Under the pieces are notes generated by a model, which made no database searches, was not told where the DNA came from, and was given only the letters and a program-made list of their open reading frames with translations. The position numbers and the translations under genes are program-made. Of a stretch of 64,000 bases of DNA, positions 1-64,000 are shown piece after piece. Within the stretch, counting starts at the first letter, position 1, and each line of letters starts with the position of its first letter. The DNA lies in NCBI GenBank assembly GCA_019359175.1, contig JAHHHU010000003.1:248001-312000 (forward strand), read 5' to 3'. The DNA comes from Phormidium tanganyikae FI6-MK23. GTDB lineage: Bacteria; Cyanobacteriota; Cyanobacteriia; Leptolyngbyales; Leptolyngbyaceae.

Positions 1-142
1 TCGCACCGTTGCCACACTGACCCAAACAGCGACAAGGCTCGATCAACGCATCATCGGGCGCAAGAGACTGAAAAGCTTTGAGTACCTTCGCTGCGCCCTG
101 TTTTCGACAAGAGTTGTGCTGGCAAATTCTCACCGTCGTCAT
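1..142 (-). CDS. (2Fe-2S) ferredoxin-like protein, 3' end cut by window
   Basis: The reading frame from the ATG at 142 begins MTTVRICQHNSCRKQGAA and carries four cysteines spaced as C-x4-C then C-x3-C within 47 residues, the pattern of the thioredoxin-like 2Fe-2S ferredoxin family. Expected role is electron transfer or iron-sulfur binding in the cytoplasm. The C-terminal part lies beyond position 1. Its ATG overlaps the TGA of the upstream cysteine synthase (ATGA, 139-142), so the two are probably translationally coupled and co-transcribed. The family call rests on the cysteine pattern and general resemblance only. Confidence 0.75.
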   Translation of the reverse strand, partial: MTTVRICQHNSCRKQGAAKVLKAFQSLAPDDALIEPCRCLGQCGNGA

Positions 143-1119
143 GATTGATCCGGTAAGAGTCCCTTTGCCGCTAACCATTCCCGATTGAATAACTTCGATT
201 GATAGCGGCTACCACCATCACAGAGAATGGTAGTAATCGTATGTCCGGCTCCCATTTGTTTTGCGAGGGCGACAGCGGCGGCAACATTGATTCCCACAGA
301 ACCGCCCATGAAGAGTCCATCTTTTTCGAGCAGTTGATACAAGACTCGGATCGCTTCTCGATCGTGGACTTGGATCGCATCGTCTGCGGGTGCGCCTTCC
401 ATGTTTGCCGTGATGCGACTGTTTCCGATTCCTTCTGTTATGGAGTTACCTTCGGATTTCGTCTCTCCCGTTTTGACATAGCTATAAAGAGCGCTACCCA
501 TCGGATCAGCCAGCACACACTTGATGTTTGGATTCTTTTCTTTGAGGTACATTGCCACCCCCGCATAAGTTCCACCCGTTCCCGTTGCTGTCACCCAAGC
601 ATCGATCTTGCCATCGGTCTGAGTCCACATTTCAGGAGCAGTCGTTTCGTAATGAGCGTGGCGATTGGCTAAGTTATCGAACTGATTCGCCCAAATTGCG
701 TTCTCCATTTCTGAAGCGATTCTGCCCGACAACCTCACATAGTTGTTTGGATCTTTGTAAGGAACAGCGGGAACGGTACGAACTTCTGCGCCTAATGTTC
801 GGAGCAAATCAATTTTTTCTTGAGATTGCGTTTCGGGAATGATGATCAGGCATTTGTAACCTTTGGCATTGCAGATGTGAGCGAGTCCGATTCCGGTATT
901 GCCTGCTGTCCCTTCTACGACAGTTCCACCGGGTTTGAGTAAGCCTTGTCGTTCAGCATCTTCAATGATGTAAAGTGCAGCGCGATCTTTGACTGAGCCA
1001 CCTGGATTCAGAAATTCTGCTTTGCCGAGAATCTCGCATCCGGTTTCATCACTAAAACTATTGAGGCGGATTAGAGGAGTATTGCCGATCGCGCCCACGA
1101 ATCCGTGTTGAATGTCCAT
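139..1119 (-). CDS. cysK: Cysteine synthase family (PLP-dependent, beta-family)
   Basis: A 326-residue PLP enzyme expected to make L-cysteine from O-acetylserine and sulfide. The PLP lysine lies in NPGGSVKDRAA near residue 44; the substrate-binding loop is EGTAGNTG near residue 70, and the glycine-rich phosphate cup is TGTGGTYAG near 180. EGTAGNTG departs from the EPTSGNTG loop of the classical CysK at 16264-17229, so this copy belongs to another subgroup, in which related proteins may have cystathionine synthase or desulfhydrase activity. The gene overlaps the downstream 2Fe-2S ferredoxin-like gene by four bases. Two cysteine synthase genes in one window suggests specialised roles. Confidence 0.9.
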   Translation of the reverse strand: MDIQHGFVGAIGNTPLIRLNSFSDETGCEILGKAEFLNPGGSVKDRAALYIIEDAERQGLLKPGGTVVEGTAGNTGIGLAHICNAKGYKCLIIIPETQSQEKIDLLRTLGAEVRTVPAVPYKDPNNYVRLSGRIASEMENAIWANQFDNLANRHAHYETTAPEMWTQTDGKIDAWVTATGTGGTYAGVAMYLKEKNPNIKCVLADPMGSALYSYVKTGETKSEGNSITEGIGNSRITANMEGAPADDAIQVHDREAIRVLYQLLEKDGLFMGGSVGINVAAAVALAKQMGAGHTITTILCDGGSRYQSKLFNREWLAAKGLLPDQS

Positions 1120-1188
1120 GCCTGATTTTCCTGTGAGTTCCCTATTGCCATTTTGACGGATTGTGACGCGATCGAGGGAGCTTAGATA

Positions 1189-1623
1189 CTAAAGTCCGCC
1201 TTCTGTCAGATAGCCTTCGAGTTCTTTGATGCGCTGTTGGCTCATTCGGGCAATGCAGCCAGAGTAGACCATCGGAGCCATCGAACCGCCTTGAAAGCGA
1301 TCGCGGGAAAAGGCACAGTCAGCATCGCGGAATTTGATCCAAACGAGTTGAGCATCGACAAGCTGTTTTTCCTGGGGCGTTCCTTTGAACTTTGCGATCG
1401 CTTTTTGATACGTTCGATTCAATTGTCGATTGGCAGTTTTTGCTGTTTCAGCCGCGCAGAAATTCATCTGGAACTGGGTTTGAGGATTTTTGCAATCGAC
1501 CTTGATATTCATCGGTAGATTGTCTGGCGAACTGTTGTTTTGTGCTTCAACCGAAATGTTTGGCAACATAACAGTTGCAGTGATGAATCCCGCAATCCAT
1601 AAAGCAGTTTGGTTGTATTGCAT
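1189..1623 (-). CDS. LprI-family (DUF1311) secreted protein
   Basis: 144 residues. Residues 1-27 form a signal peptide (hydrophobic core WIAGFITATVMLP, likely cut after VEA). The mature part has cysteines at C-x-N-P, FCAAE, DCAF and SGC, and the sequence QLNRTYQKAIAKF followed by L-x-x-AQLVWIKFRDADC, typical of the lysozyme-inhibitor LprI/DUF1311 family. The likely location is periplasmic. Four conserved cysteines suggest disulfides. It lies 3 bases downstream of the KDPG aldolase gene on the same strand, so the two may share a transcript, though no functional link is obvious. Confidence 0.7.
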   Translation of the reverse strand: MQYNQTALWIAGFITATVMLPNISVEAQNNSSPDNLPMNIKVDCKNPQTQFQMNFCAAETAKTANRQLNRTYQKAIAKFKGTPQEKQLVDAQLVWIKFRDADCAFSRDRFQGGSMAPMVYSGCIARMSQQRIKELEGYLTEGGL

Positions 1624-1626
1624 AAC

Positions 1627-2283
1627 TTATGACGAATTTGATTTTCTTTCAGATTGTAAGCTTTTCATCAGCGTTTTAATCTGTTGTTGAATCAGTGACC
1701 AATTTCCTGATTGGATCGCTTGTTTTAAGAATAAATTCCCACCGATCCCCACCGCGATCGCACCTGCTTGAATAAATGAACTCGCATTGTCGATCGTCAC
1801 TCCACCTGTCGGGATCATCGGAATGTGTCCCAACGGTGCGCGGAGTGCTTCAAGGTAGTTCGCATTTCCCACCGCTTGAATTGGAAATACTTTGACACAA
1901 CTTGCTTTTGCGTTCCATGCGGTCAAGATCTCTGTCGGAGTGAGTGCGCCCGGCATGATCGGAACTTCGTGCCGTTTCGCGATCGCAATTAAATCAAAAT
2001 CTGTATGTGGCATAAATGCAAACTGTGCGCCTGCTGCAATCGCGTTCTTCAAATCCGATACGGTGAGAATCGTACCGACCCCAATCGTGCAGTTGGGAAA
2101 GGTCGATTGTAGATGCGCGACTAATTCCGCAGAATGATCGCTGTTCCAAGAAATTTCGATTAAATTCATTCCGCCAGCGATCGCGGTTTTTGCCATTTGA
2201 GTTCCGATTTCTAAATTTGGAGCGCGAATAATTGCGATCGCTCTTTCTTCTTTAATTTGGCTTAACCATGCTTGATCTTTCAT
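1627..2283 (-). CDS. eda: KDPG / KHG aldolase
   Basis: A class I aldolase expected to split 2-keto-3-deoxy-6-phosphogluconate into pyruvate and glyceraldehyde 3-phosphate in the Entner-Doudoroff route. The Schiff-base lysine is in SCVKVFPIQAVG, the catalytic glutamate in LIEISWNSD, and the phosphate-binding part in MIPTGGVT. The length of about 218 residues fits the family. A longer frame opens at a TTG at 2313, but the ATG at 2283 (MKDQAWLSQ) gives the usual N-terminus. No clear Shine-Dalgarno sequence precedes either start. Confidence 0.88.
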   Translation of the reverse strand: MKDQAWLSQIKEERAIAIIRAPNLEIGTQMAKTAIAGGMNLIEISWNSDHSAELVAHLQSTFPNCTIGVGTILTVSDLKNAIAAGAQFAFMPHTDFDLIAIAKRHEVPIMPGALTPTEILTAWNAKASCVKVFPIQAVGNANYLEALRAPLGHIPMIPTGGVTIDNASSFIQAGAIAVGIGGNLFLKQAIQSGNWSLIQQQIKTLMKSLQSERKSNSS

Positions 2284-2337
2284 TAAAAAATAACCAGACT
2301 TTTTCGATTTCAAAGAAATAATTCTAGCCGATTTCTC

Positions 2338-2372
2338 TCATTAGAAAGAGACGGTTCGGTCATTAGAAAGAG
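2338..2372. repeat. Two 13-bp direct repeats, candidate operator
   Basis: TCATTAGAAAGAG occurs exactly at 2338-2350 and again at 2360-2372, 22 bases apart (about two helical turns), in the gap between eda and the PRC-barrel gene. The position about 60-90 bases before the ATG at 2431 suits a direct-repeat activator or repressor site. No regulator is identified. Confidence 0.4.
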
Positions 2373-2430
2373 GGAAAAGAAAACTCAACTTTCTAAGCTA
2401 AAGCCTGTAACCAATTTTGGAGATAACAAT

Positions 2431-3387
2431 ATGGCTTTATACAAAATTAAGGATTTTGATCCAGACTACCGCAATCATTTTGATGGCGGCGATGTGAAGG
2501 ATTTGGATCTCTACAGTGGTAGCGAAAAAATCGGCTCAGTGAATGATGTCCTCGTGGATGAAGATGGACGTTTTCGCTATCTCGTGATCAGCACAGGCGC
2601 ATGGATCTTTGGTAAGAAAGTCTTGCTGCCGATCGGACGTGCCCAAATCGATTACGACGCTCATCGCGTCTATGCTCAAGGCTTGACAAAATCGCAAGTC
2701 GAACAGCTTCCAGAATTTACCGATGAGATGAAGATGGATTATCACAGTGAAGAGCAAGTCCGGGGAGTCTACCGCGCTGATACGACAAGTACTGCTGCAA
2801 CGGGCGTTACGGGTGCTGCAATGGGTGGCGTTGCAGCGACCAATGCTTCGCTTGACACCTCTCCTGCATTGGATGCTGAAGGTGTAGCTTATACGGGTTC
2901 ATCAGTGGGCGCATCTGCTACGCCGACCTATGACCAAGACAATTACAACTATGACCTCGATCGCGATTTGTACAAGATGGATCAGCATGACGATCGCATC
3001 CGGTTGTATGAAGAGCGTCTGATCGCGAACAAGCGTCGGGCGAAAGCAGGTGAAGTCACGATCGGTAAGCACGTCGAGACCGAAACGGCTCGTGTCAGTG
3101 TGCCGATCGAGAAAGAGCGCGTCGTTGTTGAGCGCGTTGCATCGACCGATGTGACAGCGGTTCCTGTCGGTGAAGATGCCTTCCATGAAGGTCAAGTCGC
3201 TCGTGTGGAAGTCTACGAAGAAACGCCCGATGTTCGGAAAGAAGCGTTTGTGCGTGAAGAAGTCCGCGTGACGAAAGTGGTGGATCAAGATATCGTCAAT
3301 AGTGAAGAGCAAATCCGCCGCGAAGAGTTGGATGTCGATACCCAAGGTCGCCCCGTGATCGATGATTCCTCAACCCGTAAGGTGTAA
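2431..3387 (+). CDS. PRC-barrel plus DUF2382 (YsnF/AvaK-type) stress protein
   Basis: 318 residues, no signal peptide. An N-terminal PRC-barrel (residues about 15-85: VKDLDLYSGSEKIGSVNDVLVDEDG, then FRYLVISTGAWIFGKKVLLPIG) is followed by an Ala/Thr/Ser-rich linker (about 110-160). The charged C-terminal DUF2382 domain (about 185-310) holds RLYEERLIANKRRAKAGEV and repeated V-x-V-x-x-E-R-V-V-V-E pattern. Such proteins (YsnF, AvaK) are tied to general stress or akinete-like states; the biochemical role is unknown. RBS GGAGAT lies 8 bases before the ATG. The gene is monocistronic and ends in a strong terminator. Confidence 0.85.
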   Translation: MALYKIKDFDPDYRNHFDGGDVKDLDLYSGSEKIGSVNDVLVDEDGRFRYLVISTGAWIFGKKVLLPIGRAQIDYDAHRVYAQGLTKSQVEQLPEFTDEMKMDYHSEEQVRGVYRADTTSTAATGVTGAAMGGVAATNASLDTSPALDAEGVAYTGSSVGASATPTYDQDNYNYDLDRDLYKMDQHDDRIRLYEERLIANKRRAKAGEVTIGKHVETETARVSVPIEKERVVVERVASTDVTAVPVGEDAFHEGQVARVEVYEETPDVRKEAFVREEVRVTKVVDQDIVNSEEQIRREELDVDTQGRPVIDDSSTRKV

Positions 3388-3419
3388 TGTTCTACGCTGG
3401 CAAAGTAACATAAGCTTAG

Positions 3420-3454
3420 AACCCTCCGAGTTTTAACAGGCTCGGGGGGTTTTT
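3420..3454 (+). terminator. Rho-independent terminator
   Basis: Arms AACCCTCCGAG and CTCGGGGGGTT (3420-3430, 3441-3451) with a 10-nt loop, followed by TTTT. It serves the PRC-barrel gene and lies between convergent genes. Confidence 0.85.
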
Positions 3455-3464
3455 GTTTTAGCAT

Positions 3465-4274
3465 CTATCGCGGTTCTGCAATGCTAATCTCGGTGGGTTC
3501 AGAAGCTCGATCGACGGCTTTGAACTTCGACAATACCGCTTTTTTCCGAATCACTTCTTGAATCTGTTTCGCCAAATGATTCGCCGTTACCGAATGCGTC
3601 CGGTGACATTGGGAGGGCATCGTTTGACGGAACGATTGATAGTATTCTTTGCGTGACTCTTCAAACAGGAATCGTAATTGTGCGATCGGGTCTTGATGAT
3701 GATCTACCCGCAAATCCAAATGTGGATACACATCTTGATTCATCACGTAAATTGCTGCCGATTGTCTCCCACGCTTATCTCCGCCTGCACGTTCTCCAGC
3801 TTCCAACGCTTGCAGCAATCGCTCTGAGAATTCCATACCTGCTTTCGCTTGGTACGCTTCAACCATTGCGGTCAGAACTTGTTCACCAACCAGCATATTG
3901 CCCGCAACCGAAAAGCCTGGAAAGGTCAAATGTCCCGCCCAATCAACGCATTCGGAGCCTGTCCAAGCGGCGGTTTGTCCTGTGTGATCGACTAAATGAA
4001 GTTGACGATCTTCGGCTTCTGGATCGTTTTCTAACAGTAAGTGAATGATTTCTTCAACCGAAATTTCGTCGGCTGTCCCTTCGCTGGCGATTCGTTGTTC
4101 TAAGAGTTGAATGCCATGAATTCCGAGTAAGGGATTAGTTTGAGCTTGTGTTGCGATCGCGCCGACGGATGCTTTTACGTGCGGCACGAGCGATCCTACA
4201 GCTAAGTGTTTTGTTGCTACAGCAATCCCGGTCATCTGCGTCTGTGAGTCCCAAGCCACGATCGAGAATGTCAT
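3465..4274 (-). CDS. DUF1028 family protein
   Basis: 269 residues. The start MTFSIVAWDSQTQMTGIAVATKHLAVGSLVP and the block GAIATQAQTNPLLG are the hallmark of DUF1028, an Ntn-hydrolase-like family of uncertain substrate. Further family blocks are FSVAGNMLVGEQVL and LLQALEAGERAGGDKRGRQSAAI. The last ~60 residues (from about 205) are an extra Arg/Lys-rich tail. Possibly a peptidase or amidase by fold; no activity can be assigned. The neighbouring gene downstream of it is convergent. Confidence 0.82.
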   Translation of the reverse strand: MTFSIVAWDSQTQMTGIAVATKHLAVGSLVPHVKASVGAIATQAQTNPLLGIHGIQLLEQRIASEGTADEISVEEIIHLLLENDPEAEDRQLHLVDHTGQTAAWTGSECVDWAGHLTFPGFSVAGNMLVGEQVLTAMVEAYQAKAGMEFSERLLQALEAGERAGGDKRGRQSAAIYVMNQDVYPHLDLRVDHHQDPIAQLRFLFEESRKEYYQSFRQTMPSQCHRTHSVTANHLAKQIQEVIRKKAVLSKFKAVDRASEPTEISIAEPR

Positions 4275-4353
4275 AGAGTTTTAATCACTAAAAAATATGT
4301 AGAGATATTACCCTTTGATACCATCGATCGCCCACTTGGAACTGTCACCAACG

Positions 4354-6615
4354 TTACGCTTCAATCACCACGCGCAAATTTCCTCGCTTTTTAGAAACGC
4401 GGCAAGAAGTCGAATTGCCTGATCGCTCAAATTCCAAGTCCAACAACGTTGGCCCTACTCTGAGATTCTTCAGCGCCAGATAGTTGATCGATTCTGGTAG
4501 TGCCGGATCGATGACGCGCAGATAGTTCCCAGGCGCATCGGGAACCAAATTCACAATCATGTGAACTAGTTGGAAAACGCTTCCGGTCGCCCAAGCTTGG
4601 GGCGTACAAGCTACAGGATATTGAACAGGTTCATTATCATCTGTACGATCGTAGCCACAGAACAATTCTGGTGGACGTTGATACGGTTGATGCCGCGTCA
4701 TATCCAGCAAGCCTTTACACAGTTCTAAGGCTTGGTCAATTAGACCGAGAGAACGAAGCCCGATCGCAATTAGCGCATTGTCATGAGGCCACACCGACCC
4801 GACGTGATAACCCATCGGATTGTAAGCAGGCGATAAGCTGCTCAATGTCCGAATGCCCCACCCATTAAACATATCTGGAGCGCGCAATCGTTCTGCGACA
4901 CTATAAGCTTTCTCTGGGGTAAAAATGCCCAACTGCAAACAGTGTCCTGGATTCGAGGTAATACTATCTACTGGATTGCCATCACCATCGAGCGCTAAAG
5001 CGCAAAAATCCTGGTCTTCCATCCAGAAATCTCGATTGAATCGAACCTTGAGATCGCGGGCTTCTTCTTCCCAGCGATCTGCGAGATCAATCCGCTTTTT
5101 CATCCGCGCGATTTGGCTTAAGCGAATTTTGGCGGAATAAACATAGCCCTGCACTTCACAGAGGGTAATGGCTCCTTGAGCGAGTTTGCCTTTGCGATCG
5201 ACAATGCAATTTCCCGAATCTTTCCAGCCTTGGTTATCCAAACCGCGCTTTGATGTGCGCTGATAGCTGAGATAGCCCGTTTCTTTCAGATTGCGATCGA
5301 CCCATTCCATTGCAGACAGCGCGTTGTTCCACAAGCGATCGAGCGTTTCATAGTCGGCTGTCCAAGAGAAATATTCGGCATACAGCATTAACCAAAGCGG
5401 AGTCGCATCAACCGTTCCGTAATAAGGCGTGTGCGGAATTTCCTGACAGCGTGCCATCTCTCCAAATCGGATTTCGTGCAAAATCTTCCCAGGCTGTTCT
5501 TCTCGCCATTCGTCGTCTGCCTTACCTTGATAATGCGCCAGAATTGTTAGTGTTTCTTTTGCGATCTGTGGATCAAGTAACAGTGTTTGCGAAGCAGCAA
5601 TGATCGAATCGCGCCCAAACAATGTAGAAAACCAGGGAACGCCAGCAGACAGAGCCTTATTTTTACCAAACGTTTGTCTAAGTAAATAGACATCTTGTTC
5701 AGCGCGTTCGATTACTCGGTTGAATGTGTTTTTATCCGATCGAATCTGCGTCACCTGTTGCCGCCAGGTCTGCTCTTCTGCGGATTCTGCCGCTTTCGCT
5801 TGCGACAACGTGATCGGCGCACTCACTTTAGAAACCGGGCGACCATTGCTCAAGGGTTGCAGCCGATAGCCAAATTTCTGTTTCTCATGCGGCTGAAACT
5901 TCAGTTGCCAAATGGCGGTGTAGCCCTTGAGCGCATCGGGCTGATAGTGAACAAAATCGATCCGAGATTCCAAAATCGTACCGTCTAAACCTTGATACGC
6001 CAGCGTTAACTCGATCGGAGATTGTCCCGATTCATCGATCGCGACAAACGATTCCACATCATCGACCTCATTCGATTCATGCGGCAATCGCCTCAGTACC
6101 GTTCCCCGCTGACTTCGCGGAAACCCTCGCACCTCAAACAAATCGATAAAATCTGCTCCAAAGCTGAGACTGAGTTCAAACTCAACAGGCTCGGTGCTGT
6201 AGTTGGCGATCTCAATTTCTTCAAACAATCCGCCATTGAGAACCAATTCACGTTTGATCCCAATCGTTTCTGCGGGAATGCGATCGTCAAGTCGCGGATT
6301 CGTACACAGCACCGACAGCACAAACCCTTTTTCGGCAGTGCTGCTGAGCAAGATTGGCGGTCGCCCATCGATCTGCAATTCCAGCCGATTGAGAAACCGC
6401 GTATCGTGGCAAAACAAGCCAAGACCACTACTGCGCCCTTCATCCGATGAGCCGCCAATGTTGCCAAACGTATCACTAAGTAAAAACAGATCGTCATCTT
6501 TGAGCGTCAAAATCGGTTGTGGACGCTCACTAAGAACAGATGTCCAGTCTGGGATCGGTAATTGATCGGCGGGGACAAACTTCCTACCGTCGAGTTCAAT
6601 GATTTCTGAGGTCAT
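4354..6615 (-). CDS. Amylo-alpha-1,6-glucosidase / glycogen debranching-type protein
   Basis: 753 residues. The N-terminal half (about 30-270) is the bacterial glycogen-debranching N-terminal beta-sandwich domain (LSDTFGNIGGSSDEGRSSGLGLFCHDTRFLNRLEL). The C-terminal half is an (alpha/alpha)6 GH-type catalytic domain: GVPWFSTLFGRDSIIAASQTLL, TPYYGTVDATPLWLML, GYHVGSVWPHDNALIA. Expected to remove alpha-1,6-linked glucose in glycogen turnover, or to act on glucosylglycerol-type substrates, as is proposed for this subgroup. It stands alone on the minus strand; the ATG is followed by a normal N-terminus. Confidence 0.85.
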   Translation of the reverse strand: MTSEIIELDGRKFVPADQLPIPDWTSVLSERPQPILTLKDDDLFLLSDTFGNIGGSSDEGRSSGLGLFCHDTRFLNRLELQIDGRPPILLSSTAEKGFVLSVLCTNPRLDDRIPAETIGIKRELVLNGGLFEEIEIANYSTEPVEFELSLSFGADFIDLFEVRGFPRSQRGTVLRRLPHESNEVDDVESFVAIDESGQSPIELTLAYQGLDGTILESRIDFVHYQPDALKGYTAIWQLKFQPHEKQKFGYRLQPLSNGRPVSKVSAPITLSQAKAAESAEEQTWRQQVTQIRSDKNTFNRVIERAEQDVYLLRQTFGKNKALSAGVPWFSTLFGRDSIIAASQTLLLDPQIAKETLTILAHYQGKADDEWREEQPGKILHEIRFGEMARCQEIPHTPYYGTVDATPLWLMLYAEYFSWTADYETLDRLWNNALSAMEWVDRNLKETGYLSYQRTSKRGLDNQGWKDSGNCIVDRKGKLAQGAITLCEVQGYVYSAKIRLSQIARMKKRIDLADRWEEEARDLKVRFNRDFWMEDQDFCALALDGDGNPVDSITSNPGHCLQLGIFTPEKAYSVAERLRAPDMFNGWGIRTLSSLSPAYNPMGYHVGSVWPHDNALIAIGLRSLGLIDQALELCKGLLDMTRHQPYQRPPELFCGYDRTDDNEPVQYPVACTPQAWATGSVFQLVHMIVNLVPDAPGNYLRVIDPALPESINYLALKNLRVGPTLLDLEFERSGNSTSCRVSKKRGNLRVVIEA

Positions 6616-7055
6616 TGGTCAGGAGTTGGGCAAGGGGACTAGATGGGTGATCGCTGTTGAGAAATTTATAAAACAAAATATAAATCGTAACTATTTTAAC
6701 GGTGATGCGCTCGGTATTCTTTAGGTTCCGAACTTTTCTGATTGATTTTCTTTAATTACGCTCGTTCTCGTTTTGCCTTGCGGTTTTAATCAATTCAAAT
6801 ATCAAAATTTCATTACATCGAGATTCCCGCTCTCCGAATTTCACTGGCGTAATAGTCTACATACAAAGCTGCGATGATCTCTACCCAAAAGTGCCTCTGC
6901 GACGTACTTAAACGTGGTAGTATCCCAAGTGCCCTGGATCAGCAAACTCAAAGCGCTGGTCACGGCTTTGCTGCTTTTCGGCGGAAGGCTCCGCCTAGCC
7001 ATCGACACCGAGGAAGCAGGTTTGGTTTATTTGACTCTTTAGGTTGTTCACTGTA
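6616..7055. other. Intergenic leader of pyk with structured segment
   Basis: 440 bases between two divergent genes. The left part is AT-rich and probably holds promoters for both. From about 6880 the base composition becomes balanced and includes a perfect hairpin (GGCGGA-AGGC-TCCGCC, about 6980-6995). No convincing ORF: the frames opening at 6874 and 7044 lack an RBS or similarity. The stretch might be a long 5' UTR or a small RNA. Confidence 0.35.
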
Positions 7056-8837
7056 ATGCCACTGCCATCTTCTCACCGTCGCACTAAAATTGTTGCCACG
7101 ATCGGCCCTGCAACCAGCAGTCCCGATGTATTGCGCGATCTCATCGAAGCAGGGGCAACCACACTGCGCCTGAATTTCTCACACGGTTCACACGATGACC
7201 ACCTCCGCAGCATTCGCCTGATTCGACAAATCTCATTTGAACTGAATCAACCCGTCGGCATTCTGCAAGATCTGCAAGGGCCAAAGATTCGGTTGGGACG
7301 GTTTGAAAGCGGTTCAATCATCCTTAACAAAGGCGATCGCTTTACCCTCACGAGTCGCATCATACCGGGAACACAAGAAATCAGCTCAGTGAGTTACGAT
7401 CTGCTTGCAGAAGAAGTGCCCGAAGGTGCAACCATCCTGCTTGACGATGGCAGAGTCGAAATGAAGGTCGAGGAAATCGATCGAGTGGAGCGATCGCTCC
7501 ATTGCCGCGTGGTCGTCGGCGGGCCGCTCTCGAACAATAAAGGCGTAAATTTTCCGGGCGTATACCTATCGATCAAAGCCTTGACTGATAAAGACCGCAA
7601 AGATTTAGTGTTCGGACTCGATCAAGGAGTCGATTGGGTCGCACTCAGCTTTGTGCGAAATCCTCAAGATGTATTAGAGATCAAAGAATTGATTTCTAGC
7701 GCCGGAAAATCGGTTCCCGTAATTGTCAAGATTGAGAAGCACGAAGCGATCGAACAAATGGAAGCAATTCTATCGATCTCAGATGGCGTAATGGTGGCAC
7801 GAGGCGATCTGGGTGTCGAACTTCCTGCTGAAGATGTGCCGATTCTGCAAAAGCGTCTGATCAAAACAGCGAATCGGCTAGGAATCCCAGTTATCACCGC
7901 AACTCAGATGCTCGATAGCATGGTGCATAGCCCGCGTCCCACTCGTGCCGAAATTTCGGATGTCGCCAATGCGATCCTTGATGGAACCGATGCCGTGATG
8001 CTGTCAAATGAAACGGCGGTTGGGAAATACCCGATCGAAGCGGTTTTGCAAATGGCAGCGATCGCAGTTCGGATCGAGCAAGAAAACGCGAAGCAACCTC
8101 TGGAAAACAATGGTCGATCGATTCCAAATGCGATCAGCCAAGCGGTCGGAAATATCGCCGTGCAGCTCGATGCTTCTGCAATCATGTCGCTCACCAAAAC
8201 CGGAGCCACTGCCCGCAATGTTTCAAAATTCCGTCCCAGAACCCCGATCCTTGCAATTACGCCTCATGTCGATGTAGCCCGTCAAGTGCAACTCGTTTGG
8301 GGTGTCAAACCGTTATTAGTGCTGGATCTCCCTTCAACTGGACAAACCTTTCAGGCAGCGCTAAACGTCGCCCAAGAGAAAGGATTAGTTTCAGAAGGCG
8401 ATCTCGTCGTCTTGACGGCTGGAACACTGCAAGGAGTCGCGGGATCAACCGACTTAATTAAGGTCGAAGTCGTTACAGCAGTCCGTGGAAAAGGAGTGGG
8501 GATTGGACAAGGCTCGGTCAGCGGTCGCGCTCGGCTTGCTTCTACGCTCAAAGAGATCCGTCAATTTCACTCTGGTGAGATCCTAGTTGCACCCAGCACG
8601 AATGCAGAACATATTGATGCCATTCGTAGAGCGGCGGGGATTGTGACCGAAGACAGCAGTTTGACAAGCCATGCGGCTGTAATTGGGCTGCGTCTGGGAA
8701 TTCCGGTCTTGGTTGGTGTGAAAAATGCAACGGGCGTGATTCGCGATGGGGAGATTGTGACCCTCGATATGCAGAGAGGCTTGGTTTACTCTGGCGGAAG
8801 CGGTGCAAATCAGACAGATGCAGCGCTGTCAGTTTAA
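7056..8837 (+). CDS. pyk: Pyruvate kinase with C-terminal PEP-utilizing domain
   Basis: 593 residues from the ATG at 7056. It converts PEP and ADP to pyruvate and ATP in glycolysis. Seen: RRTKIVATIGPATSSP, LNFSHGSHDDH, the metal/substrate motif VKIEKHEAIEQ, MVARGDLGVELP, and TATQMLDSM-x6-PTRAEISDVANAILDGTDAVMLSNETA. After the usual ~470-residue enzyme comes an extra domain (about 490-590) with EDSSLTSHAAVIGLRLGIPVLVG, like the phosphohistidine domain of PEP synthase. This two-part form is known in cyanobacteria and Gram-positives. A TTG at 7044 is in frame, but the ATG is the usual start. Confidence 0.96.
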   Translation: MPLPSSHRRTKIVATIGPATSSPDVLRDLIEAGATTLRLNFSHGSHDDHLRSIRLIRQISFELNQPVGILQDLQGPKIRLGRFESGSIILNKGDRFTLTSRIIPGTQEISSVSYDLLAEEVPEGATILLDDGRVEMKVEEIDRVERSLHCRVVVGGPLSNNKGVNFPGVYLSIKALTDKDRKDLVFGLDQGVDWVALSFVRNPQDVLEIKELISSAGKSVPVIVKIEKHEAIEQMEAILSISDGVMVARGDLGVELPAEDVPILQKRLIKTANRLGIPVITATQMLDSMVHSPRPTRAEISDVANAILDGTDAVMLSNETAVGKYPIEAVLQMAAIAVRIEQENAKQPLENNGRSIPNAISQAVGNIAVQLDASAIMSLTKTGATARNVSKFRPRTPILAITPHVDVARQVQLVWGVKPLLVLDLPSTGQTFQAALNVAQEKGLVSEGDLVVLTAGTLQGVAGSTDLIKVEVVTAVRGKGVGIGQGSVSGRARLASTLKEIRQFHSGEILVAPSTNAEHIDAIRRAAGIVTEDSSLTSHAAVIGLRLGIPVLVGVKNATGVIRDGEIVTLDMQRGLVYSGGSGANQTDAALSV

Positions 8838-8895
8838 GGCAAGGGTTTGATCTACGATCGCGCCCTCACTCCTGCAAAATGAACTTAAACCAGCA

Positions 8896-8930
8896 AATGA
8901 TTGTGGGAAACTATCTCACAATCATTTTTT
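8896..8930 (+). terminator. Rho-independent terminator after pyk
   Basis: Near-perfect arms AATGATTGTG and CACAATCATT around a GGAAACTATCT loop, followed by TTTTTT. Confidence 0.85.
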
Positions 8931-9139
8931 ATGTCCATTATTTAGGACAACTTGACTAGGTGTGTATACTAAAGGAATCTACCCGCTACCTATCAGGCAC
9001 ATTTAGTTGTCTAGTTCTCTAAGGGGTCAGGGAAAATTACCCCGTGCGGGATAGCATTCAAGCCAAAGCAAGCTTGAGTCTCCACGTCTTTCAATATGAC
9101 TACCGCCCAAATTAACTCCTGAAGAGGATCGAATTCCCA
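8931..9139. other. Upstream region of small gene at 9140
   Basis: TATACT at 8965-8970 is a good -10 candidate but lacks a consensus -35 at 17 bases. GGGGTCAGGGAAAATTACCCC and a CAAGC/GCTTG inverted pair (about 9059-9083) could fold in a leader RNA of roughly 160 bases. No gene seen. Confidence 0.3.
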
Positions 9140-9385
9140 TTGAAAATTCAAGCCATTGATATCCAGTCGGGCGATCGCATCATTGCATATTGCAATAATA
9201 AGATGCAAATTTGCAAAGTCAAACACATCATCGATCCCAATCTCGAAAACATCACGCTTTCTGTCTCCACTTCCGAGAGTTCTCGCAACTCAATTTCACG
9301 AGTGGTTCGGTTTCAGCGAGATGCTCTCGTCGAACTTCATGCCAAAGCAATTTCTCAAGAAGTCATAAGAGATGTAAAGGACTAG
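9140..9385 (+). CDS. Conserved small hypothetical protein
   Basis: 81 residues starting at TTG (KIQAIDIQSGDRIIAYCNNKMQICKVKHI). The sequence resembles a cyanobacterial small beta-rich family; the function is not known to me. The purine-rich GAAGAGG at 9121-9127 may be its RBS, though the spacing of 12 is long. It is 165 bases upstream of the RNA-binding protein gene on the same strand. No ATG is available near the conserved start. Confidence 0.6.
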   Translation: MKIQAIDIQSGDRIIAYCNNKMQICKVKHIIDPNLENITLSVSTSESSRNSISRVVRFQRDALVELHAKAISQEVIRDVKD

Positions 9386-9550
9386 CCCCAGTTTGCACAA
9401 AATCGATTGTAAAGCGCTAGAATAACAACAGAGGATTAAATATCGGCTGCAGCATTTGTTTCTAGTATTAGCGAATTTTCACGTTTTTCCATTGACAGAC
9501 TTCTCTCCGAAATTTGGCTCTCATCACACCTTCAATTTTGGAGATAATCC

Positions 9551-9862
9551 ATGTCGATCTATGTAGGCAACCTGTCTTACGATGTTACGGAAGCTGACCT
9601 GACCAGCGTATTCGCGGAATACGGCTCAGTAAAGCGAGTTCAACTCCCCACCGATCGTGAAACGGGCCGCATGCGCGGCTTCGGTTTCGTTGAGATGAGT
9701 GCGGATGCAGAAGAAACGGCGGCGATCGAGGCACTCGACGGCGCGGAGTGGATGGGTCGCGACCTCAAGGTGAACAAAGCAAAACCTCGTGAGGAAGGCG
9801 GATCATTCGGTGGCGGCGGCGGACGCAGAAATAGCGGCGGCGGCGGACGTGGTGGTTACTAA
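9551..9862 (+). CDS. RRM-type RNA-binding protein, glycine-rich tail
   Basis: 103 residues. A single RRM covers residues 1-82, with RNP2 IYVGNL at 3-8 and RNP1 RGFGFVEM near 42-49. Then a short Gly/Arg tail (GGSFGGGGGRR-, GGGGRGGY). This is the cyanobacterial Rbp family, single-RRM proteins that are often cold-induced and linked to mRNA localisation or stability. RBS GGAGAT at 9539. The long upstream gap fits the cold-regulated leader known for rbp genes. It sits just before rpsU, a common cyanobacterial arrangement. Confidence 0.95.
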   Translation: MSIYVGNLSYDVTEADLTSVFAEYGSVKRVQLPTDRETGRMRGFGFVEMSADAEETAAIEALDGAEWMGRDLKVNKAKPREEGGSFGGGGGRRNSGGGGRGGY

Positions 9863-10006
9863 GCGTTAAGGCTTCAGTCATTGAATTGAGCCAAATCTGA
9901 ATAGAGGAAAGTTTGGAGATTTCCTTCTGAACTTTCCTCTATTTGACTAACTTGGTTTCAGTTCAGCGATTTAGTTTTGATTGAGTCCACCTACGAGGAA
10001 AGCCAG

Positions 10007-10195
10007 ATGCCCCAAGTTGTTCCTGGGGAAAATGAGGGTATTGAATCTACATTGCGTCGATTTAAGCGTGAAGTTTCTAAAGCAGGAATTTTTCCTGACA
10101 TGAGGAAACACCGTCATTTTGAAACCCCGATCGAGAAACGGAAGCGCAAAGCGCTTGCTAGACATAAACAGAGTAAGAGGAAATTTCGCTATTGA
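10007..10195 (+). CDS. rpsU: 30S ribosomal protein S21
   Basis: 62 residues from the ATG at 10007 ([19 protein letters not shown]), with the S21 signature [12 protein letters not shown] and the basic tail [29 protein letters not shown] ends 5 bases upstream, which decides against a longer frame from 9977. A component of the small subunit active in initiation. The stop overlaps the TTG start of the next gene, so these genes look like an operon rbp-rpsU-HTH-pentapeptide. Confidence 0.95.
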
Positions 10196-10413
10196 GTGCC
10201 ACAGACGCTTCAAAGGAAATCCCGCAACTCATTCTAGAAGCCTTGAAGCAAGGAGATAAGAACCGGGGAGAACTGTTTGATCTCATCGGTGAAGGATATC
10301 CAGTCCTTGTTCCGGCTCTGCAAAAGCTGAAGGACAAGAAACTGATCGAAAGTTATTTTGCGCCAACTGAAACTGTTTCAGTTCTGACCTATCGCTTGCA
10401 CTCTGGAGGCTAA
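10192..10413 (+). CDS. Winged-helix-like small protein downstream of rpsU
   Basis: 73 residues beginning at TTG, which overlaps the rpsU stop (TTGA). RBS AAGAGGAA is about 9 bases upstream. The sequence [47 protein letters not shown] has the helix-turn-helix-wing layout of winged-helix DNA-binding modules. Found beside rpsU in cyanobacteria, to my memory as a hypothetical protein. Function unknown; a link to ribosome or RNA control is only suggested by position. Confidence 0.7.
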
Positions 10414-10418
10414 CCTAT

Positions 10419-10778
10419 ATGCTAAGTCATTCTTTAACGACCATGACTACGAAGGAACTTATCAGCCGCTATGCCGCTGGGCAGAGAGACTTTCGTAACC
10501 TCAACTTAATGGCAGCGAATCTAAGAAGCGTAAATTTGAGTGGCATCAATCTCACTGGTGCAAATCTGACGAAAGCAAATCTGACCAAAGCAAATCTGAG
10601 CCGCGCAAATCTCACAGATGCGATTTTGGTTGGAGCAAATCTTGCAGAAACGAATTTCACTAGAGCGAATCTCACAAATGGCGATTTGAGCAGTACTAAC
10701 TTGAGTATCGCCAATATGAGTCAAGCACAGTTGCACGGCGCAACGATGCCAGAAGTAATCAAACCTAGTGCAGTCTAA
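10419..10778 (+). CDS. Pentapeptide repeat protein
   Basis: 119 residues. About 13 consecutive A(N/D)LxX-type pentapeptides span residues 30-105 (SGINLTGANLTKANLTKANL and on), forming a right-handed quadrilateral beta helix. A short N-terminal region (TTKELISRYAAGQRDF) precedes it. GGAGG about 10 bases before the ATG at 10419 supports this start over the ATG at 10443. Five bases separate it from the previous gene. Role unknown; such proteins bind or mimic nucleic acid in some cases. Confidence 0.85.
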   Translation: MLSHSLTTMTTKELISRYAAGQRDFRNLNLMAANLRSVNLSGINLTGANLTKANLTKANLSRANLTDAILVGANLAETNFTRANLTNGDLSSTNLSIANMSQAQLHGATMPEVIKPSAV

Positions 10779-10896
10779 GCTGCACTAGTAAAATTATAAG
10801 TGTGTGACGGGGCTGCGCGATTGCCAGTCCCGGCTTTTTGCTGTGTAATGCTGCGAAGCAGATAAATTAGCTGCTTTTACATAGAGTCTTGAAAAG

Positions 10897-11284
10897 TGGA
10901 GCTGACGGGAGTCGAACCCGTGTCCAAACTGGGTATTTGATTCATCAATCATTCACAGGTTTAGCTTCTCTAATCCTCGAAGCGGGAACTATCCTTTGTC
11001 CCGGATAATGGGATTCTCTGGTATTGTCTTAACTAGAACGCCAACCAGAGGTGAAGTTCTAGAGCAACCGTTGGGGGTTTGCTTACTGACTTTAACGGTG
11101 TCAGACGGTAAGCGCTCGAACCTGGATTAGAGGTGCTTTATGCTGCAACAGGTGCAGTTTTACGAGCAAAAGGTACGATGTTGTTTGCATCTATTGTTTT
11201 GAGCCTAGATTTACGAGAGTGGACTCCCTCTCGACCTGCATCTCGATGGAACGTTCGCCAGCCTGTCGAAACCGTTACAGCCCC
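10897..11284 (-). ncRNA. ssrA: tmRNA (transfer-messenger RNA)
   Basis: The minus strand starts GGGGCUGUAACGGUUUCGAC and ends with a T-arm and acceptor whose last bases are CAGCUCCA; GGGGCUG pairs with CAGCUCC, so the alanyl-tRNA-like end closes. CCA is encoded. The tag frame (11138-11188) reads ANNIVPFARKTAPVAA followed by TAA, a cyanobacterial-type tag. The RNA rescues stalled ribosomes and marks the peptide for proteolysis. Ends are set by pairing and may be off by a base or two. Confidence 0.96.
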
Positions 11285-11375
11285 GTGATGTTCTCCCATT
11301 ATAGCGTGTGATTGCAATTCGCCAACTTTTCAATCGGTAGAATCAACCTGATCGCAATACAAATTCCCTGAAGCA

Positions 11376-12062
11376 TCACAGCAAAATGATTTGTAGCTTC
11401 GACCAGCGTTCTCGTAGTACTCCGGACAATGCTTTCAAGCCCCACTGTTCACAGCGATGATGCCCCACTTCAATCACACACATTCCTGTCTCTAACACTG
11501 CTGCTTTTGCAGAGGTGCGAAATTGTCCAGTGATGTAAACTTCTACTCCTTGAGCCGCTGCCGATCGAATTAAGGATTCATTCATTGCCCCTACGATCGC
11601 GATTTTTCGCACCGCCTCAGATTGTCCGATCGCGGATTCATAGCCACCGAAGATATCTCGAATTTGACCACAACAGCGATCGGAACTTTGAGGCGGGATT
11701 TCTCCAATCATCCCGATCGCTCGTCCTGCTTTGTGTCCAAACGGTTTCGCATTCACAAGCGTCAACGCTTCCGCCAGTCGTAAGTTGAATCCTAATGTCA
11801 ATTGCTCATCGAATGGTAAGTGATAAAAAACAACACCAATATCAAGTTCAGGATCAAGCTGCCAAGGGCGATGGATAAAGAGTGCATCAACACGATGGTT
11901 TGTGATCCAAAGATCGAAGTTTAGAGTCGGCTCTAATGCAAGTCCTAACCGTTGAATTAGGCGATCGCTCTTTCGATAAATTCCGCCTCGCTCTTCTTTG
12001 GGATACTGATCCACCTGAAAAAAGCGATCGAGAAATTCAATCAATGTTTCCTGAGTCATCAT
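11376..12062 (-). CDS. Nif3-like dinuclear metal centre protein
   Basis: About 228 residues. HRPWQLDPELDIGVVFYHLPFDEQLTLGFNLRLAEAL, KIAIVGAMNESLIRSAAAQGVEVYITGQFRTSAKAAV and GMCVIEVGHHRCEQWG match the Nif3/YbgI (GTP cyclohydrolase 1 type 2 homologue) family, in which His and Glu/Asp side chains hold two metals. The ATG-ATG at 12062-12057 overlaps the stop of the metallophosphatase gene; a frame from 12113 exists but is inside the upstream gene. True activity of this family is unsettled. Confidence 0.8.
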   Translation of the reverse strand: MMTQETLIEFLDRFFQVDQYPKEERGGIYRKSDRLIQRLGLALEPTLNFDLWITNHRVDALFIHRPWQLDPELDIGVVFYHLPFDEQLTLGFNLRLAEALTLVNAKPFGHKAGRAIGMIGEIPPQSSDRCCGQIRDIFGGYESAIGQSEAVRKIAIVGAMNESLIRSAAAQGVEVYITGQFRTSAKAAVLETGMCVIEVGHHRCEQWGLKALSGVLRERWSKLQIILL

Positions 12063-13621
12063 CCAATGACGATCGGGTCGAGTGCGTGATCGTGCCATCG
12101 TCGTCTTGACCATTCTGAGACATAAGGACGAAGAACAAACTTCACGGGATCATCAGGGGTAACATCAATTCTGAGAAACGAGTAGGGGCGGTGTTTCTGA
12201 GTTCCTTGTCCGGCTCGTCCCACAAACAATTGAGACTTTGCCACAATTCGTTCTTCTGAACCATCGAATTGCTCTGTAATCTCAGTTCCTTCTTCTCGCT
12301 GCCGCCGCAAACTATAACCGCTGCCGCCGCACACAATCCAATTCATGTTTGAATCCGCGTGCCCTGTATCTACGGTACGCAGGTACTCAAAGCAATGAGC
12401 ATGACCATTGAGAACTAAATCAACGATCGGACGACCTTTGGGATCAATTTGTCTTGCCACATCATCTAACACTTGCCGCAATCGATATCGAACGGCAAAA
12501 GTCTGTGCCTGATACCATTTTGTGGCTTCTGTGACATAGGGTGGGTGATGGAAATAAACCACTCGTCCCCGCACTTCGGGTGATCGCCAAGACTGGATCA
12601 ATCGATCGCGCAACCAGTCCAACTGTTCGTAGTCGGTTGCAAAACTAGATTCAGCATTTAACTGTTTCTCAATGTCGAGCTGAATTTCTTCAAGCTGTTG
12701 CAGTTTCACCCGAATATCATCTGCTTGATCGGATTGCTCTGGCTTACTGACATCGAGTTTGGCAACTTCAGCGATCAACTGCTGCATTTCTTGTTCGATC
12801 TCATTTTGTCGATCGATTAACTTTTGCCGATCTTCTTGTCCTTGCTGATCTGTCGAAAGCGGGATCGGCTCATTAATCGTATTAGAATCGAGCGCGAAAA
12901 AGTCAATTCCACCATAGCGGAAGGTGTAATAGCGATTGGGAAGTCGGGTGAATGAGCCCGGTTCATATTTCAGACAGCGACCTGTTGAAGTTTTAGCGCT
13001 GTAATGTTGATCGAGATGTTCTATCAGGTTGCCTTGCTGATCTGCGACCGACAGCATATCGATGAACGCCTGTGAGAATGCTTTTCCCTGGTAAGAGCCA
13101 TGAAAACGAATATCGAAATCGATTCGCGATCGCAATAATCGTCTCACAGGATAGGAAACCTGTGCGAGTACCCCGTAAAATGCTGGAAGATCATAATAAT
13201 CATGATTTCCCAATACAGGTAGAAATGGGAAATTAAACACCATTTGATCGAATGAAATCTTTTTTGGGGTATCTCCCCCAACTAGAAACTCTCGATACGG
13301 CTCGATGAAATTTTGCGGATAAAACTCACTAGAACCTACTAGATAAACCACGTCTCCGGTATGCAAAACAAAGCGGCATTCATCGCGATGTAGCAACATT
13401 TGTTCTGCAATTCTGCGCTGAGGAGAATGTCCCGGATGCCGCCCCGACCCACTATCGCCAATTACCAGAAACGAAAAGGCATTCTCTTCCTGGGGATCAT
13501 CGATCTCCAATCGAGTTTGATCAATTCCTCGATCGATAATCTTTGGTGTACGCCATCTCACTCGCTCTTGCATCTTCTGGATTTTGAGCGATGTCGCCGG
13601 ATCTGAAACGAATCTCATCAT
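12059..13621 (-). CDS. Calcineurin-like metallophosphatase
   Basis: 520 residues. The metal ligands of metallophosphoesterases are visible: GDSGSG (about residue 53), GDVVY, GNHDYYDLP (about 139), HHPPYVTEAT and NGHAHCFEY. The centre (about 260-320) is a long Glu/Gln-rich coiled-coil insertion (EIEQEMQQLIAEVAKLD, KLQQLEEIQLDIEKQL). No signal peptide. Substrate unknown; resembles cyanobacterial alkaline-phosphatase-like enzymes. Translationally coupled to the Nif3-like gene. Confidence 0.88.
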   Translation of the reverse strand: MMRFVSDPATSLKIQKMQERVRWRTPKIIDRGIDQTRLEIDDPQEENAFSFLVIGDSGSGRHPGHSPQRRIAEQMLLHRDECRFVLHTGDVVYLVGSSEFYPQNFIEPYREFLVGGDTPKKISFDQMVFNFPFLPVLGNHDYYDLPAFYGVLAQVSYPVRRLLRSRIDFDIRFHGSYQGKAFSQAFIDMLSVADQQGNLIEHLDQHYSAKTSTGRCLKYEPGSFTRLPNRYYTFRYGGIDFFALDSNTINEPIPLSTDQQGQEDRQKLIDRQNEIEQEMQQLIAEVAKLDVSKPEQSDQADDIRVKLQQLEEIQLDIEKQLNAESSFATDYEQLDWLRDRLIQSWRSPEVRGRVVYFHHPPYVTEATKWYQAQTFAVRYRLRQVLDDVARQIDPKGRPIVDLVLNGHAHCFEYLRTVDTGHADSNMNWIVCGGSGYSLRRQREEGTEITEQFDGSEERIVAKSQLFVGRAGQGTQKHRPYSFLRIDVTPDDPVKFVLRPYVSEWSRRRWHDHALDPIVIG

Positions 13622-13932
13622 GAGCAGTCAACCATCCTGCATTTCACCAAAACTTATCCTAACGATCAAATCAATGAATGCCATCGTCTTCAGAAAGATC
13701 CTATAGACAGGATTCGCCTCCGTTCGATGAAGATTCCTTAAAGATTTCTATGTATCCGAGATCACAACAATTCCTGTAAACCGCTTGAAACGCCGGATTT
13801 CCCTTTCATTGGAATTTTCAATCAGTTCGGCATGAGGATTGTACTAGACTATACTGCTGAAGTCGTTGTACTCTGCATTTAAGAATAGAGAATCAACGTA
13901 CTTTGTTCGATGGTGTGAATACGGAAGTGATC
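13622..13932. other. Divergent intergenic region before porin
   Basis: 311 bases, AT-rich, between metallophosphatase (minus) and porin (plus). It must contain both promoters. I see no ORF, RNA or clear repeat. Confidence 0.4.
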
Positions 13933-15636
13933 ATGGCTAATAAATTGTGGAAATCGCTGCTGGTCAATCCAGTGCTTCTCAGTGCTACGCTGACTGTCTC
14001 CGCTACGGTCGTTGCTGCTGAAATGGTGAGCGCGTCTGAAGTTAAAGCAGAAACGGCTCAAACCGTTGCTCCTCTCGATCAACTCAGCACTTACAGCAAC
14101 GAAGGCGTTGTTTCAGCGAATGATGCTGGACAAGTTACCTCAGTCTCTCAATTATCTGATGTCAGACCGACCGATTGGGCATTCCAAGCACTCCAATCTT
14201 TGGTTGAGCGCTATGGCTGTATCGCAGGTTATCCCGATCGGACTTATCGTGGAAACCGCGCTCTGACTCGTTATGAGTTTGCGGCTGGTTTGAATGCGTG
14301 TCTCGATCGAGTCAACGAACTGATCGCCGCTTCAACCGCTGATTTGGTGAAGAAAGAAGACCTCGCAACGCTGCAAAAGCTTCAGGAGCAGTTTGCCGCA
14401 GAATTGGCAACGCTTCGCGGTCGAGTCGATGCGCTTGAAACCCGCACCACGACTTTAGAGAAACAACAATTCTCCACCACCACCAAGCTGCAAGGGGAAG
14501 CGATCTTCTCGATCTCCGGTGCACAAGGTGATGATAAGGCAGTTGGAACCACTCCTGCGGGTCTTCCTTTGGCTGCTCCAGGCTCTGCTGGTCTAGCTGA
14601 CAACACCACCTTTAGTAATCGTGTTCGTTTGAGTTTGAGAACGAGCTTTACCGGGAAAGATACCCTCTTGACCCGGATTCAAGCGCGCAACATTACTGAT
14701 TTCGGTGTGAACAATACAGGCACGAACATGACGCGCCTGTCCTATGAAGGTGGTGGTGCAAGCGGCAACCAGGCGAGCGTAGATAAATTGTTCTACCGCT
14801 TCCCGATCGGTCAGGGTGGGCAAATCACGTTAGATGCACTTGGTGGTGAGTTCTACAACAACGTGCCGAACTTTAACCCTCTGTTGGCAAGTGACGGACA
14901 AGGATCGATCTCACGCTTCGGTCGGTTCAACCCGATTTACCGTCAAGGCGGATCGCCTGGATCCGTGAGCGGTGCTGGTGTCACTGCAAACTTGCCTTTA
15001 GGCAAGGCGTTGACCTTATCGCTAGGTTACATCGCAGATGAAGCTCAAGACCCAACAGGCGCTCGTGGCTTGTTCAATGGTTCCAATGCAGCTTTAGCCC
15101 AGCTTGCTTTTAGAGTCGCTCCGGGTGCGGAAGTCGGCTTTACCTACGTGCGCGGCTACGATCGCGGCGGTAACGTAGCAACGACTTCTGCAACAGGTAG
15201 CCGTCTGGCTAACGCTCCGTTTGGCGCGGGTGTAGCGACATCAACCGACAATTTCGGGCTTCAAGGAACCGTCCGAATCACTCCGAATTTCGTCCTGTCG
15301 GGTTGGGGTGGTTTGACGAAAGCCAATGCTGAATCTGGAGCCGCAGCGGGTGCGGACGCGGACATTCTGAACTGGGCAGTAACTCTCGCTTTCCCGGATC
15401 TAGGTGGCAAGGGTAACATGGCAGGTGTGATCTTCGGAATGCCTCCAAAAGTGACCAGTAGCGACTTGGCAGGAGAAGATCCAGATACTTCATACCATTT
15501 GGAAGGGCTGTATCGCCTCCAGTTGAATGACAAGATTTCGATCACTCCCGGTATTATCGTGATCTTCAATCCTGAGCACAATAGCGCGAACGACACCGTT
15601 TATGTCGGTACGATCCGGACAACGTTCTCGTTCTAA
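13933..15636 (+). CDS. SLH-domain OprB-type iron-uptake/carbohydrate porin
   Basis: 567 residues from the ATG at 13933 (MANKLWKSLLVNP), with GGAAG 5 bases upstream. The signal peptide ends near residue 40. An S-layer homology domain (about 75-135: DVRPTDWAFQALQSLVERYG, TRYEFAAGLNACLDRV) anchors to peptidoglycan-linked polymer, then a short coiled coil (LQEQFAAELATLRGRVDALE), then a 16-18-strand OprB beta barrel ending in aromatic TTFSF. This is the major outer-membrane porin type of cyanobacteria. Several such genes usually exist; substrate is unproven. Confidence 0.93.
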   Translation: MANKLWKSLLVNPVLLSATLTVSATVVAAEMVSASEVKAETAQTVAPLDQLSTYSNEGVVSANDAGQVTSVSQLSDVRPTDWAFQALQSLVERYGCIAGYPDRTYRGNRALTRYEFAAGLNACLDRVNELIAASTADLVKKEDLATLQKLQEQFAAELATLRGRVDALETRTTTLEKQQFSTTTKLQGEAIFSISGAQGDDKAVGTTPAGLPLAAPGSAGLADNTTFSNRVRLSLRTSFTGKDTLLTRIQARNITDFGVNNTGTNMTRLSYEGGGASGNQASVDKLFYRFPIGQGGQITLDALGGEFYNNVPNFNPLLASDGQGSISRFGRFNPIYRQGGSPGSVSGAGVTANLPLGKALTLSLGYIADEAQDPTGARGLFNGSNAALAQLAFRVAPGAEVGFTYVRGYDRGGNVATTSATGSRLANAPFGAGVATSTDNFGLQGTVRITPNFVLSGWGGLTKANAESGAAAGADADILNWAVTLAFPDLGGKGNMAGVIFGMPPKVTSSDLAGEDPDTSYHLEGLYRLQLNDKISITPGIIVIFNPEHNSANDTVYVGTIRTTFSF

Positions 15637-15657
15637 TTCAATTTCAGTCTGATTATA

Positions 15658-15684
15658 AGCCCCGCAGATTGCGGGGCTTTTTTG
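15658..15684 (+). terminator. Rho-independent terminator after porin gene
   Basis: Arms AGCCCCGC and GCGGGGCT around AGATT, followed by TTTTTT. Confidence 0.9.
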
Positions 15685-15723
15685 TTGACATTTGAAAACC
15701 TACAAACCCTAGTGAGAAACCGG

Positions 15724-15731
15724 AGTATACT
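15724..15731. promoter_or_regulatory. Palindrome AGTATACT overlapping a -10 box
   Basis: AGTATACT contains TATACT (15726-15731), a good -10 hexamer, about 40 bases before the Rrf2 gene. A perfect 8-bp palindrome over the promoter would let the Rrf2 protein repress its own operon, as Rrf2 proteins commonly do. No clear -35 at 17 bases. Confidence 0.35.
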
Positions 15732-15768
15732 GAGAAAGAGCCTGTTAACCTGATCCCAGAGTGTGCCC

Positions 15769-16215
15769 GTGGAGATGTCCTGTAAAAGTGAGTATGCGTT
15801 GCTCGCCCTCATTGAGCTATCTGTTGCCTATGACAGCGGCGAACCCCTGCAAATTCGACAGATTTCTGCTCAACAAAATATTCCTGATCGCTATTTAGAG
15901 CAACTTTTAGCCACTCTAAGACGCGGCGGAATTGTGCGATCTCAGCGCGGCGCAAAAGGTGGATATCTCCTCGCTCGTGATCCCTGGAAGATTACTTTGT
16001 TCGATGTGCTGGCGTGTTTGGAAGGATTTGACAGCCGCCCGATCGATCAAGGAACTGCTCTAAAATCTGGTAAAACCCTAGAAGGATCTGTCGTTTGTGA
16101 GATTTGGCAAGAGGCGAACGAGGCTGCAAACTCAGTGTTTCAAAAATATACGCTGAAGGATTTGCGTGAGCGACGTGATGCCCGCCGCCAACTTGATTTC
16201 ATGTATTACATTTGA
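15769..16215 (+). CDS. Rrf2-family transcriptional regulator (CymR-like)
   Basis: About 148 residues. The winged-helix part has KSEYALLALIELS, PLQIRQISAQQNIPDRYLEQLLATLRRGGIVRSQRGAKGGYLLARDPWKITLFDVL, the Rrf2 signature. The Fe-S cysteine trio of IscR/NsrR is not seen in its usual spacing (only DVLACLEG and SVVCEIW). A GTG at 15769 gives MEMSCKSEY, like other cyanobacterial members; GTG 15763 and ATG 15775 are alternatives. It precedes a cysteine synthase by 48 bases, which mirrors the CymR-CysK regulatory partnership of Firmicutes. Confidence 0.85.
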   Translation: MEMSCKSEYALLALIELSVAYDSGEPLQIRQISAQQNIPDRYLEQLLATLRRGGIVRSQRGAKGGYLLARDPWKITLFDVLACLEGFDSRPIDQGTALKSGKTLEGSVVCEIWQEANEAANSVFQKYTLKDLRERRDARRQLDFMYYI

Positions 16216-16263
16216 TCTGCTTGATTGAACCGATCGCGTCTTTTTACCCCCCCTCATTGTCTT

Positions 16264-17229
16264 ATGCGTATTGCTCAGAATGTTACGGCTTTGATTGGAC
16301 ACACGCCGCTTGTCCAACTGAATCGCATCCCCCAAGCTGAAGGATGCGTTGCTCGAATTGTGGTGAAACTTGAAGGAATGAATCCCTCTGCTTCGGTGAA
16401 AGACCGAATCGGGATCAGCATGATTTTAGCGGCAGAGCGTGAAGGCTTGATTTCACCCGGAAAAACCGTTTTAGTCGAGCCGACTTCTGGAAATACCGGA
16501 ATTGCGCTGGCGATGGCGGCAGCGGCAAAAGGATATCGATTGATTCTAACGATGCCGGAAACGATGAGTTCGGAACGTCGATCGATGCTCAGAGCTTACG
16601 GAGCGGAATTGGAACTCACGCCGGGTATTGAAGGAATGTCAGGGTGTATTCAGCGAGCGCAGCACATTGTAGATACGACTCCTCACGCTTATATGCTGCA
16701 ACAGTTCCGCAATCCCGCGAATCCTCAAGTCCACCGAGAAACGACCGCTACGGAAATTTGGGAAGATACCGAAGGCGAAGTTGATTTTATTGTCGCGGGA
16801 ATTGGCACGGGTGGAACGATCACGGGTGTCGCAGAAGTAATCAAGCAGCGTAAGCCAAGCTTCAAAGCGATCGCGGTTGAGCCTTCTAATAGTCCTGTTT
16901 TATCGGGCGGACGACCGGGGCCGCACAAAATTCAGGGGATTGGAGCCGGATTTGTGCCGCCTGTTTTGAATGTCAATCTGATCGATGAAGTGATTTCAGT
17001 GTCCGATGATGACGCGATCTCTTACAGTCGGCGGATGGCACGCGAAGAAGGGTTGCTTTCTGGAATTTCGAGCGGAGCAGCGTTAAAAGCCGCGATCGAG
17101 GTTGGCAAACGTCCTGAGAACGCAGGCAAACTGATCGTGATGATTCAACCAAGCTTTGGCGAACGTTATCTCAGTACTGCCCTGTTCCAAGACCCTGAGC
17201 TGACGATGCCCGCAATGCTGAATGGCTAA
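16264..17229 (+). CDS. cysK: Cysteine synthase A
   Basis: 321 residues from the ATG at 16264 ([21 protein letters not shown]). O-acetylserine plus sulfide to cysteine. The PLP lysine is in [11 protein letters not shown] (about 44), EPTSGNTG at about 71 is the classical substrate loop, and GTGGTITGV near 178 binds the phosphate. GISSGAAL near 266 completes the fold. A longer frame from 16225 is unlikely. Downstream of the Rrf2 gene, probably co-transcribed. Distinct from the EGTAGNTG-type copy at 139-1119. Confidence 0.95.
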
Positions 17230-17331
17230 AATTTGGGGACTAGAAAAACTGCTTAAGACAGAAATTAGTTGACAAAAAAGCGTTTCTCTAGTTCCTAGCC
17301 CCCAACCCCATCCGCCTTTTAGAATGGGCGT

Positions 17332-18060
17332 ATGGCAACTGAAACCCTCACCCACTATCAAATCCTCGACCTTGATCCGACCGCAACGCAAGCGGAAATC
17401 AAGCAAGCCTATCGACGGTTAGCGAAGAAATTTCACCCTGATAGCAATCGTGCCACTGCAAGTCACGACAAGATTTCTCGCGTCAATGCCGCTTACGAAA
17501 TTTTGGGCGATCCCCAAAGTCGTCGATCGTATGATCAGCAGCTTCAATATGCGGAACAACTCGAAACGGCTGGTTTTTCCGAATCAGAAATGCGATCGCA
17601 TCGTGAACGCACTGAAGCTGCACAAGCTCAATATCGCAAGCAGCGCGAAGCGGAACGCAACGCAGACCAGCAGCTTAAACTCTGGCTGAAACTGCATAAT
17701 TCAGTCAATCGCATTTTGAATCAGATTATTCGTCCGCTGAAATCGCAGATCAACGAACTTGCTGCCGATCCGTTTGATGACGATCTGATGGGGAATTTTC
17801 AGACGTATGTGGAAGAGTGTCAGGAATTACTGGCGAAAGCGCAGCAGACTTATCGATCGATACCGAATCCCCCCAGTGCCGCAGGTGCAGCAGTAAACCT
17901 GTATTACTGCTTGAATCAACTCAGCGATGGCATCGACGAGTTAAATTACTTTACGCATAACTATGACGATCACCACCTTCGCAACGGACGGGAACTGTTT
18001 CGAATTGCAGACGGATTACGCAAAGAAGCTCAAGCCGCCGTTCGAGAGATTCCGCGTTAA
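17332..18060 (+). CDS. J-domain protein (DnaJ-like)
   Basis: 242 residues. A J domain covers residues 6-68 (THYQILDLDPTATQAEIKQAYRRLAKKFHPDSN, with the HPD that stimulates DnaK). The rest is an all-helical Gln/Glu-rich region (about 75-242) without zinc fingers or the DnaJ C-terminal domain, so it is a type III co-chaperone. A client is unknown. Found as a single gene. Confidence 0.88.
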   Translation: MATETLTHYQILDLDPTATQAEIKQAYRRLAKKFHPDSNRATASHDKISRVNAAYEILGDPQSRRSYDQQLQYAEQLETAGFSESEMRSHRERTEAAQAQYRKQREAERNADQQLKLWLKLHNSVNRILNQIIRPLKSQINELAADPFDDDLMGNFQTYVEECQELLAKAQQTYRSIPNPPSAAGAAVNLYYCLNQLSDGIDELNYFTHNYDDHHLRNGRELFRIADGLRKEAQAAVREIPR

Positions 18061-18245
18061 GAGATAGAGCAATCTGCATTTAGGAATCGAGCGAATATAA
18101 ATCTCCAAACGAATTACATCTATAGATTGATGTCAATCCTTTTACAAAGCTCTAGAATCAGATTATTGGCGAAGTGATAATTCTATCGATCACTAATTGA
18201 TCGAACTTGTCGCCCTATTTGTAATTAACTTACTGGAAATTTATT

Positions 18246-18422
18246 ATGCCACGCTTAGTTGGAAAACGCTCGAATCCGACTCCTGCGATCGCGCTGATTA
18301 TTCTTGCTGCCGCTGCTCTTGGAGTCTCTTTAGAATACTACGGATACATGAATGTTGTCCCTGGATTTGGTCGCACTGTTCCTTATCCGCTGAATTCGGC
18401 TGATGATTTCGGTGCGAAGTAA
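18246..18422 (+). CDS. Small single-span membrane protein
   Basis: 58 residues: a basic start (MPRLVGKRSN), one transmembrane stretch (TPAIALIILAAAALGVSLEYYG) and a polar tail ending DDFGAK. It is 45 bases upstream of the PRC-barrel/helical-repeat gene on the same strand. The ATG is preceded by only a weak GGAAAT-type RBS. Codon use fits the neighbours. Function not recognised; similar small cyanobacterial membrane proteins exist. Confidence 0.5.
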   Translation: MPRLVGKRSNPTPAIALIILAAAALGVSLEYYGYMNVVPGFGRTVPYPLNSADDFGAK

Positions 18423-18467
18423 TCTGCTGATTTTTATCAATATAGACCCGAATTTTAAGAGGACATT

Positions 18468-20114
18468 ATGAGAAAAGGAAGTGATATCATCGGCAAGTCA
18501 ATTATTGCCTTTGATTCTGGAAAGCGCACTGCACGAGTTCAAGATCTCATCTTTGATCAAGACACGAACGAGTTGTTAGGGGTCTTAGTTGAAGAGTCAG
18601 GTTTGTTTCATTCCGCAAAGGTTATCCCCCTCAGCGCGATTTCTGCATTCGGAACCGATACGCTGATCATTCCAAGCAGAGAAAACATTATTTCCGCAAA
18701 GCATGATGAGCGCATTGATCGGGTTCTCGATCGTAATCTTGTTCTCAAAGGCACTCGCATTGTCACCACCGATGGACGCTATTTAGGTTCGGTAATCGAC
18801 TTGTTCTTTGATGATCAAACGGGCGCGATCGAAGGATATGAGACATCGGGTGGGATCTTCGCAGATGCTTACTCCGGTCGTTCATTTATTCCCGCCCCGC
18901 ATACGCTCCGAATCGGTGAAGATGCGACCTTTGTTCCACCTGAAACCGCTGATTTGATGGAAGAACAAGTGGGTGGAATTCGGGGTGCGGTTCAAAGCGC
19001 ATCGAGCCGAGTTCAGGAAGGCTCGGAGGTCGCAGGTCAAAAAATTCAATCCGCTGCACACTCAGCAAATGAGCAAATTCAGCGCGGTGCAGAAACTGCA
19101 AACGCAAGATTACAATCTGCTGCAACTGATGTTTCTAACGGTTTCGAGAATGGCACTCGCACTGCAACTACGGCGATTACGAATCAACTGGTTGATCCCG
19201 ACGAGCAATTCGCTTATGTGATTGGAAAAACGGTCGATCGAGATATTTTCACCAACCAAGGTCAGTTACTGATTGCGAAAGACCAAGTGATTACGCTAAC
19301 TGTGGCAGAAGCAGCGCGCTACGCGGGTGAAATTGAGACTCTCTATCGCGCTACAGGTGGAAGCTTAACCGCGCCGCTCAACCGCCAAGCTCAAGAATTT
19401 GGCGGTCGAGTTCAGACTGGATTTCAAGATGTTAGCGATCGAGTTCAGACCGGATTCCAAAACCTAACGCAACGGGCGAATGAAGCCTTCTCGAATGTCA
19501 CCGCACGTCTCGGCGTTGAACAAGCGAAAGGACGACGCTCCGATCGTATGATCCGGTCTGATAGCGGTGCGATCATTGCTGCACCCGGTCAAATTGTCAC
19601 TGATATTGTGGTTGATCGGGCTAAAGCTGCAAACCGGGAAGTTGCGTTGTTAGATGCTGTTGGCTTGCACCCGACCGAAGCGGCTCGTGGCAGCACGAAT
19701 AGTTCTTTGGTCGTTGCAAAATCGAGATTCCAAAACGAAGCGTCGATCGCATCGACTCGTTTTCAACAAGAAGCTTCGATCGCACGCGAGAATGCCAAAA
19801 CCCTCTGGCACGATTTGCAAGAGAAGTTTTCAGAGTACCAAGGTCGCAGCGCTCGCGCAATTTACCGGAATCGCGTCGAACAAGCTCTGGGTCGTCCGGT
19901 GAATCGGGTGATCCTCGATCGACAAGACAATGTGATTTTGAATGTGGGTGAAATTATCACTCACAAAGCGATCGAGCAGGCGGAAGATAGCGGCGTAATC
20001 AATATTCTCCTCAGCTCGGTGTACAGCAAAGAACCGACGATTCGCGAGGAAGAACTCCGCGCCCCCGAACCCGGAATGGCATCGTTAGAGCGCGAACACG
20101 CTGTTCATAACTAG
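18468..20114 (+). CDS. Double PRC-barrel protein with amphipathic helical repeats
   Basis: 548 residues. Two PRC-barrels (about 5-80 and 88-150, SDIIGKSIIAFDSGKRTARVQDLIFD and KGTRIVTTDGRYLGSVIDLFFDD) are followed by LEA/apolipoprotein-like repeats (VQSASSRVQEGSEVAGQKIQ, then about 290-350 GRVQTGFQDVSDRVQTGF) and further PRC-like segments (VNRVILDRQDNVILNVGEII). RBS AGAGGACAT lies just before the ATG. Such proteins may bind membranes or stabilise structures under stress. Function not proven. Confidence 0.78.
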   Translation: MRKGSDIIGKSIIAFDSGKRTARVQDLIFDQDTNELLGVLVEESGLFHSAKVIPLSAISAFGTDTLIIPSRENIISAKHDERIDRVLDRNLVLKGTRIVTTDGRYLGSVIDLFFDDQTGAIEGYETSGGIFADAYSGRSFIPAPHTLRIGEDATFVPPETADLMEEQVGGIRGAVQSASSRVQEGSEVAGQKIQSAAHSANEQIQRGAETANARLQSAATDVSNGFENGTRTATTAITNQLVDPDEQFAYVIGKTVDRDIFTNQGQLLIAKDQVITLTVAEAARYAGEIETLYRATGGSLTAPLNRQAQEFGGRVQTGFQDVSDRVQTGFQNLTQRANEAFSNVTARLGVEQAKGRRSDRMIRSDSGAIIAAPGQIVTDIVVDRAKAANREVALLDAVGLHPTEAARGSTNSSLVVAKSRFQNEASIASTRFQQEASIARENAKTLWHDLQEKFSEYQGRSARAIYRNRVEQALGRPVNRVILDRQDNVILNVGEIITHKAIEQAEDSGVINILLSSVYSKEPTIREEELRAPEPGMASLEREHAVHN

Positions 20115-20235
20115 TAGAGTCAGCGTGGGGGAAAGTTTTCGATACTTTTTCTCACGCTTTTTCCAAAAAGTTACGATTTTTCTTGGATCTCTCAATCAAC
20201 TTGTGTTAGATTAGCTAAGGTTACGAAATCCGCCT

Positions 20236-20307
20236 GGGTCGCTAGCTCAGCGGTAGAGCATTCGGCTTTTAACCGACTGGTCTCGGGTTCGAATCCCGGG
20301 CGACCCA
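20236..20307 (+). tRNA. tRNA-Lys (anticodon UUU)
   Basis: 72 nt with acceptor GGGTCGC/GCGACCC, D-arm GCTC...GAGC, anticodon loop CTTTTAA (anticodon TTT, reads AAA/AAG) and T-loop TTCGAAT. CCA is not encoded. No intron. Confidence 0.95.
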
Positions 20308-20393
20308 TTTTTCTCAAGCCAAAGCAAGGCTTAATCAAGGCAATCTTTGAGATATCTTAGGATATCATTCTTGCTGTTGCACACCCAAAGTTC

Positions 20394-21461
20394 ATGCCTT
20401 CTTACTTTCGCTCCAGTGTTGATGCAATGGCGGGATACATTCCCGGTGAGCAACCCAAACCCGGGACCCTGATCGTTAAACTCAACACAAACGAGAATCC
20501 TTATCCCCCTTCACCGAATGCGATCGCTGTTCTGCGCTCTCTTGATCCCGAATGGCTCAGACGCTACCCTGATCCCTATGCCAATGACTTTCGACAAGCT
20601 GCCAGCGAAGCATTAGACATTCCCAAGGATTGGATCATGGTTGGGAATGGCAGCGATGATATTTTGAATGTGATTGTGCGGGCTTGTGCGGAACCTGGAC
20701 GAAAAGTGGTTTATCCGATGCCGACTTATGTTCTGTATCGGACTTTGGTAGAAATGCAAGTTGCCGATCGCGTTGAGATTTCTTACGGCGATCGATATGA
20801 ATTCCCGATTAACGAACTGATCGCGGCTCAAGGAGCGATTACCTTTATCGCGTCGCCAAACAGTCCATCCGGTCATAGCATTGCACTATCAGACCTGAGA
20901 CACCTTGCAGCAAAGTTAACAGGCGTTCTAGTGATTGATGAGGCGTATGTTGATTTTGCTGAGGAGACTGCTCTCCCGTTAGTCCATGAATTCGAGAATG
21001 TATTGATTTTGCGAACACTCTCGAAAGGCTATTCATTAGCAGGATTGCGGCTTGGATTCGCGATCGCAAATCCTCAACTTCTCAGCGGACTATTCAAAGT
21101 TAAAGATAGTTACAATATTGATGCGATCGCAACCCTAGTTGGAACTGCTGCAATACGCGATCAGAACTATAAAAATGAATGTGCTGAGAGAGTTAAACGA
21201 TCGAGAGCGAAATTAGCGATCGACCTAAAACAGCTTGGCTGGAAGGTATGGAACTCACAAACTAACTTTCTCCTAACTCAGCCACAAGACAATGCAGAAG
21301 AGATTTATCTTGCGCTAAAAGAACGCGGAATCCTGGTGCGATACTTCAAACAACTAGGATTAGATGACAAATTAAGAATCACAGTTGGAACCGATGAACA
21401 GAACCAAACCTTGATAGAGGCATTGCAAGCGATCGCAACCCCCAACAGAAAAGCCCACTGA
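20394..21461 (+). CDS. hisC: Histidinol-phosphate aminotransferase
   Basis: 355 residues, PLP fold type I. Converts imidazole-acetol phosphate and glutamate to histidinol phosphate. KLNTNENPYPPSP is the family start, GNGSDDIL near 83, PNSPSG near 161, IDEAYVDFAEE near 183, and RTLSKGYSLAGLRLGF carries the Schiff-base lysine (about 212). Alone here, without other his genes, as is usual in cyanobacteria. Confidence 0.93.
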   Translation: MPSYFRSSVDAMAGYIPGEQPKPGTLIVKLNTNENPYPPSPNAIAVLRSLDPEWLRRYPDPYANDFRQAASEALDIPKDWIMVGNGSDDILNVIVRACAEPGRKVVYPMPTYVLYRTLVEMQVADRVEISYGDRYEFPINELIAAQGAITFIASPNSPSGHSIALSDLRHLAAKLTGVLVIDEAYVDFAEETALPLVHEFENVLILRTLSKGYSLAGLRLGFAIANPQLLSGLFKVKDSYNIDAIATLVGTAAIRDQNYKNECAERVKRSRAKLAIDLKQLGWKVWNSQTNFLLTQPQDNAEEIYLALKERGILVRYFKQLGLDDKLRITVGTDEQNQTLIEALQAIATPNRKAH

Positions 21462-21503
21462 AAAGATCATTCTTCAGTCCCCTTCAGTGGACTTTGTTCT
21501 GTT

Positions 21504-21527
21504 CGCCCCGGATTGGAAACCGGGGCG
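21504..21527. terminator. Bidirectional terminator between hisC and htpG
   Basis: Perfect arms CGCCCCGG (21504-21511) and CCGGGGCG (21520-21527) around ATTGGAAA. It lies in the gap of two convergent genes. No long T-run on either side, so efficiency is uncertain. Confidence 0.6.
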
Positions 21528-21563
21528 GAATATCAACGTAGCGAGAGAACCTCAACTAAGTCT

Positions 21564-23552
21564 CTAACTCAAAGCCCGATCGGTTAATTTTGTCAGGACT
21601 TGATTCGATCTCTCAACAAACGCCATCATTCCATCCGCGTTAAAGCCCTTCTGCGCCATCAGTGCTAAGTCATAGACATGATGACAAATCATATCTGCAA
21701 GTTCAGCCGATGGAGAACTCGAAGCACCAGTGACGATTGCGCCTTGACTGAGACTAATCAAATTCTGAATCATTGGATGCGAGGTATTGACCAGCAGAAC
21801 GTGTTCTTCTGGAAACTCGATCGCTTGTTGCTGCAAGAGTGCATTCATTTCCTGCATTCGGCGAAGATGTTCTGGCAACAACACCATTGCAGGAGGAGCC
21901 GCTGCATCTCCTTTCAGTGCTTCAGTTCGCACCGTCAATTTAGGCTTACCTAATGCTTTCTGGAACAAGTCTTTAATCTGTTCACCGCGCGTTTGATTCG
22001 TGTTTGGATCAACAATCTCAGACTTGTCTTTATCAATCAGCGTGTCATCGAGTTCGGAGTCAACCCGCGAGAATTTGATGTGCGAATATTCGCGCTCTAA
22101 GAAGCTGACAAAGTGACTATCGATAAACGAATCCATGAACAAGACTTCTAAGCCCTGACTGGTATGCAACTGAACATAAGTTGCTTGCGTCACTTCATCA
22201 GTACAGTAAAACACTCGATTTTCGTGCCGCGCCTTATTGCGTTCTAGATACTCTTGCAGCGTTGTATAAGTCTTGCCATCGATCGTATTGTTCTGCTCGG
22301 TATCTTGCCAAGCATCACCCTCTTGCGATTGAACTTCCACTTTTGGTTGCTCAGTTGCAGTGGTGCGATAGATTAGAATCTCTTCAACTTGCTTTTTGAA
22401 CTTGTCATCGTTGAGTGAGCCGAATTTAACAAACGTTCCCAGATCCTGCCAACTGCGAATGTAAGCTTCTCGATCGTCGCGATAGAGTTCCTTTAAGCGA
22501 TCGCCGACTTTCTTCGTAATGTAGTCTGCAATTCGACGCACCGTACGATCGCTTTGCAAAAAGCTTCGAGACACATTCAGCGGAATATCAATGCTATCAA
22601 TCACACCCTGCAACGGCAGCAAAAATCGAGGCACAACTTCTTCACAGTTGTCACTCACAAAGACTTGATTGCAGAACAGTTTGATTTGTCCTTTGGTGAC
22701 ATCGACATCCGGTTTGAGCTTGGGAAAGTAGAGAATGCCATTCACTACAAATGGATAGTCGGTATTGAGATGCACCCAGAGCAGCGGATCTTCTTGGAAC
22801 GGATAGAGATAGCGGTAGAACTCTAGATAGTCCTCTTTTGTGAGATTGCTTGGCGATTCTTTCCAAGGCGCTTTCTGACGGTTGATTTGTTCGGGTGCAG
22901 TTGCTTCTTGACCTTCAGATGCCAGAGTTTCCAGCTTGATCGGGAAGGGCAGAAAATCGCAGTAGGTTTTCACTAGCTGACGAATCCGGTACGGCTCCAG
23001 ATATTCTAATTCTTCGTCCTGTATCGTTAGCTTAACCGTTGTGCCTCGTGTCGCGCGCTGCGACTCGGATAGCTTGAACTCTGTTGAACCATCGCAGACC
23101 CAGTTCACAGGTTGCGCGTCTTGTTTGTAAGACAGCGTATCAATCTCAACCTGTTTCGCCACCATAAACGACGAATAGAAGCCTAGCCCGAAGTGCCCGA
23201 TAATCTGCTGATCGCTGCTAGCTTTGTACTTCTCAACAAATTCTTCCGCACTAGAAAAGGCGACTTGGTTGATGTACTTTTTCACCTCGTCAGCGGTCAT
23301 GCCAATTCCGGTGTCTGAGATCGACAGCGTTTGATTCGCTTTATCGATCGTAATCACAATTTCCGACTCACCTAACTCGCCCGAAAACTCATCAGAGCGA
23401 GAGACCATACTGAGCTTCTGAAGCGCATCGACTGCGTTAGAAACCAATTCCCGCAGGAAAATCTCGTGATCCGAATAAAGCCATTTCTTGATAATTGGGA
23501 AAATATTCTCGGTATGAATCGAGATATTCCCTTGCTCTAAGATGGTTGTCAT
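21564..23552 (-). CDS. htpG: Hsp90 chaperone HtpG
   Basis: 662 residues. The GHKL ATPase head has YSDHEIFLRELVSNAVDAL, DTGIGMTADEVKKYI and GHFGLGFYSSFMVA; the middle domain has WVHLNTDYPFVVNGILYFPK and LFCNQVFVSDNCEEVVPRFL; the C-terminal dimer part ends VLTKLTDRALS without MEEVD, as in bacteria. In cyanobacteria HtpG supports heat and light stress tolerance and phycobilisome assembly (family knowledge). The ATG is well supported by the conserved start MTTILEQGNISIHTENIFP. Confidence 0.97.
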   Translation of the reverse strand: MTTILEQGNISIHTENIFPIIKKWLYSDHEIFLRELVSNAVDALQKLSMVSRSDEFSGELGESEIVITIDKANQTLSISDTGIGMTADEVKKYINQVAFSSAEEFVEKYKASSDQQIIGHFGLGFYSSFMVAKQVEIDTLSYKQDAQPVNWVCDGSTEFKLSESQRATRGTTVKLTIQDEELEYLEPYRIRQLVKTYCDFLPFPIKLETLASEGQEATAPEQINRQKAPWKESPSNLTKEDYLEFYRYLYPFQEDPLLWVHLNTDYPFVVNGILYFPKLKPDVDVTKGQIKLFCNQVFVSDNCEEVVPRFLLPLQGVIDSIDIPLNVSRSFLQSDRTVRRIADYITKKVGDRLKELYRDDREAYIRSWQDLGTFVKFGSLNDDKFKKQVEEILIYRTTATEQPKVEVQSQEGDAWQDTEQNNTIDGKTYTTLQEYLERNKARHENRVFYCTDEVTQATYVQLHTSQGLEVLFMDSFIDSHFVSFLEREYSHIKFSRVDSELDDTLIDKDKSEIVDPNTNQTRGEQIKDLFQKALGKPKLTVRTEALKGDAAAPPAMVLLPEHLRRMQEMNALLQQQAIEFPEEHVLLVNTSHPMIQNLISLSQGAIVTGASSSPSAELADMICHHVYDLALMAQKGFNADGMMAFVERSNQVLTKLTDRALS

Positions 23553-24039
23553 AAGCCTCGTCCAAGGTTCTCAGAAAATGGAATGCACTTTATTGTGCGC
23601 GACGATCGCGCTTCGCGTCTCTATTTTATGAATTGAACCTTGCCGCTCGGTGAGTGCGGGTTTCCCTACCTTTAGCCAATCTAAGCGGAACCCTCGAAAA
23701 ACTATCTTTTAAGAGTCTCAACAGAGAATTTTATTAGCCGTTAGTCAAAGTTGAGGGTTGCAGGAGTGAAGAAACCTTGCAGATCAGGCAGAGAACCGCG
23801 AAAAACGCTGCGCTGAAATTAGGTTTTCACAAAATAGGTGTTAAAAATTTTGTCTCCCTCTGGGAAATCACTGAGATATTCAATGAGATTTATGGGAATT
23901 TTGAGGAATTTTCGGTGATCTGATCATCCGAAAGTATGGTTTTTTAACAGTGTGCTTAAGTTGCGACCCATCAGTTTACGACCTTAAACTGTCCTGTTTT
24001 TGCTTGTGCTTCCCTGACCCTTCGGATTCTTGTGGTGCT
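23553..24039. other. Divergent intergenic region htpG / histidine kinase
   Basis: 487 bases. No CIRCE (TTAGCACTC-type) palindrome is seen upstream of htpG. The right end is AT-rich (23820-23950) and may hold the kinase promoter. A GTG frame from 23950 continues into the kinase but has no family support before the ATG at 24040. Confidence 0.4.
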
Positions 24040-25212
24040 ATGCGAGCTGTTGTTCCCCCTGTTCTGCTGCGTCCTACGTCGATCGTGCCCGATACGATCG
24101 AGCCTGCAATTCATCCCGATTCTCCGATCCAATCGTTCTGCCGCCTGCAAATTGAGCAAATTCTTTCACAACTTCCCGGTGCAGGAATTCGACTCGTTTA
24201 TCAAGCTCCAGAGCAATCGAAGCGCCAATCTTTTGTCTACGGACGAGAATTTTGGTCGATTTTGGATCCTGAAGCACAGTCTTATCTTGCTTCAGAATCT
24301 TGGTGGTCAAAAAATTCAGTCGGACGCTTGAAAAAAGTGCTGGCAGGGTCGCAGCGTCGATTCTATGCTTGTCCGCTCAGTCACACGAAACCGGAGTATC
24401 TTCTGCTCGGAACGACAAAGCTCCTCACCGCAAATCAGAAACGCTTTATCGAAAATGCTGCAACGCTTCTAAACCACCATCTTTCAACCGTGAGAGAACT
24501 CCACGTTCAACGCCAAACACAGCAGCAAACTGAGTATAAAAATCACCAAATCGCCCATCAAGTTAAAAGCCCGATCGCGCTAATTCAAATCTATACAGAA
24601 ATGCTGTTGTCGTCGGTTTTAGAGGGACAATCACGATCGTATTTAGAATTGATCCAATCCTCAATTCAAGACATCAATCGTCACTTGAAACAGCTTTCCG
24701 TAAAGCAAAAACCGCTCCGAATCGAGCAGCATGATTTAAGTGAAATTCTCGCTCAAAGCATCAAGCAATTGCAGCCTTGGCTAGCGGAAAAACAGATTCA
24801 AGTCGCTTATTCTCGATCGCCGATTCTGCTCAATGTCGATGCGTGGCAGCTCAAACAAGTCTTCGATAACTTGATCTCGAATGCCATTCACTTTAGTCCC
24901 GGCTCCGGTACGATCGACTGCACTTGGAAAGTCTCACAGCAGGAGATTCTAATCGAAGTGTCAGACCAAGGAACAGGATTATCCGATGCTGATTTAGAAC
25001 AGGTCTTCACGCCGTTTTATTCTCGTCGTCCAGAAGGAACCGGACTCGGTTTATCGATCGCTCAAAAAATCGTTCAAGCGCACCAAGGCCAAATCTGGGT
25101 CAGCAACTTACCCACCGGGGGCGCAAAGTTTTCTTTCACCCTGCCTCGACAACAGCCCAAACTCTCGATCGTCCCAGCGATCGAAGTTCCCTTTCTCACG
25201 AGTTCATTATGA
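24040..25212 (+). CDS. Sensor histidine kinase, cytoplasmic
   Basis: About 390 residues. The N-terminal ~160 residues look like a divergent GAF-like sensor (SFCRLQIEQILSQLPGAGIRLVY). No membrane segment. HisKA has the H-box in NHQIAHQVKSPIALIQIYTEML; HATPase motifs are N-box FDNLISNAIHFS, G1 VSDQGTGLS and G2 EGTGLGLSIA. It phosphorylates the partner regulator whose ATG overlaps its stop (ATGA at 25209). Signal unknown. Confidence 0.9.
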   Translation: MRAVVPPVLLRPTSIVPDTIEPAIHPDSPIQSFCRLQIEQILSQLPGAGIRLVYQAPEQSKRQSFVYGREFWSILDPEAQSYLASESWWSKNSVGRLKKVLAGSQRRFYACPLSHTKPEYLLLGTTKLLTANQKRFIENAATLLNHHLSTVRELHVQRQTQQQTEYKNHQIAHQVKSPIALIQIYTEMLLSSVLEGQSRSYLELIQSSIQDINRHLKQLSVKQKPLRIEQHDLSEILAQSIKQLQPWLAEKQIQVAYSRSPILLNVDAWQLKQVFDNLISNAIHFSPGSGTIDCTWKVSQQEILIEVSDQGTGLSDADLEQVFTPFYSRRPEGTGLGLSIAQKIVQAHQGQIWVSNLPTGGAKFSFTLPRQQPKLSIVPAIEVPFLTSSL

Positions 25213-25898
25213 TTTCTTCTACACCTGCTCAACAGCAAATTTCGGTTTTACTCGTCGATGACGATTCTCGGTTCCGTCAAGGCTTACAAATGCTGCTTCA
25301 GTTCTACAGTACCAATTGCGATCAGCGGTTTGCGGTGATCGGGGAAGCGGCATCTTCGGAGCAAGCGGTTCAACTTGCTCAACAACAACATCCCATGTTG
25401 ATTTTGCTCGATATGGAATTGGCGAGCGGAGACGGAATTACCACGCTCACCGAATTGGCAAAGCTAGAACATCGATCGAAGATTTTGGTTGTATCGGGAC
25501 ACGAAGAGGAAGAATGGGTGTTTCGAGCAATGCGGGCGGGTGCAAATGGCTATGTAGTCAAGACTGAACTTGCAACAGAATTGTTCACTGCGATGACGAC
25601 TGTGCTAAACGAGCAAATTTATCTGTCTCCAGAGTTGGCGACTCGTTTCTTTCAAATGTTTCGGTTTTACAACGGGCAAGCTTTAGACGCGAAGACAAAA
25701 CTGCATTTAACCGATCGTGAACAGGAAGTGTTGCATTGGTTGGTACAGGGCGCTTCAAACGAGGATATTGCAACTCGGCTATATATTTCGGTTGCCACGG
25801 TGAAAGCGCATTTAACCGCTATTTTTCATAAGTTGAGCGTGACGAGCCGGACTCAGGCGATCATTCGCGCTCTGAAAATGGGATTGGTCAGTTGTTGA
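25209..25898 (+). CDS. NarL/LuxR-type response regulator
   Basis: 229 residues. Receiver (about 10-130) with acidic pair VDDDSRF, phospho-acceptor LLDMEL (about D64), Ser/Thr site VVSGH and Lys in VVKTE. The C-terminal HTH_LuxR is LTDREQEVLHWLVQGASNEDIATRLYISVATVKAHLTAIFHKL. Target genes are unknown. Overlaps the kinase by four bases, so they form a coupled pair. Confidence 0.94.
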   Translation: MISSTPAQQQISVLLVDDDSRFRQGLQMLLQFYSTNCDQRFAVIGEAASSEQAVQLAQQQHPMLILLDMELASGDGITTLTELAKLEHRSKILVVSGHEEEEWVFRAMRAGANGYVVKTELATELFTAMTTVLNEQIYLSPELATRFFQMFRFYNGQALDAKTKLHLTDREQEVLHWLVQGASNEDIATRLYISVATVKAHLTAIFHKLSVTSRTQAIIRALKMGLVSC

Positions 25899-25935
25899 TT
25901 CTATTCCGCGATAAATAATAGGCTTACCCGATGCC

Positions 25936-25969
25936 ATAGAGGCGTTTCGCTGAAACGCCTCTATTTTTT
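25936..25969 (+). terminator. Strong Rho-independent terminator
   Basis: A perfect 13-bp stem, ATAGAGGCGTTTC / GAAACGCCTCTAT with loop GCT, followed by TTTTTT; it ends the two-component operon. Confidence 0.95.
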
Positions 25970-26665
25970 CGATTTCACATTAATTCAGCATGAACTTTTG
26001 TAAGTAAATGGACGAGCTTGAGTAGCGTTTCGTCCTGTTTCTGAGATTTCTTGGAAACCACGATCGCCTTTTCGACTCTTCAACGCACACACTTTATTAT
26101 TTGTAAACCGTCTAATCAATGATATCGATCTCTACCTTTTTCTAGAAGAGTGAGTGAACTTTAGCAAGGACACTTACATCAGGAGGATATTAAAAAATCA
26201 GAATAGTTTCAGAACGCAAAATCTTTTTTGCCCTGCAATCCTGTTTGGGATTTCTAATTCATAGAAAGAAAGATTTGTTTTGCGTTCTCTATGATCCCCA
26301 GTCTGTTTTCTACAAATCTCAAGCCGCTCTTTCCTAAATCTGAAAGACAGTTTCCTTTAGATTTAGAACGATCCCCGAATTATAAAAACAATATGAAACT
26401 CAGTTTTCAAAACTAATCTCCAGAATCACGACCTAGCAACGTTTTCCAAGTTTTTTAACAACTTATCTGTTCTAAAACTCAATTCACAATAGAAAGTAGA
26501 AACTCCTTCCTTCGTGATTTTCATAGCTCCCCTCAACAAATGTTGGAAAGAGTTAATTTATTTCACTTAATGTTTCTCATTTCGCTTCATTTTGTTACAG
26601 AGATAAAAACTTCATTCAGAAGTAGTCCTGCTGGTTCACACTTGTAATCGAAAATAGTCCGAGAC
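25970..26665. other. Long AT-rich intergenic region
   Basis: About 700 bases without a coding frame. It holds the inverted repeat at 26211-26288, a second pair CTAAATCT/AGATTTAG (about 26334-26368) and an isolated AGGAGG at 26181 with no ORF after it (the next codons end in TAG). It may encode a small RNA or be the long leader of the gene at 26666. Confidence 0.4.
26211..26288. repeat. Long inverted repeat, candidate sRNA or cruciform
   Basis: AGAACGCAAAA (26211-26221) is the exact reverse complement of TTTTGCGTTCT (26278-26288). A second stem TCTTT/AAAGA continues inside, past a 4-base bulge. Loop about 40 bases. No T-run follows, so a terminator is unlikely. Confidence 0.45.
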
Positions 26666-26980
26666 ATGAAAAGTAACGATACCTTCACCTCGACTTGTCG
26701 CCACTGTCGATTCTATTCCCCTGAAGGACGACGCGGCGGACAATGCGGTCAACTCAACGTCGCTGTTCAAAGCACCTGGAAAGCTTGCTCATTAGCGGCT
26801 CCAATTTTTGAGCCAGAGTGGGAATTCTCAAAGGTTCCTGTCTGGCATAGCGAAGCCGCATTCGCACGAACGCGGAGCGCACTGCAAGCAACGACAAGCG
26901 GTGAGGGTAACCCGTTCGCCTATCGGGTTGAGGTTGAGCCGATCGCTTCAGAACCACAAGCATCAGCGACTCTGCTTTAA
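26666..26980 (+). CDS. Conserved cyanobacterial Cys-motif protein
   Basis: 104 residues. The N-terminal module C-x2-C-x12-C-x-Q plus AC (STCRHCRFYSPEGRRGGQCGQ, WKACSLA) places four cysteines at about 11, 14, 27 and 41, probably a zinc site. The rest is low-complexity. I recognise the CRHCRFYSPEGRRGG type from cyanobacteria as a hypothetical family, function unknown. A strong terminator follows at 27001-27030. Confidence 0.75.
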   Translation: MKSNDTFTSTCRHCRFYSPEGRRGGQCGQLNVAVQSTWKACSLAAPIFEPEWEFSKVPVWHSEAAFARTRSALQATTSGEGNPFAYRVEVEPIASEPQASATLL

Positions 26981-27000
26981 TCACTTTGCCAAACTCGCGA

Positions 27001-27030
27001 TCGCACTCTGCTCTAGGGTGCGATTTTTCA
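27001..27030 (+). terminator. Rho-independent terminator
   Basis: Arms ATCGCAC and GTGCGAT (27001-27007, 27020-27026) with TTTTT following. The minus-strand gene end at 27088 is nearby, so it could also serve that direction weakly. Confidence 0.75.
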
Positions 27031-27087
27031 TGCGAAAACGCCAAGATCAATAAAGATCCCGGCGCTCCAATCCTGCCTAATTTCGAC

Positions 27088-27522
27088 TTAAGGGTTTTGT
27101 GCGGGGGGCGCTTGAGTCACCTGGGCCGGTGGCTCCGAATCGCCTAGAACGACTAAGCGCTGATTTGGATCAGCGCGATTCGTCTGTTCTTGAACGATCG
27201 CGGTCGCTTGATGAGGATCAAAATAACGATTAAAGTCCGTTTTCAGTCGCGCTACTCGTGTATCTGCGGTCTGAACTTCAGCTTGAATTTCTTTTAGTTT
27301 TGCTTGTTGGTTGACACTAGAAGGAATAAGCTGCACTAAAGCTGCGATCGCAGCGCTAGAAATTACGACATTAACACCAAGTTTAACGAGTGCCTCGGCT
27401 GCCAAAATGCGGTCATGCTGCGGACGAGCGCGGCGCGAAGATTTTTGGGAGCGGCGAGATCTTGGAGACTCAGGAGGCTGTGGTAGGGGGAGTGCATTCA
27501 TGGGTTCATTAGCGCGTGACAT
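27088..27522 (-). CDS. Single-span coiled-coil membrane protein
   Basis: 144 residues. A basic cytoplasmic N-terminus (RSRRSQKSSRRARPQ), one membrane span (ALVKLGVNVVISSAAIAALVQLIP, about 44-68), a short helical/coiled part (KLKEIQAEVQTADTRVARLKTDF, about 75-98) and a Pro/Gln-rich end. Topology resembles FtsL/FtsB-type bitopic proteins, but I see no such homology. Conserved cyanobacterial hypothetical, function unknown. Confidence 0.65.
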   Translation of the reverse strand: MSRANEPMNALPLPQPPESPRSRRSQKSSRRARPQHDRILAAEALVKLGVNVVISSAAIAALVQLIPSSVNQQAKLKEIQAEVQTADTRVARLKTDFNRYFDPHQATAIVQEQTNRADPNQRLVVLGDSEPPAQVTQAPPAQNP

Positions 27523-27999
27523 CAGAAAAAGCTACTCAAGCACGAAAAGCGTTCACTCAAAGCATTCACTTTCATCGTGTGACGACGTGCGATTTGCAAA
27601 CGTTGCAGCTTGACCAAAGTTCTTCACCTCTTGCAAGCGAAGAATATTGAAAGTCAACAATCAAAGAATGATTTATTGGCTGGTAGAGCTAATCAAAGAT
27701 TGCAAATCTGGAACCCAAAATCAAGAAGTACGAGTGAACTAAGTTCGGTAACAACCAGAAAAGAAGGAATTAAAGCCGAGCAAAAAGCAGTTATTTTGCT
27801 TGATTTCGGTCTTAACTCTCTCTTCTCTTGTGCTTTTTAGTAGCTTTTCAAGCCTACCTGAATGGGATGCACCCATTCAGGCAGGAAACTTGCCTAGATA
27901 GTTTACTTGCTGAATCGAAAAATGATCACCGAATTTACAGCTTTCTTTCCGCGATCGGCTCGTTTGCTTCTAGGGTTTGTTTCCTGCGGGGGTCTGAAC
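27523..27999. other. Intergenic region with hairpin (27857-27881)
   Basis: No convincing gene in ~480 bases. A perfect 10-bp hairpin, CCTGAATGGG / CCCATTCAGG around ATGCA, lies at 27857-27881, about 120 bases downstream of psaM (minus). No T-run directly follows; it may be a transcript end or a processed-RNA end of psaM. Confidence 0.4.
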
Positions 28000-28095
28000 C
28001 TACTTGTAAAGCTCAGTTGCTAACCGAAACGCGAGAACTCCCGGAATGAGAGCCACGACCAGCGCAATCAGAACTTGAGTATCGGATAAAGACAT
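28000..28095 (-). CDS. psaM: Photosystem I reaction centre subunit XII
   Basis: 31 residues reading MSLSDTQVLIALVVALIPGV with the end AFRLATELYK, the conserved PsaM pattern (SDTQ near the start, a single membrane helix, end LSTELYK-like). It is a small thylakoid membrane subunit at the PSI trimer interface. AGGAG lies 9 bases upstream of the ATG (28105-28109 on the minus strand). Too short for ordinary ORF calls. It is a marker that the organism makes PSI. Confidence 0.93.
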   Translation of the reverse strand: MSLSDTQVLIALVVALIPGVLAFRLATELYK

Positions 28096-28223
28096 TGTGT
28101 GAAAACTCCTTATCTCAGGGTATAGTTCCTCAATGTGAACGAAAATGCACATTTCGGAAAGTGGTTGTAATAAGATGCAACAGAAAAAGCGCTGAAGTTT
28201 GCTTTTTTCAGGGTTTTTACAGG

Positions 28224-29477
28224 CTAGGCTTCGTGCTGGGCTGGATTTTGCTCTAAAGATTCATTGTGTTCCACATTGCGTTCGTACCAGCGCATCAGCG
28301 GAGTCGAGGTCACACCATGCAGTAGGACTGAAATGACGATCGTCCAAAACGTGATCCAGGCGATCTGCTCACCATCGTTGCCTTTGAGTCCGTTGCCGAA
28401 CGCATAGCCAAGGTAATAGATCGAGCCGACTCCGCGAATTCCGAACCAGCCGTAGAGCCAGCGGGTCGCGGGATGAACTTTTAAGCCGATCGTACTAATC
28501 CAGGTTCCGATCGGGCGAATGACAAAGATCAGGCTAAATGCGATCAAAAACGCATCGCCCGCAAAGCGAAACATCGGCTGAAATCGCAGCATCGAGCCGA
28601 GGAGTAAGATCGTTCCGATTTCTGCTAGCTTTTCTAAACGCTCAATGAAATGAAGCTGGTTTCTCGTGTATTCGGCGTTGCGTCTTCGCCGCATTGCGAT
28701 CCCCGCTACGAAGACGGCTAAAAATCCATACCCGTATGCCAATTCAGTTATAGCGTAGGTGATGAAAATGGCGCTGAGTGCGACGAAATCTTCCATCAAA
28801 TCGTCGGGGGTGCGAAACGATTCTAGTTTCTTATCGAGCCATTTCACTGCTTTCGCCACGACGAATCCAAACACGATTCCGGCAAAAATTGCCCAAACCA
28901 CGTCGATCAATAGCCATTCTCGAAACCAAGTGCGCCAATCGCCTTTCTCGATCGAATGAATTCCAAAATAAACAAACGGGAATGCAAGCGCGTCGTTGAG
29001 TCCGCCTTCTGAGGTAATGCCAAATCTTAATTCATCACGATCGTTCGGATCTTCAAGCTGTACTTCTGAGGCAAGAACTGGATCAGTCGGAGCAAGAATC
29101 GCACCCAAAAGAATGGCTAATCCCCACTCTAATTTCAAAATATAGTGCGCGACCGCAGCCACAGAGAAGATCGTAATCGGCATCAATAAACCGATTAGTC
29201 GAGTCGTTGATCGCCACGCCCAAAACTGCATCGGACGATTCATTTTGAGTCCGCAGCTAAAAAGAGAAATTAAAACAACAATTTCGGCAACTCGCTCTAA
29301 AAAGTTTGCATCGGGGCGAACCTGAATCAGATTAAATCCATAGGGACTCAAAGTAATTCCAACAAATAGATAAATCAAGGCATAAGAGAGCGGCAATCTG
29401 GCGATCCATCCCGATCCCAGCGTTACCATAAGCAAAAGCAACCCGATAACCAATAGATCAAGAATATAGACATCCAC
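28224..29477 (-). CDS. CPA1 cation:proton antiporter (NhaP-type)
   Basis: 417 residues with about 12 membrane spans. ILAPTDPVLASEVQ and GLNDALAFPF near residues 130-160 are the conserved CPA1 transport motifs. Expected to exchange Na+ or K+ for H+ across the plasma or thylakoid membrane. Hydrophilic tail of ~25 residues. No accessory regulatory domain. It follows psaM (both on minus). Confidence 0.85.
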   Translation of the reverse strand: MDVYILDLLVIGLLLLMVTLGSGWIARLPLSYALIYLFVGITLSPYGFNLIQVRPDANFLERVAEIVVLISLFSCGLKMNRPMQFWAWRSTTRLIGLLMPITIFSVAAVAHYILKLEWGLAILLGAILAPTDPVLASEVQLEDPNDRDELRFGITSEGGLNDALAFPFVYFGIHSIEKGDWRTWFREWLLIDVVWAIFAGIVFGFVVAKAVKWLDKKLESFRTPDDLMEDFVALSAIFITYAITELAYGYGFLAVFVAGIAMRRRRNAEYTRNQLHFIERLEKLAEIGTILLLGSMLRFQPMFRFAGDAFLIAFSLIFVIRPIGTWISTIGLKVHPATRWLYGWFGIRGVGSIYYLGYAFGNGLKGNDGEQIAWITFWTIVISVLLHGVTSTPLMRWYERNVEHNESLEQNPAQHEA

Positions 29478-29564
29478 AATCGCTCTCCCATTCTGCGTTC
29501 GTCTTTACTGTAAGAGGGAGTGTGAAGCAGACCTATTCGTCTGGTGATAGATTCTGAGTCTTTC

Positions 29565-30596
29565 TCAAGGCTTACGAATGTAGCCCCATTTTTCGTTGAG
29601 TTTGACTCGTGCTAATCCTTCATAAAATGAGCCTGCTTCTTCAAATTGGGGCGCGATCGCAATACTCCCATTCGGATCGATATAGCCCCATTTTTCTCCA
29701 AGTTTGACGGGTGCTAATCCATCTGTGAAACTTGCAGCAAATTCGTATTTTGGCTCGATAATAAATTTGCCAGATTTATCGATGTAGCCCCATTTTTTGT
29801 TACTTTCAACTAAAGCTAATCCATTAGAGAAATCCGAGGCAAAAGAGTATTGAGGCGCGATCGCAATTTTTCCACTTAGATCGACATAGCCCCAACGATC
29901 GCCCACTCGAATGCGCCCCATCGAATCTGCGACATTAAACGCGCCATCGAATTGAGGTTGAGCGACAAACTGACCGCCCTGATTGATGTAGCCCCATTTT
30001 TTACCGATTCGAGCCGCCGCTAAACCCGCAGAAAATCGCCAAGCATCATCAAATTTTGGCTCGATCGCTGTTTTCCCGGTTTGATCGATATAGCCATATT
30101 TATCGCCCAGTTTTACCGCTGCGAATCCTTGAGAAAATCCCGATGTCATTTCAAATTTCGGCGGAATCACGACTTCGCCCGTCGGTTTGATAAATCCGTA
30201 CCGTTGATTGACGCGAATCGCCGCTAGTCCTTCCTGAAATTTGGAAGCTTGTTCATATTTTGGCTCGATCGCAAAGTCGCCCTGCCGATTTAGATAGCCA
30301 AATAAGCCGCCCAATCTCACGATCGCCAATCCTTCGGAGAAGGGTGCGTAGGCTTCAAGCTCCATTTTTGGCGTTACGGTGAGTCTGCCAGAATGATCGA
30401 TGTAGCGAAACTCTCGTCCGAACTGTACCAACGCTGCCCCTTCAGCAAAATCGGAAGCGCTATCGAACTGATTCTCGATCGCCATTGAAGTGGGAGCGAC
30501 CGCGATCGCGGATTGTTCGATCGAGAGTCTTGGAGAAGTTGTACAAGCGCCGACTGTTCCTAAACTTAGAGCGGCAAGCAAAAAGAGGCGAAACAT
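29565..30596 (-). CDS. WG-repeat lipoprotein
   Basis: 343 residues. The N-terminal signal has a lipobox (LGTVGAC, Cys 18), so a lipid-anchored envelope protein is likely. Nine or so WG (KWG) repeats of about 32 residues follow: G-x-K-W-G-Y-I-D-x-x-G-K-x-x-I-x-P-K-F-x-x-A-x-x-F-x-x-G-L-A. WG repeats are beta-hairpin protein-binding modules. Partner unknown. Confidence 0.88.
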   Translation of the reverse strand: MFRLFLLAALSLGTVGACTTSPRLSIEQSAIAVAPTSMAIENQFDSASDFAEGAALVQFGREFRYIDHSGRLTVTPKMELEAYAPFSEGLAIVRLGGLFGYLNRQGDFAIEPKYEQASKFQEGLAAIRVNQRYGFIKPTGEVVIPPKFEMTSGFSQGFAAVKLGDKYGYIDQTGKTAIEPKFDDAWRFSAGLAAARIGKKWGYINQGGQFVAQPQFDGAFNVADSMGRIRVGDRWGYVDLSGKIAIAPQYSFASDFSNGLALVESNKKWGYIDKSGKFIIEPKYEFAASFTDGLAPVKLGEKWGYIDPNGSIAIAPQFEEAGSFYEGLARVKLNEKWGYIRKP

Positions 30597-30729
30597 AATC
30601 GCAATGTGAGGTAACGAATAGGACTAGTTTAATCTCAACACTAAAATTTTCAATCCTGCGAGTGGCGTAAATCAAGTTTGTGCGCGATCGGTTTCCTGAA
30701 TAGCAGGTCTTTATGAACGTTTTGCTGGC

Positions 30730-32049
30730 TCAAAACAACGCTTTCAACATGAGTCGAGGATTGAGCAGACTGGTTGGAGATTTTAGCATATGCGCCATTG
30801 CCAGAAATTGTAGATGGACATCAACATCCTTCTGAGACAGAGCAACTAGCCGATCTGCATAACCCTGAAATAGCTTGCCCGCCCAATTTGGTGCGATCGC
30901 TCCTTTTGTCGTGGGAAACTTTGAATCAAATCCGGTTGCCAGCGACCAAGGAAAAGCATTGCTCTGTGCGAGTTGTTTTTGAAAATTTGCACCATTCAGA
31001 ACCTTGGATCGTTGCTGTTTAGGTTGACTCAGCCAGCGAGATAATAGTATCGCAGACATAGCACTGACCGTCATGCCTTGACCGTACACCGGACACAACG
31101 CACAGACCGAATCACCGATCGCAATTAACCCATCTGGTAAGCGAATGTCTTCGTAATGGTACAGCCGATTTGCGGTTGCTCGGTGCGCCCGAATCTCAGA
31201 GCAAGGTTCTGCTTGAGCGATCGCGTTATGGAAGGTAGGATCAGGGAGACTTTGAGCAAATTTGAGAAAGCCTTGCTCCTCGATCGGCGGATAGTCTTGT
31301 CCATATCCACCCAAGGTTGCAATCCATTCTTGCTGTTCTACGGCAGCTAAATAACCTAGACGCGGCTGATTCGGGGGAACTTGACTAATCAGCACAATCT
31401 TACCCTTTGGCTGAAGTTCGATTGGAATGCGATACCGCCGAGTTGCATAGCCCAGTTGAGGATCAATCACGGTTGCAGTCGGTGGTGTGCAGCCTAAGTC
31501 TTGTAGCCACTGTGGAGTTTGAGTACTTCGACCACTTGCATCAACCACAAGTTGAGCTGAGTATTCCTCTCCGTCCCGAAGTTTGATGCCTTGAATTGAA
31601 TTGCGATCGCCCGATAGTCCGATCACTCGCTGCCCGGTTAAAAACTCAACATTAGGCAACTGCCTCACGCGCTGACGAATCGTGCTTTCAAGCAGCGGAC
31701 GAGTGCAGGTATAAGATTCTACTCCGGTTTCCGTCTCAGTCGTGGGCATCCAGTTTCCCTGCTGAAAGTACTGAAAATCTCTGCCCCAGTCGAACCGAAT
31801 CGCTCCCGCTGCACCCATTGCTTTCCCAATGCCTGGAAAGAGTTCTTCTAGAATTTGATAGCCTTTGGAGAAGAGAACGTGCGGCTGAACGGATTGCGGC
31901 ACACCGCGTCGAGGCTCAGGGGTCACAGGAAGCTGATCTCGATCGACAATCAAAACGCGATCGAACTGTTCAGCTAACACACGAGCCGTCAGCAATCCGG
32001 CAAGGCTGCCTCCAATCACGATCGCTTGATGATGGTGTTGAGTTGGCAT
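30730..32049 (-). CDS. FAD-dependent oxidoreductase (tryptophan-halogenase/GGR-like)
   Basis: 439 residues. AIVIGGSLAGLLTARVLAEQFDRVLIVDRD is a Rossmann FAD-binding start (GxGxxG variant GGSLAG), VVDASGRS near 200 and LIAIGDSVCALCPVYGQGMTVSAMSAILLS near 310-340 are the other flavin motifs. Substrate unknown. It is separated from the second flavoprotein gene by an IS remnant. Confidence 0.82.
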   Translation of the reverse strand: MPTQHHHQAIVIGGSLAGLLTARVLAEQFDRVLIVDRDQLPVTPEPRRGVPQSVQPHVLFSKGYQILEELFPGIGKAMGAAGAIRFDWGRDFQYFQQGNWMPTTETETGVESYTCTRPLLESTIRQRVRQLPNVEFLTGQRVIGLSGDRNSIQGIKLRDGEEYSAQLVVDASGRSTQTPQWLQDLGCTPPTATVIDPQLGYATRRYRIPIELQPKGKIVLISQVPPNQPRLGYLAAVEQQEWIATLGGYGQDYPPIEEQGFLKFAQSLPDPTFHNAIAQAEPCSEIRAHRATANRLYHYEDIRLPDGLIAIGDSVCALCPVYGQGMTVSAMSAILLSRWLSQPKQQRSKVLNGANFQKQLAQSNAFPWSLATGFDSKFPTTKGAIAPNWAGKLFQGYADRLVALSQKDVDVHLQFLAMAHMLKSPTSLLNPRLMLKALF

Positions 32050-32093
32050 AGTTTTGGTAGAAAAGTTTTAACACAGAATTGATCCAATGCTTT

Positions 32094-32299
32094 TCAGCTT
32101 ATCGCTCTTCTCGCAATTTTTTCCTTCTCGCTGCTTATGGGCGCTCCCAAACTGTCGAGCTTAATTTGGCTTGTCCACTGCGCTGCTCGGTTAAGGTCGG
32201 GGCACAGCACTTCGACCCTCTGGTCAAAGGTTTCAGGATGTACCCGCATCTGCGTTTGAAGGCACTGGGCTTGAGCGTCTTGAGTTGTTCGTAGGTCAT
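32094..32299 (-). pseudogene. Remnant of IS5-type transposase N-terminus
   Basis: From the ATG at 32299, preceded by AAGGAGG, the frame reads MTYEQLKTLKPSAFKRRCG, typical of the N-terminus of IS5-group (DUF4096-like HTH) transposases. The match continues in another frame (VHPETFDQRVEVLCPDLNR), so a frameshift lies after residue ~19. Everything beyond residue ~55 is missing. It is dead. Confidence 0.6.
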
Positions 32300-32338
32300 G
32301 AGTTTGTCCTCCTTGATTGGAAAACGGTAGCATTCACC

Positions 32339-33601
32339 CTAATATAGGTTCTTGGCGAACCATATCCAGAATCGATTCTCCTGAAGAACTTGCACATAGC
32401 TTGCATGCACTCGATTGATCTGAGCAAAGATACTGGGCTGCCTGAGAATAAAAACCCATAGCACTGTGGCGATTTTGTAAATAAGACTAAACCCGCGATC
32501 GTAGAGAATAAGAGCAATCAAGCTCAGGTCAGAAGCCGCATGACCTTCTTTTACTTGCTGCGCCGAAAATTGAGGTAAGACGATCTCGCATTGCTCAGGA
32601 TGCTGTTGAAACAATGAGCTAAGAGCAACAGCATCCGCGATCGCGGCGGTGCAGCCTTGCCCTAAAAGGCTAAACATTCCATGGGCTGCATCACCGATCA
32701 GAACTGCGTGACCCTCTAAATGATGGTAAGAATCGCATTGGCTCCAGTATTCACGTCCCGGTGAGGCGGCTAAAAATGCCATTGCTTGATCGCGATCGAT
32801 CTCTAATGCAGGTGAGTTTTTAGGGCTCATTTCCTGCAATAACTGCTGTAATTTCTCCACCGTTGTAATTCCACAGGGATTCTTCTGATCGCTGCTGTCT
32901 ATAGGCTGCCAGAAGATCAGCGCACTGAAGCGACCATTTTTCTGCGGTAGACAGGCACCGAACACAAGACCAAACTGCGATCGTCGCGTTTGTAGCCGAA
33001 TGATTCGCGGCGAGGATTCTGGTTTTACGGACAGTTGCAGGACTTTCCAGACTTGTGGACGTTGCCGCTGTTGAAAGTTAATTTCGTCGGGTTGCGCGAT
33101 TGACATTGCACGACGAATCATCGAGTGAATCCCGTCTGCCCCGACGAGAAGATCGTAACTGACTGTTTCAGATCTTGTTTCTTGCTCGATCGTGATTTCA
33201 CGACGGGCAAGATCAACCGCTACAACCGAAGTGTTGAAGGTTACTGCTAGTTGAGAAGTGTGATTGCCAGATTGAGCCAGTAGCGGTTCCTTCGGGGTTG
33301 CGCTCCGTGCTAGGCGCAAGAGTAAAGCGCAGAGTTGACGACGTGGAATCAAGACCAGTCCGCCCGCCGTAAATTCAGTTCCTTCGTTGGTTAATTGCTC
33401 TTTCAGTCCTTCAATACCGTTTAACCAATGCTGTACTCTTTCACCCAATCCTAAACCGAATCCCCGGCTATCGGCAGCCTCTGAATCAGTCGGCTCTGGG
33501 TTACAGTCATACACCCGTATCTTGTAGCTTGGGCTGAGAGTGAGCAGTCGATGGGCTAAGAATAAACCCACTGGACCCGCACCCACAATAACAACATTCA
33601 T
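32339..33601 (-). CDS. FAD-dependent monooxygenase
   Basis: 420 residues. VVIVGAGPVGLFLAHRLL (GxGxxG), VGADGIHSMIRRAM (DG motif near 165) and VLIGDAAHGMFSLLGQGCTAAIADAVALS (GD motif near 285) identify a PHBH-type aromatic or kynurenine 3-monooxygenase-like flavoprotein. The N-terminal ATG is well placed. A C-terminal helix is hydrophobic (YKIATVLWVFIL). Substrate not predicted. Confidence 0.83.
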   Translation of the reverse strand: MNVVIVGAGPVGLFLAHRLLTLSPSYKIRVYDCNPEPTDSEAADSRGFGLGLGERVQHWLNGIEGLKEQLTNEGTEFTAGGLVLIPRRQLCALLLRLARSATPKEPLLAQSGNHTSQLAVTFNTSVVAVDLARREITIEQETRSETVSYDLLVGADGIHSMIRRAMSIAQPDEINFQQRQRPQVWKVLQLSVKPESSPRIIRLQTRRSQFGLVFGACLPQKNGRFSALIFWQPIDSSDQKNPCGITTVEKLQQLLQEMSPKNSPALEIDRDQAMAFLAASPGREYWSQCDSYHHLEGHAVLIGDAAHGMFSLLGQGCTAAIADAVALSSLFQQHPEQCEIVLPQFSAQQVKEGHAASDLSLIALILYDRGFSLIYKIATVLWVFILRQPSIFAQINRVHASYVQVLQENRFWIWFAKNLY

Positions 33602-33840
33602 GCTGAAGACAGATAGGAGAGTTTTACATCTACTGGTAACACAATCACACTAGCGTATCAGCGCTTTTGCTATCCATTAAACTTCAACTTTTTAATTGCA
33701 TAATGCGCGGCTTTTCAGACCCATAGAATTAGCGCCATAAAAACGAGTAGAGGGTTCGGAACTTCTTCGGGCGAATCGTCTGAAGTCGTTGAGAAGAGAT
33801 TGCTGCTCTCGATCTCATTACCGCTAAACAGGGGTTAACC

Positions 33841-34092
33841 ATGACACAGGAGGAAGCATTAGAGTGTGTTGCGAAAGCTTTAGCACCAACATTACTCAGA
33901 TCTCTACAAATTGATGTTTTTCGCGGAGATTGGAACAAGCACTTTTACCACAAAATTGCAGGTAGACTGAATCACGAGTACAGTTACATCAAAGATGTGG
34001 GTGCAGAACTGTGGCAATTATTCTCTAAGGCGCTCGGTGTTCAGGTCACATTTCTTATATTTCTCGATCGTCTCTCACCGCCTCAATTGTAG
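33841..34092 (+). CDS. Stand-alone VMAP-type N-terminal HTH protein
   Basis: 83 residues: EEALECVAKALAPTLLRSLQIDVFRGDWNKHFYHKIAGRLNHEYSYIKDVGAELWQLFSKALGVQVT. This matches the N-terminal HTH (YIKDVGxxLWQLLSKALGExVTKSNF) that normally begins large cyanobacterial AAA/NB-ARC/WD40 signalling proteins. Here it ends after ~10 unrelated residues and no effector follows. It may be a truncated remnant or a free adapter. Confidence 0.55.
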   Translation: MTQEEALECVAKALAPTLLRSLQIDVFRGDWNKHFYHKIAGRLNHEYSYIKDVGAELWQLFSKALGVQVTFLIFLDRLSPPQL

Positions 34093-34248
34093 AAGAAGAG
34101 ATTGTCGAGCATTGCGTCAAGTCCACGGGCGACTTTGCTGAGAATCGCACTGTTGAAAAAGCCAGCTTTGCGATCGTATTTCACCATTCTGTGGGCTGAG
34201 GCATCGTTATGGCTCTAGCCAGTCTTCAAGCTGCAAATCCTTTGACTT

Positions 34249-34896
34249 TCATGAGGAGGTTCCTTGCAGTAAGTTTTGTTCGCAGAGTTGGAAGATGTAG
34301 CGGAGTTGTCCTAGTAATTGCTCCATTGTTCCAACTGAATAGGAGGATGATTCGTATGCTTCTCCACTGGGCGCGAGTTTGTAGAACTGCCAGGATGTCC
34401 CGTTGCTGGTGATGCCAAAGACATCGATCGATCGATCGATTGGCTTGTTGATTTTGCCACTGACAGGCTTGCATCTCGACTAGACACTGAGCGAGTCCTT
34501 TCTCAAAGTCATCCCGCTTGGCTTCAATGATGCAGAGCAGTGGAATATCTAAGTATCGTCTGCGATCAAATAGTCTACATAGCCTGCGGCAATGTCGCTT
34601 TCAAGTTGTGCGCCTTTCCAGATTCGTAGATGCTCGGTTCCAAGCATGGCTTCTTCGCAGATCGCATCAATCAGCAATTTCTTGGCTTCTTCATACCCTT
34701 CTAGGCTAAAGATTTGTTTTAACCGTTGAATTCGTTCTTGAAAGAAGGGACTGGCTTTAATGGGAGAACTCTCTAGTTTCCAAGAAATTAAATCGGTTAG
34801 TCCAAGCTGCTCAAAGGCTTCTCTCTTCGTAAAGCTGGAGAATTTTTTCTTTTTGGATTTTGGGAGTTTCGATCGCGCTTTTTTTGTATTTGCCAT
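34249..34896 (-). pseudogene. Frameshifted PD-(D/E)XK-like nuclease-fold gene
   Basis: The ATG at 34896 opens a 115-codon frame (SKLPKSKKKKFSSFTKREAF). A break at ~34550 and another at the ATCG tract (34423-34440) shift it. Joined, it reads VDYLIADD, PLLCIIEAKRDDFEKGLAQCLVEMQA, then IDVFGITSNGTSWQFYKL and so to the TGA at 34249. This D-x20-E-A-K pattern is that of PD-(D/E)XK restriction-like proteins and resembles the intact gene at 41131. Removing one ATCG unit restores the second frame. Confidence 0.65.
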
Positions 34897-35257
34897 ATGA
34901 TTTTTTCTCTAGAATAAACTCTGTTGGATATTGCCTAAGTCTAATTCTGGCTGGTCGTAGCGGACTTTGGCTTTGTATTTCGTCCATTGCCAGCCACAAA
35001 TCAGCGAGGGCTTTTTTTTCGGGAATGCGTTTACGATCGTCACCTTGGGACTTCTGCATCGTGCGCAGAATTCCAAACTACCTAAATTCTTCAAAAACCT
35101 TTCTGCGTATGAGCTTCATCTCAATCATTTTGGACTAAAAAAGCCCTGGACTAAAAATGGACTAATTTTTATCCCTGTTTTTAGGCTCGATCGCGAATCA
35201 ATTAATCCAAATTCAGCCTAATCATAGCCCCGATCGACCTTAATTTTTTGTCTCTTT

Positions 35258-35299
35258 AGTCTTGTCTAAGACTAAATAAGAGTCTAATCTTAAGTCTCA
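35258..35299. repeat. AGTCT/AGACT element, copy 1 (4 half-sites)
   Basis: AGTCT at 35258, AGACT at 35269, AGTCT at 35281 and AGTCT at 35293, steps of 11-12 bases, with AAGTCTCA at the end. Just 3' of the minus-strand EEP pseudogene (ends 35318). Related to the elements at 37189, 38483 and the three ~87-bp copies. Confidence 0.5.
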
Positions 35300-35317
35300 T
35301 ATAATCAACTGAGCATT

Positions 35318-35696
35318 CTACCGTTTCGCTATCCGTCGGCGAAACGTTGCGATAACTGGGAGATGATCAGAACCACCATCAGATCCAACAAATGCTTCGA
35401 TCGCCTGAAAATGATCTGTATGCCAAATATAGTCAACCCGTTGAACTGGAAAAGGGATGCCGCTCACGAATAGAGTATGCCCTAGCCCCTGTCCACGTTC
35501 CTGCAAGTTATCTTTCAACACTTTATGCACTGTGCATAAGTTTCAGAAGTGTTAGTCATATTACAATCGCACAATATCAGCGTTGGAAGCGATCGAAAAA
35601 GAGCAGACGAAGGCTCAACCAGAGCAAAAGACTAATCAAATAGCTCCAGCCCAAAAGTTCAACGATCGACAAACATAAAGCGCGAAAGCTAGACAT
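35318..35696 (-). pseudogene. EEP (endonuclease/exonuclease/phosphatase) gene, internally deleted
   Basis: The start at 35696 reads MSSFRALCLSIVELLGWSYL then a membrane-like stretch, then stops. The end reads LILCDCNMTNTSETYAQC (frame 2) and then KVLKDNLQERGQGLGHTLF to RVDYIWHT and GSDHLPVIATF. The SDHLP block is the catalytic His motif of the EEP family. The middle, with the metal-binding Glu and first His, is gone and one more frame change is present. Confidence 0.6.
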
Positions 35697-35731
35697 TATT
35701 TCTTCCTCGTCTGCATCTTGATCGCATTCTT

Positions 35732-36121
35732 TTAGTTCATCGCAGAAGTAGCAGTGACAGCAGAATTGCTGTTGTTTTCAGCCGTCTTTCCAGATTTTGC
35801 GTTCTTGCCTCGCTTTGCGGCGCGATTTGCCAATTGATATTCAGCACTATTCTTGCCGTACCGCGCTCCAACGCCCAACCGCAACCGCTGACTCAAATCC
35901 ACGATCGCAGCTTCCTTCTCACGAATCAACTTGCGATTCGTCACAATCGTCGCACTCGCAATATTAAACTGTGCGATCGCTTCTTGCGTCTCTTCGATCA
36001 ATTCCTCCAAGGCATCGATCGACAAATCATCTCCCAAATCCAAGTGCGGATCGATCGCCTGCAAGTTTGCCAAATCTAATTGCGCTCTTACGATCGTCGG
36101 AGATTTTTTCTGTTGGCTCAT
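35732..36121 (-). CDS. Hypothetical cyanobacterial protein
   Basis: 129 residues. The central helical part (ALEELIEETQEAIAQFNIASATIVTNRKLIREKEAAIVDLSQRLR) is coiled-coil prone. The tail is Lys/Ala/Ser/Asn-rich and disordered (KRGKNAKSGKTAENNSN). Function not recognised. Base use is like the chromosomal genes. Confidence 0.6.
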   Translation of the reverse strand: MSQQKKSPTIVRAQLDLANLQAIDPHLDLGDDLSIDALEELIEETQEAIAQFNIASATIVTNRKLIREKEAAIVDLSQRLRLGVGARYGKNSAEYQLANRAAKRGKNAKSGKTAENNSNSAVTATSAMN

Positions 36122-36518
36122 TTTGAGTACCTTAAAGACTTCCCCAACCTTAACGACTCAAGATTCTCAGTTGGATTCGTAGAGTTCAGGAAATCTCAAG
36201 CGCGATGCTGCATAAAAACAAGTAAATCCGCCTAGAGATTTCACAGAAAAACAATTTCATTGATCAGTTTCAAACGATCACATCTGCTTTCACACAAAAT
36301 TTTTCTCAGAAATACCTAACCCATCAACGCGATCGCATAAAACAATTAGCGATGCTTATGTCACAAGCAGTTTTAACTAAGTGATGTGCCAAAAAAGGTG
36401 TGTGATTTATTTGATCGCACCTGATGAATGCAAATTTCCTCAAAATAAATTCCACAATCCCAATTCGCAAATAATTTATGCACTATGACTTATGCAAACC
36501 AAAAATTGAGGTCTTAGC
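36122..36518. other. Leader region of wrbA
   Basis: 397 bases, AT-rich, no coding frame seen. It must contain the promoters for wrbA (plus) and the 35732-36121 gene (minus). I cannot assign -10/-35 boxes with confidence. Confidence 0.4.
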
Positions 36519-36578
36519 ATGACGATCGCAAACGCTAAAACACTCACCAAACACTCATGGATGCCGTCAAAGTATTAA
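36519..36578 (+). CDS. 19-codon leader ORF overlapping wrbA start
   Basis: ATG at 36519 with GAGG 7 bases upstream (36508-36511) reads MTIANAKTLTKHSWMPSKY then TAA at 36576-36578. It runs through the wrbA ATG (36557) in another frame. wrbA has no visible RBS of its own, so translation may be coupled to this peptide. No known homologue. Confidence 0.35.
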   Translation: MTIANAKTLTKHSWMPSKY

Positions 36579-37186
36579 TCGCTTTCTACTCTCGCAATGG
36601 TTCAACCGAAGCACTCGCCAAAGCGATCGCAGAAGGTGCAAAGTCTGAAGGAGCAGAAGTCATTCTCCGCCGCGCTCGCGAAGTTGTATCACCAGAAATC
36701 ATGCAGAAAGCAGAAGGCTGGATCGAAAACGCCGATCGCATGAATGCAGAATACGAAGCGCCAACGCCCGCCGATGCAGAATCAGCCGATGCAATTATCT
36801 TCGGAACTCCAACACGCTTCGGCAATGTGTCCTCAGAGCTAAAAGCCTACATCGATTCCCTCGGCGGTCTTTGGTTTCAAGGAAAGCTAGTCGGCAAAGC
36901 GGGCAGTGCTTTCACCTCCACTTCCAGCGTACACGGCGGCAACGAAAGCACAGTCATCTCGATGTATCACCCAATGGCTCATTTGGGATTGATCATTGTG
37001 CCATTAGGCTACGCTGATCCGTCACTCTTCAAAGCAGGTACACCCTACGGCGCTTCAACCGTTTCCGGTCAAGACAACGCACCACCTACCGCAGATGATC
37101 TAGAAGTTGCAAGATTTCAGGGTAAGCGAGTGACACAAATCGCCCGCGCACTTAAATCAGTCGGTGAAACCGCAACTAAGCAGTAA
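36557..37186 (+). CDS. wrbA: NAD(P)H:quinone oxidoreductase, WrbA family
   Basis: 209 residues of flavodoxin-like fold. VLIAFYSRNGSTEALAKAIAEGA binds FMN phosphate, DAIIFGTPTRFGNVSSELKAYID and AGSAFTSTSSVHGGNESTVISM are WrbA hallmarks, and the C-terminal PYGASTVSGQDNAPPTADD completes it. It reduces quinones by two electrons to avoid semiquinone radicals. Start at ATG 36557 is supported by the conserved N-terminus despite a poor RBS. Confidence 0.93.
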   Translation: MDAVKVLIAFYSRNGSTEALAKAIAEGAKSEGAEVILRRAREVVSPEIMQKAEGWIENADRMNAEYEAPTPADAESADAIIFGTPTRFGNVSSELKAYIDSLGGLWFQGKLVGKAGSAFTSTSSVHGGNESTVISMYHPMAHLGLIIVPLGYADPSLFKAGTPYGASTVSGQDNAPPTADDLEVARFQGKRVTQIARALKSVGETATKQ

Positions 37187-37188
37187 AA

Positions 37189-37239
37189 CTTTCTCAAATA
37201 AGACACTTTTCAAGACTTATGCAAAGTCTCAAATGAGAC
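37189..37239. repeat. AGTCT/AGACT element, copy 2
   Basis: CTTTCTCAAAT, N13, AGACTTAT, N4, AGTCTCAAATGAGAC, beginning 3 bases after the wrbA stop. The same blocks with identical spacing (13 and 4) appear on the reverse strand of the R copies at 40025, 40947 and 41752. The inner AGACTT/AAGTCT can fold. Confidence 0.6.
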
Positions 37240-37399
37240 GATGAATTGCGATCTCACAATTCAATCAGAGATATCGATCATTGATGTGATGTTGTTTGTC
37301 ATTAGGCAGAAAGTGTCGATCTAATCATCCAACCTGGAACGTTATGCCGACGCTGTGCAGGCTAAATCGTCGATCGGGATTTTATTTTGGGCGACAGAG

Positions 37400-37435
37400 T
37401 TCGGTCTAGCATCCAGATAGGGCAATTAGACCGAA
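37400..37435. repeat. TTCGGTCTA/TAGACCGAA inverted repeat
   Basis: 9-bp perfect arms around an 18-base loop. The TAGACCGA motif reappears in the hairpin at 38134-38175, and CAGTCTAAA-N-AATAGT next to it (37440) reappears at 39289. Upstream of the DUF6010 gene. Confidence 0.45.
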
Positions 37436-37594
37436 AGGATCAGTCTAAATAATAGTCAGCCTGCCAGATTTGTGAGTAAGCAAGTGTTTTGAGATCATCT
37501 GAGTTGAGTGAAGTGTCCCCGATCAGGTACTAGTCGGCTTGAAAGAGTGTTGTATTTTAAGTACGGCAATGGCACCCAACCCAACCAAGATATT

Positions 37595-38026
37595 ATGAAC
37601 ACCACTGCAATTGGTATTCTTGCAGGACTTATCATCCCTGCTATCTGGATCTGTAGCTTTTCGGCAGTTTCGGAACCCCAACGGCGACAGGTAAATTGCA
37701 TATTAGTTGGTTTAGCTGCGTCTACCTACGGAAATCATTCGTTTGGATTGATCGAATCAGCCGGAACCATCACAGTTCTCACGCTTGGCATTCTCGGATT
37801 GCACAACTATCGGTGGCTTGGTGCCGCATGGCTAGTACATACCGGATTGGACATCGCCCATCACCTTGTCAGCGATCCAATGTTTCGATACTTTCCTGCG
37901 TCGTCCCTAGGGTGTGCTGTGACCGATCCGATTCTCGCGCTGTGGTTCTTTGCTGAAGCACCAGATATTCGTGACGTGATAAAGCGGCTACGAGCAAAAC
38001 TTGTGTCATTGTCCAACTTACAGTGA
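37595..38026 (+). CDS. DUF6010 family membrane protein
   Basis: 143 residues from ATG 37595 (MNTTAIGILAGLIIPAIWICSF) with four membrane spans, HSFGLIESAGTITVLTLGILGLH and HTGLDIAHHLVSDP being conserved family blocks. A longer frame from 37508 lacks support. Function unknown. Base composition is lower in HIP1 than in core genes, so it may be a recent arrival. Confidence 0.75.
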   Translation: MNTTAIGILAGLIIPAIWICSFSAVSEPQRRQVNCILVGLAASTYGNHSFGLIESAGTITVLTLGILGLHNYRWLGAAWLVHTGLDIAHHLVSDPMFRYFPASSLGCAVTDPILALWFFAEAPDIRDVIKRLRAKLVSLSNLQ

Positions 38027-38133
38027 GTATAGTAGACGGATAACAACATCATAAAGTAGACGGTTAGGCTAACTATCGCGTTGCAGCGGACAGTTAAGTG
38101 ATTCTTCGTCTATTGCTTAAGGTCTTTCACTAC

Positions 38134-38175
38134 CGCTGAATGCAATCGTTAGACCGAGTCTAATTGCGTTCAGCG
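38134..38175. repeat. Long hairpin, 18-bp stem with bulge
   Basis: CGCTGAAtGCAAT / ATTGCgTTCAGCG plus inner TTAGAC / GTCTAA with loop CGA and a 3-base bulge. Carries TTAGACCGA as in the element at 37400. Located just 3' of the DUF6010 gene (about 108 bases), so possibly its terminator, but no T-run. Confidence 0.5.
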
Positions 38176-38229
38176 ATAATACTTTAAGGCTATCTCTCTC
38201 AGTTGCAAAACCTGATTTTGAACCGAATG

Positions 38230-38450
38230 CTTAAACTTCATTGACCAGCCAAGAATGGTATTCGATCGCTAATTGATGAACGATCTTCTTTTCAGTGTCG
38301 CTCAAATCAGCAATTCACACCCCGATAGCGCCAGTTCCGCTCATAGAGTTGAATAATTTCGGCTTCGCTTAGTTGTTCGATCGAAGGCTTCTCTCCCTGC
38401 CCGTAAATCGATCTTAGAAACGGTAAATCATGCAGATTGAGCGATGCCAT
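38230..38450 (-). pseudogene. Small hypothetical gene with +1 frameshift
   Basis: ATG at 38450 opens MASLNLHDLPFLRSIYGQ and runs to ERNWRYRGVNC then stop. Shifted by one base the frame continues DLSDTEKKIVHQLAIEYHSWL to the TAA at 38230. The joined product (~72 residues) resembles a small cyanobacterial hypothetical family. The break is near 38315; sequencing error is an alternative. Confidence 0.45.
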
Positions 38451-38482
38451 ACATTTGAATCGAATTTCATAACATCATTATC

Positions 38483-38531
38483 ATCTCAAATGAGACATCA
38501 TACAAGACTCGCATCAAGTCTCATTTGAGAT
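38483..38531. repeat. AGTCT/AGACT element, copy 3 (palindromic)
   Basis: ATCTCAAATGAGAC (38483-38496) and GTCTCATTTGAGAT (38518-38531) are perfect 14-bp inverted arms. AAGACT in the middle keeps the 12/6 spacing of the element at 37189. It is 22 bases 3' of the minus-strand gene ending at 38553. Confidence 0.6.
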
Positions 38532-38552
38532 AACAAAACAACGATCGTACAA

Positions 38553-38771
38553 CTAATTCGCTGTCCGATACCGAGTCAACACACTCATTGATGAGCTAGT
38601 CCCCGGCATCGGCACAATCGGGCTCCACAATCCCACCTCCACATAGCGCAACGCATGAAGCGTATGTCTCACCTCCTCAATCCCTTCCGGCGATCCGATC
38701 AAAACGTGCTGAATCTTCTCCCCACCGCGCGACTCAAACTGCTGCAATAGTTCCTGCAATCTCACATTCAT
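38553..38771 (-). CDS. Small cyanobacterial hypothetical protein
   Basis: 72 residues from the ATG at 38771: NVRLQELLQQFESRGGEKIQHVLIGSPEGIEEVRHTLHALRYVEVGLWSPIVPMPG. A longer frame begins at 38831 but has no support. Similar short proteins with (E)KIQxILVGxPEEIxxTIxxLH occur in cyanobacteria, function unknown. Confidence 0.6.
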   Translation of the reverse strand: MNVRLQELLQQFESRGGEKIQHVLIGSPEGIEEVRHTLHALRYVEVGLWSPIVPMPGTSSSMSVLTRYRTAN

Positions 38772-38831
38772 TAGGTTTTCTCCGATTTTTGCGAATCCAG
38801 AAAACCCAAAAACTAAAGCCACCCCGCGCAA

Positions 38832-39366
38832 TGGAAAACGGGGTGGCTACATTGGATGCTATCATCCTACGTTAGCCTCCCGGACTGTTACTAGCAGTCT
38901 TGGGCGGTTAGCTGCTCAAAGTTGTTACCAGCAATTTTGAGCGGCGTTGGCGGATTCAGTTTCTGGGACGTTTCAGCAAATACCACTTCACAGATTATTT
39001 GCTCAACTTGAGAGATTAAAGGATATCGATCGTAGAGTCAAGCGGTTTCTGGGGAAATGTTTTGTCGATCGATAAATTACAAGACTCGACTCAAAGAATA
39101 GAAACGTCTTTTTCAAGTAAGACTATATATTAGAGTTGTTGGGTTATAAGCTCAAAAAGCCTTGAAACCTTTTCCCAGCAAGCTTTTCAGCGATTTTTAC
39201 TCAAAACGGCTAAAACTCAATCCTGGCAAGCTTTTCAGCGATTTTTCCTGTTAAATCCCAACAGGTCTATTTATATTTAGGCAATAGAGTCAGTCTAAAC
39301 AATAGTTAGACATCTTGTAAAAATGGTAACTCTGTTAAGTAGCCGTACAGAAATGAGTGAGTTACT
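38832..39366. other. Intergenic region with 21-bp direct repeat
   Basis: 535 bases without a gene. A 21-bp exact direct repeat (starting GCAAGCTTTTCAGCG) occupies 39178-39198 and 39226-39246. An AGTCTAA/TTAGAC inverted pair lies at about 39289-39310, like that at 37440. I find no coding frame or known RNA. Confidence 0.45.
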
Positions 39367-39639
39367 ATGTCCAAGCTATGTCCCAAGTGCCAAACTACGC
39401 AGACATTGGAACACAATGGGGGGCAATGGTGTCCAAATTGTGGCAAGTTTACAGTTCCTCCCACATTGCGTCATCCTTCCAATCTTTACCCTGAGCAAAA
39501 GCAAAAATCGGCTGCGAGGATTTTACTGACTTGCTCTAGTTGCAGGCGCAAAGATAGCATGGGAGACGGTTTATACGATGATGGAGAATGGATATGTGGA
39601 GCCTGTATTGCAGGCATGGCTTATCCTCTTGAAGGCTAA
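39367..39639 (+). CDS. Zinc-ribbon-like protein
   Basis: 90 residues with four CxxC pairs: CPKC (5-8), CPNC (22-25), CSSC (56-59) and CGAC (77-80), so one or two zinc ribbons (KLCPKCQTTQTLEHNGGQWCPNC). The middle is short and polar. No strong RBS. Function unknown; precedes the DUF433 antitoxin by 30 bases. Confidence 0.55.
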   Translation: MSKLCPKCQTTQTLEHNGGQWCPNCGKFTVPPTLRHPSNLYPEQKQKSAARILLTCSSCRRKDSMGDGLYDDGEWICGACIAGMAYPLEG

Positions 39640-39668
39640 AATAATAATGAAACGTTGCAATTACTCCA

Positions 39669-39911
39669 ATGAGACTAGCTCGTATTACGAGCAATCCAAA
39701 ACGGATGAATGGGCAACCCTGCATTCGTAATCTTCGCCTTACGGTTCGTCCGGTGATTGAGCTACTAGCAACTTATCCCGATCGAGAAGAATTACATCAA
39801 GAGTTCTCAGAGCTAGAGGATGAAGACATTCGACAAGCCCTAATTTTTGCCTCTTCCTATTTGGACGATCGCATCATTGGGCTTCCTAATCGCTATGAAA
39901 CTGTTGCTTGA
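39669..39911 (+). CDS. DUF433 antitoxin-like protein
   Basis: 80 residues. ITSNPKRMNGQPCIRNLRLTVRPVIELLATYPDREELHQEFSELEDEDIRQALIFAS is the standard DUF433 pattern (antidote partner of DUF5615 toxins). DNA-binding autoregulator by family analogy. Its end overlaps the start of the toxin gene at 39895 as usual. Confidence 0.85.
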   Translation: MRLARITSNPKRMNGQPCIRNLRLTVRPVIELLATYPDREELHQEFSELEDEDIRQALIFASSYLDDRIIGLPNRYETVA

Positions 39912-40086
39912 TCAGGGATTGCCACTCTCTGCGGCAGCGTTGTTACGTGATGCAGGTATCGACACTACCCATGTTGGTGAAATTGGGATGTCTGAAGCTC
40001 TCGATCGACTCGAAAAGCATTCTACGATCGCATACTCACTCCACAATTTGAGACTCAAAGTAAGTCTACTCATAAAACCAATTTGA
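39895..40086 (+). pseudogene. DUF5615 toxin, C-terminal half lost
   Basis: Begins normally, MKLLLDQGLPLSAAALLRDAGIDTTHVGEIGMSEA, the DUF5615 (PIN-like) N-terminus. After about residue 37 the family sequence stops and the frame runs through the R1 repeat to a stop. The catalytic part (the Asp around DADF) is missing, so the toxin is dead and the antitoxin orphaned. Confidence 0.7.
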
Positions 40087-40113
40087 GAAAGTGAGACTCA
40101 AACGCTCGATCGT
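40025..40113. repeat. R1: first of three ~87-bp intergenic repeats
   Basis: Core CAATTTGAGACTCAAAG then AAGTCTACTCATAAAACC and GAGACTCA, bounded by CGATCG on both ends. Most diverged of the three. It lies over the truncated toxin's 3' end. Palindrome TTTGAGACTCAAA inside. Confidence 0.75.
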
Positions 40114-40178
40114 ACTCTTCTCAAATCACAGCGATCTCATAAAGTATCATGTGATTGCTGTAATCGAAACTCCAATCT

Positions 40179-40595
40179 GTGTCTGCTAAAGATATTTTTC
40201 ATGATGCCGTGAAATGAGCATTACAAAAAGAACAATGGATCATCACTGACGATCCGCTGAAATTTAAATTTGGCGACATTAACTTTCAAGTCGATTTAGG
40301 AGCAGAGCAACTCCTAGCAGCAGAACGATCAGGCGAAAAAATTGCGATCGAAATCAAAAGCTTCCTCAAACCTTCAGCCATCACAGATTTCTACTCTGCA
40401 TTAGGGCAATTTCTCAGCTATCGTCTTGCCCTAGAATCCGGCGAACCCGATCGAACCCTCTACCTTGCAGTCCCCCTCGACACCTATCAGACATTTTTTC
40501 AAACCGAATTTGCCCAAACTGCGATACAACGATATCAAGTCCTGATCGTTGTACATGAACCAACCCATGAAGTGATCGTGCAATGGATAAACTAA
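40179..40595 (+). pseudogene. xisH: XisH, in-frame stop at codon 13
   Basis: The frame GTG 40179 reads SAKDIFHDAVK, then TGA (40215-40217), then ALQKEQWIITDDPLKF and so to TAA at 40595, 139 codons with all else intact. QVDLGAEQLLAAERSGEKIAIEIKSF is the PD-(D/E)XK-like XisH core. XisH is one of the fdxN-element excision controlling factors of Anabaena. The stop may abolish the protein unless a downstream start or readthrough is used. Confidence 0.75.
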
Positions 40596-40918
40596 CCCAG
40601 TATCGCAAGTACGTTCAAACATTATTGAATCAGTACGCCAAAGATGACATTTCAAATGACGAAATAGAAGTTCAACTTATTTTTGACTGCGATCGCGATC
40701 ATTACCAATGGATGAACGTCGGCTGGCAACATTTCACCCGCATCTATCGCTGTATCCTACACATCGACATCAAAAACGAAAAAATCTGGATTCAACAAAA
40801 CCTCACCGATCAAGATCCTGCTGAAGAACTCGTCAAAATGGGTGTCTTGAGAGAAGACATTATTCTCGGCTTGCACGCACCTTATAAACGACCTTACACC
40901 GATTATGGGGTAGCTTAA
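40583..40918 (+). CDS. xisI: XisI
   Basis: 111 residues, intact. MDKLTQYRKYVQTLLNQYA, VQLIFDCDRDHYQWMNVGWQ, RIYRCILHIDIKNEKIWIQQNLTD and the end ILGLHAPYKRPYTDYGVA are diagnostic for XisI. It partners XisH in fdxN excision control, or acts as an antitoxin-like partner in the many unlinked pairs. Overlaps xisH by 13 bases. Confidence 0.93.
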   Translation: MDKLTQYRKYVQTLLNQYAKDDISNDEIEVQLIFDCDRDHYQWMNVGWQHFTRIYRCILHIDIKNEKIWIQQNLTDQDPAEELVKMGVLREDIILGLHAPYKRPYTDYGVA

Positions 40919-40946
40919 ACCCTTTAAGAAAAAGCAAGCAAAGATA

Positions 40947-41033
40947 CGATCGAACTCACCCAACAATTTGAGACTCAAAATAAGTCTACTCATAAAACCG
41001 ATTTGAGAAAGCGAGACTCAGAAGCTCGATCGC
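40947..41033. repeat. R2: ~87-bp intergenic repeat
   Basis: CGATCGAACTCACCCAACAA, the palindrome TTTGAGACTCAAA, then AAGTCTACTCATAAAACCG and GCGAGACTCA, ends CGATCGC. Same length as R3 and 81 of 87 bases identical (counted by eye). 28 bases 3' of xisI. Confidence 0.8.
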
Positions 41034-41130
41034 TTAACTTTGCACCGAAAAGCATTTCATGATCGCATTGCATTCAGCGTCACGATTCGCGATCGTACAA
41101 TAAAGAAAGTATGGCAAAAGAGGAATTTCA

Positions 41131-41721
41131 ATGGCGTATGGCGACTTTAAAACACTAAATCAAGCATTAGCCGCATTCCAATTGACACTCATCAACCAAC
41201 CCCGACTGTTTCAAACCATTCCACTCATTGCCCCCTCATCCAAACTACAAAATCGATTAGAAGAAGGTATCGACCTCGCCTTAGCAATCTCAACCGAAAA
41301 AGCACAATCCGAGCTAATCATCGCCCCAATTCTGCTCGAAGTTCGTGAGATCGCTCAACCTCAGTCCTCGCTATTCAGCGGAGTCAGCCTCAATGCTGAT
41401 CCAGCAGCCGGATTAGTCGGAGAATGCGACTTCATCTTATCGAAGTCATCCAATCAGCTAGAAGTCACATCCCCGATCGCAGTTCTCGTCGAAGCGAAAA
41501 ATAACGACATCAAATCAGGACTCGGACAGTGTGTTGCACAAATGGTCGGCGCACAACGCTTCAATGCAGATAATTCACTCACAATCATCGGAGCCGTGAC
41601 CACAGGAGTATTATGGCGATTCCTAAGATTAGACGCTCAAACCCTGGAAATTGACCTCACCGAATATACCGTTCCCCTTCAAATTGAAACGGTTTTAGGC
41701 ATTCTCAAAAGTCCGTTCTGA
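41131..41721 (+). CDS. PD-(D/E)XK-like hypothetical protein
   Basis: 196 residues. GLVGECDFILSKSSN (Asp) and SPIAVLVEAKNNDIKSGLGQCVAQMVGAQ (E-A-K) form a restriction-endonuclease-like core with the helix G-L-x-Q-C. N-terminal part (NRLEEGIDLALAISTEKAQSELIIAPILLEV) matches a cyanobacterial hypothetical family. Same family type as the broken gene at 34249. A nuclease role is possible but unproven. Start GGAATTTCAATG is weak. Confidence 0.72.
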   Translation: MAYGDFKTLNQALAAFQLTLINQPRLFQTIPLIAPSSKLQNRLEEGIDLALAISTEKAQSELIIAPILLEVREIAQPQSSLFSGVSLNADPAAGLVGECDFILSKSSNQLEVTSPIAVLVEAKNNDIKSGLGQCVAQMVGAQRFNADNSLTIIGAVTTGVLWRFLRLDAQTLEIDLTEYTVPLQIETVLGILKSPF

Positions 41722-41751
41722 TCTTTCGCTCACCCGTTCAATTCCTTGCCG

Positions 41752-41838
41752 CGATCGAACTCACCCAACAATTTGAGACTCAAAATAAGTCTAGTCATAA
41801 AACCGGCCTGAGAAAGCGAGACTCAAAAGCCCGATCGC
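41752..41838. repeat. R3: ~87-bp intergenic repeat
   Basis: As R2 with 6 differences, 31 bases 3' of the PD-(D/E)XK-like gene. Ends CGATCGC. No similar copy is seen between xisI and it. Confidence 0.8.
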
Positions 41839-42361
41839 ACAATCATCTCCTCACCCTGTGCAAATAAAACGAAGCCGACTCCAGCCCCTTCGTCGATTCC
41901 TGCATAAACTCAATCAGATGATGCGCCACCAATCCCACGTGAATCACCTTGTTCAATCTTCGGCTTCTTCGCGGCTATAAGTCGGAAAAACACACAAAAT
42001 CTTGTGGTGTTCGGAATACATCGAGTTTGACCCTGGCGTTTCATCAAATGAGGAGAAGGCAGAAGCGTTGTCATAAGACAAATTTTCTCAATTTTATGAA
42101 GAACGATCGCGCAAAAACAATGAACACCAACCGCCAAGTCAAAATCAGCAAACATCTACGATTAAAAACAAACGATTTCGGTTAGCTCAAAACAATGTAT
42201 CGCAGAGTTCAACTATCAGTTCAACTGTCTCAGCCCAACCTCAATCACTTCGCTCCAAACTCATCCACGATCGACATTCCTTCTCCAAAAAAGCGTGTTC
42301 CAGAACAAGCCTTAAACCACATAATTCTAGTTCTGGAACTCCTCATCACCTTAGAATCACA
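41839..42361. other. Intergenic region with small remnant
   Basis: About 520 bases. On the minus strand an unassigned fragment reads VIHVGLVAHHLIEFMQES then KGLESASFYLHRVRR and stop (41843-41944), perhaps a C-terminal gene remnant. No other gene seen. Confidence 0.35.
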
Positions 42362-42961
42362 TCACTTCTTACAAAACTTCTCCTCCAAACTCAGCAAGTC
42401 CACCTCCTGCCAATCAATGTTCTTCCCGGCATGGTAAGCCGTCTCGATCGTCGTCCTATCCTTGTTCAAAATTCCATCGATCGAATCTGTCGGTAGTCCT
42501 TGTTTCTCAAGTCGTTCCTGAATCCTACGTCGCAACGCTCGAAAAGCCTGCTTCGTAATCGGCCCAAACACCCCATCAATGCACCCATCATAGAGTCCCT
42601 CCTGCTTTAGCCGAGCTTGAGCATCTTCCAACGACAGCAACTCCGCATCCTCAAGCAACAGTGGATCAGGCTCCCCCGTATGTCTGCTCAACAAATGCTC
42701 CATCCACTTCGGCTCGATCGCAAACTTCAGTTTCTCCTGCTGCTGCTGAATAAACTTCTCGTCAATCAATCCCAACTCATGCCCCAAGATGTGATCAACT
42801 TCATCAATTAGAAAGTCAAGCATTGGATCTTTCTGTGCATCCTCCAAAATCGCCTGAACGCGATCTGCCTCTGTTTCAGTTAACGTCGGTTGACATTCCA
42901 ACCTGTAATACTCGTTTAGTACAAGTCGGTAATCTTCCAAGGCCTGAATGAAATTGTCCAT
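42362..42961 (-). CDS. Peptidoglycan-binding-like domain protein
   Basis: 199 residues from the ATG at 42961 (MDNFIQALEDYRLVLNEYY). Acidic helical N-terminal part (EADRVQAILEDAQKDPMLDFLIDEV). The C-terminal half holds LSLEDAQARLKQEGLYDGCIDGVFGPITKQAFRAL, similar to a peptidoglycan-binding_1 domain, then a second similar unit (GLPTDSIDGILNKDRTTIETAY). No signal peptide, so a cytoplasmic role is likely. Not in a clear operon. Confidence 0.6.
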   Translation of the reverse strand: MDNFIQALEDYRLVLNEYYRLECQPTLTETEADRVQAILEDAQKDPMLDFLIDEVDHILGHELGLIDEKFIQQQQEKLKFAIEPKWMEHLLSRHTGEPDPLLLEDAELLSLEDAQARLKQEGLYDGCIDGVFGPITKQAFRALRRRIQERLEKQGLPTDSIDGILNKDRTTIETAYHAGKNIDWQEVDLLSLEEKFCKK

Positions 42962-43212
42962 AGTATTTTCCTGCACGCATTACATGACAAAACAATCCCA
43001 GTCCGCTCCTTTGTTCTTGACAGAGAAGCGGCAGTGGTTGAATCGCCTCCATACAATAGGTGCTACCGCTTCCAAGAATGTGACATATCTTTGCTCTAAA
43101 AGTTTCGATTCCGCTCTTAAAAATCCTCTGACGACTGATCTTAGGGGCAGATCGGTGTCACACTCCGAGGCAAAAAAACACTGTATTCATGAAGCCCTCA
43201 CTGTGAAAACTT

Positions 43213-43821
43213 ATGAACGACTCAGAAAAGGATTGTCAGAGAAGAGCGATCGAAGAAGTTATGAATCAAATTCTTGACGCAGATAGCCCCCATGCTTACT
43301 CGATGATTCCAACTGTGAGACGTTACATTTACCGATTTAACCTAAAGTCTCGTGTCGAACCTGCCGAGATACTCATCGAAGCCTATCTAAGAGCGCTAAG
43401 GGCAACCAATGAGGAAATTAAGATCGAGAACCCTAAAGCGTGGCTTAGATCCACGGCATACAACATTGTTCGAGAGCGCAGTCGAAAAGAGAAAAAAGAA
43501 TTTCCCACCGATCCGCAAGCACTCGTTCTAGATTCAGCCTGCGAACCTGGCAACCATTGTGAAGCAAACTGCGATCGTAATTTAGCAATTCTTTGGCAAG
43601 CATTCAAACAACTCAGAGCCGCCGAACCTGAGATTGCAGAACTAATAGACTTGCAAATTTTGCAGCAGATGTCTTGGTCAGAAATTCAGCAACATTTCCG
43701 CAACCAAGGTCGAAAAACACCAACCATAGAAGCTTTGCGCCAAAGAGCCAGTCGCGCCAAAAAAAAGCTCCGACAACTATTCCACAAACTCGGCGGAGAA
43801 TACGAGCCGCTCCGATTCTGA
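43213..43821 (+). CDS. Sigma-70-family (ECF/SigG-like) factor
   Basis: 202 residues. Region 2-like ILIEAYLRALRATNEEIKIENPKAWLRSTAYNIVRERSR and region 4-like LIDLQILQQMSWSEIQQHFRNQGRKTPTIEALRQRASRAKKKLRQLF are present. No anti-sigma gene is adjacent. Cyanobacteria have similar minor sigma-like proteins; regulon unknown. RBS weak. Confidence 0.75.
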   Translation: MNDSEKDCQRRAIEEVMNQILDADSPHAYSMIPTVRRYIYRFNLKSRVEPAEILIEAYLRALRATNEEIKIENPKAWLRSTAYNIVRERSRKEKKEFPTDPQALVLDSACEPGNHCEANCDRNLAILWQAFKQLRAAEPEIAELIDLQILQQMSWSEIQQHFRNQGRKTPTIEALRQRASRAKKKLRQLFHKLGGEYEPLRF

Positions 43822-43967
43822 CAACACTTTGTCGATCGAGGGAGATCAAAGGTTTCTTTGATCTAATTTGCGCTGTTGCCTCAAAGTAAGCCCGATCGAC
43901 CTGTCACATGATTGCCTATTTAGTCATCTATTGATATAGCAATCATTTAAAACAAGGAGCCTTTTCT

Positions 43968-44186
43968 ATGTTGCATTGGCTTTATTCTATGCCAGAGCGC
44001 TTAGAAGATGAAGACGAAGCGATCGTGGTAAATGTTCTCGATCGCGACAAAGAATGGCAGGTTGATTTTCAAGCGACATACTGGATTGCACGATCGCGCC
44101 GACCCCTAACCCTCAAAATCGGTGATACAGTGCGCGTCATCGGACGACAAAACAACACCTTGTTCATCGAAACCATTCCACATTAA
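43968..44186 (+). CDS. NfeD-C-like OB-fold small protein
   Basis: 72 residues: EDEDEAIVVNVLDRDKEWQVDFQATYWIARSRRPLTLKIGDTVRVIGRQNNTLFIE, matching the soluble C-terminal OB-fold of NfeD. No membrane part or protease, so a short form of the kind common in cyanobacteria. RBS AAGGAG lies before the ATG. Function unclear. Confidence 0.72.
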   Translation: MLHWLYSMPERLEDEDEAIVVNVLDRDKEWQVDFQATYWIARSRRPLTLKIGDTVRVIGRQNNTLFIETIPH

Positions 44187-44189
44187 TTC

Positions 44190-45116
44190 TCAAGCCATTG
44201 CACTCACCACCGGAGCAGCTTCAAACTCAGGCAGCGCTCCCAACTTACGAATCGAAACATTCACCTCAATCCCCAAATAATCCCCAGCATCCCCAAACCA
44301 AGACCCCGACAAAGGAATCACCTGCCCAGGGTGACGCGCGATCGCGACTCGAATCAAATCAGATCCCGCCGTAATCCGATTCGTCGGATCATAAGCTCGC
44401 CACCCTGCACCCGGAAGATAAACCTGCATCCAAGCGTGAGTAGCTCCAGAACCCGTCATCCCGACCTCACCCCCATCCAGAGCCGAATCATACAGATACC
44501 CACTCACAAAGCGGCAAGCTAACCCCAATCGCCGCGAAGCCTCAATCATCAGCCAAGCATAATCCCGACAAGTTCCCGACTGTAAGCGCAATGTCTCAGC
44601 CGGATTCTGAGTTCCTTCTGTCTCGCGAACTTGATAGGTCAGAGAACGATTGATACTATCCATCATCCGCTGCAATACATCCAAAGTATTGTCTTGATCT
44701 CCTGCGACAAAGCTTTTTGTCCAAGCAGCAAGACGACCTTCAGGATCTTCGCTATGCGGACGGATAAACACTGATAAATCGTTCCATTCATCGGGAGTGT
44801 ACTGTACAGGCACTTCCTCTGCACGAGAATCTAATGGAAAATCAGCGATCGCAGGAATCCCAAAATGCTCTCCCCGAACCCGATAGGTCACAATCAATTC
44901 TTTCGCTAGTTCACCAAATTCGAGCAGTGCCACATTGTTTGAGAGCGTATCCATCATCCAGCGAGTTTTACACGGAAGATTCGTTTCCAGCGAATAGCTC
45001 AGAATCCGTCCGCCATAGCCCGTACTCGGTAAGAAGATAGCGCGATGTTCCCCAAAGCTCACAGGATTGCGATACCGATAGGTTGTAGTGTGTTCCAAAT
45101 CATAAATGATACCCAT
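44190..45116 (-). CDS. Transglutaminase-like protein
   Basis: 308 residues. N-terminal beta domain (YDLEHTTTYRYRNPVSFGEH), then the catalytic Cys in SGTCRDYAWLMIEASRRLG, His in GATHAWMQVYLPGAGW and Asp in YDPTN. Cysteine-protease or amidase fold, no signal peptide. Substrate unknown. Convergent with the NfeD-like gene, 3 bases apart. Confidence 0.88.
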   Translation of the reverse strand: MGIIYDLEHTTTYRYRNPVSFGEHRAIFLPSTGYGGRILSYSLETNLPCKTRWMMDTLSNNVALLEFGELAKELIVTYRVRGEHFGIPAIADFPLDSRAEEVPVQYTPDEWNDLSVFIRPHSEDPEGRLAAWTKSFVAGDQDNTLDVLQRMMDSINRSLTYQVRETEGTQNPAETLRLQSGTCRDYAWLMIEASRRLGLACRFVSGYLYDSALDGGEVGMTGSGATHAWMQVYLPGAGWRAYDPTNRITAGSDLIRVAIARHPGQVIPLSGSWFGDAGDYLGIEVNVSIRKLGALPEFEAAPVVSAMA

Positions 45117-45227
45117 AGCACTTCGTCCCCATCAAAACTTACTAATATTGACACAGAGATGAGATTCATTGATCTCTGTGTCAATACTGCCAGACCGATG
45201 AGATTAGCGATGATTTCAATTAAAAAA

Positions 45228-45374
45228 CTACTGCACGATGTGCGTATTGGTGCTGAAGTAATAGAACGCTGCTAGAAGCACGATCGATAGCGCTCCAATC
45301 AAAGTGCTAACCAAAAGAACCGCAGAAGACTTCTGACTCTTAGTTGTTTCTGTATTAGATGTATTAGATTTCAT
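45228..45374 (-). CDS. Small single-span membrane protein
   Basis: 48 residues: MKSNTSNTETTKSQKSSA then AVLLVSTLIGALSIVLLAAF (membrane) and YYFSTNTHIVQ. AAGGAG before the ATG (minus strand) at good spacing. Not found in any family I know. It sits between the transglutaminase and the caspase-STAND gene. Confidence 0.5.
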   Translation of the reverse strand: MKSNTSNTETTKSQKSSAVLLVSTLIGALSIVLLAAFYYFSTNTHIVQ

Positions 45375-45537
45375 TGTACTAACTCCTTTCAACGTAATTT
45401 AGTCACTATTTTGAAGAGAACAAACCCAAAGGACATCCAGCTTTAGAGCTAAACCATTTTTTCTAATTGAGTATGTCCGATCATCGTGATCTATCCTCAG
45501 AGCTACCAATCTAATTCGAGTACAGGCTGAGAGTAGA

Positions 45538-48500
45538 TTAGTTCTTTTGTATCGTTTCGGGGCATAAATTCGGCTGCGACGATCGTAAATAAGACCGCGC
45601 TCGATCGCAGCTTTGATCCAGCAAACTCTCTAAGTCCAAATTCCAGCTCGTCAACCCTAGGCGATCGCTCGTACTCAAGAGCTTTCCAGATTGAAAGGCA
45701 ACACTCGCGACCCGATCCTGTGTCCCGATCAATGTCTTAATCAGTTCCCCCGTTTCACTGTTCCAAAGTTTAATCGTAGTATCATCGCTTCCAGAAGCTA
45801 ACACCGAACCATTTTGATTAAAGCTCAAAGACGTGACACCGCTATTGTGACCGATCAAAGTTTGATGTAATTTTGCTTCATCCACCGCCCAGAGTTGAAT
45901 CCTGCTGTCCCAACTCGCAGAAGCTAATGTTTTTCCATCAGGACTAAAAGCCAGTGCCGCGATCTCTAGTTTGTGTTTTCCAAGAATCGTCGAAGTTCTG
46001 CGATCGACATCCCACAGTCGAACTGTATTATCTGCACTACCCGAAGCCAAACGCCCATCAGAACTATAACTTAAGCTTGTTACCTCATCAGTATGACCTT
46101 GCAAAATCGTTAGTAAGTTTCCTTCGATCGCCCAAATCTTAATCGTTCGATCAGCACTCGCAGACGCAAAACTTTGTCGATCGGGATTAAAACTCAATGC
46201 CGTAACGCGATCGTTATGTCCTGCAATCGTTCGGATCAGCTCTCCAGTCTCAATATTCCAAAGCCGAATTGTTTTATCCGTACTCGCAGAAATCAACAAA
46301 GAATTATCAGGACTAATTTGAATCTGAGTAATCGGAGCAGTGTGACCTTTTAAGCTAAGAAAATCTTTGTTGTGCTGTAGCTGAATCGTATTATCTGGAG
46401 CCGCGATCGCAATCACGCTTCCATCCGAATTCGCGCTCATTGTTGAAAGCCCAGTGCTCGATCGAGCTTGAGGATTGACCTGCCAAATTCGAGCCGTTTT
46501 ATCTGCACTCGCGCTTAAAAGCTGAGTTCCAGCCGGACTAAAACTAAGGTGCATCACTGCGGCTGTATGTCCTTGTATCGTTTCGAGCAGGACACCTTCT
46601 AAGTTCCAAAGCCGAATCGTTTTATCGATCGAGCCTGTTGCGATCCTGCGTCCATCAGGACTATAACTCGCCGTGTTAACTTGCTCTCGATGTCCCTCAA
46701 ACGCTGCAATCTCCTTTCCATTCAGTGTCCAAAGCTTAACGACCTTATCGCCACTCGTCAGAAACGATCGGCCATTCGGGGCCATCATCACACTATTCAC
46801 CCGCGCTTGATGGACTTCAAAGCTCTTGAGTGCATCCGATTGTCCCACTTGCCAAAATTTGACCGTCCCATCTTCGCCACCAGAAAGAATTTGTCGATCG
46901 CTCTGTCCAAAGTTCACACGGTTCACCCAGCCTTTGTGCCCCCGAAAGGTCTGAGCTTCTTTCATCTGATCAAGCTGCCACAGTTTAACTGTTCCATCTC
47001 TGCTACTCGAAACGAGAGATCGCTGATTTGGACTAAACTGCACATCTGTCACCCAATCCCGATGTCCACTCAAAGTCTGTAACAATGCTCCATCCCGATT
47101 CCACAGCTTAATCGTTTTATCTGCACTCGCAGTCGCAATTCGTTGATTGTCAGAGCTGAACGCCACCGCCAGAGCGCGATCGCTGTGTCCAGTTAAATCT
47201 TTGATCAGTTGACCTTCACGCGACCATAGTTTGACTAGTCCATCATTGCTAACCGTTGCAATCAGTTGACCATCAGAACTCATGCGAACATCATTCACAG
47301 ACTGAACATGACCCGTGAGCCGATTTGATTCTTGAGTTCGAGAAATCGCTTGCTGTAGTGTTGCGATCGCAGTTGTTTTCACCGCAACTGGGATAAAGTT
47401 CCAAGGTCGATCGAGTTGTTTTAACTGTTGTCCTGCTTTGATTGCTGCGGTTAATGATTCTAGCTGCTGATTTGAGTCCAATAAAGCCTCAGAAGAGGTA
47501 GAAAGCGCTTGAATCTCCCGAACTTGAGCATTTCTCTGATTCCACAGTGCTAAACCACTCAAACCGAATGCAGCGATCGCAACGGCTGCAATAGAGACGA
47601 TCGTGTATTGAGCGCGTCTCAAACGGCGTTTTAAGCCAATCCGCTCACCCTGACGCGCTTCTAGACTCTTCTCAATAAAAACTTGGGTATCTTGAGCAAG
47701 TTCATCAGTGTGCTTTGCATAAAGCTCTTCCGCTTCTGCAAGTCGCATTCCTCGCAACAATAAATCAGGCGATCGATTGCTCTTTTTCCACTCGATCGCA
47801 GATTGTTCGATCGGGCGCTGAACTCGTAGCCGATTGCGGTTTTCATCAACCCACCCGCGCAACGTTGACCACTGCCGAATCAAAATTTCGTGGGCTAACT
47901 CGATCATATCGGTGTTGATCACAATCAGCTTTGCAGCACTCAGCGATTGCAATGTTCGATCGATTAATGCTCCAGAATACTTCACTGTAGATAAGTCCGA
48001 CTTTAGCACTCTCCGCCCCGAATCTTCTCCAAGCGGTGTGAGCGACAGAAAGATCCAGCGAGCACACTGTTGTTCATCGTCATCGAGTTGATTGTAAGCC
48101 GATTGCGCTTTATGATCTAACGCACCTTGCAAACTTCCAATCTCAGAACGATAAGCTTCTAATGTTAGTGTTCCTTGTTGCCACAGTTGATCGAGTACAA
48201 ATTCTAAGCTCGGCAAATCTGCTGGAGTTCGGACGCTCTGCGAGGCGAAGCCACCGAGTTCTTGCAGCAAAACCTCGACCAATTCCAACTCCACCGTCAA
48301 TCCCACTTGTTCCGCAGGTTGTACAATCGCTTGACAGTAGGCTTCATCACTCAGATAAGGCGGAACTAAAATGCTCGATCGCTGTAAAATCGTCGCAAGC
48401 TGAGGAATTTCCAAACCTGCCGCAACAAAATCGGCTCTCAGAGTGAAAACAAGTCTAAAGCGATCGCGAGTATATTCAAGAATCTCTAAAATAATGTTGA

Positions 48501-50367
48501 GAAAGTCTTGCCGAACATACTCAGAACAGAGCGTAAAGAGTTCTTCAAGCTGATCAATTACTAGCAATACCATCGGTTCAGATCGCGTCCGAAACCATTG
48601 CACTAAGCCTTCTGTACCTTGATATAACAATCCTTCAATCTGAGCTTGATCTTCTGGGTCAGCTAAACATTGCACTAAAGCATCAAACGGTTGACTTCCT
48701 GGACACATTCGCCCGATCCACCAGTGTTCACTTCCCGGAACGCGCTCCCCCTGACGCAACTGCGCCATCAATCCTGCCTGCACGATCGAAGATTTTCCAC
48801 TCCCCGAAGCTCCAATCACTGCTAAACAAGACTGTCGCTGAATTGCTTGTAAAAGCTGTTGCGTGATTGCTTCCCGCCCATAAAAGAATACTGCATCATT
48901 TTCCGTAAATGCTTGCAATCCCCGATAAGGACGCGCATCCAAACCCTGAGACAACTGCTGCCCCGGAAATACTTCAAGGATGTTCTGTGTTCCCAACAAA
49001 CAAGCCTGAAGCGCAATCTTTTCAGCTAACGCCACTTGAAGTTGAGCAATCCACGCCGCGACTGAATAGCCCGATCGAGGATCGCTACGACTCAAAGTTT
49101 CAACCAGCGATCGCGTAAACAATTCAGCTTCATTTCGAGGAGAAGCTGCCGCAATCAAACACTGTCCCTGCTCTCGCTGTAATTCCTCGATCCAATCGGG
49201 CAAATCATCTGCACCCGGACAATCGAGAATCACAATCTGTTGAGCGATCGCGCTTTTCCGCAAAGCTTGACGCAACCACGATCGAGAAATTCGCTCAGTC
49301 CCCAACATCAAACAAGGCTCACCCTCGATCGTGGTTCCAGCTTTGGCACGTAAATAAACTAGAACTGTTGTTGCTTCCGGTGTCTGTAGCTTCGCTTGAA
49401 TGCTCGATCGAACAGTCTTCCAATCATCAGAATGATACGCCAACTCAAACTCACCATTAAGTAGCTTACTCAGTTGCAAAGTTAAACGATGATTGGGAAA
49501 CGCATCAATCACGATCGCTTGCCGAGAAGGAAGTGCGATCGACTTTGATTTCACGCCCAATACGAACTGTTCTGAACTCTCTACGAATCGTTTTGGAGTT
49601 TGCAGCGGATATTGTTCCCCCCGCTTTTGTTGATTGCTCTTATCAATGTACTGAAGCGTTTGATGATACACATACTTGTACAATCTATCTGCATCGATCG
49701 TTCCGCTCGAATCTGCCGCCGCTCCTCGCAATCCCTGCATCAGAAAGTATGTAAACACCCCATGCCCCAACTCTGGAAACTCCCAAGATCGTTGAGCCTG
49801 ATCACAAGACAACAATCCGTAAAAGCCTTGACTCTGTGAAGCTTGCCGTCTGAACAATTCCATCAATTGCACAGTTGGATTTGAAAGCATCTCTCCAAGC
49901 GTCGAATCGTGACAAGCATCTAACCATACAATTTGTTGCTTTGCTGAAGAGTGACTCAACTGCTCCAAAAGCTCAGAAACACTCAGCCCAGTCTTCAGCA
50001 AATCCGCTGTTTGAGTATCAGCCAAACAAAGAATCGGTCGCTGTGTTTCCGTCTCTAAAACACCATGACCCGAAAAGTACACGAGAACAGTATCCAAAGC
50101 TTGAGCCGATTGAACGATCGTACTCAAGCTGTCGCGGACTTGAGCGATCGTTGCCGGAACTCCAAAATCGTGGCGACTTTGCATCGATCGTGCTTGAAAG
50201 GCTTGAGTCGCATCAATCAGCGCCTCAGAAAGCCCCTGACAATCGATCGCGGAATATTGCAGCGAAGGAAGGTGTGGATCTTTGTAGCGATTGACACCGA
50301 CTAACAAAATCCAGAGTTTAGCTTGTCCCGTCTCTAAGACGGTGGAACGGTTGACAGCGCGGAGCAT
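45538..50367 (-). CDS. Caspase / degenerate caspase / STAND NTPase / WD40 protein
   Basis: 1609 residues. (1) Caspase-like p20, about 15-270: His101 in VYFSGHGV, Cys152 in WLDACHD. (2) A second caspase-like unit, about 280-475: VLVYLRAKAG replaces the His motif and VILDCPGADD keeps a Cys, so probably inactive. (3) nSTAND NTPase from 480: YRGLQAFTENDAVFFYGRE, Walker A GASGSGKSS (519-527), Walker B VLLVIDQLEE. (4) A membrane segment (TIVSIAAVAIAAFGLSGLALW). (5) 14 WD40 blades to the end, blade 8 degenerate. WD40-STAND-caspase fusions are suspected cell-death or anti-phage sensors. Start at ATG 50367 is plausible. Confidence 0.92.
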   Translation of the reverse strand: MLRAVNRSTVLETGQAKLWILLVGVNRYKDPHLPSLQYSAIDCQGLSEALIDATQAFQARSMQSRHDFGVPATIAQVRDSLSTIVQSAQALDTVLVYFSGHGVLETETQRPILCLADTQTADLLKTGLSVSELLEQLSHSSAKQQIVWLDACHDSTLGEMLSNPTVQLMELFRRQASQSQGFYGLLSCDQAQRSWEFPELGHGVFTYFLMQGLRGAAADSSGTIDADRLYKYVYHQTLQYIDKSNQQKRGEQYPLQTPKRFVESSEQFVLGVKSKSIALPSRQAIVIDAFPNHRLTLQLSKLLNGEFELAYHSDDWKTVRSSIQAKLQTPEATTVLVYLRAKAGTTIEGEPCLMLGTERISRSWLRQALRKSAIAQQIVILDCPGADDLPDWIEELQREQGQCLIAAASPRNEAELFTRSLVETLSRSDPRSGYSVAAWIAQLQVALAEKIALQACLLGTQNILEVFPGQQLSQGLDARPYRGLQAFTENDAVFFYGREAITQQLLQAIQRQSCLAVIGASGSGKSSIVQAGLMAQLRQGERVPGSEHWWIGRMCPGSQPFDALVQCLADPEDQAQIEGLLYQGTEGLVQWFRTRSEPMVLLVIDQLEELFTLCSEYVRQDFLNIILEILEYTRDRFRLVFTLRADFVAAGLEIPQLATILQRSSILVPPYLSDEAYCQAIVQPAEQVGLTVELELVEVLLQELGGFASQSVRTPADLPSLEFVLDQLWQQGTLTLEAYRSEIGSLQGALDHKAQSAYNQLDDDEQQCARWIFLSLTPLGEDSGRRVLKSDLSTVKYSGALIDRTLQSLSAAKLIVINTDMIELAHEILIRQWSTLRGWVDENRNRLRVQRPIEQSAIEWKKSNRSPDLLLRGMRLAEAEELYAKHTDELAQDTQVFIEKSLEARQGERIGLKRRLRRAQYTIVSIAAVAIAAFGLSGLALWNQRNAQVREIQALSTSSEALLDSNQQLESLTAAIKAGQQLKQLDRPWNFIPVAVKTTAIATLQQAISRTQESNRLTGHVQSVNDVRMSSDGQLIATVSNDGLVKLWSREGQLIKDLTGHSDRALAVAFSSDNQRIATASADKTIKLWNRDGALLQTLSGHRDWVTDVQFSPNQRSLVSSSRDGTVKLWQLDQMKEAQTFRGHKGWVNRVNFGQSDRQILSGGEDGTVKFWQVGQSDALKSFEVHQARVNSVMMAPNGRSFLTSGDKVVKLWTLNGKEIAAFEGHREQVNTASYSPDGRRIATGSIDKTIRLWNLEGVLLETIQGHTAAVMHLSFSPAGTQLLSASADKTARIWQVNPQARSSTGLSTMSANSDGSVIAIAAPDNTIQLQHNKDFLSLKGHTAPITQIQISPDNSLLISASTDKTIRLWNIETGELIRTIAGHNDRVTALSFNPDRQSFASASADRTIKIWAIEGNLLTILQGHTDEVTSLSYSSDGRLASGSADNTVRLWDVDRRTSTILGKHKLEIAALAFSPDGKTLASASWDSRIQLWAVDEAKLHQTLIGHNSGVTSLSFNQNGSVLASGSDDTTIKLWNSETGELIKTLIGTQDRVASVAFQSGKLLSTSDRLGLTSWNLDLESLLDQSCDRARSYLRSSQPNLCPETIQKN

Positions 50368-50528
50368 ATAAGTATTTCAGAGAGTAGAATGCCTCGATTG
50401 CGTCAGTATAAGCGAACCGTTGACCCACTTGGTGACGTAAAGCAGCGAATAGATAAATTTCGAGGTCAGAGCAGTCATATGATGTTTCTCCACTACACTG
50501 ACAGCAGTACTGCAAGAGTTTGAGTTTC

Positions 50529-51758
50529 ATGGGGTTTTTACCGCGTCTCCAGCCTCAAGTTTGGCTGTTAGCATTTGGGCGATTGTTGTCGCAAGTTGGA
50601 ACTGGTTTTACGTTGTTCTACGCGCCGATTTTCTTTGTGAATCAGGTAGGGTTGTCGGCAACAGCGGTCGGAGTCGGAATCGGGAGCGCTTCGATTTCGG
50701 GGGTCGTCGGTCGCGCGTTGGGTGGAACATTCGCAGATTCTAAGTTCTGGGGACGCAGAAGAACGCTGTTATTGTCCGCACTGATTAGCGCGATCGCATC
50801 TTTTGCGTTAGCGATCGCCTACAACTTCCCTACCTTTGTGATTGGAAATCTACTGATGGGATTGGGCACAGGCATCTATTGGCCCGCCACAGAAGCAACC
50901 GTCGCAGATTTGACCACGTCTGAGCAGCGAAATGAAGCCTATTCGATCACTCGATTATCCGACGCGCTAGGGTTAGGAATTGGCGTGGTTCTAGGCGGAT
51001 TGTTGATCAGCACAACAGGTTCATATCGAGCCTTGTTTGTAATTGATGGTGTCTCGTTTTTCGTATTCTTCGGCGTGATTTACTTCTTAATCAAAGAGAC
51101 GAATCGATCGATCAGCTCACAGTCCCAATGGAGCGGATGGAACACGGCGTTTCGCGATCGACGATTAATGATTTTCGTGATCGTCAACACAATGTTCACA
51201 ACCTACATTGTGCAGATCGATAGTACTTTGCCGCTGTATTTAACGAATTTTGTGCGCGTCGCCGGAGAGAAAGGCTTTGAACCCACAACCATTAGCGCCT
51301 TATACACCGGATATCTCACGCTTTCAGTCTTAGCGCAATTGCCGATCGCTCGATCGCTAAATCGATTCAGTCGCGCTCAGGTATTAATGATCTCAGCAGG
51401 ATTTTGGGCGATCGCGTTTAGTCTCGTTTGGATCACAGGAACCGTTCAACAGATGCACTTAGGTTGGGCGATCGCGACGTTTACGATGTTGGCATTTGCG
51501 ATCGTCACGTATATGCCGTCTGCGTCGTCGCTAGTGATGGATTTTGCACCTGAATCGCTGCGAGGCGTGTATTTAGCCGTCAATTCCCAATGTTGGGCGT
51601 TGGGATACTTCATCGGGCCGCCAATCGGCGGTTGGGCACTGGATCAAACGCGATCGATTGCCAGCGGATACTGGCTCGTTTTGGTCGCGACGGTTGCGAT
51701 CGCGGTTCTAATTTTGCGAGTGTTGGATAAAATGGTCAGTCACAACCCTTCCGCGTAA
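50529..51758 (+). CDS. MFS transporter
   Basis: 409 residues, 12 membrane helices, GRRRTLLLSA near the 2-3 loop (MFS motif A-like), GLGTGIYWPATEATVADLTTSEQRNEAYS between helices. Drug or sugar efflux is possible; substrate not predicted. ATG at 50529; a TTG at 50520 is also in frame. Divergent from the STAND gene. Confidence 0.85.
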   Translation: MGFLPRLQPQVWLLAFGRLLSQVGTGFTLFYAPIFFVNQVGLSATAVGVGIGSASISGVVGRALGGTFADSKFWGRRRTLLLSALISAIASFALAIAYNFPTFVIGNLLMGLGTGIYWPATEATVADLTTSEQRNEAYSITRLSDALGLGIGVVLGGLLISTTGSYRALFVIDGVSFFVFFGVIYFLIKETNRSISSQSQWSGWNTAFRDRRLMIFVIVNTMFTTYIVQIDSTLPLYLTNFVRVAGEKGFEPTTISALYTGYLTLSVLAQLPIARSLNRFSRAQVLMISAGFWAIAFSLVWITGTVQQMHLGWAIATFTMLAFAIVTYMPSASSLVMDFAPESLRGVYLAVNSQCWALGYFIGPPIGGWALDQTRSIASGYWLVLVATVAIAVLILRVLDKMVSHNPSA

Positions 51759-51765
51759 TCCCGAT

Positions 51766-52944
51766 ATGTTCAAAAGCCGTTTGTTGCTGAGTCTCGTTGC
51801 TTTGAGTGTGAGTTTCTGTATCAGTTTGCTGATCACGCGAGACTTTGGTAAATCGGTGATCAGCGGTGCGGTGACGCTGTTTGCGAGTTTGGTCGGTGCA
51901 GCAGTATCAGAAAATCAGCATCGACAAGCACTGTATCGACGCTCAGAAGACTTAACCGGGCACATTCGGGCACTGCAACGAAAACGTTCGGAAGCGTATG
52001 AATCGCTCGTGATGATCACCCAAGAACGCGATCGCATTTCCAACAGTCTCAATTCGCTCCAAACTCAATTACGTGGTCTTCAGATCCAAAGCGCTAATCT
52101 TTGGCAACAAAAAGAAGAACTAAGCTGGAATATTACTTCACCGCAAGCATCGCCAGAAAATCAAATTTACGTTCTACAAACAAAGCTACAAGAGTTAGAA
52201 CAAAAAGAAGCTGAATTAAACAAATCACTATCGGCAACGCTAACCGCAAAACAACGAGCGGAACTTGGTTTAAAAACAACACAAGCACAGTTAAATCAAT
52301 TCCAAGCACAACTCGCAGAACAGCAAAGCCAAAAAGCCGAACTCACAAAAGAAGTAAATGCGCTACTCTCGCAGCGACAACAATTGGATACGCAACTCAC
52401 AACACTTCAACCAAAAGTAAAAGAACTTGAGAAATATCGCACTGAGTTAGGTCAATTTCTCGCCACAGCAGAACCGAAACGCCAACAAGTAGAAAGTAGT
52501 TCCAAATCGTTACAAGGCGCGATCGAGAACCTTCAAACCCAAATTTCCTCACTCCAAGGCGAACTCGGTCAACTCGAACATCAAATTCTTGATCGTCGTC
52601 AGCAAAAAGAAATGCTCGATCGAGAACTTTCCACCTTACGCCGGGAACTCGAACCCGATGCCGATTCTCAACCTTCCTCTGAGTGGGAAGCCTTTCTGAA
52701 TCAATTACAGCAACCCGAATTTGAAGCACTAAATGCGATCGCCCATCAACCCAACCCAAACGCAACCTTGAAAAAGATCGCAGAAGCGAGTTTAACCATG
52801 CCCGAATTGCTGATTGATTCGATCAATGAACGAGCGATCGAAACGATCGGGGATTTTGTGATTGATCCGACTCCAGGTTCAAGCGCACCCTCGATCGCGC
52901 CTGAGTACTTGGAAACAGTGAAAAGCTTGTTAAAGCGACCTTAG
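51766..52944 (+). CDS. Membrane-anchored coiled-coil protein, TerB-C-like end
   Basis: 392 residues. Two membrane segments (about 6-24 and 33-48), a long coiled coil (about 60-300) rich in Q/E/L heptads, and a globular end EWEAFLNQLQQPEFEALNAI and LIDSINERAIETIGDFVIDP like the TerB-C domain of tellurite-resistance-like proteins. 7 bases after the MFS gene, probable operon. Function unknown. Confidence 0.78.
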   Translation: MFKSRLLLSLVALSVSFCISLLITRDFGKSVISGAVTLFASLVGAAVSENQHRQALYRRSEDLTGHIRALQRKRSEAYESLVMITQERDRISNSLNSLQTQLRGLQIQSANLWQQKEELSWNITSPQASPENQIYVLQTKLQELEQKEAELNKSLSATLTAKQRAELGLKTTQAQLNQFQAQLAEQQSQKAELTKEVNALLSQRQQLDTQLTTLQPKVKELEKYRTELGQFLATAEPKRQQVESSSKSLQGAIENLQTQISSLQGELGQLEHQILDRRQQKEMLDRELSTLRRELEPDADSQPSSEWEAFLNQLQQPEFEALNAIAHQPNPNATLKKIAEASLTMPELLIDSINERAIETIGDFVIDPTPGSSAPSIAPEYLETVKSLLKRP

Positions 52945-53053
52945 CTGTAAAATCTTGTCTCAAGGAATTACGGAATGTCTGATTTGTATCTGGTATCTTA
53001 ACCACACTCAGGCTAAATTAGCGGGGTAACGTCCCTCAGACAAGGAGTGAGCT

Positions 53054-54940
53054 ATGTGCGGAATTGTTGGCTATATCGGCACTCAAGCAGCCAGTGGAAT
53101 TCTACTCGAAGGGCTGCGGAAGTTGGAATATCGGGGCTACGATTCTGCCGGAATTGCCACGATTCTCGACGGTGAAATCCACTGTGTCCGGGCAAAAGGC
53201 AAACTCCACAATTTGGAAGAAAAACTCGCAGGTGAAACGAATCCGGCTCGAACTGGCATCGCTCACACCCGCTGGGCAACTCACGGTAAACCCGAAGAAT
53301 ACAACGCCCATCCGCATATGGATACAGAGATGCGGATCGCAGTGATTCAAAATGGCATTATCGAGAACTATCGTGAACTTCGAGAAGCTCTGAAAAGTCG
53401 CGGCTGTGAATTTCGATCGGAAACTGACACCGAAGTAATTCCCCATTTAATTGCAGAAGAACTGAGCAAAGCAGAACTCTCGGCTGAGTTTCCCTTGCTC
53501 GAAGCGGTGCGGACTGTGGTGAAACAATTACAAGGTGCATTTGCGATCGCGGTCATTTGCGCGGACTATCCCGACGAACTGATCGTCGCCCGTCAGCAAG
53601 CCCCAGTCGTTCTCGGTTTCGGTCAAGGTGAGTTCTATTGTGCTTCCGATACGCCCGCATTGATTCCCTACACTCGCGCAGTCTTAAACCTCGAAAACGG
53701 CGAACTTGCCCGCATGACCCCGATCGGAGTCGAGATCTATAGCTTTGAAGGGCAACGCCTGAAGAAGAAGCCGCGCACCTTGGATGTGAATCCGGTAATG
53801 GTGGAGAAGCAAGGCTTCAAGCACTATATGTTGAAAGAGATTTACGAACAGCCCGGAGTCGTGAGAGCGTGTCTAGAAGCCTATTTCGATTCTGATTGGA
53901 CAGCCGCGATCGCAAAATCACCCGTTAAACTCGGTCTTCCCGATGCGCTCTTAAACGATCTGCAGCAAATTCAAATCATTGCTTGTGGAACCAGTTGGCA
54001 CGCTGGATTAGTCGGAAAGTACTTGCTGGAACAATTAGCAGGAGTTCCGACTTCAGTGCATTATGCCTCTGAGTATCGCTATTCTGCCTCACCGCTGACT
54101 CCGAATACTTTAACGATCGGAGTCACGCAATCCGGCGAAACAGCGGATACTTTAGCAGCGTTGGCAATGGAGCAAGAACGTCGATCGACATTAGGAACAG
54201 GTCTTGAAGCTCGACTGCTCGGTATTACCAATCGTCCTGAAAGTTCATTGGGTCAATTGATTCCGAACATCATCGAAACTCATGCAGGCATCGAAATCGG
54301 TGTTGCCGCAACTAAAACGTTTGTCGCTCAAGTGATGGCGTTTTATAGTTTAGCAATCGATTTAACTTTCCGCCGCCAAGCTAAATCGCCCCAAGCGTTA
54401 GAACGATTGCTTGATGGATTGCGCCAGCTTCCCGCACAGATCGAACTCATTCTCGAAAGCCAAGAGCGCTACATCGAAGAGCTTGCACACGACTTTGCCG
54501 AAACGCAGGACTTCATCTTCTTGGGTCGCGGGATCAATTTCCCGATTGCACTTGAAGGAGCACTGAAACTGAAAGAAATCAGCTACATTCACGCAGAAGG
54601 CTACCCAGCAGGCGAAATGAAACACGGGCCGATCGCGCTACTTGATGCGAAAGTTCCAGTTGTGACGATCGCAATGCCCGGAACCGTCTTTGAGAAAGTC
54701 CTATCGAATGCTCAAGAAGCACGAGCGCGAGATGCCAGACTGATCGGAGTCACACCAATGGACGAACAAGATGCAGCCGATACCTTTGACACCTTGATTC
54801 CAGTGCCGCACGTCGATGAAATGCTGTCGCCGATTTTAACCGTGATTCCGCTGCAATTGTTGGCGTATCACATCGCAGCCCGACGCGGATTAGATGTCGA
54901 TCAACCGCGCAACCTGGCGAAAAGCGTCACCGTGGAATAA
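53054..54940 (+). CDS. glmS: Glucosamine-fructose-6-phosphate aminotransferase
   Basis: 628 residues. N-terminal class II glutaminase with Cys2 as nucleophile (MCGIVGYIGTQ), RWATHG and TDTEVIPHL; then two SIS domains (about 305-430 and 475-610) with ACGTSWHAGLVGKYLLEQ, TQSGETADTLAAL and GYPAGEMKHGPIALLD; end AKSVTVE. Makes glucosamine-6-P for peptidoglycan and LPS. RBS AAGGAG 8 bases upstream. Confidence 0.96.
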   Translation: MCGIVGYIGTQAASGILLEGLRKLEYRGYDSAGIATILDGEIHCVRAKGKLHNLEEKLAGETNPARTGIAHTRWATHGKPEEYNAHPHMDTEMRIAVIQNGIIENYRELREALKSRGCEFRSETDTEVIPHLIAEELSKAELSAEFPLLEAVRTVVKQLQGAFAIAVICADYPDELIVARQQAPVVLGFGQGEFYCASDTPALIPYTRAVLNLENGELARMTPIGVEIYSFEGQRLKKKPRTLDVNPVMVEKQGFKHYMLKEIYEQPGVVRACLEAYFDSDWTAAIAKSPVKLGLPDALLNDLQQIQIIACGTSWHAGLVGKYLLEQLAGVPTSVHYASEYRYSASPLTPNTLTIGVTQSGETADTLAALAMEQERRSTLGTGLEARLLGITNRPESSLGQLIPNIIETHAGIEIGVAATKTFVAQVMAFYSLAIDLTFRRQAKSPQALERLLDGLRQLPAQIELILESQERYIEELAHDFAETQDFIFLGRGINFPIALEGALKLKEISYIHAEGYPAGEMKHGPIALLDAKVPVVTIAMPGTVFEKVLSNAQEARARDARLIGVTPMDEQDAADTFDTLIPVPHVDEMLSPILTVIPLQLLAYHIAARRGLDVDQPRNLAKSVTVE

Positions 54941-54982
54941 CGTTCGATCGAGCTTTTCGCTTTGTGTGAATCGAAAATAAAG

Positions 54983-55028
54983 TTGAAGCACTAGCAAATA
55001 GTGTATACACTATTTGCTAGTGCTTCAA
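54983..55028. repeat. Perfect 46-bp palindrome
   Basis: Left arm starts TTGAAGCACTAGCAAATAGT, the right arm is its exact reverse complement, centre GTATAC, no loop. 42 bases 3' of the glmS stop. No T-run, so not a standard terminator; could be a cruciform, a double-ended IS junction or an RNA with a 23-bp stem. Confidence 0.9.
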
Positions 55029-55212
55029 ACTGTGGCTCATTCACTTCTGCCAAATATTGAAGGAAGGGCGGGGGCAAGGGAAGGGAGCGAATTACACCCC
55101 CTGGATACACCTCCAGAAGCATCCTCTGCAATCTGTCGCGCGCATTGTCAACTTAACCGGGTATATTCAAAATTAAGCACGACAATCCTTGAACATTCAG
55201 CGTTGCTCAATG

Positions 55213-55712
55213 TTACACAGCAATTTTCAAGCACGTGATTTCCCGCCACTCCTCAAATCGTTGGCATAACTGTTCTCGATATCGTTTTGCACTCAGTTCA
55301 TGTTGCTTGGGATGGAAGTGTGCTCGAATCGGGTCAAAAGCAGAAAGAAATCGTTGGGCTTGTCCGGGGGATTTGAATCGCCGCATTCGTCGCTCTCGCA
55401 CTCGGGTCGGTTGATGAGAGTTCTCCGCTCGATTGTTTACCCCCTTATGCTGTCGATGCTCCACACTCGGCATTACCTTGTACTTTTTCAGCGTGATATC
55501 AAACTCACCGTACTGAATATCTCGCTCAATCTCCAATGCACGATCTTGCGCTAGCTTTCGATGGAAGGCGTATCAGACAGCCCTAATGATAAAAACTGAC
55601 ACTGCCCACCAAACGTAAAGACCAGTTGCAGGCGTTGATTAGAACAGCGAATTTGAACGGTTCCAGACTTCGATTTTGCCCGCTTTCGACTGCGGGAATT
55701 TTTGAAAGGCAT
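55213..55712 (-). pseudogene. Integrase remnant joined to IS6-type transposase end
   Basis: From ATG 55712 the frame reads MPFKNSRSRKRAKSKSGTVQ, the start of a cyanobacterial tyrosine recombinase; it shifts frame near 55560 and continues LAQDRALEIERDIQYGEFDI with TLKKYK, typical integrase N-terminal sequence. The frame then becomes VMPSVEHRQHKGVNNRAENS and RRMRRFKSPGQAQRFL, the C-terminal DDE(E) part of an IS6-type transposase, ending TCLKIAV at 55213. The two are fused by insertion and deletion. Not functional. Confidence 0.65.
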
Positions 55713-56107
55713 ACACAAATTGCTCCTAAATCCAAAAGTTTGCGATTGGAATTGAGGAAAGCAAACTGTGTTGCTCAGAATGATTTCGATACCGCTTCTC
55801 TCATTGATACCGTACTCAAGGCAGAAATGCGATCAATTGAGATGAATAGTAATGAAAGTCAATGCTGGCAAAGGAATTCGCTTTCAGAATCTGCCAGCTT
55901 CACAAGATTCTATTCAAGAGAGCCTCCTTGAACCCAAAACGGGAAGTAAATTTGCTCTCACTAGGTTTTTATCTCAATCTTTATCTCAATCCGTGCCCGA
56001 AACTGACCAAACCTATGTGATCAATTTAGAGTTAGTTTAGGGGTGAAACGAGCAAGGCAAGGGCTGAAACCCGCTTCAAACCGCCAAAGCAGTTACTCTA
56101 ATTAGAA
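55713..56107. other. Spacer between integrase remnant and tRNA-Thr
   Basis: 395 bases. One plus-strand frame (55852-56040, 62 codons) ends VPETDQTYVINLELV but has no RBS or homologue. No direct copy of the tRNA 3' end (an attachment site) was found by eye. Confidence 0.35.
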
Positions 56108-56179
56108 AGCCGATGGTGGGATTTGAACCCACGACCGATCGATTACGAATCGATTACTCTACCCCTGAGCTACATCGGC
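56108..56179 (-). tRNA. tRNA-Thr (anticodon CGU)
   Basis: 72 nt, acceptor GCCGATG/CATCGGC, anticodon loop TTCGTAA (anticodon CGT, reads ACG), T-loop TTCAAAT. Its 3' end points at the integrase remnant 400 bases away, as in tRNA-borne integration sites. Confidence 0.93.
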
Positions 56180-56288
56180 AATAATGCTTGACCAGTATAA
56201 CAGGTTCTTACAATCAGTTGAATAAAAAACAAAGAAATTGCGTAAAGCTGCGACTCGTGACACGATCGAGAAAACCTAAACTTTTCCC

Positions 56289-56549
56289 ATGAGTGAGCAA
56301 TCCGAACGCCTTAGACGATCTGACCCCGAAAAATATGCGCGACTCAAAGCCGAAGCTGCTGCGCCTTACCGAGGACTGCGTAAATTTGTTTACATCGGAT
56401 TTGGCACATCGGGTGCGATCGGGGGATTTGTCTTTCTCGCGCAGACGATCGCAGGACGAGATCTAGAAAACGCTATCCCGAATTTAGCCCTACAAATCGG
56501 AGTGGTTGCACTGATGGTCTGGCTGTTTCGATTAGAGAGCCGAAAGTAA
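56289..56549 (+). CDS. DUF3493 small membrane protein
   Basis: 86 residues: LRRSDPEKYARLKAEAAAPYRGLRKFVYIGFGTSGAIGGFVFLAQTIAGRDLENAIPNLALQIGVVALMVWLFRLE. Two membrane spans (about 30-50 and 67-82). DUF3493 is found in cyanobacteria and plants and is related to photosystem II assembly factors; role inferred only from that. Terminator follows. Confidence 0.85.
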   Translation: MSEQSERLRRSDPEKYARLKAEAAAPYRGLRKFVYIGFGTSGAIGGFVFLAQTIAGRDLENAIPNLALQIGVVALMVWLFRLESRK

Positions 56550-56551
56550 AA

Positions 56552-56574
56552 AACCCGCTCGATAAGAGCGGGTT
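56552..56574. terminator. Bidirectional terminator
   Basis: Perfect arms AACCCGCTC / GAGCGGGTT, loop GATAA, between convergent genes. A run of A upstream gives U on the minus transcript. Confidence 0.8.
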
Positions 56575-56582
56575 CACCAATA

Positions 56583-58214
56583 CTATCGAGCGCCCACAAC
56601 ATACGGAGAAGGAATCGCTTGCGCCTTTCCTGCATTCACTAACGCTTGATAGATAAATGCAGCCACCTCACCGCGCGTCGCTTCCCGATTTGGGCTAAGT
56701 TGTCCAACTGTCGGATAGTTCACCACGATTTGGCGTTGAGTTGCAGCCGAGATCGGGCCTGTTGCCCAGCTTGGAATCGAGGCAGCATCTTGAAAGCGCG
56801 AGAGAACAGAAGGATCGCCAGATCCAAACTGCAAACCATTCGATAGCGCAACCAAGGCTTGAACCTTGGGAATGCGTTGATCAGGTCTGAACGCACCACC
56901 CGGAAAGCCTGCCATAAAACCGCCACGTGAAGCCGATTGAATCGCCGCAAAGCCCCAGAACTTGCTCGGAACATCAGAGAAATTCGCGGCAGGATTTCTG
57001 GGAGCGGGAGAAAAGGCTTTCGATACGATCGTGGCAAACTGAGCGCGTGTCACCGGATCATTCGGTTTGAACGTGCCATCTGGGAAACCCGTGATAATCG
57101 CTTGTGAAGCTAAGGCTTGAATGTACTGTTGTGCCCAATGTCCTTGAACATCCGAAAACGCAGTGTTCGTTCCGCCAGCGACAAAGTTGATCCGACCTGC
57201 AATTTTCTTAGGATCAATACTGTTACCGATCGCTTGAAAGGTATTGTTCGTGGTGTTGTTTAGATCAATACCTTTAAGCTTTACGTCTTTGCCGTTGTTG
57301 CGGATCGTGTTGTTTCCTAAGCTATCAGCAGTTCCTAGATCGGGGAACGCACTATCTCGCGCAATGATGCCATCTCCCTGACTATCAGTGATCACATTGT
57401 TGCGGAGAATCGGGCGAGTGGAACCACTCATATAGATGCCCGCTGTGTTTTGAGTGATTTGATTGCCTTCGAGTCTGGGAATGGAACTGCCGCCCAGCGC
57501 AAGCCCAAATCCGGTTTCATTGAAGACATTGTTTCGGATCAGACCGCGTGCGCCCGATGCGATCGACATTCCGTTTCCAGAGTTTTTGGTAAACACATTG
57601 TCCGTTACAGTCGGATTCGAGTTACCCATCGCAAAAACGCCTTCGCGGTTATTATTCGTAAACGTATTGTTGGCGATGATACAGTCTACGTCTTCGACCC
57701 AGACTCCAGTTCCGCGCGTGACCGTGTTCGTAACCGTTAAACCGCGAATTTCAGATCCATTCGCTGCCCGAATTGCAGCATTTTGTTCTCCAAAGGTTTT
57801 ACTCAGCGTTTTGCCGCTGCCTTGAATCAGAACGTTAGCTCCCTTGCTATTCTCGTCGCCGCGTAGAATGACACCCGGTTTTAATACGACCGGGAATTGC
57901 TCTCCGCTCTGTTGCGTGTAGCTTCCAGGTGCAAGTTGGATCACCGTTCCGGCACTGGCTTGCTGCATCGCGAAGGTAATCGTGCGAAACGGCGCGGCAT
58001 CCGTTCTTCCGGCTGTGGTTTGATCGCTTCCCAATGTGGGATTGACGTATAAGATCGACGTGATAGCAGGAGCGGGAGAAGTAGTCGGAATCGGGAGTTG
58101 GCTGGGCGCTTGAGCGATTACAGGCGCACCGAAGGAGAGTAAAGCGAGTAAACCCAATTGCGTGGGAACGATCGCGCGGGAAAAGGAAAATTTGCGAATG
58201 CCTAGACGTACCAT
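56583..58214 (-). CDS. SLH-domain beta-helix (DUF1565) protein
   Basis: 543 residues from ATG 58214. Signal peptide (LGLLALLSFGAPVIA|QAP). DUF1565 part (ILYVNPTLGSDQTTAGRTDAAPFRTITFAMQQASAGTVIQLAPG), PbH1 parallel beta-helix repeats (about 150-300), then three SLH units from about 325 (FSDVQGHWAQQYIQALASQAIITGFPDGTFKPNDPVTRAQFATIV). Surface or periplasmic; binds carbohydrate perhaps. Confidence 0.88.
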   Translation of the reverse strand: MVRLGIRKFSFSRAIVPTQLGLLALLSFGAPVIAQAPSQLPIPTTSPAPAITSILYVNPTLGSDQTTAGRTDAAPFRTITFAMQQASAGTVIQLAPGSYTQQSGEQFPVVLKPGVILRGDENSKGANVLIQGSGKTLSKTFGEQNAAIRAANGSEIRGLTVTNTVTRGTGVWVEDVDCIIANNTFTNNNREGVFAMGNSNPTVTDNVFTKNSGNGMSIASGARGLIRNNVFNETGFGLALGGSSIPRLEGNQITQNTAGIYMSGSTRPILRNNVITDSQGDGIIARDSAFPDLGTADSLGNNTIRNNGKDVKLKGIDLNNTTNNTFQAIGNSIDPKKIAGRINFVAGGTNTAFSDVQGHWAQQYIQALASQAIITGFPDGTFKPNDPVTRAQFATIVSKAFSPAPRNPAANFSDVPSKFWGFAAIQSASRGGFMAGFPGGAFRPDQRIPKVQALVALSNGLQFGSGDPSVLSRFQDAASIPSWATGPISAATQRQIVVNYPTVGQLSPNREATRGEVAAFIYQALVNAGKAQAIPSPYVVGAR

Positions 58215-58454
58215 AAGTCTTCTCATCTCGGAGGGGTGAATGCTTGCGTGTGTCTTATGGGGGATGACAAGCCAAAGTAGATGCAAGTTCCCCGAATGTA
58301 AGCTATTGCAATATACACAAGTTATTGAAAAGTGGCGCAGATGCGAAAAGCAAGGACTTTACAAATTTGTAAGGAAAATGCGAGCGCTGCTCTTCAGATA
58401 GTTGCTTTACTGCACTTTTCTTGGATACTGAAAAAGACGACAGTGGGAATCACT

Positions 58455-59594
58455 ATGTTATCGAAAGGATTTGAGATTGAGGTTTACACCGGAACCCCTG
58501 AAGGCGATGTCGTAGGGCTGTCGGATCAGATCGTGGCAGCACTCGATGGATTTGTGCGAGAGCCAGACAGTCGCAACGTGGAATATACGACCCCACCCTG
58601 TTTTCGATATGAGCGATCGCTGTGTGATTTGGTGATGCCTCGTCTGCGATTACGTCAATTTCTCAAATCAAAAGGGGATTACACCTTAATTCCAGGCAGT
58701 ACATTACCGCTGAAGGGACAAGGCGATCGCTTTTGGCGCTCTGATCCTGCGAACCCTTATCATGACTACATCGAGCAAAGCTACGGTACAAAAGTTGTTA
58801 CCGCCAGCGTTCACATTAATGTTGGAATGAGTGATCCAGAAGTACTAATGCGTGCGTGTCGCTTAGCGCGAGTCGAAGCGCCCTTATATCTCGCTCTGAG
58901 TGCAGCATCTCCCTGGTTTAACGGCGACATGACTGGATTTCACTCGACGCGATGGGGCTTATTTCCGAAAACGCCTGCCCATGTACCGCTGTTTGATAGT
59001 CACGCTCACTACATTCGCTGGACAGAAGAACAAATCGCGATCGGGACGATGCAAAATGTTCGCCATCTCTGGTCTTCGGTGCGTCCAAATGGCGATCGAC
59101 GACCTTACAATCTGAATCGCTTGGAGTTGAGAATTTGTGATTTGGTATCTGATCCGATCGCACTTCTAGCCGTGACCGCATTATTAGAAGCTCGATTGCA
59201 TCAAGTGATCGAAGATCCGAGTCTCGATCCATTGCAGTTAAGTCAACTCAGCGCAGAAGATTTAGTCGAGATTACCGATGCGAATGAGGCAGCCGCATCT
59301 CGATCGAGCCTAGATGCAGAGTTGAAACATTGGAAGGATGGGCAACCGATTTTGGCACGCGATTGGATTGAGCAACTGTACGCAGAGATGTTCCCGATCG
59401 CTAAAAAACAAGGGTTTAGCTGTTTTCTGCTTCCGGTGAAGAAGATTCTGCGGGAGGGTAATGAAGCACAGCGCTGGATCGAATTAAGCGAGCAAGGCTT
59501 GGACAATCGGGAAATTCTGATGAGATCGATTGAAGCGATGCAAGCACGAGAAGGAGAACTTGAGGGGCAAATCTGCCAGTCGCTCGTCGCTTAA
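58455..59594 (+). CDS. gshA: Glutamate-cysteine ligase, cyanobacterial type
   Basis: 379 residues from ATG 58455 (MLSKGFEIEVYTGTPEGDVVGLSD). First step of glutathione synthesis. NVEYTTPPCFRYERSLCDLVMPRLRLR, TLIPGSTLPLKGQGDRFWRSDP and SVHINVGMSD are blocks of the cyanobacterial gshA family. A longer frame from 58332 is not supported. Convergent with the next gene. Confidence 0.88.
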   Translation: MLSKGFEIEVYTGTPEGDVVGLSDQIVAALDGFVREPDSRNVEYTTPPCFRYERSLCDLVMPRLRLRQFLKSKGDYTLIPGSTLPLKGQGDRFWRSDPANPYHDYIEQSYGTKVVTASVHINVGMSDPEVLMRACRLARVEAPLYLALSAASPWFNGDMTGFHSTRWGLFPKTPAHVPLFDSHAHYIRWTEEQIAIGTMQNVRHLWSSVRPNGDRRPYNLNRLELRICDLVSDPIALLAVTALLEARLHQVIEDPSLDPLQLSQLSAEDLVEITDANEAAASRSSLDAELKHWKDGQPILARDWIEQLYAEMFPIAKKQGFSCFLLPVKKILREGNEAQRWIELSEQGLDNREILMRSIEAMQAREGELEGQICQSLVA

Positions 59595-59603
59595 ATTGGA
59601 ACG

Positions 59604-59638
59604 AAATGTTAGCCCTAGGTCAATAGAGGCTAGCATTT
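59604..59638. terminator. Convergent terminator gshA / 59648
   Basis: Arms AAATGTTAGCC and GGCTAGCATTT (one G-T wobble), loop of 13 bases, T-run on the plus side (TTTTG). Confidence 0.7.
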
Positions 59639-59647
59639 TGTTCTTTT

Positions 59648-60034
59648 TTAATTATCGAAGAGCTTCTCCTGCATTGGCTGACAAAAAGGTTGCACTCCGG
59701 TTTTAATCACATAAATTGCAACGGGAACTGCTAATCTCATCGGCAGTTCCGTTTGAGCCACGAGCGCATCCATTAATTCCCCAGACAAGCCATCTTCTAA
59801 GCCTTCTCGTATCTGCGCTTCACATAGAATATGTCGCCATCGCTTCGCCAATCCAACGATCCAGCCTTCGTTCGCTTCGGGTAACTGTCCCGATCGAATC
59901 GCGAGAGAAATCGCTGCGTCTTCGAGATCTCCATCACAGTCTTCGATGACCGCTAAAGCTGAGAGTGCGCTTGGATGATCCGAAAGCTGTTCGCGAAACA
60001 GTTCGAGGTCTTCAGCCGAAACGATAATTGACAT
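59648..60034 (-). CDS. Conserved cyanobacterial hypothetical protein
   Basis: 128 residues from ATG 60034 (MSIIVSAEDLELFREQLSDHPSALSALAVIEDCDGDLEDAAISLAIRSG). All-helical, acidic, ends PFCQPMQEKLFDN. A long frame extends to 60217 but has no RBS. Family not assigned a function. Confidence 0.65.
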   Translation of the reverse strand: MSIIVSAEDLELFREQLSDHPSALSALAVIEDCDGDLEDAAISLAIRSGQLPEANEGWIVGLAKRWRHILCEAQIREGLEDGLSGELMDALVAQTELPMRLAVPVAIYVIKTGVQPFCQPMQEKLFDN

Positions 60035-60123
60035 ACACCAGTCCTGAAATTTTGGTTGTTCGATCGTATCATTCTGCGATATTCGAGAACGACATAACAT
60101 GATAGGGAAAGAGATGATTTGAG

Positions 60124-60576
60124 ATGACAAAAGAGCCAAAGCCGAAAATCGATCGTCAACGGGAACATCAGGCAAACGAGCGTACCTTTCTCGCGTGGTT
60201 GCGAACTTCGATCGCACTCATTGGATTTGGCTTTGCGATCGCTCGTTTCGGTCTATTTCTCCAACAGCTTCAACGGACATTAACCCAACAAGAATCCGCA
60301 ATCGATCCTATTTTCAACTCAGAGAATTTGGGTATCAGTCTCGTGGTCTTTGGAATTGTGGTGATTGCGATCGCGGCTTGGCGATACAACCAGGTGCTGT
60401 GGCAAATTGAGCAAGGGGATTATCGTCCAAGTCGTCTAATGATTTGGATTGTGACTGTGATTGTAATGGTCTTGGGGACACTCAGCATTCCGTTAGTTCT
60501 CTGGCGCACGAGACTGCCGAACTCTGCTCCTTCCGCGCCCGTAGCACCTCAATCTAAAAGAGCCACTATCGATTGA
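60124..60576 (+). CDS. DUF202 membrane protein
   Basis: 150 residues. HQANERTFLAWLRTSIALIGFGFAIARFGLFLQQ is the YidH/DUF202 motif, with three membrane spans (about 26-45, 71-88, 106-128). Function unknown. Pro/Ala-rich tail. Divergent from 59648-60034. Confidence 0.85.
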   Translation: MTKEPKPKIDRQREHQANERTFLAWLRTSIALIGFGFAIARFGLFLQQLQRTLTQQESAIDPIFNSENLGISLVVFGIVVIAIAAWRYNQVLWQIEQGDYRPSRLMIWIVTVIVMVLGTLSIPLVLWRTRLPNSAPSAPVAPQSKRATID

Positions 60577-60658
60577 TAAAGCTCTTCATCAGTTTGCTAA
60601 GAAGGTGAACCTGGTTTTCTACTAAAATCGATGCCTACAGGATTACATCTTGGAGAGT

Positions 60659-60817
60659 TCACTGCGTCTTCGTCCGGATATCCTGCGCTGCCTTTGGCAC
60701 AGCAAATCTGCCCACCAATTTAATTACTGCCTCAACCATTTGCTTAGAAGCATTACCATGACCAACCGCAACTCGGATCATCGCTTCACAACTCTGATTC
60801 ACAAAGCCTTGCATCAT
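60659..60817 (-). pseudogene. Truncated clan AA (retropepsin-like) protease
   Basis: ATG-ATG at 60817 overlaps the partner gene's stop. MMQGFVNQSCEAMIRVAVGH and GNASKQMVEAVI match the family N-terminus, which normally continues DTGFxGFL. Here the D-T-G catalytic motif is lost (KLVGRFAVPK) and the frame ends after 52 codons. A frameshift or deletion at AVI is likely. Confidence 0.55.
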
Positions 60818-61113
60818 ACCGATTGCTTCAGACTCCGAGAACCGAAACGATAAACTGCACGGTGTCTGATCCAAATTACCCAAGGTTGAGCATCGGGATA
60901 CCGTTCATACAGGCGATCGGTTGCTGCGATCGTAGTGTCAGCTACTTCACACGCTCCGGTTTCAATGTCGATCGCCACAATTCTGCCATGATTGCCTTCC
61001 TCAACTTGCGACCCTGGCGGCATCTGCAAAGCAGCACGTACTTGAGTTTCATAGAGTTCATTGCCGCGTCGGGCAAACTCTTCTTTGCTATATCGAGGTT
61101 GTCGAACTGTCAT
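60814..61113 (-). CDS. Small partner protein of clan AA protease family
   Basis: 99 residues: TVRQPRYSKEEFARRGNELYETQVRAAL, PGSQVEEGNHGRIVAIDIETGACEVADTT. A common cyanobacterial family located before retropepsin-like genes. Function unproven, antitoxin-like coupling guessed. Overlaps the broken protease by four bases. Confidence 0.75.
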   Translation of the reverse strand: MTVRQPRYSKEEFARRGNELYETQVRAALQMPPGSQVEEGNHGRIVAIDIETGACEVADTTIAATDRLYERYPDAQPWVIWIRHRAVYRFGSRSLKQSV

Positions 61114-61167
61114 AGGACTGGTTTTGTTTCAACTTAACCCTTTGTATTTTAACTTGAGCAATGCCTG

Positions 61168-61812
61168 TCAGACTTGTCGCACACCCGCCAAGATTAGCGA
61201 AATCGCCTCATGGGTGTGCTGTTCCAGCATTGCTTTGCTCAAAAGCCTCTTGTCTTGCGGAAACTGTTGAATATTGCCTGCACCTATGAAATAAAACAGA
61301 CAAGTTCCCATCACATTAATTGCAGACTGAAAGGGGTCAAGTTGACGAAACACTCCCGCAGTCACACCTTGTTCTAGAATCTTGATTAAAGTGGTGTCAA
61401 TACTTACCGAATCACTGTGTTGGTAGTATTTTCCCTGATTCTGCACCGCTTCGTGGAACATAATGGTTGGAAGCTTTGGATTACGCGACACACAATCAAG
61501 CAATGCCCTCAAAAAAATTTCCAATGCGGTATCAGGCGACAAATGCTCTAACTCCAATTTTTGAAGCGTTTGTATAAGATCGGCGTGAGATCGCTTCAAG
61601 ACCTCTCGATACAAGCCTTCCTTATCTTTGAAGTAGTAATAAATCATCGACTTCGCGACACCTGTTTTGGCTGCGATCGTCTCTGTTCTCGCCGCCGTGA
61701 ATCCATGTTGGGCAAACTCTTCCTCTGCTGACATTAAAATTACAGCTTGAGTTGCTTCAGCATCTCGAACTGGCTTGACATTCTCTACTTTTTTATTTTT
61801 CGGACGTGCCAC
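61168..61812 (-). CDS. TetR-family transcriptional repressor
   Basis: 214 residues. HTH LMSAEEEFAQHGFTAARTETIAAKTGVAKSMIYYYFKDKEGLYREVL, C-terminal ligand domain. Divergent from the flavin monooxygenase, with an 18-bp palindrome (61859-61876) between them, a likely operator. Confidence 0.9.
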   Translation of the reverse strand: MARPKNKKVENVKPVRDAEATQAVILMSAEEEFAQHGFTAARTETIAAKTGVAKSMIYYYFKDKEGLYREVLKRSHADLIQTLQKLELEHLSPDTALEIFLRALLDCVSRNPKLPTIMFHEAVQNQGKYYQHSDSVSIDTTLIKILEQGVTAGVFRQLDPFQSAINVMGTCLFYFIGAGNIQQFPQDKRLLSKAMLEQHTHEAISLILAGVRQV

Positions 61813-61858
61813 AGTACTTCGAGGATTTAAGAAATCTATGAGCCAGTATACCCCTTAC

Positions 61859-61876
61859 CAACTGAATAGTCAGTTG
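61859..61876. promoter_or_regulatory. Palindromic TetR operator candidate
   Basis: CAACTGA ATAG TCAGTTG: 7-bp perfect arms. TTGACA (61874-61879) overlaps it as a -35. A second weaker inverted pair TGACA-AGTC-TGTCA lies at about 61917-61930. Confidence 0.5.
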
Positions 61877-61943
61877 ACAAAAATGGGATTACCTTGTTTG
61901 ATTAAGATCAATCAACTGACAAGTCTGTCAATAAAATGCAACT

Positions 61944-63074
61944 ATGAACAGAGTAATCATCATCGGTGGTGGAATTGGTGGTGCTGCAACTGCATTGGCT
62001 CTAAGCCGTGCTGGTTTTGAGCCTGTTGTTTATGAGCGAACCAAAGGGTTACGAGAAGTTGGAGCGGGGATTGCACTTTGGGCAAACGCGACACATATTT
62101 TGAACAATTTGGGCTTATTGGAAGAAGCAAAGCAGGTTGGCTATCTCACCACGAATTATCAATTCAATTCTCAACACGGCAAAGAGTTGGTGAACGTTGC
62201 GATCAATGGTTTTGAGTTGCCTGTTATCGGAATCCACCGGGCTGAATTGCATCAGCTACTGTGGCGCAAGGTTCCAAGTGAAAACTTGATTTTGGGAGAA
62301 ATTTTTGAGCGATTTGAGCGTAAAAATAATCAGGTTCATGCCTATTTTGCTTCAGGTATGAGCGTTGAAGGAGATGCGCTGATCGGCGCGGATGGGTTGC
62401 GATCGCGGGTACGAGCCGCCATTTTAGGGGATGAACCACCGACTTATCGCAACTTTAAGACTTGGCGAGGTTTGACAAATCATGTTCCGAGTGGATACCA
62501 TCCTGGCTACATTCAGGAATTTTTAGGCTGTGGCAAAGGCTTCGGCTTCATGATGCTGGGCAAGGGCAAAATGTATTGGTATGCCGCAGCCACTGCAATA
62601 GAAGCCCAATCTGATGCCGCGATGGGTCGCAAGAAGGAACTTGAGACAATGTATCAAGACTGGTTTTCATCCATTCCTGAGTTGATCACTGCAACGGATG
62701 AAGCCAATATTCTGACTACCGACCTATATGATCGCCCTCCAATTCAACCTTGGAGCCAGCAGAATATCACGCTGGTAGGTGACGCTGCCCATCCAATGCT
62801 ACCAGCGATGGGGCAAGGAGCCTGTACCGCTTTGGAAGATGCGTATGTCGTTGCGAAATGCTTGAAAGAACAACCCGATCCGATTGCTGCGTTTCAACAA
62901 TACGAATCTCTACGATCTCCTCGCACTCAAGCGATCGTTAAGCAGTCCTTGCAGTCTGGCAAGATGGGCGAATTGAAAAATCCTTTAGCTGTCGGACTCC
63001 GCAACACTTTTATGAAAGTGATGGGTTCCGCCATTAGCGATAGCTTTAAATCTCTTCATGCTTACCGAGCTTAG
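61944..63074 (+). CDS. FAD-dependent monooxygenase
   Basis: 376 residues. VIIIGGGIGGAATALALSRAGFEPVVYER (FAD), GADGLRSRVRAAIL (DG motif) and LVGDAAHPMLPAMGQGACTALEDAYVVAKCL (GD motif). Small-molecule hydroxylase of zeaxanthin-epoxidase or 6-HNA type; substrate unknown. Probably controlled by the divergent TetR. Confidence 0.85.
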   Translation: MNRVIIIGGGIGGAATALALSRAGFEPVVYERTKGLREVGAGIALWANATHILNNLGLLEEAKQVGYLTTNYQFNSQHGKELVNVAINGFELPVIGIHRAELHQLLWRKVPSENLILGEIFERFERKNNQVHAYFASGMSVEGDALIGADGLRSRVRAAILGDEPPTYRNFKTWRGLTNHVPSGYHPGYIQEFLGCGKGFGFMMLGKGKMYWYAAATAIEAQSDAAMGRKKELETMYQDWFSSIPELITATDEANILTTDLYDRPPIQPWSQQNITLVGDAAHPMLPAMGQGACTALEDAYVVAKCLKEQPDPIAAFQQYESLRSPRTQAIVKQSLQSGKMGELKNPLAVGLRNTFMKVMGSAISDSFKSLHAYRA

Positions 63075-63148
63075 CAATTTACAGATAACTTCTCAACCAC
63101 GTTCCAACCAATTGAACACTAATATTTCCTCAGCCAGTTTTGTATATT

Positions 63149-63496
63149 TCAACGTATTTTGTGGCGATCGCTAGATAGGCTCTCGATCGACAAACAGATC
63201 TGCGAAATCGTGTCCTTAATCTCGGAAATCTCATCGCTCAAGTGATCCAATCGAGCCTCGATCGTCTTGAGATTCGACGGCAATTGCCACATTGAGAACT
63301 TCAACGCAGACAAAACCTTCTCAACCGTTGTGAAACTCGGCTCATACTTCGGATCATTCAGAATTCGATTAATCTGCTGTGTATAGCCCAACGCGCTCCC
63401 ACCATGCTCCTCAGCGATTTTGGCAGAAATCTGACGAATACTAACTCCTTGCAGCTTCATCAACTCCCGAATCACCACCACCACTCTTTCTTGCAT
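63149..63496 (-). CDS. HTH-like small protein
   Basis: 115 residues (start MQERVVVVIRELMKLQ at 63496). The N-terminal 70 residues look like an XRE-type helix-turn-helix (GVSIRQISAKIAEEHGGSALGYTQQINRILND), the C-terminal half is a coiled coil (IEARLDHLSDEISEIKDTISQI). May be a plasmid or phage regulator. Function unknown. Confidence 0.6.
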   Translation of the reverse strand: MQERVVVVIRELMKLQGVSIRQISAKIAEEHGGSALGYTQQINRILNDPKYEPSFTTVEKVLSALKFSMWQLPSNLKTIEARLDHLSDEISEIKDTISQICLSIESLSSDRHKIR

Positions 63497-63581
63497 TCGA
63501 TCCACCTTTCGATTACGCTATGGTCTGAGAACTTGAATCAACTGAACGACCTTGCCGCGAGTGGTGGAGGTCTTTTTTTCA

Positions 63582-63617
63582 TAAAAAAGCAGTAGAACTA
63601 ATAGGCGCTCTACTGCT
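63582..63617 (-). terminator. Rho-independent terminator
   Basis: For the minus strand: AGCAGTAGA / TCTACTGCT stem, 12-base loop, followed by TTTTTT (A-run at 63583-63588 on plus). Ends the gene at 63642. Confidence 0.8.
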
Positions 63618-63641
63618 GCACATCAACCGGGATTCAACGAA

Positions 63642-64000
63642 TTACAAGCCGACTAATTCGCGTGACTCTAATCCGCTCAACTGCTGGGCGATCGCTAAAC
63701 GCGCTTCCAACTTGGCAACGCTGAACTCATTCCGCAACCGCTCCAAGTGAGCAAACGCATTCGCTTTCTCAGTCGTGGCGCGGTTCAACGCATCAATCCC
63801 TCGCTGATACTCGGAATTCACTTGCAGCACTTCAAACCGTCGCGCCTTGCGCTGGTTATCGTTCTTTAGCGCGGTCTCAAACGCCACCACCATATCGGCA
63901 TTGCCTTCTAACCGAGCGATATGATAGCGGATCTCAGCGATATTCTGCTCTAGCTCATTCACGTGCTGCGAAGCTTGAGCGATCGCGGTCGGATATTGAT
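63642..64000 (-). CDS. Coiled-coil hypothetical protein, 5' end cut
   Basis: At least 118 codons. A GTG at 63962 could start it, but the frame stays open upstream to the edge (QYPTAIAQASQ), so it probably continues beyond 64000. Helical, Glu/Arg/Ala-rich (RLEGNADMVVAFETALKND). Terminator follows. Function unknown. Confidence 0.55.
   Translation of the reverse strand, partial: QYPTAIAQASQHVNELEQNIAEIRYHIARLEGNADMVVAFETALKNDNQRKARRFEVLQVNSEYQRGIDALNRATTEKANAFAHLERLRNEFSVAKLEARLAIAQQLSGLESRELVGL

What the first reader, a model, noticed from the sequence alone, without database searches (positions are those of the whole stretch)
45538..50367. Caspase + degenerate caspase + STAND + 14 WD40 blades in one protein
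The second caspase-like unit parallels the first (VLVYLRAKAG vs VLVYFSGHGV; QQIVILDCPGADD vs QQIVWLDACHD) but has lost the catalytic His. A pseudo-caspase next to an active one could act as an inhibitor or recruitment surface. The STAND and WD40 parts suggest a sensor that assembles on a signal. A candidate abortive-infection or cell-death system.
Basis: partly seen in the sequence, partly recalled or inferred. Interest (0 to 1): 0.65.

Follow-up and report, generated by a model that had tools for sequence, protein, structure and literature searches.

The report
Caspase receptor with built-in pseudo-caspase
This cyanobacterial protein joins a working-looking caspase (a cell-death-type protease) to a second, conserved caspase that has lost its catalytic parts, and the family travels with a gene-switch pair, which suggests a membrane sensor whose protease turns genes on rather than a simple suicide device.

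Summary
Confirmed: one 1609-aa ORF (45538-50367, minus) = caspase (H101/C152) + caspase-like unit 2 (278-470) + nSTAND1 + predicted transmembrane helix + 14 WD40 blades. Unit 2 is a caspase fold (model of a homologue: 50 best structural matches all caspase-clan, Z up to 15.4) and a conserved pseudo-caspase: in 43 proteins (window included) from 30 of 386 cyanobacterial genomes, unit 1 keeps His/Cys 43/43 and unit 2 has either 0/43. Each unit 2 follows an active-type caspase. It is under purifying selection (dN/dS about 0.18), and Pfam misses it (0/33), which may be why surveys saw ordinary WD40 orthocaspases. It may be a demoted original caspase: it resembles active 'LDCC' caspases that precede nSTAND1 elsewhere; the tree favours but does not prove this. 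New: a sigma-factor + DUF1822 pair lies within 4.1 kb of 11/43 genes (0.46 expected; not at the window's gene) and co-occurs with the family (29/30 versus 2/356 genomes; cut-off chosen afterwards). Best reading: a membrane STAND receptor whose caspase, with the pseudo-caspase as built-in partner, acts on that pair. Abortive infection is possible but unsupported. New variant of a known kind.

The parts
45538..50367 (-). whole gene, 1609 aa: caspase - pseudo-caspase - nSTAND1 - TM - 14 WD40 blades
   Evidence: open frame without stops; domains
49540..50367 (-). unit 1, active-type orthocaspase (residues 1-276)
   Evidence: PF00656 E 1.7e-15; PADLOC caspase 2.8e-15; NCBIfam caspase_w_EACC1 9e-36 but under its cut-off
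50065..50067 (-). catalytic His codon of unit 1 (H101)
   Evidence: H in 43 of 43 proteins
49912..49914 (-). catalytic Cys codon of unit 1 (C152)
   Evidence: C in 43 of 43 proteins
48958..49536 (-). unit 2, conserved pseudo-caspase (residues 278-470)
   Evidence: hhalign with controls; AF2 model of unit 2 of homologue L085, pLDDT 74, pTM 0.78; VIA-align Z up to 15.4, all 50 rows shown caspase-clan peptidases
49342..49344 (-). unit 2, position of the lost His (K342)
   Evidence: 0 His of 43: R23 Q6 K4 E3 S2 T2 I1 N1 C1
49216..49218 (-). unit 2, position of the lost Cys (P384)
   Evidence: 0 Cys of 43: P29 L4 I3 T2 and five single residues
47767..48930 (-). nSTAND1 NTPase (residues 480-867)
   Evidence: PF20703 E 7.5e-108
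47545..47601 (-). predicted transmembrane helix (residues 923-941)
   Evidence: hydropathy 2.34; net charge +5 before, +1 after; a like segment in 33 of 33 homologues with nSTAND1
45637..47328 (-). 14 WD40 blades, probably two seven-bladed propellers
   Evidence: PF00400 E 1.4e-128, 12 stretches; W-motif listing

Best explanation
A membrane-anchored STAND receptor with a caspase output. The WD40 propellers (predicted on the far side of the membrane) or, in relatives, GUN4 or other C-termini, sense a signal. The nSTAND1 NTPase oligomerises and brings the N-terminal caspases together. Unit 2 is a non-catalytic caspase-fold partner that holds unit 1 and tunes its activation, working like cFLIP(L) beside caspase-8 but in the same chain. 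The active caspase then acts on a partner pair encoded next door or elsewhere in the genome: most likely it cleaves the DUF1822 protein and frees the sigma factor, so the output is at least partly transcriptional. Shown here: dyad kept in unit 1 and lost in unit 2, caspase fold of unit 2, constraint on unit 2, constant pairing, co-occurrence and adjacency of the sigma/DUF1822 pair. Inferred: oligomerisation, unit1-unit2 contact, DUF1822 as anti-sigma factor and substrate, the signal.
For: Unit 1 His/Cys 43/43; unit 2 0/43. Unit 2 caspase fold. Unit 2 dN/dS median 0.18 over 50 pairs, unit 1 0.14 over 34 pairs. In 43 of 43 ORFs unit 2 follows an active-type caspase; 33 have nSTAND1, 10 do not; 5 of these 10 carry GUN4. 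TM-like segment 33/33. Sigma/DUF1822 within 4.1 kb of 11 of 43 genes, 0.46 expected. The sigma ortholog (550 bits or more) is in 29 of 30 family genomes and 2 of 356 others; one of the two, G334, holds a decayed remnant of the caspase gene 1.7 kb from its sigma gene. Within family f7 the split is 19/19 versus 2/23. Sigma and DUF1822 are themselves a constant pair in 20 of 20 further loci, chosen as high-scoring DUF1822 matches not next to a family gene, and no caspase was found in those stretches. Precedents seen as passages: Csx29 (pseudo- plus active caspase-like domain) cleaves Csx30 and relieves an ECF sigma (PMC10028731); FLIP(L) (PMC7586951).
Against: In the window's own locus the pair is absent (in this genome it lies beside the paralogue on contig 59), and 32 of 43 genes lack it within 4.1 kb. 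The sigma profile was built from family genomes and the 550-bit cut was chosen after seeing scores; at 200 bits the split is 29/30 versus 15/356. The best sigma matches of G078 and G278 each carry an internal stop. One family genome (G111) lacks the sigma ortholog. Co-occurrence partly reflects kinship. Nothing shows that DUF1822 is an anti-sigma factor or is cleaved. The two-unit AF2 model is poor (pLDDT 55.5, pTM 0.47), so no unit1-unit2 interface is shown. The window copy reads DACHDS where most relatives read DACHSG, so even its unit-1 activity is unproven.
Confidence: 0.42

Rival explanations
1. Abortive-infection or programmed-death receptor (bacterial apoptosome-like): the WD40/STAND part senses a phage or damage signal, activates unit 1, and broad proteolysis kills or arrests the cell; unit 2 is a safety lock.
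For: Architecture of sensor, STAND and caspase effector; caspase and STAND proteins of this general kind are proposed as conflict systems (passages of PMC7159879 and PMC8195603); PADLOC has a caspase model that matches; three plasmid records carry the module, as defence genes often do (recalled).
Against: No defence cluster among 8 flanking ORFs (one PD-DExK match, one coiled-coil protein with SngA- and Jet-like matches); no match in phage records or in four viral-contig scans, which reach close relatives only; WD40 predicted outside the cytoplasm; sigma/DUF1822 partner.
Confidence: 0.25
2. Unit 2 is a peptide-binding exosite or decoy: it keeps the Asp of the old LDxC motif (43/43) and recruits substrate or a viral inhibitor for unit 1, without touching unit 1's activation.
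For: D382 43/43 while the dyad is lost; many caspases in effector position of conflict systems are reported inactive and proposed as dominant-negative or peptide-binding parts (PMC7159879).
Against: Residues next to the former His and Cys vary (positions 342, 384, 385). The rest of the former substrate pocket was not examined. No binding data.
Confidence: 0.18
3. Unit 2 is only a structural spacer left over from an ancestral caspase-nSTAND1 protein, kept because the STAND domain needs a folded neighbour.
For: It occupies the slot directly before nSTAND1 that an LDCC caspase holds in 15 of 20 other loci; tree placement.
Against: Unit 2 stays with unit 1 when nSTAND1 is absent (10 of 43), and has invariant positions (T334, Y338, W364, D382, C403, F417, each 43/43).
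Confidence: 0.12

Closest known systems
Cyanobacterial WD40 orthocaspases (cbMC-beta with WD40(14), Jiang 2010 PMC2853523; PMC3501461; PMC5756287)
   Same: active p20 with, in some, a NACHT- or AAA-type NTPase and 7 to 15 WD40 repeats; a TM segment between p20 and WD40 is noted for six proteins in PMC7475262
   Different: in the passages I saw they are treated as single-p20 proteins; neither a pseudo-caspase unit nor a sigma/DUF1822 link is mentioned there
Pseudo-orthocaspases (PMC6426788, PMC8283722)
   Same: caspase homologues without the His/Cys dyad
   Different: found by the C14 profile, mostly Tyr/Ser or Tyr/Asn at the dyad, and 123 of 133 in PMC8283722 hold a single C14 domain and no other; here the pseudo-unit is always fused behind an active-type caspase, its His position is most often Arg, and the C14 profile misses it
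EACC1 and EACC2 caspase conflict systems (PMC7159879, PMC8195603)
   Same: constant caspase with variable C-termini, STAND among them; for EACC2-caspase genes without TRADD-N the paper reports neighbouring ECF sigma and DUF1822 genes
   Different: no EACC1-like gene recognised beside the window gene and no room for an N-terminal EACC2 domain; the constant module is active caspase + pseudo-caspase
cFLIP(L)/caspase-8 (PMC7586951)
   Same: active caspase paired with a pseudo-caspase; the lost His is Arg in FLIP(L) and most often Arg here (23 of 43)
   Different: separate chains, animal proteins; no shared ancestry of the pairing shown
Csx29 (type III-E CRISPR) and separase (PMC10028731)
   Same: pseudo-caspase and active caspase-like domain in one chain; Csx29 acts on an ECF sigma inhibitor
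   Different: CHAT domains, pseudo-unit numbered first (CHAT1) and active unit second (CHAT2), TPR and CRISPR partners instead of STAND and WD40

Membership tests
Orthocaspase (peptidase C14, prokaryotic) | p20 domain with His/Cys dyad | tested here: met
   unit 1: PF00656 over cut-off, H and C 43/43
Orthocaspase (peptidase C14, prokaryotic) | proteolytic activity after basic residues | not testable with these tools
   needs an enzyme assay
Unit 2 as caspase fold | caspase/haemoglobinase fold | tested here: met
   unit 2 of homologue L085: Z 15.4 to procaspase-6, 180 aligned, rmsd 3.1, 50 rows shown all caspase-clan; the window's own unit 2 was modelled only poorly, with a like order of strands and helices
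Unit 2 as active caspase | His/Cys dyad | tested here: not met
   0 of 43 at either position
Pseudo-orthocaspase (published sense) | p20 domain found by the C14 profile, with substituted dyad | tested here: not met
   Pfam C14 matches unit 2 in 0 of 33 scanned; dyad substitutions differ from YS/YN
nSTAND1 receptor | nSTAND1 NTPase with C-terminal repeats | tested here: met
   PF20703 7.5e-108 and WD40
EACC1 caspase system | caspase over the NCBIfam cut-off | tested here: not met
   134 bits for the whole protein against 140
EACC1 caspase system | adjacent EACC1 gene (single conserved TM helix) | tested here: inconclusive
   named flanking genes are a transglutaminase-like protein and an MFS transporter; EACC1 was not searched by profile
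EACC2 caspase system | alpha+beta EACC2 domain N-terminal to the caspase | tested here: not met
   unit 1's first strand begins at residue 18, so no domain fits before it
EACC2 caspase system | neighbouring ECF sigma and DUF1822 genes | tested here: inconclusive
   present at 11 of 43 family genes, absent at the window's own gene
Anti-phage defence system | shown protection, or residence among defence genes | tested here: inconclusive
   no defence cluster among 8 flanking ORFs; protection cannot be tested here
cFLIP-like pairing | physical heterodimer of active and pseudo-caspase | tested here: inconclusive
   two-unit model too poor (pTM 0.47)

The most novel reading that the evidence does not exclude
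A cyanobacterial signalling system in which a membrane STAND receptor carries its own intramolecular caspase/pseudo-caspase pair (a bacterial analogue of caspase-8/cFLIP in one chain) and uses it to release a dedicated sigma factor from a DUF1822 anti-sigma protein: receptor, protease and transcription switch as one co-inherited three-gene system.
Probability: 0.25. Interest if true: 0.82.

Novelty: new variant of a known kind. Interest (0 to 1): 0.63.

Why it matters
Orthocaspases of cyanobacteria are mostly discussed in terms of cell death, and I saw no trigger or substrate named for the large WD40 forms in the passages I read. A conserved pseudo-caspase inside them gives a concrete regulatory part to mutate, and a sigma/DUF1822 pair that co-occurs with the family gives a concrete substrate and output to test. 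It would also offer a bacterial case of active/inactive caspase pairing outside the CHAT/separase kind, which bears on how such control arose.

Tried and rejected
Unit 2 as a chance resemblance: rejected by shuffles, reversal and unrelated-domain controls, by structure, and by the unit-2 profile matching other caspases, among them unit 1 of the same protein at E 4.4e-6. Unit 2 as a decaying relic: rejected by dN/dS (pairs overlap and are not independent, and pairs with dS of 1.5 or more were dropped, which leaves different pair sets: 50 for unit 2, 34 for unit 1, 31 for STAND, 24 for WD40). Unit 2 as a tandem copy of unit 1: disfavoured, not excluded. STAND tree to show a common origin with the LDCC-caspase receptors: each group clusters, but their mutual relation is unresolved. 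Phage origin: no match in phage records or in four viral-contig scans with three other members and the window, which reach close relatives only. Sequence search of solved structures with the unit-2 profile or unit 1: nothing useful. Foldseek on the two-unit model lists caspases but gives no range and probably reflects unit 1. A third neighbour cluster (12 ORFs in 10 loci, sensor-kinase-like by eye, one of them far away in the window) looked like a large paralogous family and was not pursued.

The alignment-based genome-contig scan could not start; the single-protein scan that replaced it found 8 loci, named Nodularia, Anabaenopsis, Chrysosporum, Trichormus, Dendronalium, Nostoc and 'Nostocales cyanobacterium'. 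Spread outside Cyanobacteria is untested.

Full report
Observation. The minus-strand ORF 45538-50367 codes for 1609 aa without stops. Pfam gives a caspase at 19-233, nSTAND1 at 480-867 and WD40 repeats. I count 14 blades: 13 with a W motif and one degenerate, read by eye. A hydrophobic segment at 923-941 lies between STAND and WD40; a like segment is present in 33 of 33 homologues with nSTAND1, and the N-terminal side is more positive in 33 of 33, so the caspases and STAND are predicted in the cytoplasm and the propellers on the other side. This is a hydropathy estimate, not a trained topology predictor.

Unit 2 is a caspase fold. Alone it has no Pfam hit, and the C14 model finds 0 of 33 family members scanned. 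NCBIfam's caspase_w_EACC1 model finds 19 of 33 at E 0.01, best 2.7e-6; the one score shown, the window's, is 21 bits against a cut-off of 140. Profile-profile comparison with unit 1 scores 45.0 (E 8e-6) against a maximum of 26.3 in 200 column shuffles, and lines up YLRG with YFSGHG and LDCP with LDAC. AlphaFold2 on residues 1-480 of the window protein with 8 homologues was poor (pLDDT 55.5). Unit 2 of the homologue L085 alone gave pLDDT 74 and pTM 0.78. Of Foldseek's 23 PDB matches at E 0.001 or better, 22 are caspases, metacaspases or the paracaspase MALT1 and one is the receptor mGlu2. The 50 rows of VIA-align are all of these peptidases, Z 13.4 to 15.4, best procaspase-6 with 180 residues aligned at 3.1 A.

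It is a conserved pseudo-enzyme. A search of 386 cyanobacterial genomes with the unit-2 profile found 43 full matches (150 bits or more, the window's included) in 30 genomes. The single-sequence search had listed 33 genomes at E 1e-3, three of which (G066, G262, G334) hold no full match. The phylum is named, where the G143 match is the plasmid NC_011721.1 of Rippkaea orientalis (same length and place), and names Nodularia, Anabaenopsis, Nostoc and others. In all 43 ORFs an active-type caspase lies before unit 2. Its His and Cys are kept 43/43. Unit 2 has no His and no Cys at those places in any of the 43, while T334, Y338, W364, D382, C403 and F417 are invariant. Among eleven related genes unit 2 evolves at a median dN/dS of 0.18, unit 1 at 0.14. 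So unit 2 is maintained, not decaying.

The pair is a module. 33 of 43 proteins continue with nSTAND1 and a TM-like segment. I scanned four of these whole with Pfam: the window and L047 have WD40; L052 and L054, which are shorter, show none. Ten of 43 lack nSTAND1. Five of these end in GUN4; five carry repeats with an 'IGPIA'-like motif, read by eye, that Pfam does not name (in L078 Pfam at E 0.001 misses even unit 1).

Origin. The unit-2 profile also finds, more weakly, other caspases in large proteins. One search lists 34 such places; without the G334 remnant and unit 1 of the window protein 32 remain, of which I fetched 20. Eighteen of the 20 keep His and Cys; L109 and L110 do not. In 15 of the 20 the caspase sits directly before nSTAND1 in the same frame, the slot that unit 2 holds here. 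The remaining Cys of unit 2 (LDCP) fits the first Cys of their LDCC. A careful tree of 50 rows with the dyad columns left out has a branch (96/92) with unit 2, this clade and one further caspase on one side and unit 1 on the other; unit 2 plus this clade alone has only 77/73, and holding units 1 and 2 together costs 6.6 log units (p-AU 0.25), so a tandem-copy origin is not rejected. The clade's rows were found because they match unit 2. The nSTAND1 tree does not settle it. My reading, as inference: an old caspase-nSTAND1 receptor gained a new N-terminal caspase and the old one was demoted to a partner.

Neighbours. In 41 loci with the 43 genes, 11 genes have a conserved pair beside them: a sigma factor of about 400 aa and a DUF1822 protein. 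I confirmed the families by Pfam for three of the 11 (sigma-70 region 4 in three, with region 2 and ECF in one; DUF1822 in three); the others are in the same BLAST clusters. Six of the 11 (L040, L045, L048, L052, L054, L064) have all three genes on one strand, with the nearest gap to the caspase gene from 34 bases to 2.9 kb; in five the pair is divergent. With 136 DUF1822 matches, some of them pieces, in the 30 family genomes, 0.46 such neighbours would be expected within 4.1 kb of the 43 genes; 11 are seen. The pair itself is constant: 20 of 20 further loci, which I chose as high-scoring DUF1822 matches away from family genes, have the sigma gene beside DUF1822, and none shows a caspase within the fetched stretch (mostly about 5 kb on each side).

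Co-occurrence. Across 386 genomes the sigma ortholog (550 bits or more) is in 29 of 30 family genomes and 2 of 356 others; at a looser 200 bits, 29 of 30 and 15 of 356. Within the one large family, f7, the split is 19/19 versus 2/23, among the 123 genomes whose family code I had, nearly all of them genomes with a caspase match. One of the two exceptions, G334, keeps a broken remnant of the caspase gene 1.7 kb from its sigma gene. The exception on the other side, G111, has the lowest-scoring unit 2. Cautions: the sigma profile was built from family genomes, the cut was set after the scores were seen, the best sigma matches of G078 and G278 carry an internal stop, and kinship is only partly controlled. 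In the window's own genome the pair lies beside the short paralogue on contig 59 (L048), not beside the window gene.

Mechanism. The sequence supports a receptor with a caspase output and a built-in pseudo-caspase. The sigma/DUF1822 link makes a transcriptional output the most economical reading: by analogy with Csx29, which has a pseudo- and an active caspase-like domain and cleaves Csx30 to relieve an ECF sigma factor (passages of PMC10028731), the caspase may cleave DUF1822 and free the sigma factor. That DUF1822 is an anti-sigma factor is my inference. The role of unit 2 as a partner of unit 1 is by analogy with FLIP(L), whose lost His is an Arg and which forms an active heterodimer with caspase-8 (passages of PMC7586951). 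Against a simple abortive-infection reading: no match in phage records or in viral-contig scans that reach close relatives only, no defence cluster among 8 flanking ORFs, sensor predicted outside the cytoplasm. For it: the architecture, and three plasmid records with the module. It is not excluded, and a sigma-driven response can itself be defensive.

What is in print. Seen as passages only: WD40 and GUN4 orthocaspases (PMC2853523, PMC3501461, PMC8283722, PMC7475262, PMC5756287), pseudo-orthocaspases (PMC6426788), conflict-system caspases, many of those in effector position inactive (PMC7159879), nSTAND1 receptors (PMC10907252). Section 9 of PMC8195603, read whole, reports ECF sigma and DUF1822 genes beside EACC2-caspase genes, so a caspase-sigma-DUF1822 link as such is already in print; whether that gene set includes this family I could not check, since figures and supplements are not held. 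In the listings of searches (open-licence PMC papers only) and the passages read, I found no description of an active caspase followed by a conserved pseudo-caspase in a bacterial STAND receptor. Surveys that use the C14 profile would probably not see unit 2.

Verdict. The death or abortive-infection claim is possible but has a better rival. New variant of a known kind, interest 0.63.

Noticed in passing
L066:1455-5021 (+): An nSTAND1 protein of the same STAND clade lacking both caspase units, about 1.3 kb from an intact two-unit gene.
   Followed up: partly
L211 (genome G334): A decayed copy of the gene: a partial unit 2 with an internal stop, 1.7 kb from an open sigma gene of the partner type.
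   Followed up: partly
L045 (= plasmid NC_011721.1, Rippkaea orientalis PCC 8801): Short two-unit caspase, sigma and DUF1822 in one row on one strand of a plasmid, so the three genes may move together; two Stanieria cyanosphaera plasmids also carry matches to unit 2.
   Followed up: partly
L109:2681-6001, L110:156-2510: LDCC-type caspases with partly lost motifs (AGRG/LDCG; SGYI), possibly further pseudo-caspases forming.
   Followed up: no
window 41131-41721: 196-aa protein matching PADLOC's PD_DExK model at 1.4e-45; no Pfam hit.
   Followed up: no
window 51766-52944: Coiled-coil protein with a TerB_C match at its end and a PADLOC SngA match, two genes beyond the start of the caspase gene on the opposite strand.
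   Followed up: no
window 43213-43821: Short sigma-70 region-2 protein 1.7 kb from the caspase gene; not in the cluster of the 400-aa sigma factor.
   Followed up: partly
window 49903-49920: The window's unit 1 reads DACHDS where most relatives have DACHSG, and compared with eight relatives it lacks two loop stretches; its activity may be altered.
   Followed up: no
L048 (G000 contig 59), 8609-15766: The window genome's second two-unit gene, a short form without nSTAND1, with the DUF1822 and sigma genes on the same strand 2.3 kb away.
   Followed up: partly
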